NCBI GenBank assembly: GCA_944381365.1
Contig: CALWKW010000001.1
Coordinates: 405,100-469,099, forward strand
DNA from: an uncultured Christensenellaceae bacterium
GTDB taxonomy: Bacteria > Bacillota > Clostridia > Christensenellales > UBA3700
Length of the DNA: 64,000 nt
Reading direction: 5' to 3'
The translations under genes were made by a program, and so were the position numbers. The stretch's first letter is position 1; every line of letters begins with the position of its first letter. The notes beneath the pieces are model-generated. The model was given only the letters and a program-made list of their open reading frames with translations. It had not been told where the DNA came from and ran no database searches. Below, piece after piece: positions 1 through 64,000 of the stretch.

Positions 1-324
1 AAACAAATAAAACTTCCTATGTCACTCAATTCGGCAAGCAAACTTTGCGATTATGCAATGAGCATATTTGACGATACAAAAATTCTCATGCCAATCCGAG
101 CCTTTTCTGTATCCACTTTCGACTTGAAAGACGGCGAAGAAAGCGTGCAGCTGTCGTTGTTTGAAGATATAGAAAAGACAGAAAAGCTGAGAAGACTTGA
201 CAAATCTCTTGACGACATTCGCAAAAAATACGGCTATGGAATACTAAAGTCCGCATCGGTGCTAGAGTTCCCTCATATCACAAACGATTTGGAAGACAGC
301 GATTTCAAACCTTTTAAAAAATAG
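1..324 (+). CDS. Y-family DNA polymerase (DinB/UmuC type), C-terminal fragment
   Basis: The frame is open from base 1 with no start of its own, so this is the 3' end of a gene cut by the window edge. About 107 residues are visible. They resemble the end of the little-finger domain and the tail of Y-family translesion polymerases. The tail carries a QLSLF motif, the form of beta-clamp binding peptide used by these enzymes, followed by a segment LDKSLDDIRKKYG that is typical of clostridial DinB/UmuC-like proteins. The catalytic domain lies outside the window, so Pol IV and UmuC-like subfamilies cannot be separated. It ends at a TAG 77 bases before a shared terminator. Confidence 0.75.
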   Translation, partial: KQIKLPMSLNSASKLCDYAMSIFDDTKILMPIRAFSVSTFDLKDGEESVQLSLFEDIEKTEKLRRLDKSLDDIRKKYGYGILKSASVLEFPHITNDLEDSDFKPFKK

Positions 325-400
325 CAACTTGATGTTTAAATGCCTTGTTGCGAATATATGTTATTATTTTTTAACCAACTTATAATACTTATAAACAATA

Positions 401-431
401 AAAGGAATCCGTCTTTTATTCGGATTCCTTT
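401..431. terminator. bidirectional terminator hairpin
   Basis: An 11-bp perfect stem (401-411 with 421-431) has a 9-base loop. It lies between the convergent polymerase fragment and lipoprotein genes, and A/T-rich flanks on both sides suit termination of both. Confidence 0.75.
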
Positions 432-435
432 ATCG

Positions 436-957
436 TCAATTATGAGCCAAGGCTAGATCTTCGTCTGTGAACATTCCGTAAAACTGTTCTCTGAATTCAT
501 TTACAGCTTGTTTGGATGTTTTGTAATAACTTCCTCTAATCTCAACGATATACTCGTCTTTATCCCCTTCTATAAAAGTTATATTTATATAATTCAACGA
601 TTCTCCTTCTTCTGTCTTAAAAATGCAAATTATCGTAGAAGGACCGCCCGTCGTAAAAGGTTTTTTATAATAATTGCATGTCTTAAAAGAATTCTTACTG
701 AAAGCATCTAACAACTCCGCACACTTTGTCAATCTTTCATCACCCTCTTTAATCCTCCATACATTTTCGCCGTAAGGATTGCCTCCGTCATTTACAATAG
801 AATTGATCTTACCTACTTCTATTACATTATCAACAGAAAAATCATATTGAGATAAAGGCTCGGCGGGCTTTGAACAGCCAGCAAAAGAGATTGACATTAC
901 CGTTATGCAAATTATAGCAAGAATAAAGATCAAAATTCTTTTTTTGTCGTTTTTCAT
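436..957 (-). CDS. hypothetical lipoprotein, 173 aa
   Basis: The N terminus is a classic lipoprotein signal: basic residues 1-7, a hydrophobic stretch 8-26 and a lipobox FAGC with the lipidated Cys at 28. The mature part (29-173) is acidic and soluble, and I do not recognise its family. It is predicted to be anchored on the outer face of the cytoplasmic membrane. It is monocistronic: a consensus sigma-A promoter sits about 60 bases upstream and a terminator follows directly. The start is ATG with an AAAGGA ribosome binding site. No functional claim can be made beyond lipoprotein. Confidence 0.75.
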   Translation of the reverse strand: MKNDKKRILIFILAIICITVMSISFAGCSKPAEPLSQYDFSVDNVIEVGKINSIVNDGGNPYGENVWRIKEGDERLTKCAELLDAFSKNSFKTCNYYKKPFTTGGPSTIICIFKTEEGESLNYINITFIEGDKDEYIVEIRGSYYKTSKQAVNEFREQFYGMFTDEDLALAHN

Positions 958-1017
958 TATTGCATATCCTTTGTTTGAATTTATCTTATATTCAAACCAT
1001 AGTTATTCTTCAGTTCT

Positions 1018-1046
1018 ATTATATTATCAGATATAACTATTGTCAA
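1018..1046 (-). promoter_or_regulatory. sigma-A promoter of the lipoprotein gene
   Basis: On the minus strand there is TTGACA (1041-1046), a 17-base spacer and TATAAT (1018-1023), a full consensus match. It lies 60-90 bases upstream of the lipoprotein start. Confidence 0.8.
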
Positions 1047-1101
1047 TACCATCTTTTATTTAAGCTATTTTTTATATTATTCATATTAGTATAGACAGCA
1101 A

Positions 1102-1127
1102 AATACCTGCCCTTTCGGACAGGTATT
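1102..1127 (-). terminator. terminator after ppdK
   Basis: Stem AATACCTG/CAGGTATT (1102-1109 with 1120-1127) sits 20 bases past the ppdK stop. The T tract is weak on the minus strand, so efficiency is uncertain. Confidence 0.6.
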
Positions 1128-1147
1128 TTTATTGACTTAGATATTTA

Positions 1148-3811
1148 TTAGTTTTCTTCAAGATATCTTGTCTCAGCAGGAGCGGGCTTAATTCTGGGAT
1201 TGAGAATATTTGCCTGAGCTGCTGCAAGTCTTGCGATAGGCACTCTGAAAGGAGAACATGATACATAGTCGAGTCCTGCGTTGTGGCAGAATTCGATAGT
1301 AGAAGGATCTCCGCCTTGTTCGCCGCAGATACCGAGTTTGATATCAGGTCTTGTCTCTCTTCCGCCTGCGATAGCAATCTTCATGAGCTTGCCTACGCCT
1401 ACTTGGTCAAGTCTTGCGAAAGGATCGGACTCAAATATCTTCTTCATATAATATTCATCAAGGAACTTGCCTGCGTCATCACGAGAGAAACCGAATGTCA
1501 TCTGTGTCAAATCGTTTGTACCGAATGAGAAGAATTCTGCTTCTTTTGCGATTTCGTCAGCTGTCAATGCTGCTCTGGGGATTTCAATCATAGTACCGAT
1601 ATGATATTCGAGAGTTGTGTTGTTTTCTTTGAGAATTCTTTCTGCTGTCTCAACTACGACACTCTTTACATACTTCAATTCTTTTACTTCGCCTACCAAA
1701 GGAATCATGATTTCAGGCACTACATTATATCCCTTCTTTCTTACTGCCAAAGCTGCTTCGATGACAGCCTGTGTCTGCATTTCAGCAATTTCGGGATAAG
1801 TGACTGCAAGACGGCAACCTCTGTGTCCCATCATAGGATTGAATTCATGCAAACCTTCTACGGTAGCTTTGAGTTCTTCAAAAGTCAAGCCCATTGTCTT
1901 AGCGAGTTCTTTGATTTCTTCGTCCTTGTGAGGTACAAACTCATGGAGAGGGGGATCGAGGAAACGAATTGTAACAGGTCTGTCGCCCATAGCTTCATAC
2001 AAGCCGATGAAGTCTTCTCTCTGCATAGGCAAAATCTTTGCCAAAGCTCTCTTTCTTTCTTCAACTGTCTTGGAAACAATCATTTCTCTTACGGCAGGGA
2101 TTCTGTCCTCAGCAAAGAACATGTGCTCTGTACGGCAAAGACCGATACCTTCAGCTCCAAACTTAACTGCTGTTGCAGCATCGTTGGGAGTATCAGCGTT
2201 TGTTCTTACTTTCAAAGCACGATACTTGTCAGCCCATTCCATAATCTTTGCGAAATCGCCGCTTACGCTTGCGTTTTCAGTAGCGATTTGTTCGCCATAT
2301 ACATTACCTGTGGAACCGTCAAGGGACAAATAGCTTTGATCTGTATATTCCTTTCCGTCAATATAGATTACTCTCTTTTCTTCGTCAATTCTTACCGAAC
2401 CGCAACCAGCTACACAGCAAGCACCCATACCACGAGCTACTACTGCTGCGTGAGAAGTCATACCGCCTCTTACTGTCAATACGCCTTCAGCTGCGTACAT
2501 ACCTTCGATATCTTCAGGAGAAGTCTCAAGTCTTACGAGTACGACCTTTTCGCCGTTCTTAACTCTCTCAACAGCTTCTTCAGCAGTGAAAGAAATCTTA
2601 CCGCAAGCGGCACCGGGAGATGCGGGCAAGCCCTTTGCGATAGCCTTTGCTTTCTTCAAAGCCTTGGGCTCGAACTGAGGGTGCAACAAAGCATCGAGTT
2701 GTTTAGGTTCTATCTTGAGCAAAGCTTCCTGCTCTGTTATCATGCCTTCGTCTACCAAATCGCAAGCAATCTTGATAGCAGCACGAGCTGTACGCTTACC
2801 GTTTCTTGTCTGCAACATATAAAGTCTGCCTTCTTCGATTGTAAACTCCATATCCTGCATATCTTTGTTTGCCTTTTCGAGTCTGTCAGCGATTTCTACG
2901 AATTGGTCATAAACAGCCTTGTTTGTCTTTGCGAGCTGGTCGATAGTCTGAGGTGTACGGATACCTGCTACTACGTCTTCGCCCTGAGCATTCATAAGAT
3001 ATTCGCCATACAATTTCTTTTCGCCTGTCGAAGGGTCTCTTGTGAAGGCAACACCTGTACCGGAAGTATCGCCCATATTACCGAATACCATTGACTGAAC
3101 ATTTACGGCAGTACCCCAGCTTCCGGGAATATCGTTCATACGGCGATATACGATAGCACGAGGGTTGTTCCAGCTTCTGAAAACAGCCTTAACTGCTTCG
3201 ATGAGCTGAACCTTGGGGTCCTGAGGGAACTCGCTGCCTTGGTCCTTGAAATAAACTTCCTTGAACAATTTGATAAGTTCTTGCAAATCTTCAGCAGTCA
3301 ATTCTGTATCGGATTTGATACCTTTTTCTTCTTTTACTTTATCGATGATTTTCTCGAATTCGCTCTTGGGAGTACCCATAACTACGTCTGAGAACATCTG
3401 AATAAATCTACGATAGCAGTCATAAGCGAATCTGGGATTTCCTGTCTTCTTAGCAAGACCTTTTACAGAAACATCGTTAAGACCGAGGTTGAGGATAGTA
3501 TCCATCATACCGGGCATTGAAGCTCTGGCACCCGAACGAACTGATACGAGGAAGGGATTTTGCTCATCGCCAAACTTCTTGCCGGCATCAGCCTCTACTT
3601 TAGCCAAAGCATCGAAGATTTCTGCCACGATTTCGTCAGCGATTTTTTCGCCGTCATCGTAATACTTGGTGCAAGCTTCTGTGGTGATAGTGAAGCCTTG
3701 AGGTACAGGCATACCCCAAGAGGTCATTTTAGCAAGGTTGGCACCCTTACCGCCAAACAAATCTTTTCTGTCGCCATCGGCTTCTTTGAAAAGATATACA
3801 TATTTTGTCAT
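1148..3811 (-). CDS. ppdK: pyruvate, phosphate dikinase
   Basis: PPDK interconverts pyruvate, ATP and phosphate with PEP, AMP and PPi in the cytosol. In fermentative Clostridia it often replaces or supplements pyruvate kinase. The protein is 887 aa, the normal family length. The order is an N-terminal ATP-grasp domain (starting FGGKGANLAKM), a central swivelling domain with the phospho-His in GGMTSHAAVVARG, and a C-terminal PEP/pyruvate-binding barrel ending with CGEQGGDP. I chose the ATG at 3811 because AGGAGG lies 6 bases before it and family members begin MTKYVY. A frame extension to 3832 would place that ribosome binding site inside the gene. It is a single-gene unit with its own promoter. 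Confidence 0.97.
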   Translation of the reverse strand: MTKYVYLFKEADGDRKDLFGGKGANLAKMTSWGMPVPQGFTITTEACTKYYDDGEKIADEIVAEIFDALAKVEADAGKKFGDEQNPFLVSVRSGARASMPGMMDTILNLGLNDVSVKGLAKKTGNPRFAYDCYRRFIQMFSDVVMGTPKSEFEKIIDKVKEEKGIKSDTELTAEDLQELIKLFKEVYFKDQGSEFPQDPKVQLIEAVKAVFRSWNNPRAIVYRRMNDIPGSWGTAVNVQSMVFGNMGDTSGTGVAFTRDPSTGEKKLYGEYLMNAQGEDVVAGIRTPQTIDQLAKTNKAVYDQFVEIADRLEKANKDMQDMEFTIEEGRLYMLQTRNGKRTARAAIKIACDLVDEGMITEQEALLKIEPKQLDALLHPQFEPKALKKAKAIAKGLPASPGAACGKISFTAEEAVERVKNGEKVVLVRLETSPEDIEGMYAAEGVLTVRGGMTSHAAVVARGMGACCVAGCGSVRIDEEKRVIYIDGKEYTDQSYLSLDGSTGNVYGEQIATENASVSGDFAKIMEWADKYRALKVRTNADTPNDAATAVKFGAEGIGLCRTEHMFFAEDRIPAVREMIVSKTVEERKRALAKILPMQREDFIGLYEAMGDRPVTIRFLDPPLHEFVPHKDEEIKELAKTMGLTFEELKATVEGLHEFNPMMGHRGCRLAVTYPEIAEMQTQAVIEAALAVRKKGYNVVPEIMIPLVGEVKELKYVKSVVVETAERILKENNTTLEYHIGTMIEIPRAALTADEIAKEAEFFSFGTNDLTQMTFGFSRDDAGKFLDEYYMKKIFESDPFARLDQVGVGKLMKIAIAGGRETRPDIKLGICGEQGGDPSTIEFCHNAGLDYVSCSPFRVPIARLAAAQANILNPRIKPAPAETRYLEEN

Positions 3812-3882
3812 ACAAATCCTCCTTTTTGACAAATCAAATTTACTGATAATAAATGAATAAAAATCAAATTTTCTATGTGGAT

Positions 3883-3911
3883 ATTTTACAATAAATATTT
3901 ATAAAAGACAA
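3883..3911 (-). promoter_or_regulatory. putative promoter of ppdK
   Basis: On the minus strand there is TTGTCT (3906-3911), a 17-base spacer and TAAAAT (3883-3888), about 70 bases before the ppdK start. Confidence 0.6.
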
Positions 3912-3960
3912 CTATATTAACATACAAATCAATAAATATTTAAATTTTTTAGCAAACACA

Positions 3961-4002
3961 TAAACAAAAAAAGGACTTTTGAAGAATACCTTCTTAAAGT
4001 CC
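3961..4002 (-). terminator. terminator after recO
   Basis: Stem GGACTTT/AAAGTCC extended by GAAG/CTTC (3973-4002) is followed on the minus strand by seven T. It ends the operon that finishes with recO. Confidence 0.8.
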
Positions 4003-4087
4003 ATAATGGCAGATTATTTTTTTAAGACAAAATTTTCTCATGCAATAATCAAATATTAAAAACCTCAAAAATTTTTTCTGCAATTTT

Positions 4088-4645
4088 TTAATTTATCTCT
4101 GCACCGAGATTATCCATCTTGATAAGCTCTAAAAGAGAATTGATTTTTGTCTGGTGCGTATTGAGAAAATAATTGTAATAATCCTTAAAAGTAATCGCCT
4201 TTACTTCATATCCCAAAGCCTCAGTCATCTTTTTGAGATATTCAAAAAGACATACTTTAGGATATTGAGTCTTATAGCACAATTCGTTGAGACACTCCAG
4301 CATCGCCACAAAAAGTCTGTGATTGTACTCTCCTTCCAAAGTCATTTTGTCCACGACTTCTAGCACGACCGATGCACAAAAATATTTGACGGGCTCGACT
4401 GCCAGATTAAAAAAGCTGTCTATACAATCGCATCCCGTAAGCACATATTTATTCTTTTTTGCAAGATAGTATTTGCCAAAGCAAAGCGGAGTTGTCGCAT
4501 ACTTCAACTTAGATTTTGCACTTTTGCATCCTTTTGCACTCACCCCCACCTTTCCGTGTTCGGCAAGATAAAGCGTAAGTATTTTGTCGTTTTCCTTGAA
4601 GTCCACGCTTCTTAGGCAAATGCCTTCTTCCACAAGGAGTTCCAC
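4088..4645 (-). CDS. recO: DNA repair protein RecO, short form
   Basis: RecO loads RecA through the RecFOR pathway and anneals SSB-coated single strands. The N-terminal OB fold (about 1-80, with an LTLYLAEHGKVGVSAKG-like core) and the start of the helical domain are recognisable. The protein is only 185 aa, against about 240-255 usually. The C-terminal Cys-x2-Cys zinc module of Firmicutes RecO is absent: after ALGYEV the sequence runs into an unrelated Lys/Tyr-rich tail. The start is GTG with AAGGAGAGA upstream. It lies 11 bases after yqzL, the conserved era-yqzL-recO order, which strongly supports the identity. Confidence 0.85.
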   Translation of the reverse strand: MELLVEEGICLRSVDFKENDKILTLYLAEHGKVGVSAKGCKSAKSKLKYATTPLCFGKYYLAKKNKYVLTGCDCIDSFFNLAVEPVKYFCASVVLEVVDKMTLEGEYNHRLFVAMLECLNELCYKTQYPKVCLFEYLKKMTEALGYEVKAITFKDYYNYFLNTHQTKINSLLELIKMDNLGAEIN

Positions 4646-4656
4646 ACTCTCTCCTT

Positions 4657-4758
4657 TTATCTTCTGTGCTTTTTGTCCTCTAAGTCATGCCACATAAGAT
4701 AATAATTGATATTTCCCGTTTTGTTAAAAAGTTGCCACAAAGTCTGCCTTATATCCAT
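4657..4758 (-). CDS. yqzL: YqzL-family small protein, 33 aa
   Basis: A 33-codon ORF reads MDIRQTLWQLFNKTGNINYY and continues to a TAA at 4657-4659. The pattern of Trp, then F-x-K-T-G-[ND]-I, then Y-Y-L is that of the small YqzL family known between era and recO in Firmicutes. A GGAGGG site lies 4 bases before the ATG. The position between era and recO, with recO starting 11 bases later, fits exactly. The molecular function of the family is unknown. Confidence 0.85.
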   Translation of the reverse strand: MDIRQTLWQLFNKTGNINYYLMWHDLEDKKHRR

Positions 4759-4807
4759 AATTCCCTCCATAAAGAGTATGTACATTCAGGACAAAGGTCA
4801 AACAATT

Positions 4808-5704
4808 TTAATCTTTCAAATCTTTTATATTATATCCCAACTGATTGAGCAAAAAGTCGCTTTCTCTCCAATCTTCTTTTACTCTGACATAGAGATTGAG
4901 AAAAACCTTGGAATCCACAAGCTCTTCGATATCCTGTCTTGATTGTGTGGATATCTTCTTTATCATGGCACCGCCCTTGCCGATGACCATGGCTTTATGA
5001 GATTGTTTTTCGCATACGATATCCGCATCGATATCCAATATACCGTTGTCTCTGTATTCAAACTTATTGACAGCCACGCCTATGCCGTAAGGTATTTCCT
5101 TATCGAGATTTCTCAAAGCTTTTTCTCTTATAATTTCGCTCACCATAAATCTCACAGATTTATCGGTGTACATATCCTCGTCAAAATATCTTTCGCCTTC
5201 GGGAAGCAACTGCAAAAATCTTTCCACAAGCATATCGATATTTTTTCCCGTCAAGGCACTCACAGGGATAATGCTATCCACTCCCTTTATGTCTTTGAGC
5301 TCGTTTATTCTTTCTACGATAGCTTCTTTTTCCACTTCATCGCACTTATTGAGCACGATTATCAAAGGAGTCTTTTTTTCGGCATACTTAGAAATATATT
5401 CGCTGTCAAACTCATCGAGTTTTTTATCCATAGCAGAAACATAGACGACAATTTCTACGCCTTCTTGTCCCTTTTCCACGCTTTTCATCATATATTTTGA
5501 CAAAGCGTTTTTGGCTTTATGAACTCCAGGAGTATCCACGATAACAATCTGATAATCCTCTCCGTTCATAATTCCCAAAATCTTATTGCGAGTAGTCTGA
5601 GGCTTCCAGCTCACGATAGACACTTTTTCGCCTACCAAAGTGTTTGTAAGAGTGGATTTGCCCGCATTGGGCTTGCCTATCAACGATACAAAACCTGCTT
5701 TCAT
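4808..5704 (-). CDS. era: GTPase Era
   Basis: Era binds the 3' end of 16S rRNA and acts in 30S subunit maturation. Its 298 aa are normal. The G1 loop is GKPNAGKST (residues 10-18), G3 is DTPG, G4 is NKCD and G5 is SAL. The C-terminal KH domain carries VIGKGGAMIKKI, matching the GxxG RNA-binding loop. It is followed by yqzL and recO. It is preceded by ybeY with 71 bases between them, without the dgkA and cdd genes that often lie there. Confidence 0.97.
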   Translation of the reverse strand: MKAGFVSLIGKPNAGKSTLTNTLVGEKVSIVSWKPQTTRNKILGIMNGEDYQIVIVDTPGVHKAKNALSKYMMKSVEKGQEGVEIVVYVSAMDKKLDEFDSEYISKYAEKKTPLIIVLNKCDEVEKEAIVERINELKDIKGVDSIIPVSALTGKNIDMLVERFLQLLPEGERYFDEDMYTDKSVRFMVSEIIREKALRNLDKEIPYGIGVAVNKFEYRDNGILDIDADIVCEKQSHKAMVIGKGGAMIKKISTQSRQDIEELVDSKVFLNLYVRVKEDWRESDFLLNQLGYNIKDLKD

Positions 5705-5775
5705 AATTCTTTTTCCGTAATATTCTGATCTAATAATTAATTTTATCGGTATATTGTTTATAATATTTTGTGCAC

Positions 5776-6252
5776 TTAATCTCTTGTAATTCCCAATTTA
5801 TTGAGGATTTTTTCTTCCTCTTCTCTCATGATGGCTTTGTCGTCATCTTCGATGTGGTCAAAGCCCATAAGATGCAACAATCCGTGCAAGACGAGATATG
5901 CACTTTCTCTTTCGATAGAATGTCCGTACTCCTTGCTTTGCTCTACTGCCTTGTCATAGCAAAGCATTATTTCTCCGAGCATAAGTTCTCCCGTTGACAT
6001 ATCTATATCATCGGGATAATCTTTTATGTCAAAAGGAAGCTTTACTTCGAGAGCGGGAAAAGACAAAACATCTGTCACTCTATCGACATTTCTATATTCT
6101 TTGTTGACTTCTCTTATGGTTTCGCCGTCCGCCACAGTGAGTTCTACATACACATTCTGAGGCAGAGAAAAATCCTTTCTCACTTGCTCAAAAACTTTTT
6201 TTATGAGCTCACAATCGAGTCCGCTTTCTATATCGTCAAAAATCTCTATCAT
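5776..6252 (-). CDS. ybeY: endoribonuclease / rRNA maturation factor YbeY
   Basis: YbeY is a zinc-dependent RNase-like factor needed for 16S rRNA 3' processing and ribosome quality control. At 158 aa it has the family signature HGLLHLMGFDH, with the three zinc-binding His. The N-terminal region DVLSFP is also typical. Its ATG overlaps the pgpH stop by 4 bases (ATGA), so the two genes are probably translationally coupled. Confidence 0.96.
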   Translation of the reverse strand: MIEIFDDIESGLDCELIKKVFEQVRKDFSLPQNVYVELTVADGETIREVNKEYRNVDRVTDVLSFPALEVKLPFDIKDYPDDIDMSTGELMLGEIMLCYDKAVEQSKEYGHSIERESAYLVLHGLLHLMGFDHIEDDDKAIMREEEEKILNKLGITRD

Positions 6253-7694
6253 CTTTTTTCCTTTGCTTTGTCATAGTCTATTCTCTTGTGCATGGTAAAA
6301 GGCACGACTTCGCATATAGTATCTTTTATTTTTGCGAGGTCTTTTATAGTCAATGCACAATCATCAAACTGACCTTCTTTCATCTTTGTACGGATTACGC
6401 CGTCCACCACTTGACTAAGCTCTTCATAATCGTCTGTGGGTTTTGCTCTCAAAATAGCTTCGCATATATCGCAAATCATAATGAGTGCACTATATCTCGT
6501 GGTAGGTTTGTGAGCATCGTATCTATAAGTGTAGTTGCTCAGTTCTCCTTCGGTAATACCCTGAGCTTTGATATAAAAATACGATATCGTAGAATCTCCG
6601 TGATGCTCATAAGCCGCTTTTATTACGGTATCAGGCATACGGTTGTTTTTGAGAATAGTCACGCCGTCCTTGACATGTCCCGTAATCATATTTACGCTTA
6701 CTTCGGGAATAAGATCGTCATGAGGATTTCGTCCGTCTTTCTGATTTTCCACAAAATATTCGGGATTGTTCATTTTTCCTATATCGTGGAAATAAGCACA
6801 TGCTCTCGCCATATAAGGGTTTAGGTCGATTGCGTTTGCACAGCTTTCGGCGAGATTTGCCACGCTTGCACTATGATTGTATGTGCCGGGGGCTTTTTCT
6901 TTCAATTCTTTGAGCAAAGGCTGAGTGGGCGAACAAACTTCGGCAAGTTTAAAATTCGTCCATACAGAAAACAATGTCTCATACAAAGGCAAGAAAATGA
7001 GGAAAATCGCCACAGCAAGCATATTTCCTACGAGTGTGCCAAACATAGCACCGCCTACGCTCGAAGCATTTCCGCCCTGACCGAAAAAGTTGTAAAGTCC
7101 TGCCAAAGGAGTCATAAAAAGTCCCAGCAAAATAGTGCCCCAAGTGAGGCGGAGTCTGCTGTATTCTCTGCCTACGAGAATATTCATAAACATACTCGTA
7201 ATCATAGAAATAATAAGGCTTCCTACTATTGCCGTATCGAATTCGTCAGGCTGAAGCACATAAGTGCTTGTCATAAATACAGCCATCATCGTGCCCATAG
7301 TGATGAATGAACATACTATACCCAATTTTTTGTTTGAAAGTACGGTCACCATCATAGTCACCGATGACATAACTATGGCATAAGGCGTAAAAAAGCTGTA
7401 CAGCACTGAAGAAACAACTACCGATATAAATATAATAGAATAACATATAAGACATCTCTTGTTTACGGAGATATACTCTTCTGCGTGTCTGTCATACTTG
7501 ACGATATAAATATACAGAGCAATCATGAGAAGATATACTATTACCGTAAGGGGGAGATATACCTTATAATAAGAAAAAATCGCAAAGTCTTTTGCAATGC
7601 AAGCGACTGATAAAAGCATCATCAAGAATGTGAGCACCAAGATAGCTGCCAGCCTTCCTGCCGTAGTCAGAATTTGCTGTTTGTCTAATTTCAT
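6249..7694 (-). CDS. pgpH: 7TM-HD c-di-AMP phosphodiesterase, PgpH type, lacking HDED domain
   Basis: The C-terminal half is the HD hydrolase of the PgpH/YqfF family: HSASVANLAE, YFHDIGKM and the later EHHGD and DICEA motifs give a full set of metal ligands. These enzymes hydrolyse cyclic di-AMP. The N-terminal half is about eight hydrophobic segments. Family members of about 700 aa carry an extracellular 7TMR-HDED domain of roughly 250 aa after the first membrane segment. Here that segment is followed at once by the next, and the protein is 481 aa. I place the start at ATG 7694, next to the phoH stop, with an upstream GAGGAAAAGG. An upstream frame extension overlaps phoH without a ribosome site. 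It is coupled to ybeY by a 4-base overlap. Confidence 0.92.
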   Translation of the reverse strand: MKLDKQQILTTAGRLAAILVLTFLMMLLSVACIAKDFAIFSYYKVYLPLTVIVYLLMIALYIYIVKYDRHAEEYISVNKRCLICYSIIFISVVVSSVLYSFFTPYAIVMSSVTMMVTVLSNKKLGIVCSFITMGTMMAVFMTSTYVLQPDEFDTAIVGSLIISMITSMFMNILVGREYSRLRLTWGTILLGLFMTPLAGLYNFFGQGGNASSVGGAMFGTLVGNMLAVAIFLIFLPLYETLFSVWTNFKLAEVCSPTQPLLKELKEKAPGTYNHSASVANLAESCANAIDLNPYMARACAYFHDIGKMNNPEYFVENQKDGRNPHDDLIPEVSVNMITGHVKDGVTILKNNRMPDTVIKAAYEHHGDSTISYFYIKAQGITEGELSNYTYRYDAHKPTTRYSALIMICDICEAILRAKPTDDYEELSQVVDGVIRTKMKEGQFDDCALTIKDLAKIKDTICEVVPFTMHKRIDYDKAKEKR

Positions 7695-7695
7695 T

Positions 7696-8676
7696 TTAAA
7701 GTACCTTTTCCTCGTTGTTTTTACTGTCCTCATAAGCCTTGACGATAGCTTGAACAAGGTCATTGCGGACTATATCTTTTGCTTTTAGAAAAATAATTTT
7801 GATATCGTTGATATTTTTAAGAATATTGGAAGCATGCAAAAGCCCCGAAGTTTTGTTGTCGGGCAAATCGATCTGTGTGGCATCGCCCGTAACAACAATT
7901 CTACTTCCCTCGCCCATTCTTGTCAAGAACATTTTCATTTGTTCCTTAGTGGTATTCTGGGCTTCATCGAGAATAATAAAAGCATTTGAGAGAGTGCGGC
8001 CACGCATATATGCAAGAGGGGCGATTTCTATTACGCCTTTTTCGATAAGTTTTGAATAGACTTCAAGCCCAAACATTTCCTGAAGAGCATCATACAAAGG
8101 TCTGAGATACGGGTCAACTTTAGCCCCTAAATCCCCTGGCAAAAATCCGAGCTTTTCTCCTGCTTCGACAGCAGGTCTGGTGAGAATTATTTTGTCCACC
8201 AATTTATTTTTATACATCGACACCGCCTCTGCGACAGCAAGATATGTCTTGCCCGTACCCGCAGGGCCTATACCGAATACAATGCTGTTGTTTTTTATAG
8301 CATCGACATATTTGGCTTGTCCGTAGGTCTTGCATTTTATAGGTTTGCCTTTTGCCGTAACAGCTATAACTTTGAACAAATCTTCAAAGCGGTCTTCGTC
8401 ATCGTTTTCCACAATCTCTGTGCAGAATCTTATAAAGGCTTTGTTTATCGTATTGGACTTTGACTTTTCAAGCAAGAGATTGATGAGTTTTGCACACTTC
8501 TCCACTTTTTCGTCTTCGCCTTCTATAATGACTGCTCCGCCGAAAAGATTGATGTTTACATCAAATCTTTTGCGAAGATAATTGGCATTCTCGTCATGGT
8601 TGCCAAACAAAGCTATCGCATCCTGCAAATCTTTGACTTCGATATTGACTTTTATAATAATTACACTCCTTGACAA
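7696..8676 (-). CDS. phoH: PhoH-family ATPase
   Basis: This is a PhoH-like P-loop NTPase of about 320 aa. The Walker A is GPAGTGKTYLAVAEA, the Walker B is FIILDEAQN, and DLPDNKTSGL is the usual sensor region. The family's role is linked to RNA metabolism, and it sits with ybeY and era across Firmicutes. The start is unclear. The only standard start codon is TTG at 8676, which has no ribosome site. A good AAGGAG (8666-8671) lies inside that extension and points to ATT codons at 8661 or 8658. The recognisable family N terminus begins just after, at IKVNIEV. The frame overlaps the yqfD end. Confidence 0.93.
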   Translation of the reverse strand: MSRSVIIIKVNIEVKDLQDAIALFGNHDENANYLRKRFDVNINLFGGAVIIEGEDEKVEKCAKLINLLLEKSKSNTINKAFIRFCTEIVENDDEDRFEDLFKVIAVTAKGKPIKCKTYGQAKYVDAIKNNSIVFGIGPAGTGKTYLAVAEAVSMYKNKLVDKIILTRPAVEAGEKLGFLPGDLGAKVDPYLRPLYDALQEMFGLEVYSKLIEKGVIEIAPLAYMRGRTLSNAFIILDEAQNTTKEQMKMFLTRMGEGSRIVVTGDATQIDLPDNKTSGLLHASNILKNINDIKIIFLKAKDIVRNDLVQAIVKAYEDSKNNEEKVL

Positions 8677-9788
8677 ATAGATTGTTCTACTATATAGTAT
8701 ATATCTATTATGTACAAATTGTCTACCCTTTTACGCAAAGTATAATTTTTGAGAAGTTTTGCTTCTTCTGGAAGGGTTTGCCATACCTGCATTTCATAAA
8801 GCGTAATTTGTTCGTCAATCTGGCTTTGAGTGAGCGTAGTCTCCCTTTTTTCTATCTCATAATAAGTTGTAGTCACTGCCTTTACAGGAATCACCGAGCC
8901 AAAAACTTTTGTCTCTGTCACACTCTCATAATATTCATAAGAGGGCTTGGATTTTTTGCCTAAAAGTCTGCCAAAAACATACAAATCGGTCGATTTATAG
9001 CTCTTTCCTGTACGCACTTCTTCTATCGACTTATCGGATATGGTAGCTCTTTGAGAATATGCACATTCTGCATATACCACACCGTCAGCCTCGACAGGTA
9101 TTCTTTGGTTTTCTTCTGTATCGGGATAGGTATCTATATATCCTTCTATCAGCACATCGCCTTTTTTTACCACATCGCCCGCTTTGACCAAAGCCGTACC
9201 CGAATATACCAAAACTCTTGTGACAATACCGTCACACGAAGCGACAATCCTAGAATACTCAGGCTTTTCTTCATCGGTATGAACTTGTTTTATTTGAATT
9301 TTCAGAATACTTCCCTCAAAAAAACAATTCACAAACCCTGCTTCTTCTATTTTATTGCTTATATCTTTTGACAAAGCCTTTGTATCCAAAGACGATTTGA
9401 GCATAAAATTTTTAACTGAATACTCGTCCAAAATAGCATTTACCTGAGATTTTACTTCATTGTTTTCGCACTCTATTTGCACTCCAAAACAATATCTGCT
9501 GCCCATACCCGATATGACAAGAGCTATTATCGAAGCGACAATCAATGATACATATCTCAAAAAAAACTTTTTTGCAAAAAAACTTCCGCCTCGTCTTTTT
9601 ATCTCAAAACCAAGCCCCATAGAATTCAAGATACTTTGCACACTTTTAAAGTCTTTGTCTTCTATAAAAAACCTCAGTTTTTCTTTGTGTTGAGAGAGCT
9701 TTTTTACTACTATGTTTTTTTCTATAAATTTATTGAGAAGTCGTTGAGAATTTCTGTTTTCGCATTCGACAAGTGTATAAATTTTCAT
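8661..9788 (-). CDS. yqfD: sporulation protein YqfD
   Basis: Family YqfD, a sporulation membrane protein expressed in the mother cell in Bacillus. At 375 aa the length is normal. It has a basic N-terminal cytoplasmic part (1-85), one membrane segment (about 86-105) and a long extracytoplasmic part with the repeated VVASCDGIVTRVLVYSGTAL-type element of the family. Its ATG overlaps the yqfC stop by 4 bases. The yqfC-yqfD-phoH order is the standard one. Confidence 0.93.
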   Translation of the reverse strand: MKIYTLVECENRNSQRLLNKFIEKNIVVKKLSQHKEKLRFFIEDKDFKSVQSILNSMGLGFEIKRRGGSFFAKKFFLRYVSLIVASIIALVISGMGSRYCFGVQIECENNEVKSQVNAILDEYSVKNFMLKSSLDTKALSKDISNKIEEAGFVNCFFEGSILKIQIKQVHTDEEKPEYSRIVASCDGIVTRVLVYSGTALVKAGDVVKKGDVLIEGYIDTYPDTEENQRIPVEADGVVYAECAYSQRATISDKSIEEVRTGKSYKSTDLYVFGRLLGKKSKPSYEYYESVTETKVFGSVIPVKAVTTTYYEIEKRETTLTQSQIDEQITLYEMQVWQTLPEEAKLLKNYTLRKRVDNLYIIDIYYIVEQSICQGV

Positions 9789-10054
9789 TTATCCGCTCCT
9801 TCGATATGCACATCGGTAATTTTGCCTTTTATGATTATTTCTCCTTGTTGACTTGACGCTATGGACAAATCATGACCTGTCAGCTGCACTTGACCTGCCT
9901 TTAGTCTCAATACTATCTTTTCTTCTCCGAAAAAAAGAATACCTTTGTGTCCTTCTACCACGGCATAGTCTTTTGCTATGCTTATTTTGTAGACATTTGT
10001 GATATTGTCCACTCTTGTTTTCAGTTTTTGTCCAATCTCTTTGTCATAACTCAT
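9785..10054 (-). CDS. yqfC: sporulation protein YqfC (YabP family)
   Basis: A YabP/YqfC-family protein of 89 aa with the normal all-beta pattern (ITNVYKISIAKDYAVVEGHK, then LRLKAGQVQLTGHDLSI). In Bacillus it belongs to the mother-cell sigma-E regulon with yqfD. It is the first gene of the operon running to recO. Its ATG has TAGGAG about 8 bases upstream, and a sigma-E-like promoter lies directly before that. Confidence 0.93.
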   Translation of the reverse strand: MSYDKEIGQKLKTRVDNITNVYKISIAKDYAVVEGHKGILFFGEEKIVLRLKAGQVQLTGHDLSIASSQQGEIIIKGKITDVHIEGADK

Positions 10055-10073
10055 ATACGATTTCTCCTATGCT

Positions 10074-10102
10074 AGTATATGCACGCATATTGCACGATAT
10101 GA
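10074..10102 (-). promoter_or_regulatory. candidate sigma-E-type promoter of yqfC
   Basis: On the minus strand there is TCATAT (10097-10102), a 15-base spacer and CATATACT (10074-10081). The -10 element fits the sigma-E pattern CATAyAnT and the -35 fits an ATA core. The leader would be only about 15-20 bases but keeps the ribosome binding site. A separate sigma-A promoter is still expected for the essential downstream genes. Confidence 0.5.
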
Positions 10103-10162
10103 GATATAAAAAGACTCAAAGCAATTATAAATACTATATATATTTTCTATTTTGGACAATAA

Positions 10163-10190
10163 AAAAAGCTGCCTTTAAGACAGCTTTTTT
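10163..10190. terminator. terminator after dnaB
   Basis: Stem AAGCTG/CAGCTT, extended by A/T pairs, is flanked by A and T runs on both sides. It lies between the dnaB stop and the yqfC promoter. Confidence 0.8.
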
Positions 10191-10290
10191 GTTTAATAAC
10201 TTTTTATTTGATTTTCAATATATTATCGATATTTATTTATTAATAAATACAAAATAAATACAATCTGATTTTCGCCGCTAAAACAATTTA

Positions 10291-11772
10291 TCAGCCGAGT
10301 TCGCTTATATCCACATATCCTTCGATACCGGGATCATCGGGCGGAACATCGAATCCCGACAAAGTATCTGCGATATTTTCCTGAGGAATAGCTTGTTGTT
10401 CTGTCGCTGCGTGAGGAATAATTCTGTTTGCGACAGTAGGCTTGAATCTCATTTTGCTCTTGTCCCACTCATAATACAACTCGCCGATAGAGCCGTTTCT
10501 GTGTTTTGCTATCATAAGCGTGATAGGAGTGTTGCCCTCATCCACGGCAAATTCGCCGTCTGTCAAGAATGCTACTATATCGGCGTCCTGCTCGATACTT
10601 CCCGACTCTCTCAAGTCGCTCAGCTTTGGCTGTTTATCATCTCTGTTTTCTATGCTACGGGACATCTGCGACAAAATAAGCACAGGCACTTTGAGTTCTT
10701 TGGCAAGAAGTTTTATAAAACGGGAAATGTCTCCGACCTGCTCATTCTTGCTCTTTGAAGCCGTAGACGCACTCGGCGATATAAGCTGCAAGTAGTCGAT
10801 TACTACAAAATCGAGTCTGCCTTTCTGAGCTTTGAGTCTTCTGCACTTTGACATGATTTGCTCGCAAGTAATCATTGCCGAATCATCTATGTACACATTA
10901 CTGTTTTTGAGGACATCCTGAGCAAGCCATACCTTGTCCAATCCCTCTTTGTTTTCAAGTCCGTTCTGAATATCTCTTGAGTCAATACCTGCCACATTTG
11001 ACATCATTCTGAATACGAGTTCTACCGCTGACATTTCAAGGTCGAATACGGCAATGACTTCTTTGCTGTCTTTTCTCGAAGCAATGTTTGTGACCATATT
11101 CATGGCAAACGATGTTTTACCGCAACCAGGACGAGCGGCAAGTACTATCATCTGACCGGGCATAAATCCGTTTGTAGCTTCATCTAGGTTTTTGAATCCC
11201 ACTTTGAGACCGCCCTGACTTCCGTTGTCGCTATAAGCTTTTTCTATTCTCTCCATTACCTCTACGGTAGCATTGGAGATATGAGCAAGTTCTGACGAAT
11301 CGTTGCCTTCGCTTATCTTATAGATAAGAGCCTCTGCCACGGCAAGCACCTTCTCGGCATCATCTTCTCTGTATGCGGTATCGATGATATCTCTGCAATT
11401 CATTATTACTTTTCTCAAAGTAGAGTTTTTCTTGAGAATGTTGACATAATAATCGATATTGGCTGTCGAAGGAATACTGTCCAAAAGCTCATCGAGAGTC
11501 GTTACACCTCCCACTTCCTGCAATATGCCTTCTCTCTCGAGACTGCTGGCAAGCATGACAAGATCCACAGGCTTATTTTGATTGATAAGCTTTTTTATCT
11601 GAGCAAAAATCTTTTTATAGATACTTGTATAAAAATCGTCTTCCTGAATATTGCAGGCAATACGATTTGCCACATCATTATCGCTGATTATGGCACCTAG
11701 TACGGCTTGTTCTGCCTCTATCGAGCAGGGATAATCCCTTATTGTCTTTTGTTTTGTTTTCTTGTCCGCCAT
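10291..11772 (-). CDS. dnaB: replicative DNA helicase DnaB
   Basis: The hexameric helicase of the replication fork, 493 aa. The N-terminal DnaG-interacting domain starts PCSIEAEQAVLGAII. The RecA-like domain carries the Walker A ARPGCGKTSFAMN and the motif FVVIDYLQLI. The last 45 residues are a Pro/acidic tail rich in Gln that is not part of the core fold. Many Firmicutes pair dnaB with rplI; here it stands alone with its own promoter and terminator. The start has AGTAGGAG upstream. Confidence 0.97.
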   Translation of the reverse strand: MADKKTKQKTIRDYPCSIEAEQAVLGAIISDNDVANRIACNIQEDDFYTSIYKKIFAQIKKLINQNKPVDLVMLASSLEREGILQEVGGVTTLDELLDSIPSTANIDYYVNILKKNSTLRKVIMNCRDIIDTAYREDDAEKVLAVAEALIYKISEGNDSSELAHISNATVEVMERIEKAYSDNGSQGGLKVGFKNLDEATNGFMPGQMIVLAARPGCGKTSFAMNMVTNIASRKDSKEVIAVFDLEMSAVELVFRMMSNVAGIDSRDIQNGLENKEGLDKVWLAQDVLKNSNVYIDDSAMITCEQIMSKCRRLKAQKGRLDFVVIDYLQLISPSASTASKSKNEQVGDISRFIKLLAKELKVPVLILSQMSRSIENRDDKQPKLSDLRESGSIEQDADIVAFLTDGEFAVDEGNTPITLMIAKHRNGSIGELYYEWDKSKMRFKPTVANRIIPHAATEQQAIPQENIADTLSGFDVPPDDPGIEGYVDISELG

Positions 11773-11790
11773 ATTAACTCCTACTTATCT

Positions 11791-11820
11791 ATAATAATAT
11801 AAAAGACATTTATTCGTCAA
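11791..11820 (-). promoter_or_regulatory. putative promoter of dnaB
   Basis: On the minus strand there is TTGACG (11815-11820), an 18-base spacer and TATTAT (11791-11796), in the short gap between pepF and dnaB. Confidence 0.5.
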
Positions 11821-11841
11821 GATATTTGATACACACCTCTA

Positions 11842-13626
11842 TCAGTCCAAAGCTTTTAACGATTTAAGTGTTTCGTCAAAGACTTTCATTGCCTGATTAT
11901 AAGGCTTTTCGGTCGTGAGGTCCACACCTGCAAGTTTGAGAATATCCACAGGCGACATACTACCGCCCGCTTTCAAAAATTCTTTGTATTTGTCCACGGC
12001 TTTTTGTCCGTTTGTGAGGATATCTTCGGCAATACAGATTGCACTTATCATACCCGTAGAATATTTGTAGACATAGAAAGCATTATAAAAATGAGGTATT
12101 CTAGCCCACTCGTATTGTATAAGTTCATCCATCACTACGCCGTCTGTCTTATAATACTTTTCATTGAGTTTCATATACAGCGAGCTAAGCACCTGAGCAT
12201 TGAGAGCTTCGCCCTCCTCGGCAAGTTTATGAGCCTGATATTCAAATTCGGCAAACTGCGTCTGTCTGAAAATTGTCGTGCGGTACATATCGAGAAGATA
12301 TGACAAAAGGTATTTTTTCTCATCCCCTTCTGTGGATTTTAGCAAATGTCTCAAAAGCAAAACTTCATTGACTGTAGATGCCACTTCTGCCACAAAAATT
12401 TTGTATTCGGCTTTTGCAAAAGGCTGAGTGCTGTTTGAATAATAACTATGCATTGCATGTCCTAGCTCATGAGCAATGGTAAATACATCATGAGTAGTCT
12501 TCTGATAATTCAAAAGCACATAAGGATGTGAGTCATAACAGCCCCAGCTATAAGCTCCGCTTCTCTTTCCCTTGTTTTCGAATACATCTATCCAACCCTC
12601 GTTGAAAGCTTTGTCCAAAAGTTTTTGATATTCCTCTCCCAAAGGAAGCAAAGCCTCTTTGACTATCTTTGCAGCCTCTTCGTATTCGACAGCTTTTTCG
12701 CTTCCCTCAACGAGCGGAACATGCAAGTCATACATGTGCAATTCTTTGTATCCCAAGGCTTTTCTTCTGTATTGCATATAATCGTGAAGACCTTTGAGTC
12801 CGCCGTCAATACATTCCAAAAGCTTTGAATATACGCTCATAGGCACATCTTCGCCGGCTGTGGCTCTGTCAAGACAGCTTTGGTATTTTTTTACCTGAGA
12901 ATAGAATACATTTTTTTTGACATTGCCTATATAAAGCATAGACACAGTGTTTATCATATCTTTATAGGCATTGAACATACTCTCAAAAGCCTTTTTTCTG
13001 TCTTCTCTTTGAGGGGACTGCATATAGAGTCCGTAAAGTCCGTGCGACAAATGCACTTCTTCGCCGTTTGAGTCTTTGAAGGGAGCGAATTTTATATCGA
13101 GATTGTCAAACATTCCGAAAGCGTCTTTGAATATTCCGCTGAACAATCCTGTCTTTGCAAGAATAGTCTCCTCTTTTGTAGAAAGAGAATGTTCTTTTTG
13201 TTTTGCAATAAGCAAAAGATTATAGGAATAATCTTCAAATTGTTTTTTCTTTGAAAGTTCTATCAAAAACTCCTTGCTGTTTTCTGCAAGTTGGGGATTG
13301 ATAAATGCCGACATCGTGGACAATTCGACACAAAGATTTTCTATTTTGTCAGAATAAGCGAGATATTTTTCTACCGAGCAATCCTCGTCTTTTCTCATTT
13401 TTGTATATACATACAATCTTTCGAGTTTTCTGGAGATATCGTCATCAAACTTAAAACATTCGAGTATGCTTTCTTCCTGAGAAAGTTTTCCATCGAATTT
13501 TACTATTTCTCTTCCTTTTTTCTGCACTTCATCATAGAGTTTTTGCCACTCCTTGTCGTCAGAAATCATGTCCTCCAAATGCCATTTATATTTGTCGTCA
13601 ATATCATTTCTCAATACTACTCTCAT
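11842..13626 (-). CDS. pepF: oligoendopeptidase F (M3 family)
   Basis: A zinc metallopeptidase that degrades short peptides in the cytosol. At 594 aa it has normal length. The catalytic motif is HELGHAMHSYYS, with the downstream Glu ligand in FVAEVAST. The N-terminal helical lobe starts RNDIDDKYKWHLEDM as in PepF/PepB. Two ATG codons follow GGAGG; the second (13626) has the better 5-base spacing, so I use it. The frame open to a TTG at 13638 contains the ribosome site and is unlikely. There is no signal peptide. Confidence 0.95.
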   Translation of the reverse strand: MRVVLRNDIDDKYKWHLEDMISDDKEWQKLYDEVQKKGREIVKFDGKLSQEESILECFKFDDDISRKLERLYVYTKMRKDEDCSVEKYLAYSDKIENLCVELSTMSAFINPQLAENSKEFLIELSKKKQFEDYSYNLLLIAKQKEHSLSTKEETILAKTGLFSGIFKDAFGMFDNLDIKFAPFKDSNGEEVHLSHGLYGLYMQSPQREDRKKAFESMFNAYKDMINTVSMLYIGNVKKNVFYSQVKKYQSCLDRATAGEDVPMSVYSKLLECIDGGLKGLHDYMQYRRKALGYKELHMYDLHVPLVEGSEKAVEYEEAAKIVKEALLPLGEEYQKLLDKAFNEGWIDVFENKGKRSGAYSWGCYDSHPYVLLNYQKTTHDVFTIAHELGHAMHSYYSNSTQPFAKAEYKIFVAEVASTVNEVLLLRHLLKSTEGDEKKYLLSYLLDMYRTTIFRQTQFAEFEYQAHKLAEEGEALNAQVLSSLYMKLNEKYYKTDGVVMDELIQYEWARIPHFYNAFYVYKYSTGMISAICIAEDILTNGQKAVDKYKEFLKAGGSMSPVDILKLAGVDLTTEKPYNQAMKVFDETLKSLKALD

Positions 13627-13684
13627 CATTGCCTCCAAAATTCGCTACTATTTTTTATTATGATTTTATTATACTACATTAATA

Positions 13685-13709
13685 CAAAAAAGGCACTTAT
13701 AAAAGCACC
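13685..13709 (-). terminator. minus-strand terminator after the PTS IIC-like gene
   Basis: On the minus strand GGTGCTT pairs with AAGTGCC, using two G-U pairs, and is followed by six T. On the plus strand the same bases would be C-A mismatches, so it works in one direction only. Confidence 0.7.
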
Positions 13710-13755
13710 TTTTTTTGTTTATTCATCGAATAATATTCACGGGTAATAAATTTTA

Positions 13756-15024
13756 TCAATCGGGAAGCTTCAAATCGCCTTCTTTTATCCAATTGATTTT
13801 TCTGAACAAAAGACAGAATGCCCAGCTCAATACTGCGGGAAGCACAAACATAAGAAGTATTATGCCCAATACCATAAGCCATATTTTTCCGCCTTGTGCT
13901 CTCGTGGTATTGATTATATCGATTACGCCTACAAGACCGCTTGTGCCCATACCGCCACCGGAAGCTCCGCACATCAACTTAAAAAGACAAGTCGACATAG
14001 GTCCGCAAATAGCACTTGCTATGACAGGTGGCAAAAGTATTCTGGGATTTCTCATTACATTGGGGATTTGCAACATCGAAGTGCCTATACCCTGAGATAT
14101 GAGACCGCCCCATTTGTTTTCTCTGAATGACATTACTGCAAATCCTACCATGTGACAAGCACATCCTACCGTAGCGGCACCGCCTGCGATATACATTGCG
14201 GTAATCTGCGTGGCATCAGTCGAAGCAAGCACAGGTGTGGCGATAGCTACCCAAATAGCCGCACTCGAAGTAGGCAATGTGAGAAGCACGCCCATTATCA
14301 CTGCAATTACGATGCCCATAAAGAATGGCGTAAAGTCAGTAGCTATGGCAATACCTTTTCCAAGCATATTGATAAGCCAGATAAAAGGATATGACACATA
14401 AGCTCCTATAATAGACACCACGAGGCATACCACGGGAATAATGATAATATCGAGCTTTGTTTTGCCTGCGACAAGACCGGAAAGTTCGCATGCCATAAGA
14501 GCCGTGACATAAGCACCGATAGGATTGCCTGGTTTTGTCACGCCCGCCACACTGACGATACCCGACACTAAGGTATAAGTAGCATTGGCACTCGTACCTG
14601 CCGTAATAAACACATCAGCCCATGCACCTACAAAACCTGCTACGATAGTAGCAAGCACTACAAGAGGTGGCATTTTGAGACGATATGCAATACCTGCTCC
14701 GATGCCTGCACCCATAAGCATAGATGCGATTCTACCGGCGATAACAAAAAGTCTGCCTATTGCGTTGTTTTCTGTGAAAATGTATTGACCGAGCGTAGTA
14801 AAAATAGTGCCGGCAATAAGGGTTACGAAAAGTCCTTGAGACATACCCGTAAAGGCGTCAATGAACCATCTTTTAGAAAGTTTTTTTACGATTTGCCAAA
14901 ACTTGTTTTGCACTTTAGGTGCGTTTTCGTTGTTGTCATCTTGGCTGTGTGGGTTTATAACTACTTCTTCCACTTGGGCTGTTTTCTGCTCTTCTTCGGC
15001 AGTAGAATGGAAATTTTCTTCCAT
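13756..15024 (-). CDS. PTS IIC-like membrane permease
   Basis: A 422-aa membrane protein of the PTS_EIIC_2 type of stand-alone IIC proteins. An acidic cytoplasmic tail (1-45) is followed by about ten hydrophobic segments rich in Gly and Ala. Conserved-looking stretches are GAGIGAGIAYRLKMPPLV and GASGGGMGTSGLVG. No IIA or IIB domain or gene is nearby, so phosphorylation-coupled transport is not shown and the substrate is unknown. The start has GGGAGGT upstream. It is monocistronic, with a hairpin on each side. Confidence 0.8.
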   Translation of the reverse strand: MEENFHSTAEEEQKTAQVEEVVINPHSQDDNNENAPKVQNKFWQIVKKLSKRWFIDAFTGMSQGLFVTLIAGTIFTTLGQYIFTENNAIGRLFVIAGRIASMLMGAGIGAGIAYRLKMPPLVVLATIVAGFVGAWADVFITAGTSANATYTLVSGIVSVAGVTKPGNPIGAYVTALMACELSGLVAGKTKLDIIIIPVVCLVVSIIGAYVSYPFIWLINMLGKGIAIATDFTPFFMGIVIAVIMGVLLTLPTSSAAIWVAIATPVLASTDATQITAMYIAGGAATVGCACHMVGFAVMSFRENKWGGLISQGIGTSMLQIPNVMRNPRILLPPVIASAICGPMSTCLFKLMCGASGGGMGTSGLVGVIDIINTTRAQGGKIWLMVLGIILLMFVLPAVLSWAFCLLFRKINWIKEGDLKLPD

Positions 15025-15095
15025 ACCAACCTCCCAAATATATGATGTTTCTATTATATTGATAAATAAATTTTATGTCAAACAAATTAAATAAA

Positions 15096-15132
15096 AAAGA
15101 CGGCAGTCAAGTCAATTTGTTTCGCCGTCTTT
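15096..15132. terminator. terminator after the DtxR-regulator operon
   Basis: Perfect stem AAAGACGGC/GCCGTCTTT (15096-15104 with 15124-15132). On the minus strand a run of T follows. Confidence 0.75.
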
Positions 15133-15159
15133 GATTTTTGAATTATTATGTTGTTATTT

Positions 15160-15438
15160 TTATGATTTTTTGCTTTCTGATACACTTTTATCGTTATAAA
15201 GCTCTTTGTCTATATCCGCTTTTTGGACTTTTATTATCTGAGGATTGACATAGATATCTTTTTGCTCGTTTATTTCTTTTCTTTTGCGGATTTTGAATCC
15301 TTTTGTCTTGCTGAAAATAAAAAATATAACAAAAAGCACCACCAAGAGTATGCTTGCTATGATATAAAACTTTATATCTCCTATTGAAATATTCTGATAA
15401 TCCGAGCTTTTGCCCAACAAGAATTCTATCATATTCAT
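15160..15438 (-). CDS. hypothetical single-pass membrane protein, 92 aa
   Basis: One membrane segment lies at about residues 25-43. It is followed by a strongly basic patch (KTKGFKIRKRK) and a charged tail, which predicts the C terminus inside. I do not recognise the family. Its ATG overlaps the stop of the DtxR-type regulator by 4 bases (ATGA), with GGAGG just before, so it is the last gene of that operon and probably co-translated. Confidence 0.6.
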   Translation of the reverse strand: MNMIEFLLGKSSDYQNISIGDIKFYIIASILLVVLFVIFFIFSKTKGFKIRKRKEINEQKDIYVNPQIIKVQKADIDKELYNDKSVSESKKS

Positions 15439-15812
15439 CCCTCCAGAGTGTTGAGATATTCTATAAGTTTTTTGGTCGTTTCCTCACTTATGTCATGCTC
15501 GATTTTGCATGCGTCTTTTTCTGCAATTTCCTGTTCTACTCCCAATACATCTGTCAAAAGTCTTGTAAGAGCTTTGTGTTTTAATGCCACCGTCTGAGCT
15601 TTTTTTCTTCCCTCTTCCGTAATTGTAACATCGCCGTAATCGGGCTTGTTGACATATCCCATATCCTGCAATATGGTCAAAGCTTTGTTTACGCTGGGTT
15701 TTGATACTCCCAAATATTTTGCTACATCCACAGATCTCACTCTACCTTTTTGCTGTTCGATAAAAAGCACAGCCTCCAAATAGTCTTCTCCGCTTTTGTA
15801 AAGTTTGTCCAT
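15435..15812 (-). CDS. DtxR/MntR-family metal-dependent repressor
   Basis: A 125-aa two-domain repressor: an N-terminal winged helix (about 1-65, with VAKYLGVSKPSVNKAL as the recognition region) and a dimer/metal domain. There is no SH3 domain. The metal residues are visible: Asp10, His79, Cys102, Glu105 and His106. Cys at 102 is the DtxR/IdeR state, where Mn-specific MntR has Glu, so iron sensing is likelier than manganese sensing. This is inference from family knowledge. No metal transporter gene is adjacent. It is the middle gene of a three-gene operon with two membrane proteins of unknown role. Confidence 0.88.
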   Translation of the reverse strand: MDKLYKSGEDYLEAVLFIEQQKGRVRSVDVAKYLGVSKPSVNKALTILQDMGYVNKPDYGDVTITEEGRKKAQTVALKHKALTRLLTDVLGVEQEIAEKDACKIEHDISEETTKKLIEYLNTLEG

Positions 15813-15821
15813 AATGCCACC

Positions 15822-17105
15822 TTAATTCATATCCTCTTGATTATTGTCTTTGTCGTCTTTTTCTTTTTTATCTTTATTCTTTTTGAATTTTGAAGAGATT
15901 TTATCGTATATGCCTTTTATGCCGTCTGTAAAGTTGTTTCCTGCTTCGTCCACTTTCTCGCCGAAATCATTGAGCTTTCTTTTGATATCCTCTCTGTCTT
16001 CCTTTCGCTTTTCTGCTTTTTGTTTTTTATATCTTTGTTTATATTCGTCATCTACCGATATTATCACATTGTTTTCGTCAGGCTCGATAATGTCGCTTGC
16101 ATCATCGCAGGCACTTTCATTTTCCTTGTTTTTCATATAATCGTTTTCAAATCTTTCTGTATCGTTGGCATTATAGCCATTGTCTTCAGATTGTGTCGTT
16201 TCCTCGTTTTGAGCGTTTTCTCTCTCCTCTGCTTCTTTCATTGCCTCGTCTGCTTCTTTATCGGTCAAAGACATTGCCGCCAATGTACGCAAAAATCTGC
16301 TCTTTATCTTTGAGAGCTTTTCGCTTATTGTAGTTTTTGAAGTATTCTTTTCATCTTTCATTTCCAAATCCTCTGATTTTTCTTGTGTTGAGTCTTGTAT
16401 TGAGTTTTGAGATTGCACATTTTCATTTGCATTTATTTTTGCATTGTGCGAATGCGATATGTATCTTCCCATCGTATTTCCCACTTTGCCTACTGCGACT
16501 TTTACCGTATTGTATTTGTTTTTGATTTTTGACTTCAAAGCCCATGCGGCAATAGTCAAAGCAATCTGTACAATCACTATGAGAAGTGACATTATAGATA
16601 CTACAAAAGTAAATTTATCGCCCGTACTTGCTATGTTTGAGGAAGTGAGTTTTGCCGAATTTATCAATACGATGAGCGTAAGAGCTATATTGATAATTTT
16701 CAAAAATCTTCTTGCCATCGCAAAGCTTTTTTTGAAGTACTTAAAAGTCTTTTTGCTTTTTGGCGAAAATCTTGCGAAGATTATAAAGAATACTATCGCA
16801 TAAATTACCAAAAATACCAAAAGCGTAATCGTGTACCAATCAAAAATCGCTCTTGACATTTCTCCCCAATTTGAAGTGTCAAAGACAAGTTTGCACCAAT
16901 CGATAAAACCGTCTACCCCTTTTGACTCATAATAAGAGATGCTTCTCGAGACGATTCTTATAGTGCAGTTGAGATAATACACCAAAAAGGAAAGCAAAGA
17001 AAAGAATTTATAAAATTTGGCAGAAAGTTTTTTATTGTACTCTTCTCGTTGCTCTTTTTTTAATTCCTGAGGAGATTTAGCATTCTCGTTTTGTTGCATA
17101 TCCAT
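15822..17105 (-). CDS. hypothetical membrane protein with long charged tail, 427 aa
   Basis: I do not recognise the family. The first half has a short charged N terminus and four hydrophobic segments (about 32-52, 86-112, 130-152 and 162-190). The second half (about 200-427) is hydrophilic and rich in Lys, Glu, Asp and Asn, probably coiled or disordered. It ends in many short Lys/Asp runs such as KFKKNKDKKEKDDKDNN. It leads the operon with the DtxR-type regulator 9 bases downstream. The -10 box is so close to the ATG at 17105 that transcription should begin at or next to it. Confidence 0.6.
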   Translation of the reverse strand: MDMQQNENAKSPQELKKEQREEYNKKLSAKFYKFFSLLSFLVYYLNCTIRIVSRSISYYESKGVDGFIDWCKLVFDTSNWGEMSRAIFDWYTITLLVFLVIYAIVFFIIFARFSPKSKKTFKYFKKSFAMARRFLKIINIALTLIVLINSAKLTSSNIASTGDKFTFVVSIMSLLIVIVQIALTIAAWALKSKIKNKYNTVKVAVGKVGNTMGRYISHSHNAKINANENVQSQNSIQDSTQEKSEDLEMKDEKNTSKTTISEKLSKIKSRFLRTLAAMSLTDKEADEAMKEAEERENAQNEETTQSEDNGYNANDTERFENDYMKNKENESACDDASDIIEPDENNVIISVDDEYKQRYKKQKAEKRKEDREDIKRKLNDFGEKVDEAGNNFTDGIKGIYDKISSKFKKNKDKKEKDDKDNNQEDMN

Positions 17106-17111
17106 AGCTTT

Positions 17112-17139
17112 ATTATACCATAATTACGGCTTTTGTCCA
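17112..17139 (-). promoter_or_regulatory. promoter of the 427-aa/DtxR operon
   Basis: On the minus strand there is TGGACA (17134-17139), a 16-base spacer and TATAAT (17112-17117), preceded by TGG as an extended -10. The predicted start site falls on the A of the ATG at 17105. Confidence 0.6.
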
Positions 17140-17285
17140 TAGTTTTTTACAAAAGTTATCTTTAGACTAACTTTTTGAATGATACATCAATAATTTTAAA
17201 GATTTTCAAAAGTGCATAAACAGCAATGTATATCCTTTCTAAATTTGAAAATACTTTTATTAGACCAACAAAAGGAGGTACAATT

Positions 17286-17435
17286 ATGACAAACGCAAAG
17301 TTTAGCACAGGCGAAAAGCCCGGCAAGGGTTGTTATACTTGCACAAACTGTGGTTTTGACCTCAGATTGGGCAGCGATGACAAGATGCCCCCTTGTCCTA
17401 ATTGCAACAACACAACATTTGTAAAAAACAACTAA
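17286..17435 (+). CDS. small zinc-ribbon protein, 49 aa
   Basis: A 49-residue protein with Cys16, Cys19 and Cys22 and then Cys37 and Cys40: CxxCxxC and CPNC knuckles of a rubredoxin-like zinc ribbon. It belongs to the short zinc-ribbon proteins common in Clostridia, whose function is unknown. I take the ATG at 17286 because AAAGGAGG lies 7 bases before it. The frame open to 17226 contains that site. It is monocistronic with a strong terminator 10 bases after the stop. Confidence 0.8.
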   Translation: MTNAKFSTGEKPGKGCYTCTNCGFDLRLGSDDKMPPCPNCNNTTFVKNN

Positions 17436-17444
17436 TTACACAAG

Positions 17445-17474
17445 GAAGACAGCCCAAAAGGCTGTCTTCTTTGA
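17445..17474. terminator. terminator between zinc-ribbon gene and hemW
   Basis: Ten-base perfect stem GAAGACAGCC/GGCTGTCTTC (17445-17454 with 17460-17469). It is placed between two convergent stops. Confidence 0.85.
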
Positions 17475-17494
17475 TTTGCTCGATATTTATTTAA

Positions 17495-18652
17495 TCATTT
17501 GAGAAAATCCACTATTATAGAATTCATTGTCTCAAGATACTCGTCTTTTATGGACACTTTTTTGTCGTTTATATTCAAATATTTTGCGTCTTTTATCAAA
17601 GCAAGACGATATTCGCTTTTAAAATCCGAATTGAATTTTTTATTATATTTTTCTATATCTATGCCCTCTTTCAGTCTCAATGCGAGCATTATATACTCTT
17701 CCTTGATTTCTTCTTCATCGAGATTTTCTATATCTTCCATTGGCATTAAGCCTTTGTCAAGTGCCTTATAATAATCTTCGAAATTGTCGGGATTGTGCCA
17801 TCTCTCATTCATTATCAAAGAATGTGCCGATATGCCCAAACCGAGATAATCTTCTCTTCTCCAATATCTAAGATTGTGAAAGCTGACTTTAGAGTTTTTG
17901 GCAAAATTGGATATTTCATATCTTTCAAAGCCTTTTTCTTTAAGAAGTTCGCATGCCGTATCATAAAGCTCTATTATTTCGTCATCGCTCTTTGCTGTGA
18001 GTTTTCCTTGATTTATAAGTTCTTCCAGCTTTGTACCTTCTTCTATACTCAACATATAGACAGATATATGGTCGACATTGAGATTTGTGGCTTTTTCTAC
18101 AAAATCTTCTATATCCTCTTTTGTCTGATTGGGCAATCCCGTCATACAATCCACGCTTACTTCAAAGCCGTATTCTTTTGCCATCTTTATCGCATTTATT
18201 GCCGTAATGCTGTCATGAGCTCGTCCAAGCATTCGCAAAATATCGTCATTAAAAGATTGCACTCCTATACTTATGCGATTTACTCCCATTTGTCTGAAAG
18301 TTGAGAGCTTTGTTTTATCTATCGTGCAAGGATTTGCCTCGATACTGAATTCTTTAAGGTCAAATACAAATGACGATTTTATAGAATCTGCTATTTTCAA
18401 AAGATTATCGCAAGACAAAATAGAAGGAGTACCGCCTCCGAAATATATAGTATCCACTATGTATTTGTCTTTATATTTATCTTTTGCAATAGCAATTTGT
18501 TTTTTAAGATAATCGCAATACTTATCCATACAAGCATTGTCAGACACGCTTGACACAAAATCGCAATATATACACCTCGACTTACAAAAAGGAATGTGTA
18601 TATATAGTCCCAAAGTATTTTTGTTTTCGCTCAATGTTTTTTCTTTTTGCAT
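17495..18652 (-). CDS. hemW: radical SAM protein HemW
   Basis: HemW is a heme-binding radical SAM protein related to oxygen-independent coproporphyrinogen oxidase, now viewed as a heme chaperone. The 385 aa begin with IHIPFCKSRCIYCDF, the CxxxCxxC cluster site, followed by YFGGGTPS for SAM binding and GVQSFNDDILRMLGRAH. The C-terminal HemN_C domain is present. It lies downstream of lepA as in most Firmicutes, but a hairpin separates them. No strong ribosome site is seen before the ATG. Confidence 0.93.
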   Translation of the reverse strand: MQKEKTLSENKNTLGLYIHIPFCKSRCIYCDFVSSVSDNACMDKYCDYLKKQIAIAKDKYKDKYIVDTIYFGGGTPSILSCDNLLKIADSIKSSFVFDLKEFSIEANPCTIDKTKLSTFRQMGVNRISIGVQSFNDDILRMLGRAHDSITAINAIKMAKEYGFEVSVDCMTGLPNQTKEDIEDFVEKATNLNVDHISVYMLSIEEGTKLEELINQGKLTAKSDDEIIELYDTACELLKEKGFERYEISNFAKNSKVSFHNLRYWRREDYLGLGISAHSLIMNERWHNPDNFEDYYKALDKGLMPMEDIENLDEEEIKEEYIMLALRLKEGIDIEKYNKKFNSDFKSEYRLALIKDAKYLNINDKKVSIKDEYLETMNSIIVDFLK

Positions 18653-18693
18653 AATTATGTATCGATTATCTTCAAGCTGAATTTTAATAAAAC

Positions 18694-18714
18694 AAAAGGG
18701 ACTCTGTCCCTTTT
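18694..18714 (-). terminator. hairpin between lepA and hemW
   Basis: Nine-base stem AAAAGGGAC/GTCCCTTTT with a 3-base loop, followed on the minus strand by TTTTG. It should reduce or stop lepA read-through into hemW. Confidence 0.75.
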
Positions 18715-18727
18715 ATCTTATAATCAT

Positions 18728-20530
18728 TTAGTTGTCTATCTTTAAAATAGTCATGAATGCTTCGCTTGGCACTTCTACCGAGCCTACCTGACGCATTCTC
18801 TTCTTTCCTTCTTTTTGTTTTTCAAGCAACTTCTTTTTTCTCGTGATATCGCCGCCGTAGCACTTTGCAAGCACATCTTTTCTCATAGCTTTTACGGTTT
18901 CTCTTGCGATGACTTTGCCGCCTACTGCTGCCTGAATAGGTATTTCAAAAAGCTGTCTAGGGATTACTTCTTTGAGTTTTTCGGCAATTCCTCTGCCTCT
19001 TGAATATGCTTTGTCTTTATGAACAATAAGACTTAGTGCATCGCAGATTTCTCCGTTCAAGAGAATATCGAGTTTTACAAGGTCGCTCTTTTTATAGTCT
19101 GCAATCTCATAGTCAAGACTTGCGTATCCTCTCGTACGGGATTTAAGGCTGTCAAAGAAATCATAGATAATTTCATTGAGTGGCATAACATAATCTATTC
19201 TTACTCTCGTAGGCTCGAGATAAGTAAGATTGATAAATTCGCCTCTCTTGTCCTGACAAAGCTCCATTATAGAGCCGACATATTCGGGCGGCGTATAAAT
19301 AAAAGCATTTACAACAGGCTCTTCCATGTGGTCTATCTCTCCCGCAGGAGGAAGATTTGAAGGATTGGATACGATATCCACTTCTCCAGAAGTCTTTACC
19401 ACCTTGTATGATACGCTCGGAGCGGTAGTAACCAAATCGAGGTCAAACTCTCTTTCAAGTCTTTCCTGAATAATCTCCATGTGCAAAAGTCCTAAAAAAC
19501 CGCACCTGAAACCAAATCCCAAAGCTGTGGACACTTCAGGCTCGTACATCAAAGCCGCATCGTTGAGTTTTAGCTTTTCAAGAGCGTCTTTCAGATCGTT
19601 GTACTTTGAGCCGTCCGCAGGATAAATACCTGAAAATACCATTGGAGATGCTTCTTTATATCCTTCCAAAGGTTTTGTAATTCTGTCGTCTGCCATAAGA
19701 ATCGTATCGCCGACTTTGGTATCGCTCACATTTTTTATGCTTGCACAAAGATATCCTACTTCACCGGCAGAAAGGCTGTCTTTTGCCTGCATTTTAGGCA
19801 CGAAAATACCCACTTCCGTGACATCGAATTCTTTGCCCGTGACACACATCCTTATTTTGTCGCCTGCTTTTACTTCGCCGTCAAAAACTCTTATAAAGGA
19901 TATAGCTCCCTTATAGCTGTCATAATACGAGTCAAAAATAAGAGCTTTAAAAGGCTTGTCAAAATCGCCTTTGGGAGGAGGAAGAAGCTCTATTACTTGT
20001 TTTAGCACTTCTTCTATTCCTATACACTCTTTTGCAGAAATAAGAGGTGCATTTTCAGCATCTAGTCCTATCACATCTTCAATCTCTTTTTTGACTTCTT
20101 CAGGACGAGCCGAAGGAAGGTCTATTTTGTTTATGACAGGAAGAATCTCTAGGTCATTGTCAAGAGCTAGATAGACATTTGTCAAAGTCTGAGCTTCTAT
20201 GCCTTGCGAAGCATCGACAATAAGTATTGCTCCCTCGCAGGCTTTGAGCGAACGGGAAACTTCATAAGTAAAGTCCACATGTCCGGGGGTATCTATAAGA
20301 TTGAAAATATATTCCTTGCCCTCAAAATTATAGTGCATCGTAACGGGAGTAAGTTTTATCGTAATACCTCTCTCCCTTTCGATATCCATGCTATCCAGAA
20401 GCTGCTCTTTTGCGTCTCTTTTCGCCACCGTCTTTGTGACATCCATAATACAGTCCGCCAAAGTACTTTTGCCGTGGTCAATGTGAGCAACTATACAAAA
20501 ATTTCTGATATTGTCTTGATTTTTGGGCAT
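18728..20530 (-). CDS. lepA: elongation factor 4 (LepA)
   Basis: A translational GTPase that acts on ribosomes during initiation or stalling. The protein is 600 aa. The G motifs are [25 protein letters not shown] and NKIDLP. The LepA C-terminal domain ends with [16 protein letters not shown] as usual. I place the start at ATG 20530, the family N terminus [11 protein letters not shown], with AAGGATAG upstream. A longer frame to 20587 adds a hydrophobic stretch not found in the family. Confidence 0.96.
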
Positions 20531-20651
20531 AACTATCCTTAAAAACTCTTTTTGTTTTATTATATAAAAAAATATAGATTTTAGCAATTATATTTAGTAT
20601 AATATTTATAGTACAATATTTATACAACAAAAAAATATAAACGGAGCGATT

Positions 20652-21260
20652 ATGAATATACAACAAGTCAAAGAAAATCTCAAAAAAAGAGGCTTTTTGC
20701 CTTATTATTTCGATTCAAGCAAAGAAGCTGTGGAGTTTGTGCTCGAGCTTATCCCCGAGAATGAAAGTGTGGGCATTGGCGGAAGCATGACGGTGACAGG
20801 TCTTGAGCTTGACAAAAAGTTGCAGCAAAAAGGAGTGACTGTATATAGTCATTCGCTTGTGTCACCAGAACTTAAAAACAAAGTATATCAACTCGCAAAC
20901 TCTGCCGATTGGTATCTGTCCTCTACAAACGCACTTACGGAAAGCGGAGATTTCGTCAATATTGACGGCTCGGCAAACAGAATTTCTGCACTTTGTTTCG
21001 GTGTCAAAAAAGTCATTTATGTATTGGGCGTCAACAAGATTACACCCGATATCGAGAGTGCAATATCGAGAGTTCGCAATGTTGCCGCACCTCTAAACAC
21101 AAGAAGACTCAACAAAAATACTCCTTGTGCCACATCGGGCGAATGTTGTTATTGCGACAGCCCCGACTGTATTTGCAACGCCACATTGATATCGCATCAT
21201 CCTACAAGATATCAGGAAAAAGTATATGTGGTAATAATCAACGAAAATTTAGGCTATTGA
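20652..21260 (+). CDS. LUD-domain (lactate-utilisation type) protein
   Basis: A stand-alone LUD domain of 202 aa, related to LutC/YkgG-type proteins. The Gly-rich VGIGGSMTVTGL near residue 40 and the STNALTESGDFVNIDG segment are the family hallmarks. The C-terminal part has a Cys cluster, CATSGECCYCDSPDCIC, which may bind metal or a cluster. No LutA or LutB partner is nearby. The function of such single-domain forms is not established. The ATG has a CGGAGCG site upstream. Confidence 0.8.
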   Translation: MNIQQVKENLKKRGFLPYYFDSSKEAVEFVLELIPENESVGIGGSMTVTGLELDKKLQQKGVTVYSHSLVSPELKNKVYQLANSADWYLSSTNALTESGDFVNIDGSANRISALCFGVKKVIYVLGVNKITPDIESAISRVRNVAAPLNTRRLNKNTPCATSGECCYCDSPDCICNATLISHHPTRYQEKVYVVIINENLGY

Positions 21261-21319
21261 TTTTTATCCAAATTAAAGATATAATATACACAAATCCAAG
21301 ATAATAAAACGAGGTTAAT

Positions 21320-22090
21320 ATGCAAAGAGACAACGCATGGCTTACAAAAACCGTAGTGGCACACAGAGGCCTTCATGACAACAAGATATATCCTGAAAAC
21401 AGTCTCGGTGCATTCGAGCAAGCCATAAAGCACGGATACGGAATAGAATTTGATGTATGGCTGACAAATGACGGCGAGCTTATCGTGCATCACGATCCAA
21501 GCCTAAAACGCACTTGCAAAAGAAATCAACGCACAAGAGATATAGACAGCTCAAAACTTGACGAATACAAGCTTTTTGGCACAAACTACTCTATTCCCAA
21601 ATTTGTCGATGTACTCAATCTTGTCAACGGACAGGTCAATCTCGTCATCGAGATAAAGCCTACAAACAAAGTAGATATGACCTGCTCTATGATATGGAAT
21701 ATTCTCAAAGATTACAAGGGAGTATATTGTATAGAATCTTTTGATACAAGAGTGGTAAAATGGTGGGCGACCAATCATCCCGAGATAATTCTGGGACAGC
21801 TTTGCGACAGATATCTCTTCCATAAAATTCTTATAAGAGCTACAAAACATTATAAGTTTGTAGATTTTCTTGCCGTGAGCATTGACAATCTGCCCTCTCG
21901 CTATTATCAAAAACTATTGAAAAAAAGAAAAGAGCTTATCATATTCACATGGACTGTGCGTAACAAAAAGCATTTTAATCTTGCCATAGAAAATGCCGAC
22001 AATTTTATCTTCGAGACAAATTTGAAAAATCCCGAATATATCCCCTTGCCTGACAAAAACAATACCTATTGTCATCCAAAGTACAGATAA
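21320..22090 (+). CDS. glycerophosphodiester phosphodiesterase
   Basis: A GDPD-family TIM barrel of 256 aa. Catalytic motifs are visible: AHRGLHDNKIYPENS (His and Arg), EFDVWLTNDGELIVHHD (metal Glu/Asp and second His) and LVIEIKP (Glu-x-Lys). It hydrolyses glycerophosphodiesters to glycerol 3-phosphate and an alcohol. There is no signal peptide, so it should be cytosolic. It follows the LUD gene by 59 bases on the same strand, with a strong terminator after it. Confidence 0.92.
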   Translation: MQRDNAWLTKTVVAHRGLHDNKIYPENSLGAFEQAIKHGYGIEFDVWLTNDGELIVHHDPSLKRTCKRNQRTRDIDSSKLDEYKLFGTNYSIPKFVDVLNLVNGQVNLVIEIKPTNKVDMTCSMIWNILKDYKGVYCIESFDTRVVKWWATNHPEIILGQLCDRYLFHKILIRATKHYKFVDFLAVSIDNLPSRYYQKLLKKRKELIIFTWTVRNKKHFNLAIENADNFIFETNLKNPEYIPLPDKNNTYCHPKYR

Positions 22091-22115
22091 AATATAAGAT
22101 TTATTGATAAAAAAC

Positions 22116-22145
22116 ATACCCCGATTTTAGTCGGGGTATATTTTT
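22116..22145. terminator. strong terminator
   Basis: Nine-base stem ATACCCCGA/TCGGGGTAT with a 6-base loop and a T run. It is shared by the convergent GDPD and isc-side transcripts. Confidence 0.85.
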
Positions 22146-22161
22146 CGTTAATGGTAGTATT

Positions 22162-22299
22162 TTAATCCAAAATTTTTATAATTTTTTCCTTAAGCATTTT
22201 TCTTCCTTTATCCAGAACGCTATGCTTCATTCTTACACCGGCAAGTACAGCAGTCATTACGCCTGCACTAAAACCTACCATAAGAGCCAATTTTTTCAT
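22162..22299 (-). CDS. small membrane-anchored protein, 45 aa
   Basis: A 45-codon ORF with a near-perfect ribosome site (AGGAGGTGAT) 3 bases before the ATG. It begins MKKLALMVGFSAGVMTAVLA, a hydrophobic segment, and ends in a Lys-rich amphipathic tail (RKMLKEKIIKIL). This predicts one membrane helix with a basic cytoplasmic tail. I do not recognise the family. It lies 82 bases after iscU in the same direction and before a terminator, so it may be the last gene of the isc transcript. Confidence 0.7.
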   Translation of the reverse strand: MKKLALMVGFSAGVMTAVLAGVRMKHSVLDKGRKMLKEKIIKILD

Positions 22300-22381
22300 A
22301 CTATCACCTCCTATGGATAGTATGTGTCTATAAGGTGGGTTATTGCTTTAAGGACAAAACTTTCTTGTGGAAAATTTTGGC

Positions 22382-22750
22382 TTATTTTTGTTTGCTTTTA
22401 TAATCGTTTATAGCTTCCTTGATTGCTTCTTCTGCAAGCACGCTGCAATGTATCTTTTGAGGAGGCAAACCTTCGAGTTCTTCCACTACTTGCGAATTGG
22501 TGAGTTTAAGAGCTTGGTCTACTGTCATGCCCTTTACCATCTCGGTAGCGGTAGAGCTTGTAGCTATTGCCGCAGCACATCCGAATGTTCTGAACTTTGC
22601 GTCCACGATGACATTGTCTTTTATCTTAAGACTTATTTCCATTATATCGCCGCAGGTAGGATTGCCTACTTTTCCCACACCGTCTGCATCTTCTATAAAA
22701 CCTACATTCTTAGGGTTTGCGAATACTTCTCTTACTTTATCGTTATACAT
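22382..22750 (-). CDS. iscU: Fe-S cluster scaffold IscU/NifU-like
   Basis: The scaffold on which IscS-derived sulfur and iron form [2Fe-2S] clusters. The 122 aa have the three ligand Cys in PTCGDIME, RTFGCAAAIA and KIHCSVLAEEA, and the conserved Asp after the first Cys. It overlaps the iscS end by 8 bases and has AAAGGAGA upstream. The tail lacks the additional NifU domains. Confidence 0.96.
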   Translation of the reverse strand: MYNDKVREVFANPKNVGFIEDADGVGKVGNPTCGDIMEISLKIKDNVIVDAKFRTFGCAAAIATSSTATEMVKGMTVDQALKLTNSQVVEELEGLPPQKIHCSVLAEEAIKEAINDYKSKQK

Positions 22751-23933
22751 ATTTCTCTTCTCCTTTTACTGTTTTGAACAAGGGGGACATTTCTCTCAAT
22801 CTGTTGACAGTCTCCACAAGCTTTTCTACCGTATATTTTGCTTCTTCCATAGTGTTGGATTTTCCAAAAGAAAATCTTATCGTACCGTGTGCCACTTCGA
22901 TAGGTACACCGATAGACAAAAGTACATAAGAAGGCTCGAGCGAACCAGACGAACAAGCCGAACCGCTTGATACCGCAATACCTGCCATATCCAAAAGCAT
23001 AAGTATGGATTCGCCTTCGATGAATTCAAAGCTGAAGTTGGCATTTCCCGACAATCTCTTTGACATATCCTTAGGTCCGTTGAAGTATATATCGCTTATT
23101 CTAGATTGTACTTCCTTGACAAAATAATCTCTTACTTGTCTGATATGCTCGTTGTTTTTTTGCATATTCTCCACTGCCATCTCAATCGCTTTTCCCAATC
23201 CTACTATTGCAGGAGTGTTGATAGTGGAAGCACGCATATTTCTTTCCTGCTCGCCGCCGTCCATAAATCTGCCTATTCTTAGTCCGTTGCGTTTGTAAAG
23301 CACGCCCACGCCTTTTGGTCCATAAAATTTATGTCCGCTCATAGAAAGCATGTCTATATTGTCCTCGACCACATTGATAGGCACATTGCCCACAGCCTGC
23401 ACCGCATCGGTATGGAATACAACGCCGTGTTTGTGTGCGATTTCTCCGATTTGTCTTATAGGCTGAAGTGTGCCGACTTCGTTGTTTGCCGTCATGATAC
23501 TTATAAGGATAGTATCTTTTCTGATAGCTTCTTCAAGTTCGTCAAGCGAAATAAAACCTTCATTGTCTACTTTGAGATATGTCACTTCGAAGCCTTGTTT
23601 TTCAAGAGCCTTGCAAGTCTTTATTACAGCAGGATGCTCTATACAGGAAGTGATAATGTGTTTGCCCTTGTCCTGATGAGCAAGTGCCATTCCCTTTATT
23701 GCCCAGTTGTCGCTTTCTGTACCGCCTGATGTAAAATAAATTTCGTTGGGGTTGCAACCAATAGCTTTGGCTACCTGTTGTCTTGCTCTGTCCACTGCTT
23801 TTAGAGCGTCACGACCAAAGAAATGCTGAGAAGAAGCATTGCCATAAATTTCTCCGAAATAAGGCAACATTTCTTTCAATACTTCGCTGTCGGTATAAGT
23901 AGTAGCCGAATTATCCAAATATATACTTTTCAT
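22743..23933 (-). CDS. iscS: cysteine desulfurase IscS/NifS
   Basis: A PLP enzyme that moves sulfur from cysteine to IscU and to tRNA thiolation. The 396 aa carry the PLP Lys in SMSGHKFYGPKGVG and the active-site Cys in SSGSACSSGSLEPSYVL. It sits between iscR and iscU, 2 bases after the iscR stop. The start has AAGAGGTG upstream. Confidence 0.96.
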   Translation of the reverse strand: MKSIYLDNSATTYTDSEVLKEMLPYFGEIYGNASSQHFFGRDALKAVDRARQQVAKAIGCNPNEIYFTSGGTESDNWAIKGMALAHQDKGKHIITSCIEHPAVIKTCKALEKQGFEVTYLKVDNEGFISLDELEEAIRKDTILISIMTANNEVGTLQPIRQIGEIAHKHGVVFHTDAVQAVGNVPINVVEDNIDMLSMSGHKFYGPKGVGVLYKRNGLRIGRFMDGGEQERNMRASTINTPAIVGLGKAIEMAVENMQKNNEHIRQVRDYFVKEVQSRISDIYFNGPKDMSKRLSGNANFSFEFIEGESILMLLDMAGIAVSSGSACSSGSLEPSYVLLSIGVPIEVAHGTIRFSFGKSNTMEEAKYTVEKLVETVNRLREMSPLFKTVKGEEKYV

Positions 23934-23935
23934 AA

Positions 23936-24337
23936 TTACACCTCTTGATTTATAAGGCTGTCAAGACTCATCTCGTCAAGGCAGTTGTTGATAGCCTTAT
24001 ACAATTTATTCCATACATTATAGGTATTGCACATACATTTATTGTCGCAGTTGCCTGCAATACAATCCACAATCACAAGTCCGTCCTCGAGCACTCTCAA
24101 GATTTCTCCCACATTGATATCTTTGGGGCTTCTCTCAAGAAAATAACCTCCGTTTGCTCCTCTTGTAGCTTCTACAAGTCCAGCCTTGCGTAAAGCCGAA
24201 ATAAGTTGTTCGAGATACTTTTCGCTCACTCCTATGCTCTCCGCCATAGTAGGAAGACTTACTACGCCTTTGCCGTAGTTTTCTGCCATATAGCACATAG
24301 CCTTAAGTCCGTATCTTGCTTTTGACGATAATTTCAT
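23936..24337 (-). CDS. iscR: Rrf2-family Fe-S regulator IscR
   Basis: An Rrf2 winged-helix repressor of 133 aa that senses Fe-S supply. The N terminus KLSSKARYGLKAMCYMA and the recognition region SEKYLEQLISALRKAGLV are typical. The ligand region CIAGNCDNKCMC has more Cys than the usual three. I use the ATG at 24337; the TTG two codons earlier is weaker. It leads iscRSU and most likely represses its own operon, since an inverted repeat overlaps the transcription start. Confidence 0.94.
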   Translation of the reverse strand: MKLSSKARYGLKAMCYMAENYGKGVVSLPTMAESIGVSEKYLEQLISALRKAGLVEATRGANGGYFLERSPKDINVGEILRVLEDGLVIVDCIAGNCDNKCMCNTYNVWNKLYKAINNCLDEMSLDSLINQEV

Positions 24338-24347
24338 ATACAAAAAA

Positions 24348-24366
24348 ACCTACTAATTTACTAGGT
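24348..24366 (-). promoter_or_regulatory. candidate IscR operator
   Basis: Inverted repeat ACCTACTAATTTACTAGGT, with 8 of 9 pairs matching. It spans the predicted transcription start just after the -10 box and ends 10 bases before the iscR ATG. Confidence 0.65.
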
Positions 24367-24369
24367 ATT

Positions 24370-24398
24370 ATTTTACAATATAGTTATTTGCTTGTCAA
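24370..24398 (-). promoter_or_regulatory. iscRSU promoter
   Basis: On the minus strand there is TTGACA (24393-24398), a 17-base spacer and TAAAAT (24370-24375). Confidence 0.8.
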
Positions 24399-24495
24399 TA
24401 AAATTTATACTTAATTTCAAAGAAAAATATGGAAAATTATTTTAAAAAGAAAAATACACAAAATTTATGCTTAAATCAAGAATTTTAAGATAGAA

Positions 24496-24702
24496 TCAAA
24501 TATCTTCCAATCCGAGAAGATAGTCCGCAGACACTTCAAAAAACTTGCAAATCGCAACAATGTTGTTTGCATCAGGCAAGCTCTTGCCTATTTCCCACAA
24601 AGAAATAGTATCCTGAGAGGTGGACAGGATTTTGGCAAGTTGAGTCTGAGAAAGCTTTCTGTCTTTTCTTAATTGTCTTATTTTTTCGCCCAATGTGTTC
24701 AT
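24496..24702 (-). CDS. XRE-family transcriptional regulator, 68 aa
   Basis: A stand-alone Cro/CI-type helix-turn-helix. Residues 5-60 form the five-helix domain, with QTQLAKILSTSQDTISLWE as the HTH and VSADYLLGL as the typical end. There is no effector domain. It is monocistronic, with two inverted repeats directly upstream that suggest self-control. Similar small regulators occur both as phage-type repressors and as chromosomal genes; no phage gene is nearby. Confidence 0.88.
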   Translation of the reverse strand: MNTLGEKIRQLRKDRKLSQTQLAKILSTSQDTISLWEIGKSLPDANNIVAICKFFEVSADYLLGLEDI

Positions 24703-24712
24703 AATATATATT

Positions 24713-24731
24713 TTACGAATTTCTTGCGTAA
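24713..24731 (-). promoter_or_regulatory. inverted repeat 1 upstream of the XRE gene
   Basis: TTACGAATTTCTTGCGTAA has half-sites TTACGAA and TTGCGTAA. It lies 11 bases before the start codon and overlaps a possible -10 box TAAAAT. Confidence 0.55.
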
Positions 24732-24742
24732 TATTGTTGACT

Positions 24743-24759
24743 TACGAAAAATTTTCGTA
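24743..24759 (-). promoter_or_regulatory. inverted repeat 2 upstream of the XRE gene
   Basis: TACGAAAAATTTTCGTA is perfect apart from its centre base and shares the TACGAA half-site with repeat 1. The two centres are 29 bases apart, close to three helical turns. Confidence 0.6.
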
Positions 24760-24926
24760 TAAAATATAAATAATACTAAAAACGATATTTAAAGTCAAAA
24801 TAAGTCATTTTTCTACATATAAATTTTAATCTAGATTTTTCATTATATTGTTATTATGACTTCGGATAGGATTTTAAGTACAATTTCAGACAATTTCTAT
24901 ACTTTTAAGGGATATTTTTTTCTAAA

Positions 24927-24960
24927 CACAAAAGGACAGGTATTTGCCTGTCCTTTTGTG
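24927..24960. terminator. terminator after glyA
   Basis: Fourteen-base perfect stem CACAAAAGGACAGG/CCTGTCCTTTTGTG with a 6-base loop, 28 bases past the glyA stop. The stretch 24760-24926 holds no supportable gene. Confidence 0.85.
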
Positions 24961-24988
24961 TATGTATTATTGCGATATTTTTATCAAT

Positions 24989-26245
24989 TTATCTGATGAT
25001 ATCATTTGCGTAGAGGGGGTACTTTTTGCAAAGTTCTGCTACTTTAGCACTACAACGCTCTACTGCCTGCTCTCTGTTTTCTACAAGGTCTGCTATACAA
25101 TCAGCGATAACAAGCATATCGTCTTCTTTCATACCTCTTGAAGTAACGGCAGGAGTACCGATTCTTACGCCGGAAGTAACAAAAGGCTTTTGAGTATCAA
25201 AAGGAATAGCATTCTTGTTTGCAGTAATATGAGCCATATCGAGAAGAGCTTCGAGTTCTTTACCCGTCATACCCTTGGATGTAAGGTCGATAAGCATAAG
25301 GTGATTATCTGTACCGCCGGATACGAGGTTTATACCCTTGTCAAGCAATGCTTTTGCAAGAACCTGAGCATTCTTCACAATCTGTCTTTGATAATTCTTG
25401 AAGTCTTCGCTCATAGCTTCTTTCAAAGCCACAGCCTTTGCTGCGATAATGTGCATCAAAGGACCGCCCTGTGTACCGGGGAAAATAGCCTTGTTTATCT
25501 TTGTAGCGATTTCTTCATCGTTTGTAAGAATAAGTCCGCCTCTAGGTCCTCTCAAAGTCTTGTGAGTGGTGGTAGTCACTACATGAGCATAAGGCACGGG
25601 ACTTTGATGACATCCTGCTGCTACAAGACCTGCGATATGAGCCATATCTACCATGAGATAAGCACCTACGCTGTCAGCGATTTCTCTGAATCTCTTGAAG
25701 TCCAAAGCTCTGGGATAAGCACTTGCACCTGCAAGAATGAGCTTGGGCTTGCATTCTTTTGCCAAAGCTTCTACCTTGTCATAATCGAGCATGCAAGTAT
25801 CTTCTTCTACTCCGTAAGGCACGATATTGAAATATTTACCTGAAATATTTACGGGGCTACCATGAGACAAGTGTCCGCCGTGAGCGAGGCTCATACTGAG
25901 TACTGTATCTCCGGGTTGAAGCAAAGCAAAGAAAGTAGCAAGGTTTGCGTTTGCACCGCTGTGAGCCTGAACATTTGCAAACTTTGCACCAAAGAGTTCG
26001 CATGCTCTTTCGATAGCGAGTCTTTCTACGATATCTACATATTCACAACCGCCGTAGTATCTCTTTGCGGGATAACCTTCTGCGTACTTGTTTGTCAAGT
26101 GCGAACCAGCGGCAGCCAAAACTGCGGGGCTTACGATATTTTCACTTGCGATAAGTTCGATATTGCCTTGTTGACGGCTAAGTTCGAGTTCGAGTGCTTT
26201 GCAAACTTCGGGGTCTGTATCATTGATAACCTTAAAATCTATCAT
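24989..26245 (-). CDS. glyA: serine hydroxymethyltransferase
   Basis: A PLP enzyme converting serine and tetrahydrofolate to glycine and 5,10-methylene-THF. The 418 aa have the PLP Lys in [16 protein letters not shown] and the N-terminal [12 protein letters not shown] motif. It is monocistronic with its own promoter and strong terminator. It supplies the one-carbon pool used by TrmFO and the 5-formyl-THF cyclo-ligase also encoded in this window. Confidence 0.97.
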
Positions 26246-26279
26246 ATTTATCTCCTATTGTGATTTTTAAATCCATATA

Positions 26280-26309
26280 ATTTTATCATATATTGTGTGT
26301 TTTTATCAA
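26280..26309 (-). promoter_or_regulatory. putative promoter of glyA
   Basis: On the minus strand there is TTGATA (26304-26309), an 18-base spacer and TAAAAT (26280-26285). Confidence 0.55.
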
Positions 26310-26398
26310 CAACTTTTTTTGTTGTGAAAAAATTCTTGTATTATATACGACTCAGCTTGTCCTCAAAATAGCAAAAAGCATCTGCACTTTGTCAAAAA

Positions 26399-27067
26399 TT
26401 ATGCTTTCAGCAATTTTTCTATTACAAAACCTGCTATTCTTATTCCGCAAGATGCGACCACAAAACTTATGCCTCCCACACCTTGTTGAATGCTCAAAGG
26501 CTGTGCTTTTGTATAGCATACATCGAGATGCGAAATATTTCTGTCTTTCAGAGCCTTGCGGAGTTTTTTTGCAAGTCCGTCATAGCTTGTCTTGTAGATA
26601 TCCGTAATCTCAAATTCAGAAAACTGAGCTCTGTTGCCCGCTCCCATGGCACTTATTATGTTGAGTCCTTTTTGCTTGGCAAGACAAATGAGATTGACTT
26701 TGTCTTCAAAGCTGTCAATGGCATCGACCACAAAGTCCCATTCGCCGTCAAGCACATCGCTGTTTTGCAAGCTGAATTTCTGAGCTATGGCAATGACTCT
26801 GCAATTAGGATTTATATCGAGCATTCTCTCTTTGAGTACCTCGACTTTGCTCTTTCCTATTGTCGAGTGAAGTGCAATAATCTGTCTGTTGAGATTGCTT
26901 ATATCCACTTTGTCAAAGTCCATTATGCCAAGCGTACCTATACCGCACCTTGCAAGCATCTCTGCCACATAGCCGCCTACTCCGCCCGTTCCTACGACAA
27001 GGACTTTGCTTCTGACAAGCTTTTCAAAGCCGTCTTCTCCGATTAATTTGATTAATCTTGACCACAT
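26399..27067 (-). CDS. tcdA: tRNA threonylcarbamoyladenosine dehydratase (TcdA/ThiF family)
   Basis: An E1-like ATPase that cyclises t6A37 of tRNA to ct6A. Of the 222 aa, the nucleotide site is VVGTGGVGGYVAEMLARCG, followed by DFDKVDISNLNRQI. The TcdA-specific region DVCYTKAQPLSIQ is present near the end. It starts one base after the aspS stop without a clear ribosome site, so translation is probably coupled. ThiF and MoeB are alternatives, but no ThiS or MoaD gene is near. Confidence 0.87.
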   Translation of the reverse strand: MWSRLIKLIGEDGFEKLVRSKVLVVGTGGVGGYVAEMLARCGIGTLGIMDFDKVDISNLNRQIIALHSTIGKSKVEVLKERMLDINPNCRVIAIAQKFSLQNSDVLDGEWDFVVDAIDSFEDKVNLICLAKQKGLNIISAMGAGNRAQFSEFEITDIYKTSYDGLAKKLRKALKDRNISHLDVCYTKAQPLSIQQGVGGISFVVASCGIRIAGFVIEKLLKA

Positions 27068-27068
27068 T

Positions 27069-28859
27069 TTATTCTTTTATGTCAAACTTGATTGCAAGTT
27101 CTTTGAGCTGTTTGTCTTCTACCTGAGCAGGAGCACCCGTCATAAGACATGAAGCATTCTGCACCTTGGGGAAAGCTATTACATCTTTGATATTGTCTGT
27201 GCCTGTGACAAGCATAGTCAATCTGTCGAGACCGAAAGCAAGACCGCCGTGAGGAGGAGCACCGTACTTGAAAGCGTCTACAAAGAAACCGAATCTTTCT
27301 TCGATATCTTTTTGCGTAAAGCCAAGCAATCCGAATATCTTTTCCTGCATATGCCAATCGTGTATTCTTATGCTTCCGCCGCCTGCTTCCTGACCATTGA
27401 TTACCATATCATAAGCATTGCTTCTCACTTTGAGAGGGTCGGTGTCAAGCAAAGGTACATCTTCTACCAAAGCACTTGTGAAGGGGTGATGCACTGCCAC
27501 ATATCTGTTTTCTTCTTCGCTGTACTCGAGCAAGGGGAAGTCTACTACCCACAAGAAGTCAAACTTGCTCTTGTCATACAAATCATACTTATTGGCAAGA
27601 TAGCATCTCAAAGCACCCAAGCTGTCATATACGACTTTGTTTTTGTCAGCCACAAAGAAGAGTATATCGCCTTTTTCTGCTCCCATTTCGTCAATGACTG
27701 CTTGTTTTTCTTCTTCTGTGAAGAACTTGAATACTGAAGAAGTGACAGAGCCGTCTTCTCTGAACATAGCATAAGCAAGACCTTTTGCACCATAACTTTT
27801 CACAAATTCTGAGCAAGCGTCTACTTCTTTACGAGTCATTTTGTTGCAAAGTCCCTTGCCGTTGATAGCTCTCACGCTGCCACCGTTTGCTATTGCGTTT
27901 GCAAATACGGAGAAAGAAGAATTTTTGAGTATATCCGACAAGTTGTGAAGCTGGAGGTCAAAACGGGTATCGGGTTTGTCACTACCCCACTTGTCCATAG
28001 CTTCGCTGTAAGGTATGCGTCTGAATTTTTCTTCGAGTTGCATTCCGAGGCATTCCTTGAATACCTTTTTGATAAGACCTTCGGCTACTTCCATAACCTG
28101 TTCATTGTCTTCTACATAGCTCATTTCCATATCAATCTGAGAAAATTCGGGCTGACGATTAGCTCTCAAATCCTCGTCACGGAAACATCTTGCTACCTGA
28201 TAATATCTGTCCATACCTGCAATCATCAAAAGCTGTTTGTAAAGCTGAGGAGATTGAGGGAGTGCATAAAATTCTCCATTATGTACTCTGGAAGGAACGA
28301 GATAGTCTCTTGCACCTTCAGGTGTAGACTTACCCAAAAAAGGAGTCTCTATCTCCAAAAAACCGTTGTCGGCAAGATAATTTCTTACCACTCTTGTAAT
28401 CTTGTCTCTCATAATGAGTTTTGACTGAAGATAGCTTCTTCTCAAATCGAGATATCTGTATTTGAGTCTCAACTGTTCGCCTACTTTCATATCTTCTGTG
28501 ATAACAAAAGGCGTGACTTCTGCTTCAGACAAAATCTTGAGTTCGCTGGCGAGTATTTCCACTTCGCCTGTGGGCATATTTTTGTTTATATTTGAGCCAC
28601 GGCTTCTTACAGTACCTGTCACAGCAATGACATACTCGTTGCGGACGGTATTGGCTTTGTCGAATACTGCCTTGTCTACCTGATCGTCAAAAGCGACCTG
28701 AACGACACCGCCTATATCTCTCAAATCAATAAAAAGCAAGTTTCCTAGATTGCGGTACTTTGCCACAAAACCCATTACGGTGACGGTTTTGCCTATATCG
28801 CTGCCTCTCAATTCTCCACACTTGCAAGTTCTCTTTGCACCATTTAGAAAATCTACCAT
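27069..28859 (-). CDS. aspS: aspartyl-tRNA synthetase
   Basis: A class II synthetase of 596 aa. The N-terminal OB anticodon domain (about 1-105), motif 2 ([20 protein letters not shown]), the bacterial GAD insert and motif 3 ([13 protein letters not shown]) are in order. It follows hisS in the usual pair, but 229 bases separate them. That gap holds AT-rich sequence with a possible TATAAT box and no T-box hallmark. The start has AAGAGGT upstream. Confidence 0.97.
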
Positions 28860-29088
28860 ATATACCTCTTTCCGCTTTTATGCGGACAATAATTTTTTCT
28901 TTTTTATGCTCTTATGTGCTTTTAAAGCGACATTAAAATCTGTATGCTGTGTGCCTATATTCTATATTGATAAGTATAATATACTTACTAAGTAATTTAT
29001 ACTATTATATATTATCTCTATATATAAAGCTATCGTTTTTCAGCATTTGAATTGCAGAATATGTTTTTTATATTCTCCTTTGAGATTA

Positions 29089-30351
29089 TCAGCCCTTAAC
29101 TTTAGAGATAAGATAATCACAAAGCTTGTCCGTCTCGACTTCGACTTGTTCGCCGCTTTGCATGTCTTTTACTCCAGCCACGCCTTTTGCTATCTCGTCT
29201 TCGCCCAAGATTACCATATACCTTACGCCTGTTTTGTTTGCGTACTTGATTTGAGGTTTGAACCCTCTGTCCATTATATCATAATCTACGGCAATTCCCT
29301 GACTTCTGAGTTTTAATGCAAGTGCGGGAGTGATTTCTCTTGCCTTATCGCATACGGGAGCAAAATATACATCTGCTTTGTATTCTTCGCCTACGCTGAG
29401 TCCCAGACTTTCAAGCACAAGCAAAAGCCTTTCTATACCCATACCGAATCCCACCGCAGGACAAGGCTTTCCGCCTACTTGCTCGACAAGATTGTTGTAT
29501 CTGCCGCCTGCACAGACCGTACCCTGAGCACCGATATTTGAAGAAATAAATTCAAATACCGTGCGAGTATAATAGTCGAGACCTCTTACGATATGAGGAT
29601 TTACCACATAATTTACTCCGAGTGTATTGAGCTGTTTGCATACGCTTTCGTGATGAGCTTTGCATTCATCGCACAAATAATCCAAAACGCTGGGAGCCTC
29701 TTTTGTTATGGCCTTGCAACCTTCCTCCTTGCAGTCGAGAATTCTCAAAGGATTTTTTTCAAATCTTTCTCTGCATGTAGGACACATATCGTTAAGTCTC
29801 GAGCCTAGATAACTCTTCAATGCCGAATTGTATTCTTTGCGGCATACAGGACATCCGATAGAGTTGATATTGAGCACGAGATTACCCACTCCGAATTTAT
29901 CGAATATAGCTTTTGCAAGCATCATTACTTCTACATCGGCACTTGGAGAAGTAGCTCCGTAATATTCTATACCGAATTGGTGATGTTCTCTGAGTCTTCC
30001 GGCCTGAGGTTTTTCATAACGGAATACGGGAGTGATATAGTACATCTTTGTAGGTTGGGTATTGCCGTAAAGAGAATTTTCTATAAATGCTCTTGCTACG
30101 CCTGCCGTACCTTCGGGCTTCAAAGTAATGCTTCTTCCGCCCTTGTCCTCAAAGGTGTACATTTCTTTGTTTACGATATCGGTAGTATCGCCTACACCTC
30201 TCAAAAACAATTCTGTATGCTCGAATGAAGGTGTACGAATTTCGTTTGCACAAAAAGTGCGAGCGACTTCTCTCACCGTTTTTTCTACAAAGTGCCACTT
30301 ATAGCTGTCCTGTGGCAAAACATCTTTTGTACCTTTGGGTATGTTTATCAT
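29089..30351 (-). CDS. hisS: histidyl-tRNA synthetase
   Basis: A class II synthetase of 420 aa. It starts IPKGTKDVLPQDSYKW, has motif 2 PVFRYEKPQAGRLREHHQFG and the His-specific loops VRGLDYYTRTVFEF and GGRYNNLVE. The C-terminal anticodon domain is complete. It follows hslU by 13 bases, so it may be read from the upstream yifB-to-hslU transcript. Confidence 0.97.
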   Translation of the reverse strand: MINIPKGTKDVLPQDSYKWHFVEKTVREVARTFCANEIRTPSFEHTELFLRGVGDTTDIVNKEMYTFEDKGGRSITLKPEGTAGVARAFIENSLYGNTQPTKMYYITPVFRYEKPQAGRLREHHQFGIEYYGATSPSADVEVMMLAKAIFDKFGVGNLVLNINSIGCPVCRKEYNSALKSYLGSRLNDMCPTCRERFEKNPLRILDCKEEGCKAITKEAPSVLDYLCDECKAHHESVCKQLNTLGVNYVVNPHIVRGLDYYTRTVFEFISSNIGAQGTVCAGGRYNNLVEQVGGKPCPAVGFGMGIERLLLVLESLGLSVGEEYKADVYFAPVCDKAREITPALALKLRSQGIAVDYDIMDRGFKPQIKYANKTGVRYMVILGEDEIAKGVAGVKDMQSGEQVEVETDKLCDYLISKVKG

Positions 30352-30364
30352 AACTGCTCCTTTA

Positions 30365-31687
30365 TCAGAGAATGTACTTGTTGAGGTTCAAGCTCTTTAT
30401 TACATTGTCAAAGTGGTTGTCGACAAACTTTTTGTCGATTACTACTTCGATTGCATCTTCGTTGTTGCCTGCGTCAAATGAGATTTGCTCGAGAAGGCTT
30501 TCCATCATTGTATGCAATCTTCTTGCACCGATGTCTTCTTTGTTCTCATTTTCTACCGCACAGATTTTTGCTATTTGTTTTATAGCTTCTTCGGTAAATT
30601 TGAGATTTACTTTATCCACGCCCAAAAGAGCTGTATATTGCATAAGAATAGCATTGTCGGGCTTTGTGAGGATTTCTTCAAAATCCTTTTCGCTCAAGCT
30701 GTCAAGCTTGACATTGATAGGGAATCTGCCTTGAAGTTCGGGGATAAGGTCGCTTATGCTGGATATATGAAAAGCACCTGCCGCTATAAACAAAATATGG
30801 TCAGTGTTGATTTGTCCGTATTTTGTGTTTACCGTACAGCCTTCTACGATAGGAAGAATATCTCTCTGCACGCCTTCTCTTGACACATCGTGTCCTTGCG
30901 AGCCGTTGCCTTTATTGGCAATCTTGTCTATTTCGTCAATAAAGATTATACCTTCGTTTTCTGCTCTTCTGATAGCTTCCTGATTTACATTGTCGGGATC
31001 GATGAGCTTTTCCTCTTCAATCTCAAGCAAATACTTGGTCGCTTCTTTTACGGTGAGAGTCTTTTGTTTTACCTTGCCGTTGTTTCCGCCTACCATCGAG
31101 CCGAATATTTCATTGATATTGATTTCCATATTGCCCTGACCGATAGTCTGCTGTTTGGGTTTTACGGGCAAAGCTATATCTATTACGAGGTCATCGAGTT
31201 TTCCCTCACGAAGTTCTTGAAGAATATATCCTCTCATCTGACCGTCACTCATATCGGGATAAGCTTCTTTTCTCTTTTTTGTGATAGCGGGAACGAGTCT
31301 TTCCTCTACCTGTTCTCTTGCTCTCAACTCTACTTCCTGAGATTTTTCCTCTTTTACCATTCTTATAGAAGCCTCTACGAGATCTCTTACCATTGATTCG
31401 ACATCTCTTCCCACATAGCCTACTTCCGTAAACTTTGTAGCTTCTACTTTTACAAAAGGAGCTTTTACGAGTTTTGCAAGTCGTCTTGCGATTTCCGTCT
31501 TACCTACACCCGTAGGACCTTGCATAATAATATTTTTGGGGGTAATTTCCTCTCTGAGATATTGAGGGAGCTTGCTTCTTCTGTATCTGTTGCGAAGAGC
31601 TACTGCCACGGCTCTTTTCGCTCCGTCCTGACCAATGATATATCTGTCGAGTTCTTGCACTATTTGTTTGGGAGTAAAATTATTCAT
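30365..31687 (-). CDS. hslU: HslU/ClpY ATPase of the HslUV protease
   Basis: An AAA+ unfoldase that feeds proteins to HslV. The 440 aa have the Walker A GPTGVGKTEIARRLAKL, the Walker B IIFIDEIDKIA and the inserted I domain (about 110-240). The C terminus ends LNKYIL, the tail that docks into HslV. It lies one base after hslV, with GAGGAGGT before the ATG. Confidence 0.97.
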   Translation of the reverse strand: MNNFTPKQIVQELDRYIIGQDGAKRAVAVALRNRYRRSKLPQYLREEITPKNIIMQGPTGVGKTEIARRLAKLVKAPFVKVEATKFTEVGYVGRDVESMVRDLVEASIRMVKEEKSQEVELRAREQVEERLVPAITKKRKEAYPDMSDGQMRGYILQELREGKLDDLVIDIALPVKPKQQTIGQGNMEININEIFGSMVGGNNGKVKQKTLTVKEATKYLLEIEEEKLIDPDNVNQEAIRRAENEGIIFIDEIDKIANKGNGSQGHDVSREGVQRDILPIVEGCTVNTKYGQINTDHILFIAAGAFHISSISDLIPELQGRFPINVKLDSLSEKDFEEILTKPDNAILMQYTALLGVDKVNLKFTEEAIKQIAKICAVENENKEDIGARRLHTMMESLLEQISFDAGNNEDAIEVVIDKKFVDNHFDNVIKSLNLNKYIL

Positions 31688-31688
31688 A

Positions 31689-32222
31689 TTATACCTCCTC
31701 TACGATAATATTGTTGTTGGTAAACACGCACAATTCGCTTGCGATTTCCAAAGCCTTGCGAGCAATGTCTTTTGCCTCGAGTTTTGTCTCTTTGAGCATT
31801 GCTCTTGCCGCAGCGAGTGCATAGTTTCCGCCAGAGCCGATTGCACAGCAATCGCCGTCAGGGTCGATTACTTCGCCGCTGCCCGATACGATAAGTAGAT
31901 TTTCCTTGTCAGCCACAATCATCATTGCTTCGAGCTTTCTGGGGAGTTTGTCATCTCTCCAAAGTTCTGCAAGTTCGACAGCACTTCTCAAAAGATTGCC
32001 GCTGTATTTTTGAAGCATCTTTTCAAATTTTTCACTGAGCGATATAGCGTCAGATACGCTTCCTGCAAAACCTATCACTACCTTATCGTCATATATTCTT
32101 TTTACTTTTTTTGCTGTGCCTTTGAGAATTACGCTTTGTCCCATGGTGATTTGTCCGTCACCTGCTACGGCAATCTTTCCGTTTCTTCTCACGGCACATA
32201 TAGTAGTACCCATCATTTCCAT
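31689..32222 (-). CDS. hslV: HslV/ClpQ protease subunit
   Basis: An N-terminal-nucleophile peptidase. The 177 aa begin [20 protein letters not shown]. The catalytic Thr is predicted at position 6, exposed after removal of a 5-residue leader, unlike the one-Met leader of E. coli HslV. The conserved GDGQITMGQ and GFAGSVSDA segments follow. The ribosome site AAGGAGA lies in the last codons of trmFO. Confidence 0.96.
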
Positions 32223-32224
32223 AA

Positions 32225-33538
32225 TCAGTTCTCCTTGTAATTTGCCAGATACTCTTCCATATCGCCCACAGCTCTTGTAGAATATCTGAACTTTCTTGCT
32301 TTTTTATCTCTCGGCGGTTTGTCCAGCAAAGGCAAAATACCGAAATTTGCGTTCATTGGTTGATAATCATCGACAGGTGTCGAGATGTGTCTTTGAAGCG
32401 TGCCCGTGACAGTGGTAGAAGGCAAAACCATATCTTCTTTATTTTCCAGCCTGTTTGCAAGATTTATTCCTGCCACAAGTCCGCTCACTATGCTTTCCAT
32501 ATATCCTTCGACTCCCGTCATCTGACCTGCAAAGAATATGTATGGATATTTTTTCATTGCAAAACAATTATCGAGCACCTTGGGTGCGTTTATAAAAGTA
32601 TTTCTGTGCATGACTCCGTATCTCGAAAATTCCGCGTTTTCCAATCCCGGTATAAGTCTGAATACTCTTTTTTGCTCGCCGAATTTGAGATTTGTCTGAA
32701 ATCCTACGATATTGTATGCACTTCCTTGTGCGTTTTCTTTTCTTAATTGCACCACCGCATAAGGTCTTTCTTCTCTATGAGGATTGCGAATACCCACGGG
32801 ACGCAAAGGTCCGTATCTCATCGTATCTTCTCCTCTCGATGCCATAATCTCTATCGGCATACATCTCTCAAAAACATTGATTTCAAAATCTTTCAGATTA
32901 ACTCTCTCGGCATTGATAAGCTCGTGATAGAAATTGAGATATTCTTCTTTGTTCATGGCACAGTTGAGATAGTCCGCCTCTCCTTTGCCGTATCTCGATG
33001 CAAAAAATGCTTTTTGATAATCTATGCTGTCAGCATCTACTATCGGAGCCACCGCATCGAAAAAGTGAAGATAATCTCCTCCTAAAAGTTTTGCTATGCA
33101 CTTTGACATTTTGTCCGATGTCAAAGGTCCTGTGGCAATGACAGTAGGCTTTGTCGTATCTATATCGCATACTTCTTCTCTTATGAGTTTGAATCCGTCA
33201 AACTTATTGAGCTGAGCTTCGACAAGTCTAGAAAACTCTTCTCTGTCCACCGCCAATGCTCCGCCTGCCGGCACATCGCACTTATACGCACATTTCAAAA
33301 GCAAACTGTCAAGTCTTGCAAGTTCGTATTTTAAAAGTCCTGAGGCATTGTCAAGGCTTTGAGCCTTGAGAGAGTTGGAGCAAACAAGTTCTGCAAGATT
33401 GTCTGTGGAATGACAAGGAGTATTTTTTACTCCTCTCATCTCATACATATCGACTTTATATCCTCTTTTGAGAAGCTGGTATGCACACTCACAACCCGCA
33501 AGTCCGCCACCGATAACCTTAATCGTCTTTTTGTTCAT
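32225..33538 (-). CDS. trmFO: methylene-THF-dependent tRNA (uracil-54) methyltransferase TrmFO
   Basis: An FAD enzyme that makes m5U54 in tRNA using methylene-THF. The 437 aa start with the FAD site [18 protein letters not shown]. The family-specific [18 protein letters not shown] and the later [14 protein letters not shown] segments are present. Its start overlaps the topA end by 20 bases. It is placed between topA and hslV as in Bacillus, but without xerC. Confidence 0.97.
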
Positions 33539-35612
33539 CTATCAATTCCGTATGTTTGCAATTTCTGTTGGTACAGACATATTTTGTAGAATCTTTTGTC
33601 TTGACTATTTTCATAGTGCTTTTGCATTCGGGACAAAAGTAAGGTGCGGGCAAATCCCAAGAGATAAACTTGCAATCGGGATAATTCATGCAAGAATAGT
33701 ATTCTGTACCCTTTTTAGAATACTTTTTTGTTATTCCCCCGCCACATTGCGGACATTTGGCTACCGCCTGTCCGTATGGTTTTGTATTTCTGCACTTAGG
33801 GAAGTTGGGACAAGCGAGAAATTTGCCAAACTTGGAGTCTTTTATGACCATTCTTGCTCCGCATTTTTCACAAATGACATCAGTCTCTTCGCCCTTAGGT
33901 TTTACCTTTCCCTGATATTTTACTTCGAGGACCTTGTTGTGGAAGTCCGTATAAAAATCTGCGATTACATCATACCACTTTATGTTGCCTTCCTCTATTT
34001 TATCGAGGTTGTTTTCCATATTGGCAGTAAACTTGGTATCCATTATCTCGGGGAAATTCTTGACAAGCTGGTCGCATACAAGTTCGCCGAGCTCTGTGGG
34101 CTTCATATTCTTTCCGTCTTTTTCGATATAGGTACGCTTGTACAATACGGTAATAGTCTTTTCAAAAGTAGAAGGTCTGCCTATACCGTTTTCTTCCATC
34201 GCTTTGATAAAGGAGCCATCCGTATATCTTTGAGGAGGCTTTGTAAATTTCTGTTCGCCTGCAATATCTTTGAGATTGAGCACCTCTCCCGTATTGAGAT
34301 TGGGCAATTCTTTTGTATTTTCCTTATCGGGATTGCTCTGATATGCAGAAGTATAACCTGCAAAAGCACATACCTTGCCTTTGAGAGTATATCCATAATT
34401 TCTGTCGCTTTTTGACACGATATGAACGGTAAGAGTATCGTATTCGGCATTTGCCATTTGGCTTGCCACAAATCTGTCATAGATAAGCTTATAAAGCTTA
34501 TAATCCGTACGGCTCATTCTGTCCTTGAGAGATTCGGGAGTACGCTCGAGCGTAATAGGTCTTATCGCTTCGTGAGCGTCCTGTGCTCCCGCACCCGTAG
34601 CATAAATATTGGGTTTTTGAGGGCAATACTCTTTTCCGTAATTGGATTCGATAAAAGCAAGTGCTTCTTTCTGAGCGTCATCAGCTACTCTTACGCTGTC
34701 GGTACGGATATATGTCACCAAAGCTATCTGACCTTCGCCTTCTACCTCAACGCCTTCATAAAGTCTTTGGGCTGTCTGCGTGACCATTGACGCACTGAAG
34801 CCGAGTTTTGAGATAGCGTCTTGCTGCATAGTAGAAGTAGTAAAAGGAGAAGCAGGCTTTGAATATGACTTTGCTCTTTTTACATCGTCAACTATCCATT
34901 CGCCTTTTTTGCTTGCTTCAATCACTGTATCGGCTTGCTCTTTGTTTTCTACCTTGACTTTTTTGCCGTCTATATCCACAAATTCGCTCTTGAAGGAAAT
35001 ATCTGAATTTGTATTGTCGTTTGCCTTTACGAGATGAGCAGTGATAGTCCAATATTCCTGAGGCACGAAATTTCTTATTTCTCTTTCTCTGTCCACCACC
35101 ATTTTAAGAGCGACTGACTGAACTCTGCCTGCTGAAAGTCCGCTTTTTATCTGATGCGAGATAATAGGCGACAACTCATATCCCATCAATCTGTCAAGCA
35201 CTCTTCTTGCTTGTTGGGCATCTACCAATCCCATATTGATTTCTCTGGGATTTTCAAGAGCTTTCTGAACTGCTTTTTTGGAGATTTCATTGAAGACGAT
35301 TCTCACCTTTTTATCTTTTATACCGCACACATTTGCAAGGTGCCAAGATATAGCTTCTCCCTCTCGGTCAGGGTCGGCAGCAAGATAAACGGTATCGCAT
35401 TTTGCGATATCTTTTTTTATCATGTCGATAGTGGATTTTTTGTCCTCGGAAATCACGTATTCGGGCTTGAAGTTGTTTTTCACATCAATACCCAAACTTT
35501 TCTGAGGCAAATCGCTTACATGTCCTTTGGACGCAACGACACGATATCCGCTACCCAAATATTTGGAGATTGTCTTTGCCTTGTGAGGCGACTCTACAAT
35601 AATAAGTTTCAT
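33519..35612 (-). CDS. topA: DNA topoisomerase I
   Basis: A type IA topoisomerase that relaxes negative supercoils. The 697 aa open with the TOPRIM domain (IIVESPHKAKTISKYL and the metal site DPDREGEAISWHL). The active-site Tyr is in ALVTYIRTDSVRV. The C terminus has three Cys4 zinc ribbons (CEKCGARM...CPNFPKC, CPQCGG...CMNYPDC and CPECKS...CTNRNCK). It lies 8 bases after dprA, with AAGGAGAA before the ATG. Confidence 0.97.
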   Translation of the reverse strand: MKLIIVESPHKAKTISKYLGSGYRVVASKGHVSDLPQKSLGIDVKNNFKPEYVISEDKKSTIDMIKKDIAKCDTVYLAADPDREGEAISWHLANVCGIKDKKVRIVFNEISKKAVQKALENPREINMGLVDAQQARRVLDRLMGYELSPIISHQIKSGLSAGRVQSVALKMVVDREREIRNFVPQEYWTITAHLVKANDNTNSDISFKSEFVDIDGKKVKVENKEQADTVIEASKKGEWIVDDVKRAKSYSKPASPFTTSTMQQDAISKLGFSASMVTQTAQRLYEGVEVEGEGQIALVTYIRTDSVRVADDAQKEALAFIESNYGKEYCPQKPNIYATGAGAQDAHEAIRPITLERTPESLKDRMSRTDYKLYKLIYDRFVASQMANAEYDTLTVHIVSKSDRNYGYTLKGKVCAFAGYTSAYQSNPDKENTKELPNLNTGEVLNLKDIAGEQKFTKPPQRYTDGSFIKAMEENGIGRPSTFEKTITVLYKRTYIEKDGKNMKPTELGELVCDQLVKNFPEIMDTKFTANMENNLDKIEEGNIKWYDVIADFYTDFHNKVLEVKYQGKVKPKGEETDVICEKCGARMVIKDSKFGKFLACPNFPKCRNTKPYGQAVAKCPQCGGGITKKYSKKGTEYYSCMNYPDCKFISWDLPAPYFCPECKSTMKIVKTKDSTKYVCTNRNCKHTELIDEQKDD

Positions 35613-35620
35613 ATTTCTCC

Positions 35621-36649
35621 TTAAAGCGAAGGTACAATTTCATAAAAATTGCCCTGTATTTTTCTGATTAATCCCAACACTTCCAACTCTGTCAATACTG
35701 CAGGAAGCTGACCTATCGACATACCCGTCTTTTCGAGCAAATCATAAAAATGCTTGCATCCGTCTTCCAATATTTGCATTATGGTCTGCTGCTCTATATT
35801 GAGTTGGAGATTTCTTTTGGAGCTTAGATTTGTATAAAGCCCCATTGCTTCGATTACGTCCTGCGGATTGAGGACTATCGTAGCTTGAAGTTCTTTTATT
35901 TTTTTATTGCAACCCACACTCTGCGATGAGAATATATTGCCGGGTACGACAAACAATTCTCTTCCCTGCTCTATCGCATAGTCTGCCGTGATGAGCGAAC
36001 CGCTTTTCTCTCCCGCTTCGGGAATAAAGACGCCGTCCGACAAAGCACTTATTATTCTGTTTCGCTCGGGAAAATGATATTGAAGAGATTTTTCCCCGAC
36101 AGGATATTCGCTTATCACAAGACCTCTTTGCACGATTTTTGTTTCGAGGTCAACATTTTCGGGCGGATAACATATATCGAGTCCGTTTGCGACTACCGCA
36201 ATGGTTTCTCCCCTGTTGTCAAGACAAAGTCTGTGTCCTATGCTGTCCACGCCTCTTGCCAATCCGCTGACAATCACAAATCCCGCTTCTACAAACTTGG
36301 GTACAAAATTCTCAAGTATATTTTTGCCATAGCTCGAAACTCTGCGTGTGCCTACGACTGCAAGAATGTTTTTTCTTGTCATCAATGACTTGTTGCCTTT
36401 ATAATACAAGACAAAAGGCGGGTCATATATGTTTTTCAATTTTTGAGGATAGTCCTCATCGAGTATAGTGATTATACCGATATTATGTTTTTCGCATTTA
36501 CAAATGATTTCATCCGCCTTGGAAAAATCGCTGTAAAGCTCGCAAGGCTTTTTTACGCTTTCAAAGAGCTTTTTCCTTGCGTTATAACTTTGTAGCGTAG
36601 ACAAAATTATCAAAGCTTTTTCATCATTCGTATAGTCTTTTGACATCAT
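35621..36649 (-). CDS. dprA: DNA processing protein DprA/Smf
   Basis: It protects incoming single-stranded DNA and loads RecA in transformation. The 342 aa contain the Rossmann-like core with VVGTRRVSSYGK and SGLARGVDSIGHRLCLD. A C-terminal winged-helix (about 280-340) is present. Neither a competence pilus nor comEC is in this window, so natural competence is not shown. The position between yifB and topA is the conserved one. Confidence 0.95.
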   Translation of the reverse strand: MMSKDYTNDEKALIILSTLQSYNARKKLFESVKKPCELYSDFSKADEIICKCEKHNIGIITILDEDYPQKLKNIYDPPFVLYYKGNKSLMTRKNILAVVGTRRVSSYGKNILENFVPKFVEAGFVIVSGLARGVDSIGHRLCLDNRGETIAVVANGLDICYPPENVDLETKIVQRGLVISEYPVGEKSLQYHFPERNRIISALSDGVFIPEAGEKSGSLITADYAIEQGRELFVVPGNIFSSQSVGCNKKIKELQATIVLNPQDVIEAMGLYTNLSSKRNLQLNIEQQTIMQILEDGCKHFYDLLEKTGMSIGQLPAVLTELEVLGLIRKIQGNFYEIVPSL

Positions 36650-36664
36650 AATCTCTATACCTTG

Positions 36665-38197
36665 TCAATCCCAATATTTTCTGTCGAGCGAGCGATACTG
36701 AATGGCTTCGCCGATATGATTGGTCTTTATGTTTTCAGAACCTTCGAGGTCGGCTATAGTACGAGCGACCTTCAAAACTCTGCTTGTAGCTCTCATCGTA
36801 AGATTGAGTCTTGCAAAAGCGTTTTTCAAAAGTCTTTCGCCGTCCTCATCGAGTTTGCAATACTCTTTGACCTGAGAATTCGTCATCTCGTCATTTGTCT
36901 TTGTAGAAGTGCCTTTATATCTTTCTCTTTGCACTGCTCTGGCTTTTTCCACTCTTTCTTTTATAGTTTTGCTGTCTTCATTGGGGATAGTACTTCTGAA
37001 TTCTTCATAAGATACCGCATCCACTTCTATCTGCAAATCTATTCTGTCGAGCAGTGGCCCCGACAGCTTGGATATATATCTGTGAATTTCGCTTGGAGTG
37101 CATTTGCATTCCTGCGTCTTCGAGCCGAGATTTCCGCAAGGGCAAGGGTTCATACTCGCTACAAGCATAAATCTTGCAGGATATTCGAGAGTATGTTTTG
37201 CTCTCGACACGACTGCCACTCCGTCTTCGAGAGGCTGACGCAATGTTTCGAGCGTCCTTCTCTGATATTCGGGCATTTCGTCAAGAAACAACACTCCGTT
37301 GTGAGCAAGGCTTATCTCCCCGGGTTTGGCATTAGGGCCTCCGCCCATAAGAGCAGGTATCGTAGCTGTATGATGAGGAGTACGGAAAGGTCTGTTGACT
37401 ACAATTCCCACATTGCTGTCCAATATGCCTGCGACAGAATGTATCTTCGTCACCTCTATGGCTTCTTCAAAAGTCATGTCGGGCATGATTGTCGGTACGC
37501 ATTTTGCCATCATGGTCTTGCCTGCCCCGGGAGGGCCAATCATAAGCACATTGTGTCCGCCTGCCACAGCTATTTCCAAAGCTCTCTTTGCCACGAATTG
37601 ACCTTTTACTTCAGAAAAATCCACATTATATTTGTTTGAATTCTGAATGTTTACAAATTCGCTGGTTTTCAAAGGCTCATACTCTTTTTTGCCCGACAAA
37701 AAGTCTGCTACTTCATAAAGTTTGCCAAAAGCATAGACTTCTATTCCCGATATAAAGCTGGCTTCTTTGGCATTTTTTGACGGAATAATGAATTTTTTAT
37801 GTCCGTTTTGAATAGCCGAGATTATAAGCGGCATTACGCCTTTTATATGATTTATCGAGCCGTCCAAAGACAATTCGCCCAGAATTATGTAGTCTTTATA
37901 ATCTTTGCTGTCTATCTCTTCGTTGGCGATAAGTATTCCAAGAGCAATCGCCAAGTCAAAGTGCGAACCTTCTTTTTTTGTATCGGCTGGAGCAAGATTT
38001 ATGGTAATCTTTCTGACAGGATAGGTATATAAGCTATTTTTGATAGCAGACCTTACTCTTTCTTTGGACTCTTTGACAGAAGTATCAGCAAGACCTACAG
38101 TATCATAAGCAGGCAATCCTGCATTTAGGTCGACTTCGATATTTACTTCATATCCATCTATTCCGTTGAGAGCATAACTCCTTGTCTTTGCCAGCAT
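36665..38197 (-). CDS. YifB/ComM-family Mg-chelatase-like ATPase
   Basis: A ComM/YifB AAA+ protein of 510 aa. An N-terminal Lon-like ChlI domain (about 1-165) precedes the AAA+ module with the Walker A GPPGAGKTMMAKCVP, the Walker B GVLFLDEMPEYQR and the motif RPFRTPHHTAT. A PCPCGNLG motif and a C-terminal helical lid follow. ComM promotes branch migration during transformation in some Gram-negative bacteria; the role in Firmicutes is not settled. It heads the dprA-topA-trmFO-hslVU cluster. Confidence 0.94.
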   Translation of the reverse strand: MLAKTRSYALNGIDGYEVNIEVDLNAGLPAYDTVGLADTSVKESKERVRSAIKNSLYTYPVRKITINLAPADTKKEGSHFDLAIALGILIANEEIDSKDYKDYIILGELSLDGSINHIKGVMPLIISAIQNGHKKFIIPSKNAKEASFISGIEVYAFGKLYEVADFLSGKKEYEPLKTSEFVNIQNSNKYNVDFSEVKGQFVAKRALEIAVAGGHNVLMIGPPGAGKTMMAKCVPTIMPDMTFEEAIEVTKIHSVAGILDSNVGIVVNRPFRTPHHTATIPALMGGGPNAKPGEISLAHNGVLFLDEMPEYQRRTLETLRQPLEDGVAVVSRAKHTLEYPARFMLVASMNPCPCGNLGSKTQECKCTPSEIHRYISKLSGPLLDRIDLQIEVDAVSYEEFRSTIPNEDSKTIKERVEKARAVQRERYKGTSTKTNDEMTNSQVKEYCKLDEDGERLLKNAFARLNLTMRATSRVLKVARTIADLEGSENIKTNHIGEAIQYRSLDRKYWD

Positions 38198-38218
38198 ACC
38201 ATTTCCCCTATACCGATA

Positions 38219-38248
38219 ATTTTATCCTTTGTATTAATTGTGTATCAA
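38219..38248 (-). promoter_or_regulatory. putative promoter of the yifB-dprA-topA cluster
   Basis: On the minus strand there is TTGATA (38243-38248), an 18-base spacer and TAAAAT (38219-38224), 22 bases before the yifB start. Confidence 0.5.
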
Positions 38249-38293
38249 TGAGATTGACAAATAAATTACTTGCCGATCTCATAACGCTATCGA

Positions 38294-40405
38294 TTATTTG
38301 CTTTTCTTGGATTTTTTGTCAGGTTTTGATGTCTTAGTCTTTACATTCTCGTTTTCTGACAAAACTTGTTCTTCAAGTTCGTTGTTGTTGCCTACGGCAA
38401 TAGGCTTTACATAAGAGTTGAGAGTGATATCTATCATCACATAAATGAGGAAGAATACCATTCCTACCGTGAGAATACTGAATATTATCATGAACGCACT
38501 CTTTGATTCGAATGACAGCCAGCCTGCATTGTCTGTACCCGAGATAAATCCGCTTTGCGAAATGTACTGAGCAATATTCATGAATGCGAGCGTAGCAAGA
38601 GATGAAAAACCTACAAACAGTCTTATGTCGGGAGTGAGTATAATATACAACAACAAGAGCAAAAGACCTATGGGCATAATCTCCAAAGACGCCTGAGTGC
38701 CGAGAGCCGAATAAGCGATTATCGTGATAGCCGACAAAAGTATAAGGTCGAGTCTGTTTGCCGTACGGATATAATGGAATATCGAAAAACCGCTCATAGC
38801 TATTACCAACAACCAATTTCCCATTTCAAAGAACAAGTTGGAGCTTCTTGCCTTGTCTGCCGAAGCGAAAATCGCATAGAGGTTGAAAGTATTGTCGGAG
38901 AGCAAAGGATTTGCTGCGTTGAAGAAACCGTACATCTTCTTGAATACAAACAATACATTTCCGCTCGACACTTCTGCCCAACACAAAGGCAATGACAACA
39001 AATAGAAAGCTACAAAGCTGACTGCCATCGTGACAACCGTCTTTGTCACAGAAGACTTATCTTTGACAAGTCCGTAAATCTGATAAAGGAGTATTACGGG
39101 CAAGAGGATAAGAGCGTAGTTGCTGAAGAAGAGAGCGAGTGTATAATATACACCTGTCGAAACATATTTTTTGTTGAGCATAGATATAGCCATAAGAAGC
39201 AAGAATGCCATAGCTATATTTTCAAGGCTGCCGTACAAAGAGCCTACGATAAAGAATACGGGCAAAACGGCATATATAAAGCCATAAGCGGTAGCCATTC
39301 TTTCATTCTGATATTTTGCAGTCACGCTGTACAAAGCATAACATATTGCGATATCGGCAATGACGGCAGGCATTCTTATCAAAATCGCATATCCTACTGT
39401 TTCGAAGCTGAGAGCATTGCCTACATAACCTATAATGCCGAGCATCCAGATAATGCCTTGAGATTCATAAGTGGAATTTGAATAATATGATACAAAACCT
39501 TTATCGGCTATGCTCTTGGCAAGTTCTACCCAACTTGCTACGAGGTCGTTTGCTTCTGCACTTGCCAAAACGATAATAAATCTTATTGTAAAACAAGCAA
39601 GCAAAACATACAAAAACTGAGCTGAATTTCCCGTCATGGTATTGAGGAATTTATCTGCTTTTGTAGTACCGTTGTTGGGAGCAAGGGGTTTGTTTTTAAT
39701 AATAGACTTTATGAGGAAAAACATTGCCACGCAGAAACCTGCCGAAAGCAAAGTAAACAAAACTACAAAAGTAGTCGAACCGCCGTCAGCCATAGTATAG
39801 CCTTCTTTCATCTTGAGAATAGAAAGAGGTGTATCTTCGTCAACGCCGTTTACTTTCTGAAGAGAAATGTTGTCAAAATAGACAGAACCTGTGGCTTTTG
39901 TATCGGGAAGACCTACCGCTACTACGATTACCACTTCGCCGCTTACAGTCGAGGTAAAGTACATTTCCTGCTCTTCCCAGCCATCGGTAGTGGATTTGAG
40001 GACAATACCCGTGGTCTCGATAGCTCCGTCAAAATAAATACCTGCTGTACCAGAGAGCTTGTCTACTCTTACATTTGCCGAAAGTCTGTAAGTAGCATTT
40101 TTTTCAAGTCTTATTGTCTGATAAATATATTGGTATGACGAAGAAACATTGTCGAGATAGAAATAATATTTACCGAGAGACGAATCGTACTCATTGGAGC
40201 CGTCATTGATGTTTCTGCCCCAATTTGCTTTAGTACCTGACTGAACAGTCCAAGTATCGGCTTTGGATTCCTGAGTATTATAATTTTCAAAGTCGCCGTT
40301 GACGATAATTTCTGTATCGTAATCAGTCTTGTTCTGATTGCAGCCTGCCAAAAGAACAAAAGCGAGTACGGCGATTAATAAAATTATCACAAATTTTTTC
40401 TTCAT
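38294..40405 (-). CDS. lipoprotein with CBM-like domain fused to GT-C-like membrane domain, 703 aa
   Basis: The start is a lipoprotein signal with lipobox LLAGC (Cys22). Residues about 30-190 look like a jelly-roll carbohydrate-binding domain: they begin IVNGDFENYNT and end VYFDNISLQKV, the pattern of CBM_4_9-type modules. A membrane segment follows (about 207-232), then about ten hydrophobic segments to residue 675. This part resembles the GT-C fold of polyprenyl-phosphate sugar transferases, with a loop carrying conserved-looking Asp/Trp/Glu (NDLVASWVELA). I cannot identify a catalytic DxD or DE pair with certainty. The tail is Lys-rich. It has its own promoter and belongs to no operon. A surface glycan role is inference. 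Confidence 0.65.
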   Translation of the reverse strand: MKKKFVIILLIAVLAFVLLAGCNQNKTDYDTEIIVNGDFENYNTQESKADTWTVQSGTKANWGRNINDGSNEYDSSLGKYYFYLDNVSSSYQYIYQTIRLEKNATYRLSANVRVDKLSGTAGIYFDGAIETTGIVLKSTTDGWEEQEMYFTSTVSGEVVIVVAVGLPDTKATGSVYFDNISLQKVNGVDEDTPLSILKMKEGYTMADGGSTTFVVLFTLLSAGFCVAMFFLIKSIIKNKPLAPNNGTTKADKFLNTMTGNSAQFLYVLLACFTIRFIIVLASAEANDLVASWVELAKSIADKGFVSYYSNSTYESQGIIWMLGIIGYVGNALSFETVGYAILIRMPAVIADIAICYALYSVTAKYQNERMATAYGFIYAVLPVFFIVGSLYGSLENIAMAFLLLMAISMLNKKYVSTGVYYTLALFFSNYALILLPVILLYQIYGLVKDKSSVTKTVVTMAVSFVAFYLLSLPLCWAEVSSGNVLFVFKKMYGFFNAANPLLSDNTFNLYAIFASADKARSSNLFFEMGNWLLVIAMSGFSIFHYIRTANRLDLILLSAITIIAYSALGTQASLEIMPIGLLLLLLYIILTPDIRLFVGFSSLATLAFMNIAQYISQSGFISGTDNAGWLSFESKSAFMIIFSILTVGMVFFLIYVMIDITLNSYVKPIAVGNNNELEEQVLSENENVKTKTSKPDKKSKKSK

Positions 40406-40438
40406 TGTTATCCCCTTGAAAGATAGTCTTTTATAATT

Positions 40439-40467
40439 ATAATAAATGATTATCGCCGATTTGACAA
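40439..40467 (-). promoter_or_regulatory. promoter of the 703-aa lipoprotein gene
   Basis: On the minus strand there is TTGTCA (40462-40467), a 17-base spacer and TATTAT (40439-40444), 34 bases before the start. Confidence 0.65.
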
Positions 40468-40697
40468 GTACTTATTATATAATTTTATTAAAATCTTAGA
40501 TAAATATATATAAATATATTAAAATAATAAATAAAATAAAAAATTTATAAACTTTTAATATTTTTTGGACTACTCTTCTTCTCTGACTGCTCGACTTTGA
40601 ATATTGCGATGACATTCTGAATTTTTTATTTATCTCACATATCTCAAAAAAAATATAAAATCAAAAAGGTTTTTGTCAAAAATCAATTGTGCTAAAA
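40468..40697. other. AT-rich intergenic stretch, nothing supported
   Basis: This lies between the lipoprotein promoter and the rplS terminator. It is very AT-rich (long A/T runs at 40480-40560). I see no ORF with a ribosome site, no clear hairpin and no tRNA. Confidence 0.6.
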
Positions 40698-40726
40698 TAA
40701 AAAACAGGCTTGGATATCCAAGCCTG
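40698..40726 (-). terminator. terminator after rplS
   Basis: Nine-base stem CAGGCTTGG/CCAAGCCTG with loop ATAT, followed by six T on the minus strand. Confidence 0.9.
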
Positions 40727-40745
40727 CAAAACTTTTCTTGTTTTA

Positions 40746-41105
40746 TTACTTTGTAGCTGTTGTCTTTGTGATTTCTCTAAGTCTAGCAGCTTTACCAAAC
40801 TTATTTCTCAAATAGTACAACTTAGCTCTTCTTACACGACCACGACGAACAACAACAATGCTGTCAATCTTAGGAGAGTGCAAAGGGAATGTTCTTTCTA
40901 CGCCAACGCCGAAAGATACTCTTCTTACAGTAAATGTTTCTCTGATGCTACCATTCTTGAATGCGATAATAACGCCTTCATAAGCCTGAATTCTTTCCTT
41001 ATCGCCTTCCTTAATCTTAACATTAACTCTTACTGTGTAACCAACCTTCAATTCGGGAAGATCAGTACGCATACCCTCTTTTTCTACTACATCAACTATG
41101 TTCAT
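40746..41105 (-). CDS. rplS: 50S ribosomal protein L19
   Basis: L19 sits at the 30S-50S interface. The 119 aa include [20 protein letters not shown] and end in the usual basic [27 protein letters not shown] use ATG 41105, with GGAGGTAA upstream; the frame open to 41129 contains that site. In most Firmicutes rplS directly follows trmD. Here rnhB, rbgA and a DUF1292 gene lie between them, and rplS has its own promoter and leader. Confidence 0.96.
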
Positions 41106-41130
41106 TTGACTTACCTCCAATTTATTCACA

Positions 41131-41176
41131 AGATATTCGTAATCGATTTGGGATTTTGTTCGACAGAGGAATATCC
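41131..41176 (-). promoter_or_regulatory. structured 5' leader of rplS, candidate L19 leader
   Basis: In the roughly 80-base leader, GATATTC (41132-41138) pairs with GAATATC (41169-41175), and an inner TCGA pairs with TCGA. The hairpin ends about 26 bases before the rplS start. Autoregulatory L19 leaders are known in Firmicutes; whether this matches that model was not tested. Confidence 0.5.
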
Positions 41177-41193
41177 GAAGTCATTGCTAAAAT

Positions 41194-41222
41194 ATTCTAT
41201 CATCAAAAAAACTATTATGCAA
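41194..41222 (-). promoter_or_regulatory. rplS promoter
   Basis: On the minus strand there is TTGCAT (41217-41222), a 17-base spacer and TAGAAT (41194-41199), with TGA before the -10 as an extended element. Confidence 0.75.
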
Positions 41223-41319
41223 GCGTTTTTATAATGTTTTTTTATTTTTTTGAGCCGAAAATATGATTTTTTTGAAAAAATCCTTTTATTGCTCTGACAA
41301 TTTATTTCTTTCAAGAGCT

Positions 41320-41664
41320 TCAGACACGGAAAGCGTCTTTTGTATGAATGACCTCTCCTTTAAGCACTTCTATGACGTCAAAGCGACAGATATCGTTTTG
41401 TCTTTTATGAGACAAAAGATAAAGCTCGGCTGTACGCACAATGCTTCTTACCTTTTGGGGAGTAATTGCCTCAATAGGCTGTCCGAACAAAGTATTTTCT
41501 CTTGTCTTTACTTCTACAAAAACCACTATATTTTTGTCCTGAGCGATAATATCTATCTCTCCAGTCTTTGCCATGAAGTTTCGTTCAAGAATTTTATAGC
41601 CTCGTTTTTTGAGATATTCCACGGCGATATTTTCGCCTTCTATACCCTTAGCTCTGTTGTTCAT
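41320..41664 (-). CDS. YraN-family (UPF0102) nuclease-like protein
   Basis: A 114-aa UPF0102/YraN protein with a restriction-endonuclease-like fold: AKGIEGENIAVEYLKKRGY, NFMAKTGEIDIIAQD and VFVEVKTRE supply the E, D and ExK catalytic pattern. It overlaps the rnhB end by 17 bases, and the pair is widely conserved. I use the ATG at 41664; the TTG two codons earlier is possible. The ribosome site is weak. Function in vivo is not established. Confidence 0.92.
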   Translation of the reverse strand: MNNRAKGIEGENIAVEYLKKRGYKILERNFMAKTGEIDIIAQDKNIVVFVEVKTRENTLFGQPIEAITPQKVRSIVRTAELYLLSHKRQNDICRFDVIEVLKGEVIHTKDAFRV

Positions 41665-42286
41665 TGACAAAATTCTTTATAAAAGTCCTTCTGTGAATAG
41701 GACAAGCCCCGCAGCTTTTAAGAGCCTCGATATGTTTTTGAGAGCCATACCCCTTGTTGTCGGCAAAGCCGTATTGAGGATATTTTTCGTCAATTTCTCT
41801 CATATATCTGTCTCTTGTCACCTTTGCAAGGATAGAAGCACACGCAATAGAATAGCTTTTTGCATCGCCTTTGATTATTGCCTCGATAGGGGCGTTGCAA
41901 TCGAGATTTACTGCATCGATAAGTACGATGTCGGGCTTTATTCCTATATTATTTACCGCATTTGTCATACACATTTTTGTAGCTTGCAAAATGTTTATTT
42001 CGTCTATAATTTTTTCGTCCGCCCACTCTATGCGATAAGCCAATGCCTTTTCTTTTATTTTTTCAAAAAGCACTTCTCTGTTTTTTTCGCTTACCTTTTT
42101 AGAATCGTTGACTCCCTGAATTATGTCTTCGTCATTCAAAGGCATTATCACGCATGCCACGACCACAGGCCCTGCTAGCGGGCCCCTTCCTACTTCATCG
42201 ACACCGGCAATATATTTTTTGCCTTGATTAAGATATTTTTTTTCGTACTCCAACATCGTGAAAGTATCGTGTTTTGTCCTTGACAT
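41648..42286 (-). CDS. rnhB: ribonuclease HII
   Basis: It removes ribonucleotides from DNA. The 212 aa have IAGVDEVGRGPLAGPVV (catalytic Asp and Glu) and the later VLIDAVNLDCNAPIEAI and ASILAKVTRDRYM segments with the remaining acidic ligands. It lies 6 bases after rbgA. Confidence 0.96.
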   Translation of the reverse strand: MSRTKHDTFTMLEYEKKYLNQGKKYIAGVDEVGRGPLAGPVVVACVIMPLNDEDIIQGVNDSKKVSEKNREVLFEKIKEKALAYRIEWADEKIIDEINILQATKMCMTNAVNNIGIKPDIVLIDAVNLDCNAPIEAIIKGDAKSYSIACASILAKVTRDRYMREIDEKYPQYGFADNKGYGSQKHIEALKSCGACPIHRRTFIKNFVNEQQS

Positions 42287-42292
42287 AACAAT

Positions 42293-43147
42293 TTATTCCC
42301 CCAAATTTTCTGGATAATCAAGCATGATTTTGCCAAACTTTTGACTTCTGAAATCAGTAATAATCGCCTTTGCCGTACGCTCATAATCATAGCCTTTTTT
42401 GCCCAGCAAATAGCCTCTGTTTTTTGCAATTTCGTCAAAAGCCTCGACATTATCAGAAGGTATGTCCGTAAGCTTGTATCTTGAGCAAAACTGCTCTTTA
42501 TCGTGCGTTCTGAAATAATTTATTATCTCTATGGCAAGCTCGTCAATAGGCAAAATTTCTTCCTTAATCGAGCCTATAAAAGCTAGGTGCAAAGCCTTTT
42601 GCTGATCCTCAAAAGCAGGAGGCACAGCTCCCGGAGTATCGAGTAATTCCACGCCTTCGGCAAGGCTTACCCATTGCTTTCCTCTCGTAACGCCCGGTCG
42701 ATTGCCCGTAATGGTTTTTTTGCTTGAAGAGAGACTATTTATAAGTGTGGATTTACCTGTATTGGGCACACCTACTACCATTGCTCTTATGCTCTTTTTT
42801 GCCCCTTTTTGTGCATATTTTTCAAGCATTTCGCAGTTTATTTTTTTGAGCTTGTCTATTATAATTCCCTTTTGTTTTCCCGATATATTGTCAGCGACAA
42901 CAAAGTTTTTTCCCTTTGAAGAAAATTCTTTTGACCATTTTTTGATATCCTCATTCTCCACAAGGTCGCTTTTTCCCAAAATATAGAGGACGGGCTTGTC
43001 TTTTATCAATTCGTCAAACTTGGGATTGATACATGACGATACCGCTCTTGAATCCAATACATAAATAATGCAATCGACTTGTTTTACCGCCTCTTGCATC
43101 ATTCGCATTGCTTTTGTCATGTGTCCGGGATACCATTGTATATGCAT
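42293..43147 (-). CDS. rbgA: ribosome biogenesis GTPase RbgA (YlqF)
   Basis: A circularly permuted GTPase needed for late 50S assembly. The 284 aa start IQWYPGHMTKAMR. G4 (LGKSDLVE) precedes G1 (GVPNTGKSTLINSL) and G3 (DTPGAVPP), which is the permuted order. The C-terminal ANTAR-like helices are present. Its ATG shares one base with the stop of the upstream DUF1292 gene. Confidence 0.96.
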   Translation of the reverse strand: MHIQWYPGHMTKAMRMMQEAVKQVDCIIYVLDSRAVSSCINPKFDELIKDKPVLYILGKSDLVENEDIKKWSKEFSSKGKNFVVADNISGKQKGIIIDKLKKINCEMLEKYAQKGAKKSIRAMVVGVPNTGKSTLINSLSSSKKTITGNRPGVTRGKQWVSLAEGVELLDTPGAVPPAFEDQQKALHLAFIGSIKEEILPIDELAIEIINYFRTHDKEQFCSRYKLTDIPSDNVEAFDEIAKNRGYLLGKKGYDYERTAKAIITDFRSQKFGKIMLDYPENLGE

Positions 43148-43449
43148 CAGTTGTTTCCTTCTTCAAACATTTTATCGTATATATCAAAGACCTCGAATAC
43201 TATATTTTCATCTTCTACAAGGTCAAGTTTTTGTCTTTTTTGGTCCAATCTGAAGACTATTCCGCCGTTTTCAAAATTGCCTTCGTCAAAGTCTTTTTTG
43301 CTCATGAGAATAGCATACAGATTTTTGTCATAGGGAATAAGAGCCATTTGTTCGAATGCCTCTATTTCGCCCGTAATATCGCTTTTGAGATATATTGTTT
43401 CGTTGTTTTCTTCATCGAGCAACTGCTCTATAGCATTTTTATATTGCAT
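43147..43449 (-). CDS. DUF1292 family protein, 100 aa
   Basis: A small acidic protein with the DUF1292 pattern: a first strand region ending in IEAFEQMALIPYDKNLYAIL and a C-terminal VFEVFDIYDKMF. Its function is unknown. It lies 8 bases after trmD and overlaps rbgA by one base, so it is a tightly packed operon member here. Confidence 0.8.
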   Translation of the reverse strand: MQYKNAIEQLLDEENNETIYLKSDITGEIEAFEQMALIPYDKNLYAILMSKKDFDEGNFENGGIVFRLDQKRQKLDLVEDENIVFEVFDIYDKMFEEGNN

Positions 43450-43457
43450 ATTTTCCT

Positions 43458-44177
43458 TTATTTGCGAGGTTTACGCTTTTTATCCTTATTTTCCAAAGAA
43501 GGCAAAATCTTTTCGTACAAATCAGGTCTGCGTTCTTTGGTAATCTTTAATTGTTGTTCAAATCGCCATTCCTTGATATCTTTATGGTTTCCGCTCAAAA
43601 GCACTTTGGGCACTTCCAAACCCATAAAAATCTGAGGTCTTGTGTATTGAGGATATTCCAAAAGTCCTCTAGAAAAGCTCTCTTCGCTTGTCGATTCGCT
43701 GCTTCCGAGCACTCCTTCTACATATCTGCTTACAGCATTTATAAGCACCATTGCAGGCAATTCTCCGCCCGTAAGCACATAATCGCCTATCGACACTTCT
43801 TCATCTATATCGAGCTCTATTACTCTCTCGTCTATCCCCTCATAGCTGCCGCATACAAGCAAAAGATGATTCTCTTTTGCCAAGCTTTCTACCATACTTT
43901 GGTCAAGAGTTTTGCCCCTAGGGGACATATATATTCTTTTTGCGTTATGCTCGGGATCGAGTGCGTTTATGGTATCGTGAAGAGGTTGCGGAGTCATCAC
44001 CATACCTGCTCCGCCTCCAAAGGGGGTATCGTCAGTCTTATGGTGTTTGTCAAGAGTATAATCTCTTATGTTGACAGCTTCTATGTCTATAAGCCCCTTT
44101 TGTTTTGCCTTGCCCAATATACCTATATCGAGTCCTGCAAACATCTCGGGGAAAATTGTCGCAACCTGAATTTTCAT
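43458..44177 (-). CDS. trmD: tRNA (guanine-37-N1) methyltransferase TrmD
   Basis: It makes m1G37 in tRNA and prevents frameshifting. The 239 aa begin KIQVATIFPEMF and carry the knotted SAM site YVLTGGELPAMVLINAVSRY. The ATG at 44177 matches the family N terminus, but only TTAGG lies before it. A TTG at 44198 lies inside a terminator-like hairpin and is unlikely. That hairpin separates it from rimM. Confidence 0.95.
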   Translation of the reverse strand: MKIQVATIFPEMFAGLDIGILGKAKQKGLIDIEAVNIRDYTLDKHHKTDDTPFGGGAGMVMTPQPLHDTINALDPEHNAKRIYMSPRGKTLDQSMVESLAKENHLLLVCGSYEGIDERVIELDIDEEVSIGDYVLTGGELPAMVLINAVSRYVEGVLGSSESTSEESFSRGLLEYPQYTRPQIFMGLEVPKVLLSGNHKDIKEWRFEQQLKITKERRPDLYEKILPSLENKDKKRKPRK

Positions 44178-44180
44178 ACC

Positions 44181-44206
44181 TAAAAAATAAGGGAGCAAAA
44201 GCCCCC
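44181..44206 (-). terminator. terminator-like hairpin between rimM and trmD
   Basis: On the minus strand GGGGGC pairs with GCTCCC (one G-U pair, TTTT loop) and is followed by TTATTTTTT. It lies 9 bases after the rimM stop. The plus strand has an A-C mismatch, so it acts on the operon strand only. Confidence 0.7.
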
Positions 44207-44214
44207 ATTAATGT

Positions 44215-44718
44215 TTATTCTTCATAAACAGCGAGGTCGTCAAAAGCCTCTTTGTCCAATGTAATTTTTTTGTTTTTTATATCCACATCAAGCAAAATTC
44301 TCGCTATTGCAGGAATCATTGCCCTTCCTTTTTTTGTGGATATGACATACACATCCGCCGCTCCGTATTGCAATACATCAACGAGCTTTCCAATCTTTTC
44401 TCCGTCTGTTGTCACTTCACAACCAATAATGTCCACGATAAAATATCTGTCTTTATCGAGTTTTACGGCGTCTTGTCTTAAGACGGTCAAGTCTTTGTTT
44501 CTCAAAAGCTCGGCAGCATTTCTGTCATCTATGCCTTTGAGTTTGAGATAAACTCCGTTTGGCGAAACTCTTGAATTGTCCACCGCATATTCTTTGTCGT
44601 CCACAAAGACTTTTTTGAGTTTTAAAAACCTTGCCACATCGTCAGTCAAAGGAGTGATTTTCACCTCTCCTCTGACACCTTGCGGCTTTGAAATATTGCC
44701 AATTACGATTCTGTCCAT
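44215..44718 (-). CDS. rimM: 16S rRNA processing protein RimM
   Basis: It binds S19 and helps mature the 30S head. The 167 aa have an N-terminal RimM domain (IGNISKPQGVRGEVKITPLT) and a C-terminal PRC barrel (DIIGCEVTTDGEKIGKLVDV). Its ATG overlaps the khpA stop by one base (TAATG). Confidence 0.95.
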   Translation of the reverse strand: MDRIVIGNISKPQGVRGEVKITPLTDDVARFLKLKKVFVDDKEYAVDNSRVSPNGVYLKLKGIDDRNAAELLRNKDLTVLRQDAVKLDKDRYFIVDIIGCEVTTDGEKIGKLVDVLQYGAADVYVISTKKGRAMIPAIARILLDVDIKNKKITLDKEAFDDLAVYEE

Positions 44719-44951
44719 TATCTTTCGATTATCTCTACGGATACTTTCTTGCTGTCCTTTCCGCTACCGGCTTTTACGATTGTACGGATAGCCTTGGCAA
44801 TTCTGCCTTGCTTGCCGATAATTTTGCCGATTTCTTCTTTGTCAGCATAGATATTGATTACATTGATGCCGTCTTCTACCTGAGAAGACACTTCAAAAGC
44901 ATCTTTATTGTCCACGAGTTCGCCGACAATAAATCTTACCAATTCTTCCAT
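44718..44951 (-). CDS. khpA: KH-domain RNA-binding protein KhpA
   Basis: A 77-aa single KH domain with the RNA-binding loop IGKIIGKQGRIAKAI. KhpA pairs with KhpB in Gram-positive bacteria and affects cell division and small-RNA binding. The rpsP-khpA-rimM-trmD order is standard. It starts 14 bases after rpsP. Confidence 0.94.
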   Translation of the reverse strand: MEELVRFIVGELVDNKDAFEVSSQVEDGINVINIYADKEEIGKIIGKQGRIAKAIRTIVKAGSGKDSKKVSVEIIER

Positions 44952-44965
44952 ATCAGCCTCTTGAA

Positions 44966-45211
44966 TTACTTAATGATTTCTTGTTTTTTGAGCAAACCTC
45001 TTACAGTATCTGTAGGTTGTGCACCGACTCCAAGCCAATAAGTAGCCTTTTCGCTGTCGATTTTGATTTCAGCAGGATTCTTTGTAGCGTCATAATAACC
45101 GATATTGTCAAGATATTGTCCGTCTCTAGCCTTTCTGCTGTCGATAGCTACAATACGATAAAAAGGTGCCTTCTTAGAACCCATTCTTGTAAGTCTCAAT
45201 TTTACTGCCAT
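44966..45211 (-). CDS. rpsP: 30S ribosomal protein S16
   Basis: The 81 aa show [20 protein letters not shown] and [19 protein letters not shown], the S16 signature. AAAGGAGA precedes the ATG. The 132 bases between it and ffh are AT-rich, without a clear terminator. Confidence 0.97.
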
Positions 45212-45343
45212 AATATTTTTCTCCTTTTACTCCCTTGCGGGAAAAATTTTATCTTTTTATTTATATTTTATTTATATTGATATATAGATTATATTTTATA
45301 TATCTTTTTATCGCAATAATACAAAGCTTTTTGCTTGTTGTCA

Positions 45344-46678
45344 TCAGAAAGGAAATTTCATTCCCCTCATTCCTCTCTTGCCCATGTTTGTCATCTTCTG
45401 CATCATTTCCTGCGTCTGAGAGAATTGTTTGAGCAAAGCATTGATATCCTGTACGCTTGTACCGCTTCCCGATGCAATTCTCTTCTTTTGAGAAGACTTT
45501 ATCAAATCGGGATTTTGTCTTTCTTTGGGCGTCATCGACAAAATAATAGCTTTTGACTTGGCTATTTTGTTTTCGTCTACTTCGACATTCTTTCCATTGA
45601 GTTTGCCCGCAAGTCCCGGTATCATTGACAACATCTGCGACATATCGCCCATGCTCTTCATCTTGTCCATCTGCACGAGATAATCTTCGAGCGTGAAAGA
45701 ATTTGTCTTCATTTTCTTTTGCATTGCCAAGGCTTCTTCTTCGCTAAAAGCTGCCTGAGCCTTTTCGATGAGAGTAAGCACATCTCCCATGCCGAGAATT
45801 CTCGAAGCCATTCTGTCGGGATAGAAAATCTCCACATCGCTGAGCTTTTCGCCTACACCGCAAAACTTGATAGGCTTGCCCGTGACGGCTCTTATAGACA
45901 ATGCCGCACCGCCTCTCGTATCGCCGTCCAACTTGGTAAGTACCACACCCGTGATATCCATTACTTCATTGAACTTGCTTGCTACATTGACTGCGTCCTG
46001 ACCTGTCATCGAATCTACAACAAGGAGAATTTCGCTGGGATTGAGAGTCTTTTTGAGACCTTTTATCTCATCCATAAGCTCTTCGTCAATATGCAATCTG
46101 CCTGCCGTATCGACAATTATGACATCGTTTCCGTTGTGCTCTGCCTCCTTGAGTGCCTCTTTGACAATCTTCTGAGGATTGATTTGTCCCTTTTCAAATA
46201 CGGGAACATTGGCATTTTTGCCCACTACCTGCAACTGCTTTATTGCCGCAGGTCTGTATATGTCGCACGCAACAAGCATAGGATTTTTGCCTTGTTTTCT
46301 GAGCATTACGGCAAGTTTTCCGCACATTGTCGTCTTACCGCTACCCTGAAGACCGCACATAAGAATTATTGTAGGAGGTTTGTCCGCAATGTTTATTTTG
46401 CTATGACTTCCACCCATTATTCTTATAAGCTCGTCATTTACGATTTTTATTACCTGTTGAGTAGGATTGAGTCCTTTGAGAATATCATCGCCGACAGCTT
46501 TCTCGCTGACATTGTTGATAAATTCTTTTACTACCGACAAGTTGACATCGGCTTCCAAAAGAGCGATACGAACCTCTCTCATAGCCTGCTTTACTTCAAG
46601 TTCGGTAAGTTTTCCTTTATTCTTCATCTTGGAAAAGATATGTGATAATCTTTCGCTGAGTCCGCTAAAAGCTCCCAT
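45344..46678 (-). CDS. ffh: signal recognition particle protein Ffh
   Basis: The SRP GTPase that binds signal peptides at the ribosome with 4.5S RNA. The 444 aa have an N domain, a G domain (GLQGSGKTTMCGKLA, DTAGRLHIDEELM, TKLDGDTRGGAALS) and a Met-rich M domain ending MQKMTNMGKRGMRGM. It lies 12 bases after ylxM. No SRP RNA gene was seen in the window. Confidence 0.97.
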   Translation of the reverse strand: MGAFSGLSERLSHIFSKMKNKGKLTELEVKQAMREVRIALLEADVNLSVVKEFINNVSEKAVGDDILKGLNPTQQVIKIVNDELIRIMGGSHSKINIADKPPTIILMCGLQGSGKTTMCGKLAVMLRKQGKNPMLVACDIYRPAAIKQLQVVGKNANVPVFEKGQINPQKIVKEALKEAEHNGNDVIIVDTAGRLHIDEELMDEIKGLKKTLNPSEILLVVDSMTGQDAVNVASKFNEVMDITGVVLTKLDGDTRGGAALSIRAVTGKPIKFCGVGEKLSDVEIFYPDRMASRILGMGDVLTLIEKAQAAFSEEEALAMQKKMKTNSFTLEDYLVQMDKMKSMGDMSQMLSMIPGLAGKLNGKNVEVDENKIAKSKAIILSMTPKERQNPDLIKSSQKKRIASGSGTSVQDINALLKQFSQTQEMMQKMTNMGKRGMRGMKFPF

Positions 46679-46690
46679 TTTTCCTCCTCG

Positions 46691-47014
46691 CTATTCGACA
46701 AGTATGTCGATAGCTTTGACCAATTTTTGTTTTTGTTCGGGCGTACAGTCGACAGCAACCTCTTCAAGAATACTCTTTGCGGCTTGTATCTTTTTGACAA
46801 GTCCGAGCTTTTCTTCATAAGTCAAAAGCTGTTTTTCTGCTCTCTTCAGTGCATCTCTGACACCCTGTGGAGAAATGTCGTGTTCTTCTGCAAGTTCGCT
46901 CAAGGACATATCGAGATTGTAATATCCGTCTATAAGTTCCCTTTGATAATCCGTCAAAAGGGTACCGTAATAATCATTATATACGCTTATAAACAGTCTT
47001 TCTCTCTTTTCCAT
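46691..47014 (-). CDS. ylxM: YlxM/p13-like helix-turn-helix protein
   Basis: A 107-aa sigma-4-like HTH protein of the YlxM family, found directly upstream of ffh in Firmicutes and associated with SRP function. The HTH is LSELAEEHDISPQGVRDALK. A consensus promoter lies 45-70 bases upstream. The ATG has no good ribosome site within 12 bases, which is unusual for this window. Confidence 0.92.
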   Translation of the reverse strand: MEKRERLFISVYNDYYGTLLTDYQRELIDGYYNLDMSLSELAEEHDISPQGVRDALKRAEKQLLTYEEKLGLVKKIQAAKSILEEVAVDCTPEQKQKLVKAIDILVE

Positions 47015-47056
47015 AGCTATAAAGTATTTTTACTTGTTAAAGTATTTTGCCTTTAC

Positions 47057-47085
47057 ATACTATCACAACATTTTTTCTCTGTCAA
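47057..47085 (-). promoter_or_regulatory. promoter of the ylxM-ffh-rpsP operon
   Basis: On the minus strand there is TTGACA (47080-47085), a 17-base spacer and TAGTAT (47057-47062), preceded by TGA as an extended -10. Confidence 0.8.
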
Positions 47086-47168
47086 TGATTTAAAAGTCCT
47101 TTGTTTAATTTTTATGTTTTTCTTTTAAATCACAAAAAAGATATTTGACAATATATTAATATATTTGA

Positions 47169-48062
47169 TCAGAACAATTCTTCTATAAAGAATTTTGCGT
47201 CAAATTCAAGCAAATCGTCTATGCCTTCGCCCACACCTATAAAGCATACGGGCAATTCTTTTTCTACGGATATCGCAAATACCACTCCGCCTTTTGCCGT
47301 GCCGTCAAGCTTGTTGAGAATTATGCCGTCCATATCGATTATTTCGTCAAAAGCCTCTACTTGAGAGAGTGCGTTCTGACCTGTGGTGGCATCGATTACG
47401 ATATATGTGCGATAGTCGCAATCGGGAAATTCTCTGGCTACGACTTTGTTTATCTTGCCGAGTTCGTTCATGAGGTTTTTCTTGTTCTGAAGTCTTCCCG
47501 CAGTATCGATGAGAAGCACATCTGTGCCTTTGGCTTTTACGGATTTGATTGCGTCAAATACTACTGCCGCAGGATCACTGCCTTCTTCGTGCTTGATAAT
47601 TCTCACCTTCGCTCTTTCCGCCCATACTTCGAGCTGTTCGCTTGCCGCCGCTCTGAAAGTATCTGCCGCCGCTACTACTACGCTTTTACCCTTGTTGACA
47701 AAATACTTTGCGAGTTTTCCTACCGCAGTGGTTTTGCCCACGCCGTTTACGCCTGCCACCAGAATTACGAGCGGATAGCTGTATTCTTGTATATCATAAT
47801 TGATTGCGTCTATCATGATATTTTTGAGAAGTTGTTTTGCATCTTCAGGTTTTTTGATTTTTCTTTTAAAACATTCGTCTTTGAATTCTTCGAGAATTTG
47901 CTCGGTAGCTTCAACACCGAGATCAGAAGATATCAAAGTGTTTTCCAAATCTTCATAAAATTCATCATTCAATTCTCTGCCGGCAAAGAGTTGGTACATC
48001 TTTTTTGAAAACGCTTCTTTGGTTCGCTTAAGTCCGGCTATAAGTTTTTCTAAAAATCCCAT
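47169..48062 (-). CDS. ftsY: SRP receptor FtsY
   Basis: The SRP receptor GTPase, 297 aa. The NG domain starts near residue 15, with G motifs GVNGVGKTTAVGKLA, DTAGRLQNKKNLMNEL and NKLDGTAKGG. The long acidic A domain of E. coli FtsY is absent, as is usual in Gram-positive bacteria. It follows smc by 84 bases, with AAGGAGAA before the ATG. Confidence 0.97.
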   Translation of the reverse strand: MGFLEKLIAGLKRTKEAFSKKMYQLFAGRELNDEFYEDLENTLISSDLGVEATEQILEEFKDECFKRKIKKPEDAKQLLKNIMIDAINYDIQEYSYPLVILVAGVNGVGKTTAVGKLAKYFVNKGKSVVVAAADTFRAAASEQLEVWAERAKVRIIKHEEGSDPAAVVFDAIKSVKAKGTDVLLIDTAGRLQNKKNLMNELGKINKVVAREFPDCDYRTYIVIDATTGQNALSQVEAFDEIIDMDGIILNKLDGTAKGGVVFAISVEKELPVCFIGVGEGIDDLLEFDAKFFIEELF

Positions 48063-48146
48063 AAATTCTCCTTATGAATTATGTAATCGTTTATTTGAAT
48101 GATATTTTGATATTTATAACTTTTATCATTCATATTATAAATTGCA

Positions 48147-51100
48147 TCAATCGTTTTTAGAGTGTTTTACCGCATCGGCGAGATTTACCGCTACGACCTT
48201 GGATACACCTTTTTCCTGCATCGTAACACCGTACAATCTGTCGGCAAGTTCCATCGTAGGCTTACGGTGAGTGATTACTATAAACTGAGTTTCGTCACTG
48301 AATCTCTTGAGATACTGAGCAAACAATCCTACATTGGCGTCATCGAGAGCCGCTTCGATTTCGTCAAGCACACAGAAAGGCATTGCTTTAAGTCTTAAAA
48401 TCGCAAACAAAATCGCTATTGCGGTCAAAGCTTTTTCTCCGCCGCTCATAAGAGTAATGGACTGAAGCTTTTTGCCGGGAGGCTCTGCCATTATTTCGAT
48501 ACCTGCATCGAGTTCTGTCTGACCTTCTTCAGGAGGCAGCACAACGAGTTTTCCCGTTCCGCCACCAAACAATTCTTTGAATATTACTTCAAAGTTTTTG
48601 TTTATTTTTTCAAATTCGGTAGTAAATTGTTCGAGCATCTGTCTTGACAAATCGTCAATAAGTTTTTTAAGATCAAGCGAGGTTTGCTCGAGGTCGTTTA
48701 TCTGGTCGGCATAAGTCTGATATTCGCTGTCCACTTCTCTGAAAGTCTCGATAGCACTGATATTGACATTGCCCATATCCTTCTGCTCTTTTTGCAAGCG
48801 TCTGATTTCTTGCTTGCATTCCTGATAATCGAAGTCTTCGAGTCTCAGCTTTGCCGCACTCTCATAGTCGAGGTCATACTCTTCTTTTATCTTTGTCTGA
48901 AGAGCTATCATGTTTTCTTCGACTTTTTCAAGTTCGTTCTGGCACTTGACTTTATTTTCGTTGATATAAATCAATGCTCCGCTTATGGTATCTTTTTTGT
49001 TGATAAGCTCTGTGATTGTTTCGCCAAGTTTTATCTTGTATGCGTCAGCTTCTTCAATCTGCTTGCTTATCTCTTCGAGTTGTTTTTGATATTTTTCAGG
49101 CAATTCGACATTCTTGTCGTTTGTGAGATTGAAAATTATGTTTTCCAGATTATGCAAGTTTGCTCTCTGGTCATTCTTTTCGTTTGTCAATGTCTCGACT
49201 TCGCTTGTAAGTCTGTCGATATTTTCCTGATAATTTTCAAGATTCTTAGAAAGAGTGCTGCATTGAACTCTTAAATTGGAAAGTTCTTCGCCCAGCTTGT
49301 CCTTAAGTTGAGATTTCTGGTCAAATTCTTCCTTTGTTTTGTTTGCAAGACTATCTACGCTTTCTCTCAAAGCATTTACATCCTTGCCCTTTTCGCCGAG
49401 TATATTCAAAGCATTCTCAATCGCTTCGAGCTGATTTTCATAATCATGCTTGTTGGATTGACGCTCTTTCATCGACTCGAGATTTTCCTGAATATTTGCC
49501 ACGACTTTATCGAGTTTTCCGTTTTCGGTAGCTACTTGCACCTGACTGTTTTTTATATCCTCGTCATAGCCTTCGAGCTGTGCCTTGTAGTCTTCCAAAT
49601 CCTCTTCTGCTCTCAAAATGCTCTTTTCGAGTTTTTGCTTTTCTTCGGTCATTTGTTTGAGTCTTTGCTCATCTTCTTCGATAAGTCTTTCGTATGACAA
49701 TACTCTTGTGGTAGAAGATTTCTTAGAGCCACCCGTCATCGAACCGGTAGTGCTCAATATATCGCCCTGAAGCGTAACGATTCTTACCGCATATCTGTAT
49801 TTTCTCGCAATCAGTGTCGCATTGTCTATATTATCGACAATAAGAGTTTTTCCCAAAAGACTTGAGAAAATATTATAATAAGCTTTGTCATATTTTATAA
49901 GCTGGCTTGCGACTCCTAAACATCCTTTTTCTCTCAATATAGGAGCAAATTCTCTCTCGAGTTCTCTGGGCTTTACGCTTGTCAAGGGCAAGAAAGTAAG
50001 TCTTCCGTACATTCTTTCTCTAAGATATGCGATGACATATTTTGCGTCTTCTTCGTTGGAAACAACGACATTTTGCAAAGATGCACCCAATGCCATTTCT
50101 ATTGCCACTTCATAATCTTTAGGCACATTGACAAGGTCGCTTACCACGCCTATTATTCTGTCTTTGAGCTCAGGATTGAATTCGGCATCGCCCATCAATG
50201 ACTTAAGAGTAAAGTTGCCGTATTCTTTTCTTAGACTCTTGTTTGTTTCAAGACGCTGTTTGCACACAGACATATCCGCATTGAGCTCGCTTGCTTTGCT
50301 TCTTGCTCTGTCTTGTTCTTCTTCGAGTTGTCTTATTTCGCTGAATACCTCGTTTCTGCTTATAGCAAGTCTGTTGAGGTCATTCTTCATGCTTACGAGA
50401 TTTTTCTCATGCTCTCTTTTTGTTTCCTCATGAGCTTTTATTGCCTTTTCATATCCGTCTATTTCAGTATTGAGTTCTGCAATACGAGTGAGAATAAAGT
50501 CTCTTTGAGTAGTAAGCTTGCTTATATCGACCTTGTTTTCTCCTTCTTGCTGAACGGCATTGAGAAGCTCCTGATTTGCCGATTTGATTTTTTGGTCTCT
50601 GTCTACGATTTCGTTGACGAGAGAGAGATAATTATTGTTGCATTCAGCATATTTTTTGTCAGCCGTCTTTTTGTCTTCGGCTGTCATGTTGTATTGTTCT
50701 TGAAGAGTTTTTAGCTCTTTGGTCTTTTCTTCGAGAGTTTTTTCGCTTTGAGTGAGTCTTTGCAAGCATTGTTGTTTTTGCTCCTGCAAATTGTTGACTC
50801 TCTCTTTCATCGTGAGTCCTTGACCTTTTATATTCTCCGCCTTAACCGCTATATCAGTACGCTTATCTCTCAATTTTGTAATGAGAGTGTCGACATTATG
50901 CTGTTCCATCTGCTTGAGGTCAAGCTCTTTGTTGTTGTCTTCCGCCTCTTTTGTCTTAGCCTCGAGTTCATGAGTAAAGCCATCAAGACGAGTCTGAATT
51001 TTTATCTTTACGCCCTCGTGATTTTCAAACTGATATACATATTCGTTTGCTTCCAAGACTTTGAGTCTGTCTCTCGTCTCGAGATACTTGTGTGCATCTC

Positions 51101-51728
51101 TGCTTTGTCTTTCCAAAAGATTACGCTGTCCTTCGAGACTGTCTTTTGCGATACGGATTTTTTCTATATTGTCATCAGTAGCAGCAAGTTTTCTCTCTGC
51201 TTCTTTCTTGTTGTTTTTGTAAGTCAAAATGCCCGCAGCGTCTTCAAAAATGCTTCGTCTGTTTTCAGGTTTTGCATTGATAATTTCATCGATTCTACCC
51301 TGACCGACAATGCTATAACCATCTCTGCCAAGACCTGTATTTCTGATAAGAGCCTGAATATCCTTCAAACGACAAGGAGTGTTGTTGATAAGATAATTGC
51401 TTTCGCCCGAACGATACAGCTTTCTTGTGATGATTACTTCATCGAGGTCAATATCGAAAATTCGGGAAGTATTGTCAAAAGTCAGCGAAACTTCACAAAA
51501 AGAAAGTTGTTTTCTGATTGCTGTACCATTGAATATTACATCCTGCATGCTTTTACCACGCAAGTTTTTGGCACTCTGTTCGCCAAGCACCCATCTTATG
51601 GCATCGGATACATTGCTTTTGCCGCAACCGTTTGGTCCGACAATGGCTGTAATACCCTCGTTGAGAGGTACTTCGATTTTGTCCGCAAAGGATTTGAAGC
51701 CAAAGGCTTCCATCTTTTTAAACTTCAT
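48147..51728 (-). CDS. smc: chromosome segregation protein SMC
   Basis: The condensin ATPase, 1193 aa. The N-terminal Walker A is GPNGCGKSNVSDAIRWVLG. Two long coiled coils flank a hinge (about 515-660, with IIGVVSDLVNVPKDYEVAIE). The C-terminal half has the ABC signature LMSGGEKALTAIAILFAI and the Walker B FCVLDEIEAALDD. It lies between rnc and ftsY as in Bacillus. scpA and scpB are not in this window. Confidence 0.98.
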   Translation of the reverse strand: MKFKKMEAFGFKSFADKIEVPLNEGITAIVGPNGCGKSNVSDAIRWVLGEQSAKNLRGKSMQDVIFNGTAIRKQLSFCEVSLTFDNTSRIFDIDLDEVIITRKLYRSGESNYLINNTPCRLKDIQALIRNTGLGRDGYSIVGQGRIDEIINAKPENRRSIFEDAAGILTYKNNKKEAERKLAATDDNIEKIRIAKDSLEGQRNLLERQSRDAHKYLETRDRLKVLEANEYVYQFENHEGVKIKIQTRLDGFTHELEAKTKEAEDNNKELDLKQMEQHNVDTLITKLRDKRTDIAVKAENIKGQGLTMKERVNNLQEQKQQCLQRLTQSEKTLEEKTKELKTLQEQYNMTAEDKKTADKKYAECNNNYLSLVNEIVDRDQKIKSANQELLNAVQQEGENKVDISKLTTQRDFILTRIAELNTEIDGYEKAIKAHEETKREHEKNLVSMKNDLNRLAISRNEVFSEIRQLEEEQDRARSKASELNADMSVCKQRLETNKSLRKEYGNFTLKSLMGDAEFNPELKDRIIGVVSDLVNVPKDYEVAIEMALGASLQNVVVSNEEDAKYVIAYLRERMYGRLTFLPLTSVKPRELEREFAPILREKGCLGVASQLIKYDKAYYNIFSSLLGKTLIVDNIDNATLIARKYRYAVRIVTLQGDILSTTGSMTGGSKKSSTTRVLSYERLIEEDEQRLKQMTEEKQKLEKSILRAEEDLEDYKAQLEGYDEDIKNSQVQVATENGKLDKVVANIQENLESMKERQSNKHDYENQLEAIENALNILGEKGKDVNALRESVDSLANKTKEEFDQKSQLKDKLGEELSNLRVQCSTLSKNLENYQENIDRLTSEVETLTNEKNDQRANLHNLENIIFNLTNDKNVELPEKYQKQLEEISKQIEEADAYKIKLGETITELINKKDTISGALIYINENKVKCQNELEKVEENMIALQTKIKEEYDLDYESAAKLRLEDFDYQECKQEIRRLQKEQKDMGNVNISAIETFREVDSEYQTYADQINDLEQTSLDLKKLIDDLSRQMLEQFTTEFEKINKNFEVIFKELFGGGTGKLVVLPPEEGQTELDAGIEIMAEPPGKKLQSITLMSGGEKALTAIAILFAILRLKAMPFCVLDEIEAALDDANVGLFAQYLKRFSDETQFIVITHRKPTMELADRLYGVTMQEKGVSKVVAVNLADAVKHSKND

Positions 51729-51773
51729 AATTCCTCACTTGTTTACCGAATACTACGGCAATTTTACTTATAA

Positions 51774-51802
51774 ATTATATCACAAAGCAAGCATTATTGC
51801 AA
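51774..51802 (-). promoter_or_regulatory. smc promoter
   Basis: On the minus strand there is TTGCAA (51797-51802), a 17-base spacer and TATAAT (51774-51779), with an extended TGA. The rest of the 317-base smc/H1-like gap (51803-51987) shows nothing supportable. Confidence 0.75.
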
Positions 51803-51987
51803 TACTTATTTTATTATAATAATAATTATTTATATAGAAGCACAAATACCGCTATATTCAATCTAATTTTTATGATTAATTCTTTTGACATTTTGATATT
51901 ATTTTAAATATTGTAATGGATAAATCTAAATCCATATTCAAAATGAAAAACAAAAGTAAAAAGTAGACCAATTCGAGCATAGAATAT

Positions 51988-52013
51988 TGACTTTTTTTAT
52001 ACTATAGTATAAA
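51988..52013 (+). promoter_or_regulatory. promoter with 18-bp palindrome before the H1-like gene
   Basis: TTGACT (51988-51993) is followed by the perfect palindrome TTTATACTATAGTATAAA (51996-52013). Its right half supplies a TATAAA -10 at a short 15-base spacing. It may be an operator over the promoter. Confidence 0.5.
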
Positions 52014-52045
52014 CTTAAATCGTATATACATGGAGGTATAACACT

Positions 52046-52549
52046 ATGATCAGCAAAAAACAACAAGAACTGGACCTTAGAAAATGGTATGACAGTGAAG
52101 CAACAGGACACGACACATGCGGCTCTTATGATTATTGTGCATATTGCAACAATGAAGTAGAAAATCCTTGTGATAAAGCTTTTGAAGCCATGATGGCTAG
52201 AGAACCCAAAGAAGAACTTGTGGAGAAAAAGCCTGTAATTATAGAGAAAAAACCCGCAGCCAAGAAGACTGCCGCTAAGAAAGACGGAGAAAAAAAGACT
52301 ACGGCAAAAAAATCTGAAGGCAAAACCACCGCAAAGAAAACCGCTACAAAAAAAGCTACCTCAAAAAAATCTACTGAAATCGAAACTTTGAAGGCTACCG
52401 CAGTAGTAGTACCCGAAACAGAAAAAGCAAAAAAAGCAGCTGCTAAAAAATCAACGACAAAAAAGACCACGGAAAAAAAGACTACTTCTGCTAAGAAAAC
52501 TACAACAAAAAAAGCAGCTACAAAAACAGCCGAAGAAAAAAGCGAATAA
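52046..52549 (+). CDS. H1-like Lys/Ala-rich protein with Cys-rich head, 167 aa
   Basis: Residues 1-60 form a head with His22, Cys25, Cys31, Cys34 and Cys42 (CGSYDYCAYC then NPC), a spacing that could bind zinc. Residues 65-167 are about half Lys with Ala and Thr, in repeats of the type KKTAAKK and TTAKK, like the tails of histone H1, chlamydial Hc2 and AlgP. Such tails bind DNA without sequence specificity. The gene is on the opposite strand between smc and rnc, monocistronic, with a GGAGG site and its own terminator. A nucleoid role is inference; the head is not recognised as a named domain. Confidence 0.75.
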   Translation: MISKKQQELDLRKWYDSEATGHDTCGSYDYCAYCNNEVENPCDKAFEAMMAREPKEELVEKKPVIIEKKPAAKKTAAKKDGEKKTTAKKSEGKTTAKKTATKKATSKKSTEIETLKATAVVVPETEKAKKAAAKKSTTKKTTEKKTTSAKKTTTKKAATKTAEEKSE

Positions 52550-52554
52550 TACAT

Positions 52555-52583
52555 AAAAGCCACTCATTTGAGTGGCTTTTTAT
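52555..52583. terminator. bidirectional terminator between the H1-like gene and rnc
   Basis: Eleven-base stem AAAAGCCACTC/GAGTGGCTTTT with loop ATTT. It is shared by the two convergent genes. Confidence 0.9.
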
Positions 52584-52620
52584 AAACAGAATTTTATGCT
52601 TTTATAAATAATTTATACAT

Positions 52621-53256
52621 CTATTTTTTACTTAGGGCAATCTGTGCACATTTTTGTTGGGCATGTTTTTTGCTGTCGCCTTTTGCCTTTGACACAAATT
52701 TATCGTCTATATAAAGTCCTTCTTCAAAAGTAGGATTATGCTCGGGACCGCTTTTTGACAATTCCTTGAACTCTACTTTTCTTCCTGCAAATTTTTCCAA
52801 AAGCATGGATTTGTAATCTATATGATAGATATTTTTTGCGTTGTCTATCATTTTGTTCAGATGAGACAAAACATATTGTCTCGCAGGCTCTATTCCGCCG
52901 TCAAGATAAATTGCTCCGCAGATAGATTCAAAGATATCCGAATAGGCTTTTTGACTTATTGTGCCATAACCTATACGCAAAAATTTATAATATCCCTTTT
53001 CTTTTACCACCTGAGACAGAGGCTCCATAGACACTATCGCCCCACGCATTTTAGTGAGTACGCCTTCGTCCGCATGAGGATATTTTTTATAAAGTTCGTC
53101 CGCCACGACAAAATCCAATATACTATCCCCTAAATACTCCAATCGTTGATAATCCTCTTCTCCGTACTTATGCGAATAAGAAGAATGAGTAAGAGCCATC
53201 TCCAGCAAAGATTTGTCTTTGAATGTATAGCTGATGAGTCTTTCGAGTTCGTTCAT
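52621..53256 (-). CDS. rnc: ribonuclease III
   Basis: A dsRNA endonuclease for rRNA and mRNA processing. The 211 aa have the catalytic signature QRLEYLGDSILDFVV, a second metal site (DIFESICGAIYLDGG) and a C-terminal dsRBD (about 145-211). It lies 12 bases after plsX; the acpP gene that usually separates the two is missing. Confidence 0.96.
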   Translation of the reverse strand: MNELERLISYTFKDKSLLEMALTHSSYSHKYGEEDYQRLEYLGDSILDFVVADELYKKYPHADEGVLTKMRGAIVSMEPLSQVVKEKGYYKFLRIGYGTISQKAYSDIFESICGAIYLDGGIEPARQYVLSHLNKMIDNAKNIYHIDYKSMLLEKFAGRKVEFKELSKSGPEHNPTFEEGLYIDDKFVSKAKGDSKKHAQQKCAQIALSKK

Positions 53257-53268
53257 TGATACCTCTTT

Positions 53269-54279
53269 TTAAGCGATAGTTTTGTCTTTGAGAGCTTCCT
53301 CGATTTTTTCAGGTAAATTAGCTTTTGTCATTTCGTCAGCTCTCATTATGGCATTTTTGAAAGCAGTGGCATTACTTGCTCCGTGAGCTTTTACTACCAC
53401 CTTTTTTACTCCGAGAAAAACTCCTCCGCCCACACTGTCTGAGGACATGATTTTTTTGAGTTTTCTCAAAGAAGGCTTCAAAAGAAGATAGCCAAGCTTT
53501 GCTCTCAATCCGCCTTGCAAAATATATGATTTTAGCAAAGTAAATATAGCCTTGCCCATACCCTCGGCAGTTTTGAGACACATATTTCCCGCAAAGCCGT
53601 CCGTGACTATTACATCGGCCACTCCCGTAAGAAAATCTCTCGCCTCAATATTTCCTATAAAATTGATATCGGTATTTTTAAGAAGTTCGTGAGCCTCTTT
53701 TGTGAGTGCGTTGCCTTTTTCTTCTTCGGCACCGTTGTTTAACAAAGCGACTTTGGGATATTTTATACCGCAGACTGCTTTCATATAAGCTTCGCCCATT
53801 ATGGCAAATTCTCTCAGCATACTTGCCTTGCAGTCCACATTTGCTCCGCCGTCTACAAGTATAGTATTCTTGTTTTCTTCGATAGTGGGAAGAAGTGGGG
53901 ACAAAGAAGCACGCTGTACTCCGTCAATAAGTTTGACGAGAATGCTGGCACCTACAAGCAAAGCTCCCGTATTTCCTGAAGAAACCATGCCGTCAAACTC
54001 GCCGTTTGCCAGAGCTTTTAATGCCACTACCATAGAAGAGTCTTTTTTTCTTCTTATTGCCATGGTAGGCACATCATCGTTTGTAATAACCTCGGGGGCA
54101 TTGAGAATACTTATTTTTTGCAAATCATAGACTTTATTTTTTAAATAATCGGCAATGACCTTTTCATCGCCGCAAAGCGTAATATGAAGTCCCTCGTTTT
54201 CTTCTACTGCAAGCAAAGCTCCGTCAATAGCACTTTGAGGACACAAATCTCCGCCAAAACAATCCAAAACTATTTTCAT
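53269..54279 (-). CDS. plsX: phosphate acyltransferase PlsX
   Basis: It converts acyl-ACP to acyl-phosphate for phosphatidic acid synthesis. The 336 aa begin KIVLDCFGGDLCPQSAIDGAL and include GALLVGASILVKLIDGVQRA and VIVTDGFAGNMCLKTAEGMG. The order rpmF-plsX-rnc-smc is the usual one. fapR and the fab genes are not here. Confidence 0.96.
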   Translation of the reverse strand: MKIVLDCFGGDLCPQSAIDGALLAVEENEGLHITLCGDEKVIADYLKNKVYDLQKISILNAPEVITNDDVPTMAIRRKKDSSMVVALKALANGEFDGMVSSGNTGALLVGASILVKLIDGVQRASLSPLLPTIEENKNTILVDGGANVDCKASMLREFAIMGEAYMKAVCGIKYPKVALLNNGAEEEKGNALTKEAHELLKNTDINFIGNIEARDFLTGVADVIVTDGFAGNMCLKTAEGMGKAIFTLLKSYILQGGLRAKLGYLLLKPSLRKLKKIMSSDSVGGGVFLGVKKVVVKAHGASNATAFKNAIMRADEMTKANLPEKIEEALKDKTIA

Positions 54280-54417
54280 ATTAATCTCCCTTATATGATA
54301 TAAATATTATAACACAAAAAAACAAAAATTTGAATACATTTATTAAATATATAAATATATTTCCATATAAATTGTCTTTGACAAAGTATAATGAATAAAT
54401 AACATCTTTTCTTTTAA

Positions 54418-54448
54418 CCGAAAAAAAGGAACGGATAACCGTTCCTTT
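54418..54448 (-). terminator. terminator after rpmF
   Basis: Ten-base stem AAAGGAACGG/CCGTTCCTTT (54425-54434 with 54439-54448), followed by T on the minus strand. The remaining 54281-54417 is AT-rich upstream sequence of plsX with no gene. Confidence 0.85.
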
Positions 54449-54472
54449 AAATTCTTTAGAATCGCCACTCAA

Positions 54473-54664
54473 TTAGTTGGACTTTTTCTCTTTCTTTTCA
54501 ACAACAAGTTCGCCGTCATAATAACCACAGTTAGGGCAAGCCTTGTGATTCATCTTCAACTCGTGGCATTGAGGACATTCAGAAAGATTAGGAGTAGTCA
54601 ACTTCCAATTAGCTGAACGAGTGTGCTTTCTTTGCTTCGAAGTTTTCGCCTTAGGTACTGCCAT
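54473..54664 (-). CDS. rpmF: 50S ribosomal protein L32
   Basis: The 63 aa begin AVPKAKTSKQRKHTRSA and carry the zinc knuckles CPQC and CPNC. I use ATG 54664, with GGAGGTG upstream; an extension to 54679 contains that site. The DUF177 gene that often precedes rpmF is absent, and ackA lies there instead. Confidence 0.97.
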   Translation of the reverse strand: MAVPKAKTSKQRKHTRSANWKLTTPNLSECPQCHELKMNHKACPNCGYYDGELVVEKKEKKSN

Positions 54665-54707
54665 TTCCAACACCTCCATTAAGTGTACTAAAATTAATTG
54701 CTATTGC

Positions 54708-54736
54708 ATTATAGATGATTTTTTTACCTTTGTCAA
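54708..54736 (-). promoter_or_regulatory. rpmF promoter
   Basis: On the minus strand there is TTGACA (54731-54736), a 17-base spacer and TATAAT (54708-54713), a full consensus. Confidence 0.85.
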
Positions 54737-54775
54737 ACAAAATTAAAAGATTTTAGTATTTTTATAACGACTAAA

Positions 54776-55984
54776 TTATCTCTTCAATGAATTGACAACT
54801 TCTTCTGTTTCTCTGGCGATAACAAGTTCTTCATTTGTAGGAATGACAAGAATCTTGACTTTAGAGTCTTTTGCACTGATATCTACCATTTCGCCACGAG
54901 GAGCATTATTGTTCAAATCCTTATCGATTTTGATACCCATAAACTCGAGATTTTCGCATACTGCTTCTCTTGCTACGGGTCCGTTTTCTCCTATACCGCC
55001 CGTAAATACTATACAATTGAGTCCTTCCATAGCCACAGAATAGCTTCCGAGATATTTTCTGATTTGATATACAAACATATCGAATGCAAGTTTTGCTCTT
55101 TCGTTGCCCTCATTCATTGCTGCACAAAGTTTTCTGAAGTCAGAACTTACTCCGCTCACGCCGAGGAAACCGCACTTTTTATTAAAATATTGAGTAATTT
55201 CTTTGATACTCATATTCTTGAACTCTGCAAGCATCTCTACTGCCGCAGGATCCATACAACCACAACGAGTACCCATGATAAGACCGTCCAAAGGAGTCAT
55301 ACCCATTGAAGTATCGATACACTTTCCGTCTTTTACTGCCGTAATAGATGAGCCGTTGCCGAGGTGGCAAGTGATTATGCTGCTATGATTAAGTCCCTTG
55401 CTCTTGAGATATTTGATAGCTTCCTGCGAAACAAACTTGTGAGAAGTACCGTGGAAACCGTACTTTCTGATTTTTGATGCTTCGTAGTCCTCATAAGGTA
55501 TAGCATAAAGCTTTGCCTTCTTGGGCATAGTACCATGAAATACAGTATCGAACACGCAAACATTGGGACAATCCACGATAGACTTGCAGGACTTAAGACA
55601 AGCAAGGCTTGCAGGATTGTGCAAAGGAGCAAGATGAGTGATGCTCTCGAGTCTCTTCAATGCTTCGTCATCGATATATGTAGACTTGTCGAAAGCCTCG
55701 CCGGAGTGAACGACTCTGTGTCCGATTGCACTGATTTCTTCAGGAGAAGAAATGCTGCCGTATTCTTTATTTGTAAGGCACTCCATTACGAGATTGAAAG
55801 CATCGGTATGATTTGCAAGATGTTTTTCAATAACATATTCTTTGCCGTTTACTTTATGACTGATTTTAGAGCCTTCGATACCGATACACTCTACACCGCC
55901 TTTACAAATAACTTCTTCGTTGTCCATTTCGATAAGCTGATACTTGAGAGAAGAACTACCTGCGTTTACGACCAAAATTTTCAT
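54776..55984 (-). CDS. ackA: acetate kinase
   Basis: It makes ATP from acetyl phosphate in acetate fermentation. The 402 aa show ILVVNAGSSSLKYQL, FDTVFHGTMPKKAKLYAIP, KYGFHGTSHKFVSQEA and TGGIGENGPVARE. It follows pta by 25 bases, with AAAGGAGAG before the ATG, so pta and ackA form one operon. Confidence 0.97.
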   Translation of the reverse strand: MKILVVNAGSSSLKYQLIEMDNEEVICKGGVECIGIEGSKISHKVNGKEYVIEKHLANHTDAFNLVMECLTNKEYGSISSPEEISAIGHRVVHSGEAFDKSTYIDDEALKRLESITHLAPLHNPASLACLKSCKSIVDCPNVCVFDTVFHGTMPKKAKLYAIPYEDYEASKIRKYGFHGTSHKFVSQEAIKYLKSKGLNHSSIITCHLGNGSSITAVKDGKCIDTSMGMTPLDGLIMGTRCGCMDPAAVEMLAEFKNMSIKEITQYFNKKCGFLGVSGVSSDFRKLCAAMNEGNERAKLAFDMFVYQIRKYLGSYSVAMEGLNCIVFTGGIGENGPVAREAVCENLEFMGIKIDKDLNNNAPRGEMVDISAKDSKVKILVIPTNEELVIARETEEVVNSLKR

Positions 55985-56009
55985 AAAATCTCTCCTTTAT
56001 ACTAAGTGA

Positions 56010-57005
56010 TTAATTCTGACTTGCCTGAACAGAAGTGATAGCTACAACGGCAACGATGTCGTCACTTGTACAACCTCTTGACAAATCGTTGATAGGTTTT
56101 GCAAAACCTTGGCAGATAGGTCCGATAGCAGTAGCACCGCTGAATCTCTGAGTGAGCTTGTAGCCGATATTTCCTGATTGCAAATCGGGGAAAATAAATA
56201 CATTTGCCTTGCCAGCGACATCGCTGTTGGGAGCTTTGAGTCTTCCTACTGAAGGAACGATAGCTGCATCGACCTGAAGTTCGCCGTCAACATCGATTTC
56301 GGGAGCTTTTTCTTTTACGAGGTTTGTAGCTTCTACTACCTTGTCTACAAATTCGTGCTTTGCACTTCCCTTTGTGGAGAATGAAAGCATAGCTACCTTG
56401 GGCTCGCTGATACCTGCAAGATCTTTTGCAGTAGCTACGGACGAAATAGCGATATCGGAAAGTTGTTCGGCGGTAGGATTGATATTTACTGCACAATCGC
56501 CGAATACCATGATATCTCTGTCCTTATAAGGTGTACCCTCAAAAGCCATCAAGAAACAGCTTGATACTGTCTTGATACCGGGTTTTGTCTTTACTATCGT
56601 AAGACCTGCTCTTAAAACATTGCCTGTGGAGTTGATAGCACCTGCGACCATACCGTCTGCATCGCCCTTCTTAATCATCATAGCTCCGTAGTTGAGATAA
56701 TTTCTGATTTGCTTGTGTGCGTCTTCGAGTGTCATGCCCTTTGCTTTTCTGAGCTCATAAAGAGTATTTGCATAATCCTCTACATCTACTGTAAGAGGGT
56801 TGATAATTCTTATATTATCGAAATTGGCATAAGGATACATAGTCTTAAGTTTTTCTTCATCGCCCAACAAAATTACATTTGCGATCTTATTTTTTACGAT
56901 AGTCTGAGCAGCCTCGACTGTTCTGGGCTCCTCGCCTTCTGCCAAAACAATAGTTTTGTTAAGGGTCTTTGCTTTGTCAATGATGCTGTCAATAATTTTG
57001 CTCAT
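56010..57005 (-). CDS. pta: phosphate acetyltransferase
   Basis: It converts acetyl-CoA and phosphate to acetyl phosphate. The 331 aa form the single catalytic domain of the short Pta type: VLAEGEEPRTVEAA, GAINSTGNVLRAGL and FPDLQSGNIGYKLTQRFSG. Phosphate butyryltransferase is a less likely alternative given the neighbouring ackA and the length. The start has GGAGGAAG upstream. Confidence 0.95.
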   Translation of the reverse strand: MSKIIDSIIDKAKTLNKTIVLAEGEEPRTVEAAQTIVKNKIANVILLGDEEKLKTMYPYANFDNIRIINPLTVDVEDYANTLYELRKAKGMTLEDAHKQIRNYLNYGAMMIKKGDADGMVAGAINSTGNVLRAGLTIVKTKPGIKTVSSCFLMAFEGTPYKDRDIMVFGDCAVNINPTAEQLSDIAISSVATAKDLAGISEPKVAMLSFSTKGSAKHEFVDKVVEATNLVKEKAPEIDVDGELQVDAAIVPSVGRLKAPNSDVAGKANVFIFPDLQSGNIGYKLTQRFSGATAIGPICQGFAKPINDLSRGCTSDDIVAVVAITSVQASQN

Positions 57006-57137
57006 TACACTTCCTCCAAAACACTTTATTTTTTGTGTTTTTTAACTTATAATAATCTCATAGTAGTTTGTATTTTGCAAAAAACTGCCGAGTAGACAAA
57101 AAATAGTATTCCTCGTGTTTTTGCATAAGACAAATAA

Positions 57138-57166
57138 ATTATACTATTATAAAAAATAATTGTAAA
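57138..57166 (-). promoter_or_regulatory. pta-ackA promoter
   Basis: On the minus strand there is TTTACA (57161-57166), a 17-base spacer and TATAAT (57138-57143). A weaker plus-strand promoter for tmcAL (TTGCAT at 57121-57126, TATTAT at 57145-57150) overlaps it. Confidence 0.65.
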
Positions 57167-57185
57167 GAGTTTTTAGGGGCAAAAA

Positions 57186-58337
57186 ATGAAAATAGCCGTC
57201 ATAATTTGCGAATACAATCCTTTGCAGAAGGGGCATGTCTATCACATACAAAACACCAAAAAAAATTGTATGTGCGACAAGCTTGTATGTATTATGAGCG
57301 GCAATTTCGTACAAAGGGGCGAAGGTGCGATAGCCGACAAATACATTAGAGCAAAATGGGCGGTACAAAACGGAGCGGATCTGGTGATAGAGCTTCCTCC
57401 CGAATATGTATTGAGCACTGCCAAATACTTTGCATTGGGAGCCATAAAGACTGCCGACACAATAAATGCAGAGATAATTCTTTCTTTCGGAAGCGAAAAT
57501 GGAGATGTAGAAAACCTCAAAAAGTCTGCCGAGTGGCAAGAATCCGAAGAGTTCAAAAGCCTTATCGATGAATTCTTGAAAAACGGATACGGTTATGCCC
57601 AAAGTTATTCTTTAGCACTCAACAAACTCTCTCCCGACAATGCCGAATTGTTGTCTTCTCCAAACAATATTTTGGGAATAGAATATATAAAAGCTATCTT
57701 GGATACAAAATCTTCTATCACTCCGTATACAATAAAAAGATTGGGAGAATACAAAGACAACGAGCCTTCAAACGGCTTTGCTTCGGCAAGTGCTATAAGA
57801 AATTTGCTTTTTAAAGGCGATTACGACAAGATATCAGAGCTTGTGCCTTATAGTGTATTCGAAGATATAAAAAAACTTTCTCTTTCCAAAATCTTGCAAT
57901 CAAAAGACAAGCTGTTTTCTGTATTAAAATACAACATGGACAAGAAAAAAGCTTTGAACTGCCACGGAGTCAAAGAAGGCATAGAAAACAGGATTTTCGA
58001 GCTTTTGCAATCGAGTGACAGCTATGACGAATTGATGACAAGACTTGCCACAAAAAGATATACAAACGCTTATCTTATGCGAACAATTCTCAACATTGTG
58101 CTTGGCAATAATTTTACGGCAGAAGACTTAAGAGCCAAAGATATAGACTTTGTCAATATCCTTGCGATAGAAGAGGGTGCAAAAGACTTATTGTCGCTTT
58201 TTAAGTGCAAAGTAATTTCAAAGTCTTCAGACATAAAAAGCGACAGTCTTATGTCTAGATGCGACAATCTCTATTCAAGCATTTATACCCTGCCCACGCA
58301 AAAAGGCATGCAAATTATAAAAAATAAAACAAAATAA
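57186..58337 (+). CDS. tmcAL: tRNA(Met) cytidine acetate ligase TmcAL (YlbM)
   Basis: It forms ac4C34 in elongator tRNA(Met) using acetate and ATP. The 383 aa begin IAVICEYNPLQKGHVYHI, with the nucleotidyltransferase motif KGH, followed by MSGNFVQRGEGAI. It lies divergent from pta-ackA, whose product in the kinase reverse direction is acetate, the TmcAL substrate. In Bacillus ylbM sits in the same rsmD-coaD-ylbJ neighbourhood. The ribosome site is TAGGGGC. Confidence 0.95.
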   Translation: MKIAVIICEYNPLQKGHVYHIQNTKKNCMCDKLVCIMSGNFVQRGEGAIADKYIRAKWAVQNGADLVIELPPEYVLSTAKYFALGAIKTADTINAEIILSFGSENGDVENLKKSAEWQESEEFKSLIDEFLKNGYGYAQSYSLALNKLSPDNAELLSSPNNILGIEYIKAILDTKSSITPYTIKRLGEYKDNEPSNGFASASAIRNLLFKGDYDKISELVPYSVFEDIKKLSLSKILQSKDKLFSVLKYNMDKKKALNCHGVKEGIENRIFELLQSSDSYDELMTRLATKRYTNAYLMRTILNIVLGNNFTAEDLRAKDIDFVNILAIEEGAKDLLSLFKCKVISKSSDIKSDSLMSRCDNLYSSIYTLPTQKGMQIIKNKTK

Positions 58338-58436
58338 CACTTTTTGTATGATGATGCAAAATGCAGCTTTTCTAAAGTTTAAAAAAAATATCTATATCAA
58401 ACTATATGATAAAGCTTTGAATAAAAATAAGACCTC

Positions 58437-58456
58437 AAGCCCTTATGGGCTTTTTT
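58437..58456 (+). terminator. terminator after tmcAL
   Basis: Six-base stem AAGCCC/GGGCTT with loop TTAT and a T6 run. It lies only 35 bases before ylbJ. Confidence 0.8.
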
Positions 58457-58490
58457 CATATTCAAGACAAGCTTTGCATATATTTTTTGT

Positions 58491-59480
58491 ATGATTGCAT
58501 TCTCAAAATCCGCAAGAAAAGTCTTGCCTTTTTCTTTGATAATATGCTTTTTTATATGTTGCCTTGTCATAAACCCTCAAAGATATATCGAGAGTGTATA
58601 TCAAGGTATGTTGTTGTTTGCAAAAAATGTAGCCCCTGCTCTCTTTCCTTTTTTCTTCTTTACAAAATTACTTACGGGATTGGGCACAGCAAACACTCTG
58701 GGAAAACTTCTGAAAAAACCTGTCGCAAAATTATACAACGCACCAAACGAAAGCGGATACATTCTTATAATGAGCCTTATATCAGGTTATCCTATCGGGG
58801 CAAAACTCATAAGCGATTTTTATGAGAACCGAGTATTTACCATAGAAGATTGCAAAAGAGTATCATCTTTTACATCGACTTCGGGACCTCTGTTCGTAGT
58901 GGGTACGGTAGGCACTCTTATGCTCTCCTCTCCAAAAGCCGGATATATACTTTTTGCTTGTCATGCAATAGGTGCCGTTCTCAACGGATTTATATACAGA
59001 GGTAGACAAGCCACACACAATTTTGTCCCCGAAATGCCTGCAAAACGAGATGAGAATTTTCTCAACACCTCTATTACTTCTTCTATTTTGTCCGTGCTTG
59101 TAGTAGGCGGATATATCGCAATTTTCAGTATGGTGATCGATGTGGCACTTGACTTGAAAATCATAGATTTTTTTGCAAATCTCATAAAGCCTGTGCTTAA
59201 ATTGTTTGGCGTGGATACAAGCATTTCTTCATCAGTGATTATTTCCTTGATTGAAATCACAAGAGGCTGTCAGTCTTTTGCAAAAAGCGGTGCGGATATA
59301 AAAATAATCCTGCCGTTTGTGGCAGGATTGTTGTCCTTCGGTGGTCTGTCCATAACTTTCCAATCGCTCACCTTCCTAAGACAATGCAAAGTCAAGACAA
59401 TATTCTATTTTCTTACCAAAAGCACTCAGGCAATTCTGAGTTTTGTCATTACACTTATAGCCGTCAATATCTTTTATTGA
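58491..59480 (+). CDS. ylbJ: YlbJ-like sporulation membrane protein
   Basis: A 329-aa membrane protein of the YlbJ family, with nucleoside-recognition-type Gate segments. About eight hydrophobic segments carry the hallmark LISGYPIGAKLISDFYENRV and SSFTSTSGPLFVVGTVGT. YlbJ is a sigma-E-dependent sporulation protein in Bacillus. No good ribosome site precedes the ATG at 58491, so the start may be wrong. It ends 4 bases from the convergent coiled-coil gene. Confidence 0.87.
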   Translation: MIAFSKSARKVLPFSLIICFFICCLVINPQRYIESVYQGMLLFAKNVAPALFPFFFFTKLLTGLGTANTLGKLLKKPVAKLYNAPNESGYILIMSLISGYPIGAKLISDFYENRVFTIEDCKRVSSFTSTSGPLFVVGTVGTLMLSSPKAGYILFACHAIGAVLNGFIYRGRQATHNFVPEMPAKRDENFLNTSITSSILSVLVVGGYIAIFSMVIDVALDLKIIDFFANLIKPVLKLFGVDTSISSSVIISLIEITRGCQSFAKSGADIKIILPFVAGLLSFGGLSITFQSLTFLRQCKVKTIFYFLTKSTQAILSFVITLIAVNIFY

Positions 59481-59484
59481 TTCC

Positions 59485-59991
59485 TCAACGCATATTGTTG
59501 TTGTATTGCTGATCCTGAGGCATTTCTTCTCCTTGAGAATCGTCCACAAACAAGCTGTCTCTGCTCTCTATGACCTGAGCAAGCATATTTCTTACTACAT
59601 TTTCCACTTCGAGATACATATTGTTGACTTGATTATAGCTTTGCTCTACAAGTCCGTCTGCATAAGCTCCTGCTTTTTTGACGAGTTCTTCGGCTTGTCT
59701 TTCGCCCTCTTTTCTGATGGCACTTTCGTCCACAAGCATTCTCGCATGCTCTTCTGCAGCGGCAATAATGCTGTTTGCCTCAATATTTGCTTCTTCCTTG
59801 ATTTTTTCGCTGTTTCGCAAAATGACTTTTGCCTCAGCCAAATCCTGAGGAAGTTCTGCCTTTATCTGTTGGATAATTGCCATACACTGATTTATATCGA
59901 TAAGTCGCATATTGGAAAACATTTGCTTCTTTCCGCTAAGAAGCGTACCTTCCAATTTTTCCAGCAATCTGTCAACATTCGTGCCGTTCAT
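59485..59991 (-). CDS. coiled-coil protein, 168 aa (ATP synthase B-like)
   Basis: A mostly helical protein with a central coiled coil (about 50-120, with repeated Ala/Glu heptads such as EANSIIAAAEEHARMLVDE) and a Gln/Asn-rich tail. It resembles proteins often labelled ATP synthase F0 subunit b-like but lacks a membrane segment, so that label would be wrong. Similar genes lie next to coaD in Clostridia. It starts directly after the RsmD-CoaD stop, with AAGGAG inside that gene. Function unknown. Confidence 0.7.
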   Translation of the reverse strand: MNGTNVDRLLEKLEGTLLSGKKQMFSNMRLIDINQCMAIIQQIKAELPQDLAEAKVILRNSEKIKEEANIEANSIIAAAEEHARMLVDESAIRKEGERQAEELVKKAGAYADGLVEQSYNQVNNMYLEVENVVRNMLAQVIESRDSLFVDDSQGEEMPQDQQYNNNMR

Positions 59992-60996
59992 TTATAGTTT
60001 CTCCTTATATGCCTTCAATACAGCCCTGACTGCTTCTTGAGGCAAATATTTTTTTATATCGCTGCCGTTTTTCAATCCCTCTCTTACGAGCGAAGATGAA
60101 ATAGGTCTGATACTTTCGACAAATATGGTCTTTAATCCGTGAGCTTCATTGAAAATTGCCATGTCCTTTTCGTATGCCAAATCTTTTTCGTCCCTCACTC
60201 CTCTGAATACCGTATCTATACCGTGGTTTTTGCAATATTCATATACAAAGCCATCGCAAATATCCACTTTGACATTGAGATATTTTTCTACTGCTAGAGA
60301 ACAAAACTCTTTTCTTTCTTCAAGCGAAAAAAGATATTGTTTTTCTTCGTTGTGAGCAAGAAGAATTGTGACTTCGTCATAGTCTTCGAGTGCTTTATCG
60401 AGTATATCGAGATGTCCTTTTGTGATAGGATCATAACTTCCTGCGATAGCTGTCTTTCCTCTCGATTTAGAGATATAATCTACCACGACAATACCGAATT
60501 GTTTTTGTTTTGCTATACAAAATCCTTCCGGCAAATCGCCCACTTTTTTATCCTGACTATGCTCATAAATTATGTAGCCGTCATCGGCAAGCAATTTTCT
60601 GTCCTTTATGATTGTGCAAATCTCTTTGATATAATCGGTCTTGTATGGAGGATCGACAAATATAAAATCCCACTTTCCGTCAGCCGAATACAATACATCT
60701 CTATAATCTCTTGCAAGCACCTTGAAATTATCTTGCAAGCCTTTGAGATTGGAATTGATGAGTTTTATAGATTCTTTGCTGTTGTCGGCAAAAAGCACTT
60801 CTTTTGCACCTCTGCTCAAAGCCTCTATACCCATACTTCCGCTTCCCGAAAACAAATCAAGAAATCTGCTGCCATCTATGTCAAACTGAATGACATTGAA
60901 TATGCTTTCCTTGACTTTATCCGAGGTAGGTCTTACATCGTCATTGAGAGGAGAATTGAGTCTTTTTCCTCTGTATTTTCCACTGATAACTCTCAT
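59992..60996 (-). CDS. fusion of 16S rRNA methyltransferase RsmD and phosphopantetheine adenylyltransferase CoaD
   Basis: One 334-aa frame holds two complete enzymes. Residues 1-178 are RsmD, the m2G966 methyltransferase: VISGKYRGKRL, the SAM loop FLDLFSGSGSMG (46-57) and the catalytic DPPY (115-118). Residues 181-334 are CoaD, the penultimate step of CoA synthesis: GSYDPITKGH (186-195) with the T-x-G-H motif, FRGVRDEKDLAYE (264-276) and ISSSLVR (299-305). There is almost no linker, and a separate CoaD would start where KTAIAGSYDP lies. In Bacillus these are the adjacent genes ylbH and ylbI. The ATG overlaps the upstream stop by 4 bases. Confidence 0.93.
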   Translation of the reverse strand: MRVISGKYRGKRLNSPLNDDVRPTSDKVKESIFNVIQFDIDGSRFLDLFSGSGSMGIEALSRGAKEVLFADNSKESIKLINSNLKGLQDNFKVLARDYRDVLYSADGKWDFIFVDPPYKTDYIKEICTIIKDRKLLADDGYIIYEHSQDKKVGDLPEGFCIAKQKQFGIVVVDYISKSRGKTAIAGSYDPITKGHLDILDKALEDYDEVTILLAHNEEKQYLFSLEERKEFCSLAVEKYLNVKVDICDGFVYEYCKNHGIDTVFRGVRDEKDLAYEKDMAIFNEAHGLKTIFVESIRPISSSLVREGLKNGSDIKKYLPQEAVRAVLKAYKEKL

Positions 60997-61532
60997 TGTC
61001 TTTTGATTATCCTGTCGGGCAAAACCAACATATCGAGTTTTTTATCCCACTCATCGCAAGGGATATTTTCCTCAAGCTGTTCATAAAAAGCAAGCCCGAT
61101 TTTATAAGTATTTACCTTTTGAAAATATCTGTCATAAAAGCCTTTTCCCTTGCCAAGTCGGTTGAGATTGACATCTGCACCCAAAAGAGGCGTAATCGTA
61201 ATATCAGGCTTGACATCTTCTGGCTTCAGTCTTTTTCCCACAGGCTCTGATATACCCCACTTGGCTTCTTCATAGCGAGTGTCCTTATCGACTTTTACGA
61301 GAAGTATATCATCGCCTTCTACCACGGGAAGATATACTTCTTTTGTCTTAGGAAATTCTTCTATAAGTCTTTTTGTATTTACTTCGCTTGGCAAAGAGTT
61401 GTAAATACATATACTCTTGCAAGACAAGTCGCAACCGAGCAGAAGATTGGCAATCTTGTTGCTTTGCTCGTCTTTGTCCGTCATGCCTTGAAGTCTTTGT
61501 TTTATGTCTTTTCTTAATTGTTGTTTGTCCAT
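60993..61532 (-). CDS. 5-formyltetrahydrofolate cyclo-ligase
   Basis: It converts 5-formyl-THF to methenyl-THF with ATP. The 179 aa begin [14 protein letters not shown] and end with the family pattern GKGKGFYDRYF and LDMLVLPDRII. The conserved TPLLGADVNLNRLGKGKG is intact. Its ATG shares one base with the stop of the hydratase gene, so I reject a longer frame to 61562. A CIYNSLPSEVNT segment matches the substrate-binding strand. Confidence 0.94.
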   Translation of the reverse strand: MDKQQLRKDIKQRLQGMTDKDEQSNKIANLLLGCDLSCKSICIYNSLPSEVNTKRLIEEFPKTKEVYLPVVEGDDILLVKVDKDTRYEEAKWGISEPVGKRLKPEDVKPDITITPLLGADVNLNRLGKGKGFYDRYFQKVNTYKIGLAFYEQLEENIPCDEWDKKLDMLVLPDRIIKRQ

Positions 61533-63781
61533 TATCTGGTCTTGTAATAGTTGATGAGACAACCTCTCGAGATAATTTCTCTTTCGTCAGCCGTAAGTGC
61601 ATCGACCTTGAGAATTATATCAAAAGCCTTGCCGTCTCTTACTACCTTGGCATTGAATTCGCAGCCGCCGTTTTCTATCGTCTTTTTTACATCATATACC
61701 ACAACGATATCGTTGAGCTCGAATTGGTCATCTGATATAAAAGGCAACATACCCCAGTTGATAAGATTGGAGCGATATCTCTTTGTAGCATATTCTTTTG
61801 CTATGTTGCATACACCGCCCAAAACTCTTTGACAGCTGGCAGCCTGTTCTCTAGCACTGCCGTCACCGGGTTTTACTGCATAAACGCCGCTGCCGATAGA
61901 CACGCTTCCCTTTACTCCGCCGGCAATCTTTACTGCCTCGGCATATTCTTCGGGAAGTCCTGACTTGCGTCTTGCAAGTTCGCTTGCATAAATATCTTTT
62001 GCTCTTCCCACATATTCGGGTACTTTTCTTGACAAAGCAAATTCAGCAAGTTTAAGAGGATTGGAGCGATAGCTCGATGTTTCGCCTGAAGGAATAAGTT
62101 CGTCCGTTGTGGTGACAGGATCATTGATAACAGCCGCAAGCTTTACCACGATATTGTCCGTAAGCTCTATTACTTCGGGCCAATCGCAGATATTGGGACC
62201 GTATTGCAATTCGCTGTCCTTCTGAGGTTTGCCCCAACCGTTGTAAACTCTCTTTTCGTATATGCTCTTGTCATATTCGAATTGAGGGATAGCATTGTCA
62301 TAATCATAGTCGAGAGCACTTGTAAGCACACCGCCGTTTGAAGCCGTAGCCGCAATCGAACGAGCATCCATGAGAGCTACCGAAGCAATCTGATTGTTTG
62401 CAGGTTTGCTTCCCTCTCTGGATTCGAAGTTTCTCGTAGTATGTCTTATGGACAATGCGTTGTTTGCAGGCACATCTCCCGCACCGAAACAAGGTCCGCA
62501 AAAACAGCTCTTGATATTTGCTCCGCTCTTTACGAGATTGGAAATCGCTCCCTTCTTAAGCAAGTCAAAGTATATAGGAGTAGATGAAGGATAAACGCTC
62601 AATGTAAATTTATCATCGCCTACCGACTTGTTTTCGAGAATCTTGCTTGCCTCATAGATATTGTCATAAGTACCGCCTGCACAACCAGCAATGATACCTT
62701 GCTCTACTTGCACTTTGCCGTTGACGATTTTGTCGGTCAATTTAAAATCTATGTTTTTGTTGTTGAGAAGCTTATTGCATTCTTTTTCTACGGCAGAAAG
62801 AATATCGTGAGGATTGTCAATTACATCCTGCAAATTATATACATTGGAAGGATGGAAAGGAAGAGCTATCTGAGGCACTATCTCAGAAAGGTTTACTTCT
62901 ACGACACCGTCATAGTAAGCAAGCTCATCGGGCTTGATTGCCTTGTAGTCGTCCATTCTGCCTCTTATAGCATAATAATTCTTCACTTCGTCATCGTCTG
63001 TGGTCCAGATAGAAGAAAGACAAGTCGTCTCAGTGGTCATTACATCGATACCGTTTCTGTATTCGATAGGAAGGTTTTTGATGCCGTCTCCCACAAATTC
63101 CATAACCTTGTTCTTTACAAAACCGCACTTGAATACAGCACCTATAATCGCAAGAGCCACATCCTGAGGGCCTACGCCTTTGCGAGGCGAACCTGTGAGA
63201 TGAATAGCGATTACATCGGGATATTTGATGTCATAAGTACGCTTCAAAAGTTGTTTTACAAGTTCGGGACCGCCCTCTCCCATAGCCATTGTACCGAGAG
63301 CACCGTATCTTGTGTGAGAGTCAGAACCGAGCAACATCTTGCCGCAGCCCGACATGCACTCTCTCATATATGTGTGAATTACAGCCTGATGCGGGGGTAC
63401 GAATATACCGCCGTATTTCTTTGCGGCAGAAAGACCGAACACGTGGTCGTCTTCGTTGATAGTACCGCCTACCGCACAAAGGGAGTTGTGGCAGTTTGTA
63501 AGTACATAGGGCAAGGGAAACTCTTTAAGTCCGCTGGCTTTTGCAGTCTGGATAATACCTACATAGGTAATATCGTGAGAAGCCATAGCGTCAAACTTAA
63601 TCTTCAAAGGCTCGCCTTTTGCCGTAACGCCTGTGGTGTTGTGAGCGGCGAGGATAGAATAAGCCATAGTGCCCTTATAAGCATTTTCGATGGCTTTTGC
63701 GTCAATTCCCATAGCTTTGACTTCGTCCAAAGTCAAAAACTTGTTTTGATAGCGGTATGCACCTTGTTTTAACTGAATCAT
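61532..63781 (-). CDS. aconitase-family hydratase (YbhJ-like)
   Basis: A 749-aa protein of the aconitase superfamily, closest in layout to the putative hydratase YbhJ of E. coli rather than AcnA or AcnB. The Fe-S ligands are in LTNCHNSLC or nearby and in [32 protein letters not shown] is the conserved substrate/cluster segment. The C-terminal swivel domain has [20 protein letters not shown]. The true substrate of the YbhJ group is unknown. I use ATG 63781, with GGAGAT upstream. It leads the operon with the cyclo-ligase and RsmD-CoaD. Confidence 0.87.
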
Positions 63782-63932
63782 ATTTATCTCCATGTTGAGT
63801 ACAAAACTTACTCAAAATTTTTTCTTTCAATTTTTATATTGCACTAATGCACAATTTCACTTATCTTTTCGATACAAATTTTATGTTTTCAAATATTCCA
63901 AACACAAGATTTTTGCGATTGCCGACAGAATT

Positions 63933-63961
63933 ATTATATAATAGATATAATATTTTTGCAA
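63933..63961 (-). promoter_or_regulatory. promoter of the hydratase operon
   Basis: On the minus strand there is TTGCAA (63956-63961), a 17-base spacer and TATAAT (63933-63938). The leader of about 145 bases is AT-rich; I recognise no riboswitch in it. Confidence 0.75.
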
Positions 63962-64000
63962 GCAATAGCAAAACTTAATGCGTTTTTATGCTTTTTCTAT

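Follow-up and report, generated by a model that had tools for sequence, protein, structure and literature searches.

A four-cysteine head domain joined to a histone H1-like tail: a possible two-part tether encoded between smc and rnc

The stretch of DNA analysed here, referred to as the window, comprises 64,000 nucleotides, and the gene of interest occupies positions 52046..52549 of its + strand, from an ATG start through 167 codons to the stop. It is flanked by two genes of the - strand, one at 48147..51728, taken to be smc, and one at 52621..53256, taken to be rnc, the gene of ribonuclease III. An earlier note on this DNA placed the gene divergently between the two; this holds for smc, the starts on opposite strands being 317 bases apart, but not for rnc, which converges on the gene tail to tail with 71 bases between the two stops on opposite strands. 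The gap towards rnc contains a stem-loop (52555..52580, given without a strand) that was found by a scan to be terminator-like on the - strand only. The gene is single-copy in its own genome, where the whole protein gave one match at E 0.001 and the tail alone one match at E 1, and no Rfam family was found within 51500-53300.

The start is preceded by the ribosome-binding site GGAGG at 52032..52036 (+ strand), and the same motif was found at most 25 bases 5' of the gene in all 11 genus loci. The promoter-like site TTGACT-N17-TAAACT (51987..52015, + strand) is weak by itself, with 9 of 12 matches, and is one of nine such sites in 1 kb, against 3.9 in shuffles. Its layout, TTGAC[A/T]-N17-TAAA[A/C]T, is kept ahead of the gene in 9 of the 11 genus loci, the pattern having been picked after the genus alignment had been inspected. 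The -10 side of this site is overlapped by the palindrome TTATACTATAGTATAA (window 51997-52012), which could be an operator; near-palindromes were read from the alignment at the same place in three further loci (L020-L022).

The open reading frame was confirmed, and with it the earlier description of a Cys-rich head followed by an H1-like tail: the product contains four cysteines in its N-terminal part and a Lys/Ala/Thr tail, and the charge at pH 7 is -4.4 for residues 1-55 and +19.8 for residues 56-167. The tail (residues 60-167; 52223..52546, + strand) includes 35 Lys, 23 Thr and 18 Ala and, read from the sequence, consists mostly of [AT]KK doublets; 30 of the 36 Lys residues after residue 51 belong to KK doublets. 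The 15 KK doublets of the tail compare with 11.0 (sd 2.3) over 10,000 shuffles; KKK is absent from the tail and was likewise absent in 403 of the 10,000 shuffles. No DNA repeat array was found by Tandem Repeats Finder over the tail region. The sole Pfam match of note for the whole protein was HC2 (PF07382), at 30.8 bits under a cut-off of 40, and NF038053 gave 27.9 against a cut-off of 80. The native tail scored 28.7 bits against HC2 and none of the shuffled tails, five in number only, matched, which points to a resemblance that lies in the arrangement of the residues as well as in their composition.

Inside the tail lies the non-basic motif ETLKATAVVVPE (52382..52417, + strand), identical in all four long-tailed members of the genus. 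Six of its twelve codons vary silently among these four, the protein sequence remaining unchanged within a fast-changing Lys tail, and the motif may be a short binding motif.

The head domain (residues 1-51; 52046..52198, + strand) was modelled by AlphaFold as three helices, at residues 4-20, 29-33 and 41-52, with block means of 93-96 pLDDT over residues 1-50. It carries Cys25, Cys31, Cys34 and Cys42 in the spacing C-x5-C-x2-C-x7-C (52118..52171, + strand), which is a probable metal site, and His22. Among 55 aligned heads Q6, K13, S17, D23 and the four cysteines are invariant, Asp23 sitting just before the first cysteine of the site, and D10, W14, G26, P41, A43 and A45 are kept at 90% or more. 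All four cysteines, as expected of a zinc-binding Cys4 domain, were retained in 76/76 distinct proteins collected, a count that is partly circular since the search profile itself contains the cysteines. The corresponding count for His22 is not circular: histidine occupies that position in 8 of the 76, and the earlier proposal that it is a metal ligand is not supported.

Searches of the head against known families gave no relative. With the head alone no family was listed in Pfam or NCBIfam at E 10, PHROGs gave no match at E 1, and the 13 matches to solved structures at E up to 1 had a best value of 0.15, over 15 residues. The comparison of the head model with the PDB by Foldseek, a weak test for a helical model of 62 residues, reached a best E of 5.0, with none of six matches at E 0.001; VIA-align of the same small helical model gave Z of at least 2 for 0/22 supplied chains, and a viral structure library gave a best E of 3.6. 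Being obtained with so small and helical a model, this lack of a fold match is weak evidence for a new fold. Six diverse relatives were without a match above cut-off in Pfam and NCBIfam, and the window protein was without a match in PADLOC, which was run with whole proteins only. A PADLOC match of L031 to Cas3d (E 0.011) was dismissed as chance, and L114 gave TnpV (E 0.13, 12.7 bits, cut-off 27) and the DUF2002 model (E 0.13, 12.4 bits, cut-off 171), both under cut-off. Among the titles listed in literature searches none deals with this protein or its head. The head is a real domain family for which Pfam, NCBIfam, PHROGs and the solved structures have no description, in agreement with the earlier note, which knew of no named family with this combination.

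Of 21 pairs within clades of the genus, 12 allowed dN/dS of the head to be computed, with values of 0 to 0.043, and the remaining nine were saturated at silent sites; of the eight pairs that match the window with a short-tailed member of the genus, one was computable, with a value of 0.145. These values indicate a strongly conserved head under purifying selection. With the window head as query, 18 of 40 near relatives matched, own genome included, and the genus accounts for 12 of these matches out of 17 genomes. Its other five genomes gave no head (completeness 95, 90, 92, 69 and 93%), so the gene is probably not essential, although the genome searches began with a loose first look and individual absences are not proof. 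The presence of the head in 12/17 genus genomes, its low dN/dS, the promoter layout in 9/11 loci and the HC2 score of the tail, with 0/5 shuffles matching, show that the gene is real and more than chance.

The profile search with the head that had been proposed in the earlier note recovered the domain family well beyond the genus. Of 396 genomes of the order, 101 matched a 55-row profile, and these belong to 28 of the 142 genera; a 17-row profile matched 102 of the 396, one of which (L113) was judged false. A class-wide sample of 391 genomes gave five matches, all inside the order. Among 348 genomes sampled across the phylum, the own genome matched, together with two short stretches judged to be chance: L158, covering 26 columns in an open frame of 36 aa, and L159, covering 23 columns in one of 30 aa, a stop being present in one of the two. 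No convincing head outside the order was found in these two samples. The named relatives are titled uncultured Christensenella, Christensenellaceae and Clostridia, Candidatus Alloclostridium and Candidatus Caccalectryoclostridium, of which, in the NCBI taxonomy, the last belongs to Christensenellales and Alloclostridium to Clostridia incertae sedis. From these titles the order is probably Christensenellales. A viral origin of the head was considered and dropped, no viral contig encoding a relative having been confirmed among 76 pattern-matching stretches, and a second search having yielded no stretch. Five loci were set aside: L113 (G146), which by eye encodes a different, longer Cys protein, and L109-L112, with weak or partial head matches. 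All five are outside alignment A2 and outside the 76 distinct proteins; alignment A2 also omits L118 and, from each of L095 and L124, a single near-duplicate head.

The part that follows the head is far less constant. The protein set was taken from the fetched loci (60 of the order, 23 named and the window) and does not include every match; among its 76 distinct proteins, 41 end in a Lys/Ala/Thr tail, 19 in an unnamed globular domain and 16 in other sequence, the first class being defined, by thresholds of our own, as a C-terminal part of at least 15 residues of which more than half are Lys, Ala or Thr. The globular partner, of about 116 residues, is C-terminal in its 19 head proteins. It was delimited at L031:3158-3577, lies also within L123:11697-12734, L090:11719-12894, L098:10958-13237 and L106:12728-14473, and recurs in other proteins of the same stretches, in some of which a hydrophobic segment was noted by eye at the N-terminus. 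Three proteins that combine head and globular domain (L123, L100 and L114) had nothing over cut-off in Pfam or NCBIfam, and the model of L031, built on an alignment without depth in the globular domain, had a mean pLDDT of 69 and a best Foldseek E of 0.83.

Tandem neighbouring head genes occur in two genomes of one genus (L124:7913-9061 and L095:4714-5877), and in each pair one gene has a Lys/Ala tail and the other the globular domain; L118 contains two heads within one protein. In the genus of the window the part after the head falls into two length classes among the 12 members, 15-21 residues (eight members) and 118-140 residues (four members). With duplicates counted the set holds 81 proteins, of which 67 have a head of net negative charge and 73 a net positive part behind it. 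Near-tailless heads, with 0 to 8 residues after the head, were found in L039, L075, L076 and L096; the first of these (L039:1330-1527) has a basic extension N-terminal to the head and almost nothing after it, and in the other three the head itself is net basic. A net acidic C-terminal part is present in L101, L108, L119, L120 and L128, four of the five having a short basic end. As a separate observation, the head proteins of genus g19 (L107, L108, L119, L120 and L128) share a leader like MWN..PLELLK.MP and a basic end [KR]I[RK]IA.A[RK]; C-terminal to the head, the sequence is net acidic in four of these five.

By these comparisons the C-termini are exchanged between relatives while the head is kept. 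Selection therefore preserves the head, and the long tail of H1-like type, present in only 4/12 genus members, is confined to a single group of close relatives. The reading of the protein as a DNA-compacting one is thereby weakened: the H1-like tail itself stands, but most relatives in the genus have short ends, and others in the order have the globular domain.

The order smc, gene, rnc was found in the window and in L020-L023, the gene being divergent from smc and facing rnc, and in L026 only the smc side is visible. In five loci (L024, L025, L027, L028 and L030) the gene comes after rnc in the same direction and no smc occurs in the stretch available, which in the first four loci runs on for about 8-10 kb beyond the gene and in L030 stops right behind it. 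In total, rnc adjoins the gene in 10/10 assessable genus loci and smc in 6/10; L029, which begins at the gene with neither neighbour visible, is not among them. In G002, G005 and G012 rnc is followed by other genes, and no head gene was found next to it; in G018, G019 and G023, from two other genera of the same family, rnc and smc are adjacent, with the head gene located on a different contig. Ten window neighbours, smc and rnc included, were sought in the flanks of 58 loci outside the genus and none was found, the flanks reaching up to about 8 kb and some being ended by contig ends, and five of the loci being weak or false head matches.

Two further observations concern the region around rnc. 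In G022 and G017, of the same family, a gene that by eye resembles leucine-rich-repeat genes replaces the head gene in the rnc-smc gap (L147:2184-2978 and L149:2176-3018). Downstream of rnc, two different genes that by eye encode surface proteins are preceded by a stretch of 309 columns (L144:2221-2528 and L145:2209-2516), 94% identical and with short inverted-repeat matches, which may represent a leader common to both or a mobile cassette.

With frequencies of 6/10 inside the genus against 0/58 outside it, the link to smc is a local, genus-level feature and a poor guide to function. The placement that the earlier note found suggestive is therefore real among close relatives, which commonly keep the smc/rnc position, and was not found beyond them in the loci covered; the evidence that would have told against the note is split in the same way, the cysteines being conserved in relatives and the gene lying in unrelated places outside the genus. 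This bears on the possibility that the product is a true H1/Hc2-like compacting protein acting with the Smc complex, on which the head would hold it unless it served for dimerisation. Such a role would account for the divergent position beside smc and for an Hc2 score that five shuffled tails do not reproduce; against it are the score under the Pfam cut-off, the four long tails among 12 genus members, the failure to find smc near the gene in 58 loci outside the genus, the steadier presence of rnc within it, and a normal HU of about 90 aa encoded separately in the same genome (G000:C1:485783-486049). It is considered quite unlikely.

With rnc rather than smc as the steady neighbour, the protein could be associated with RNA or ribosomes, the basic tail binding RNA. 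All ten genus loci with that side visible have rnc next to the gene, and of the five in which the gene follows rnc in the same direction two are without a promoter-like site, so that read-through from rnc may occur there. Nine of 11 genus copies, however, have a promoter-like site of their own, rnc was not found near the gene in the 58 outside loci, and lysine-repeat tails are reported mainly from proteins that bind DNA (PMC11229371). An RNA-associated role thus appears unlikely.

No neighbourhood common across families was found in 60 loci. The widest cluster besides the head, of ABC-transporter type by eye, occurs in 10 of the 60, and a two-component pair (by eye) in 11, seven of them in family f3, at about 1-6 kb and in both orientations; no inference was made from either. 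Genes of redox type, again by eye, are an anaerobic ribonucleotide reductase in 6/60 loci and a flavodiiron-like protein in 3/60, at about 2-6 kb and in both orientations, too few to be counted as support for a redox switch. In such a switch redox-active zinc or an iron-sulfur cluster would be bound by the four cysteines, and once the metal was lost the tail or the globular domain would bind a different target, a logic likened to that of WhiB. In the WhiB-like iron-sulfur proteins, too, a basic part comes after a small helical domain with four cysteines, a likeness in outline only; their cysteine spacing differs from that of the head, and they are not known outside Actinobacteria and their phages. 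WhiB (PF02467) was not listed for the protein or the head at E 10, HMMER filters dropping most matches above about 0.1, and no WhiB chain was among the 13 solved-structure matches at E 1. The invariance of the four cysteines and Asp23 in 55 aligned heads and the variation of the effector parts between relatives would suit a switch, against which stand the missing WhiB match, the lack of a fold match and the lack of a conserved neighbourhood; this reading is held to be unlikely.

Comparison with known systems places the protein outside each of them. Hc2 proteins are not known to have a Cys4 head. Hc2 (chlamydial HctB and the Hc2-like proteins of Bordetella and Burkholderia; PF07382/NF038053) shares a Lys-rich tail of variable length, but the present protein scores under the cut-offs, and its conservation lies in the head, its variability in the tail; the size of Hc2 varies via repeat units (PMC2848022). 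Mycobacterial HupB and Streptomyces HupS combine, as here, a folded N-terminal part with a long lysine-repeat tail (PMC5676037, PMC11229371), but their head is HU, whereas the window protein is without an HU match, and plain HU is encoded separately; PF00216 (HU) was not among the two Pfam families listed at E 10, a threshold at which HMMER filters drop most matches above about 0.1. The HupB tail is indispensable for nucleoid association (PMC5676037), and in HupS 38/43 Lys of the tail are in KK doublets and acetylation cuts DNA affinity about twofold (PMC11229371). Actinobacterial topoisomerase I also bears lysine repeats (PMC7398561).

AlgP and PhaF of Pseudomonas and MLDS of Rhodococcus have the same layout, an N-terminal part and a DNA-binding H1-like C-terminal tail (PMC9239181, PMC5504291). 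Their tails are KPAA or PAKKA repeats, which were not seen on reading the window tail (no profile was used), and they have other N-terminal domains where the present protein has a Cys4 head. By analogy with them the protein could tether a polyphosphate or other storage granule at one end to DNA at the other. AlgP is located on polyphosphate granules and requires its KPAA tail for granule spacing, which is abolished by removal of the C-terminus (PMC9239181), and MLDS ties lipid droplets to DNA via PAKKA motifs (PMC5504291). Beyond the shared two-part layout the head is without any Pfam match, and a granule tether is very unlikely. The protein may work like HupB, AlgP/PhaF or MLDS by analogy; no relationship was found, and by the tests run it is not a member of these groups.

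The preferred reading, to which a probability of roughly one half is assigned, is that of a two-part tether made of a metal-held docking head and a tail that binds DNA or another polyanion nonspecifically. The head (residues 1-51) would fold round one metal ion held by the four cysteines, most likely zinc, and would be the specific part, docking on a protein partner or pairing with itself. The tail (residues 60-167, about +20 in charge) would be disordered and would bind, whatever its sequence, a polymer of negative charge, most likely the DNA of the chromosome. We infer that a metal is bound, that the tail is disordered and has DNA as its ligand, and that the head serves for docking; zinc is preferred to an iron-sulfur cluster on general grounds only. 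The relatives live without oxygen, so the site may instead hold an iron-sulfur cluster. As ordinary HU is encoded in the same genome, the head-tail protein is not the sole nucleoid protein, and it would be a minor nucleoid-associated protein beside HU rather than the main compacting protein. The recurrence of the head in the order, its invariant cysteines and low dN/dS, its confident model, the basic tail in KK doublets, the split of charge between head and tail and the tandem gene pairs with different C-termini speak for such a tether, as do the published proteins of the same layout whose tails bind DNA (MLDS, HupB and AlgP). The near-tailless relatives, the acidic C-terminal parts, the restriction of the long tail to 4/12 genus members and the five genus genomes without a head match speak against it.

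More tentatively, and with less confidence than the tether itself, it may be speculated that the head is an order-specific adaptor domain fitted to H1-like tails, to a basic globular domain or to short basic ends, the products being nucleoid or polyanion tethers under metal or redox control. Known carriers of lysine-repeat tails are HU, actinobacterial topoisomerase I and granule or droplet proteins, with a different head each time. In the present case the head is undescribed in the libraries searched and is retained under strong selection while its C-terminal partner is swapped. It offers a clean case for studying how H1-like tails are directed in bacteria, within an order represented here by named relatives from metagenome assemblies, and, should the head prove to be a metal or redox sensor, that signal would be linked to the nucleoid.
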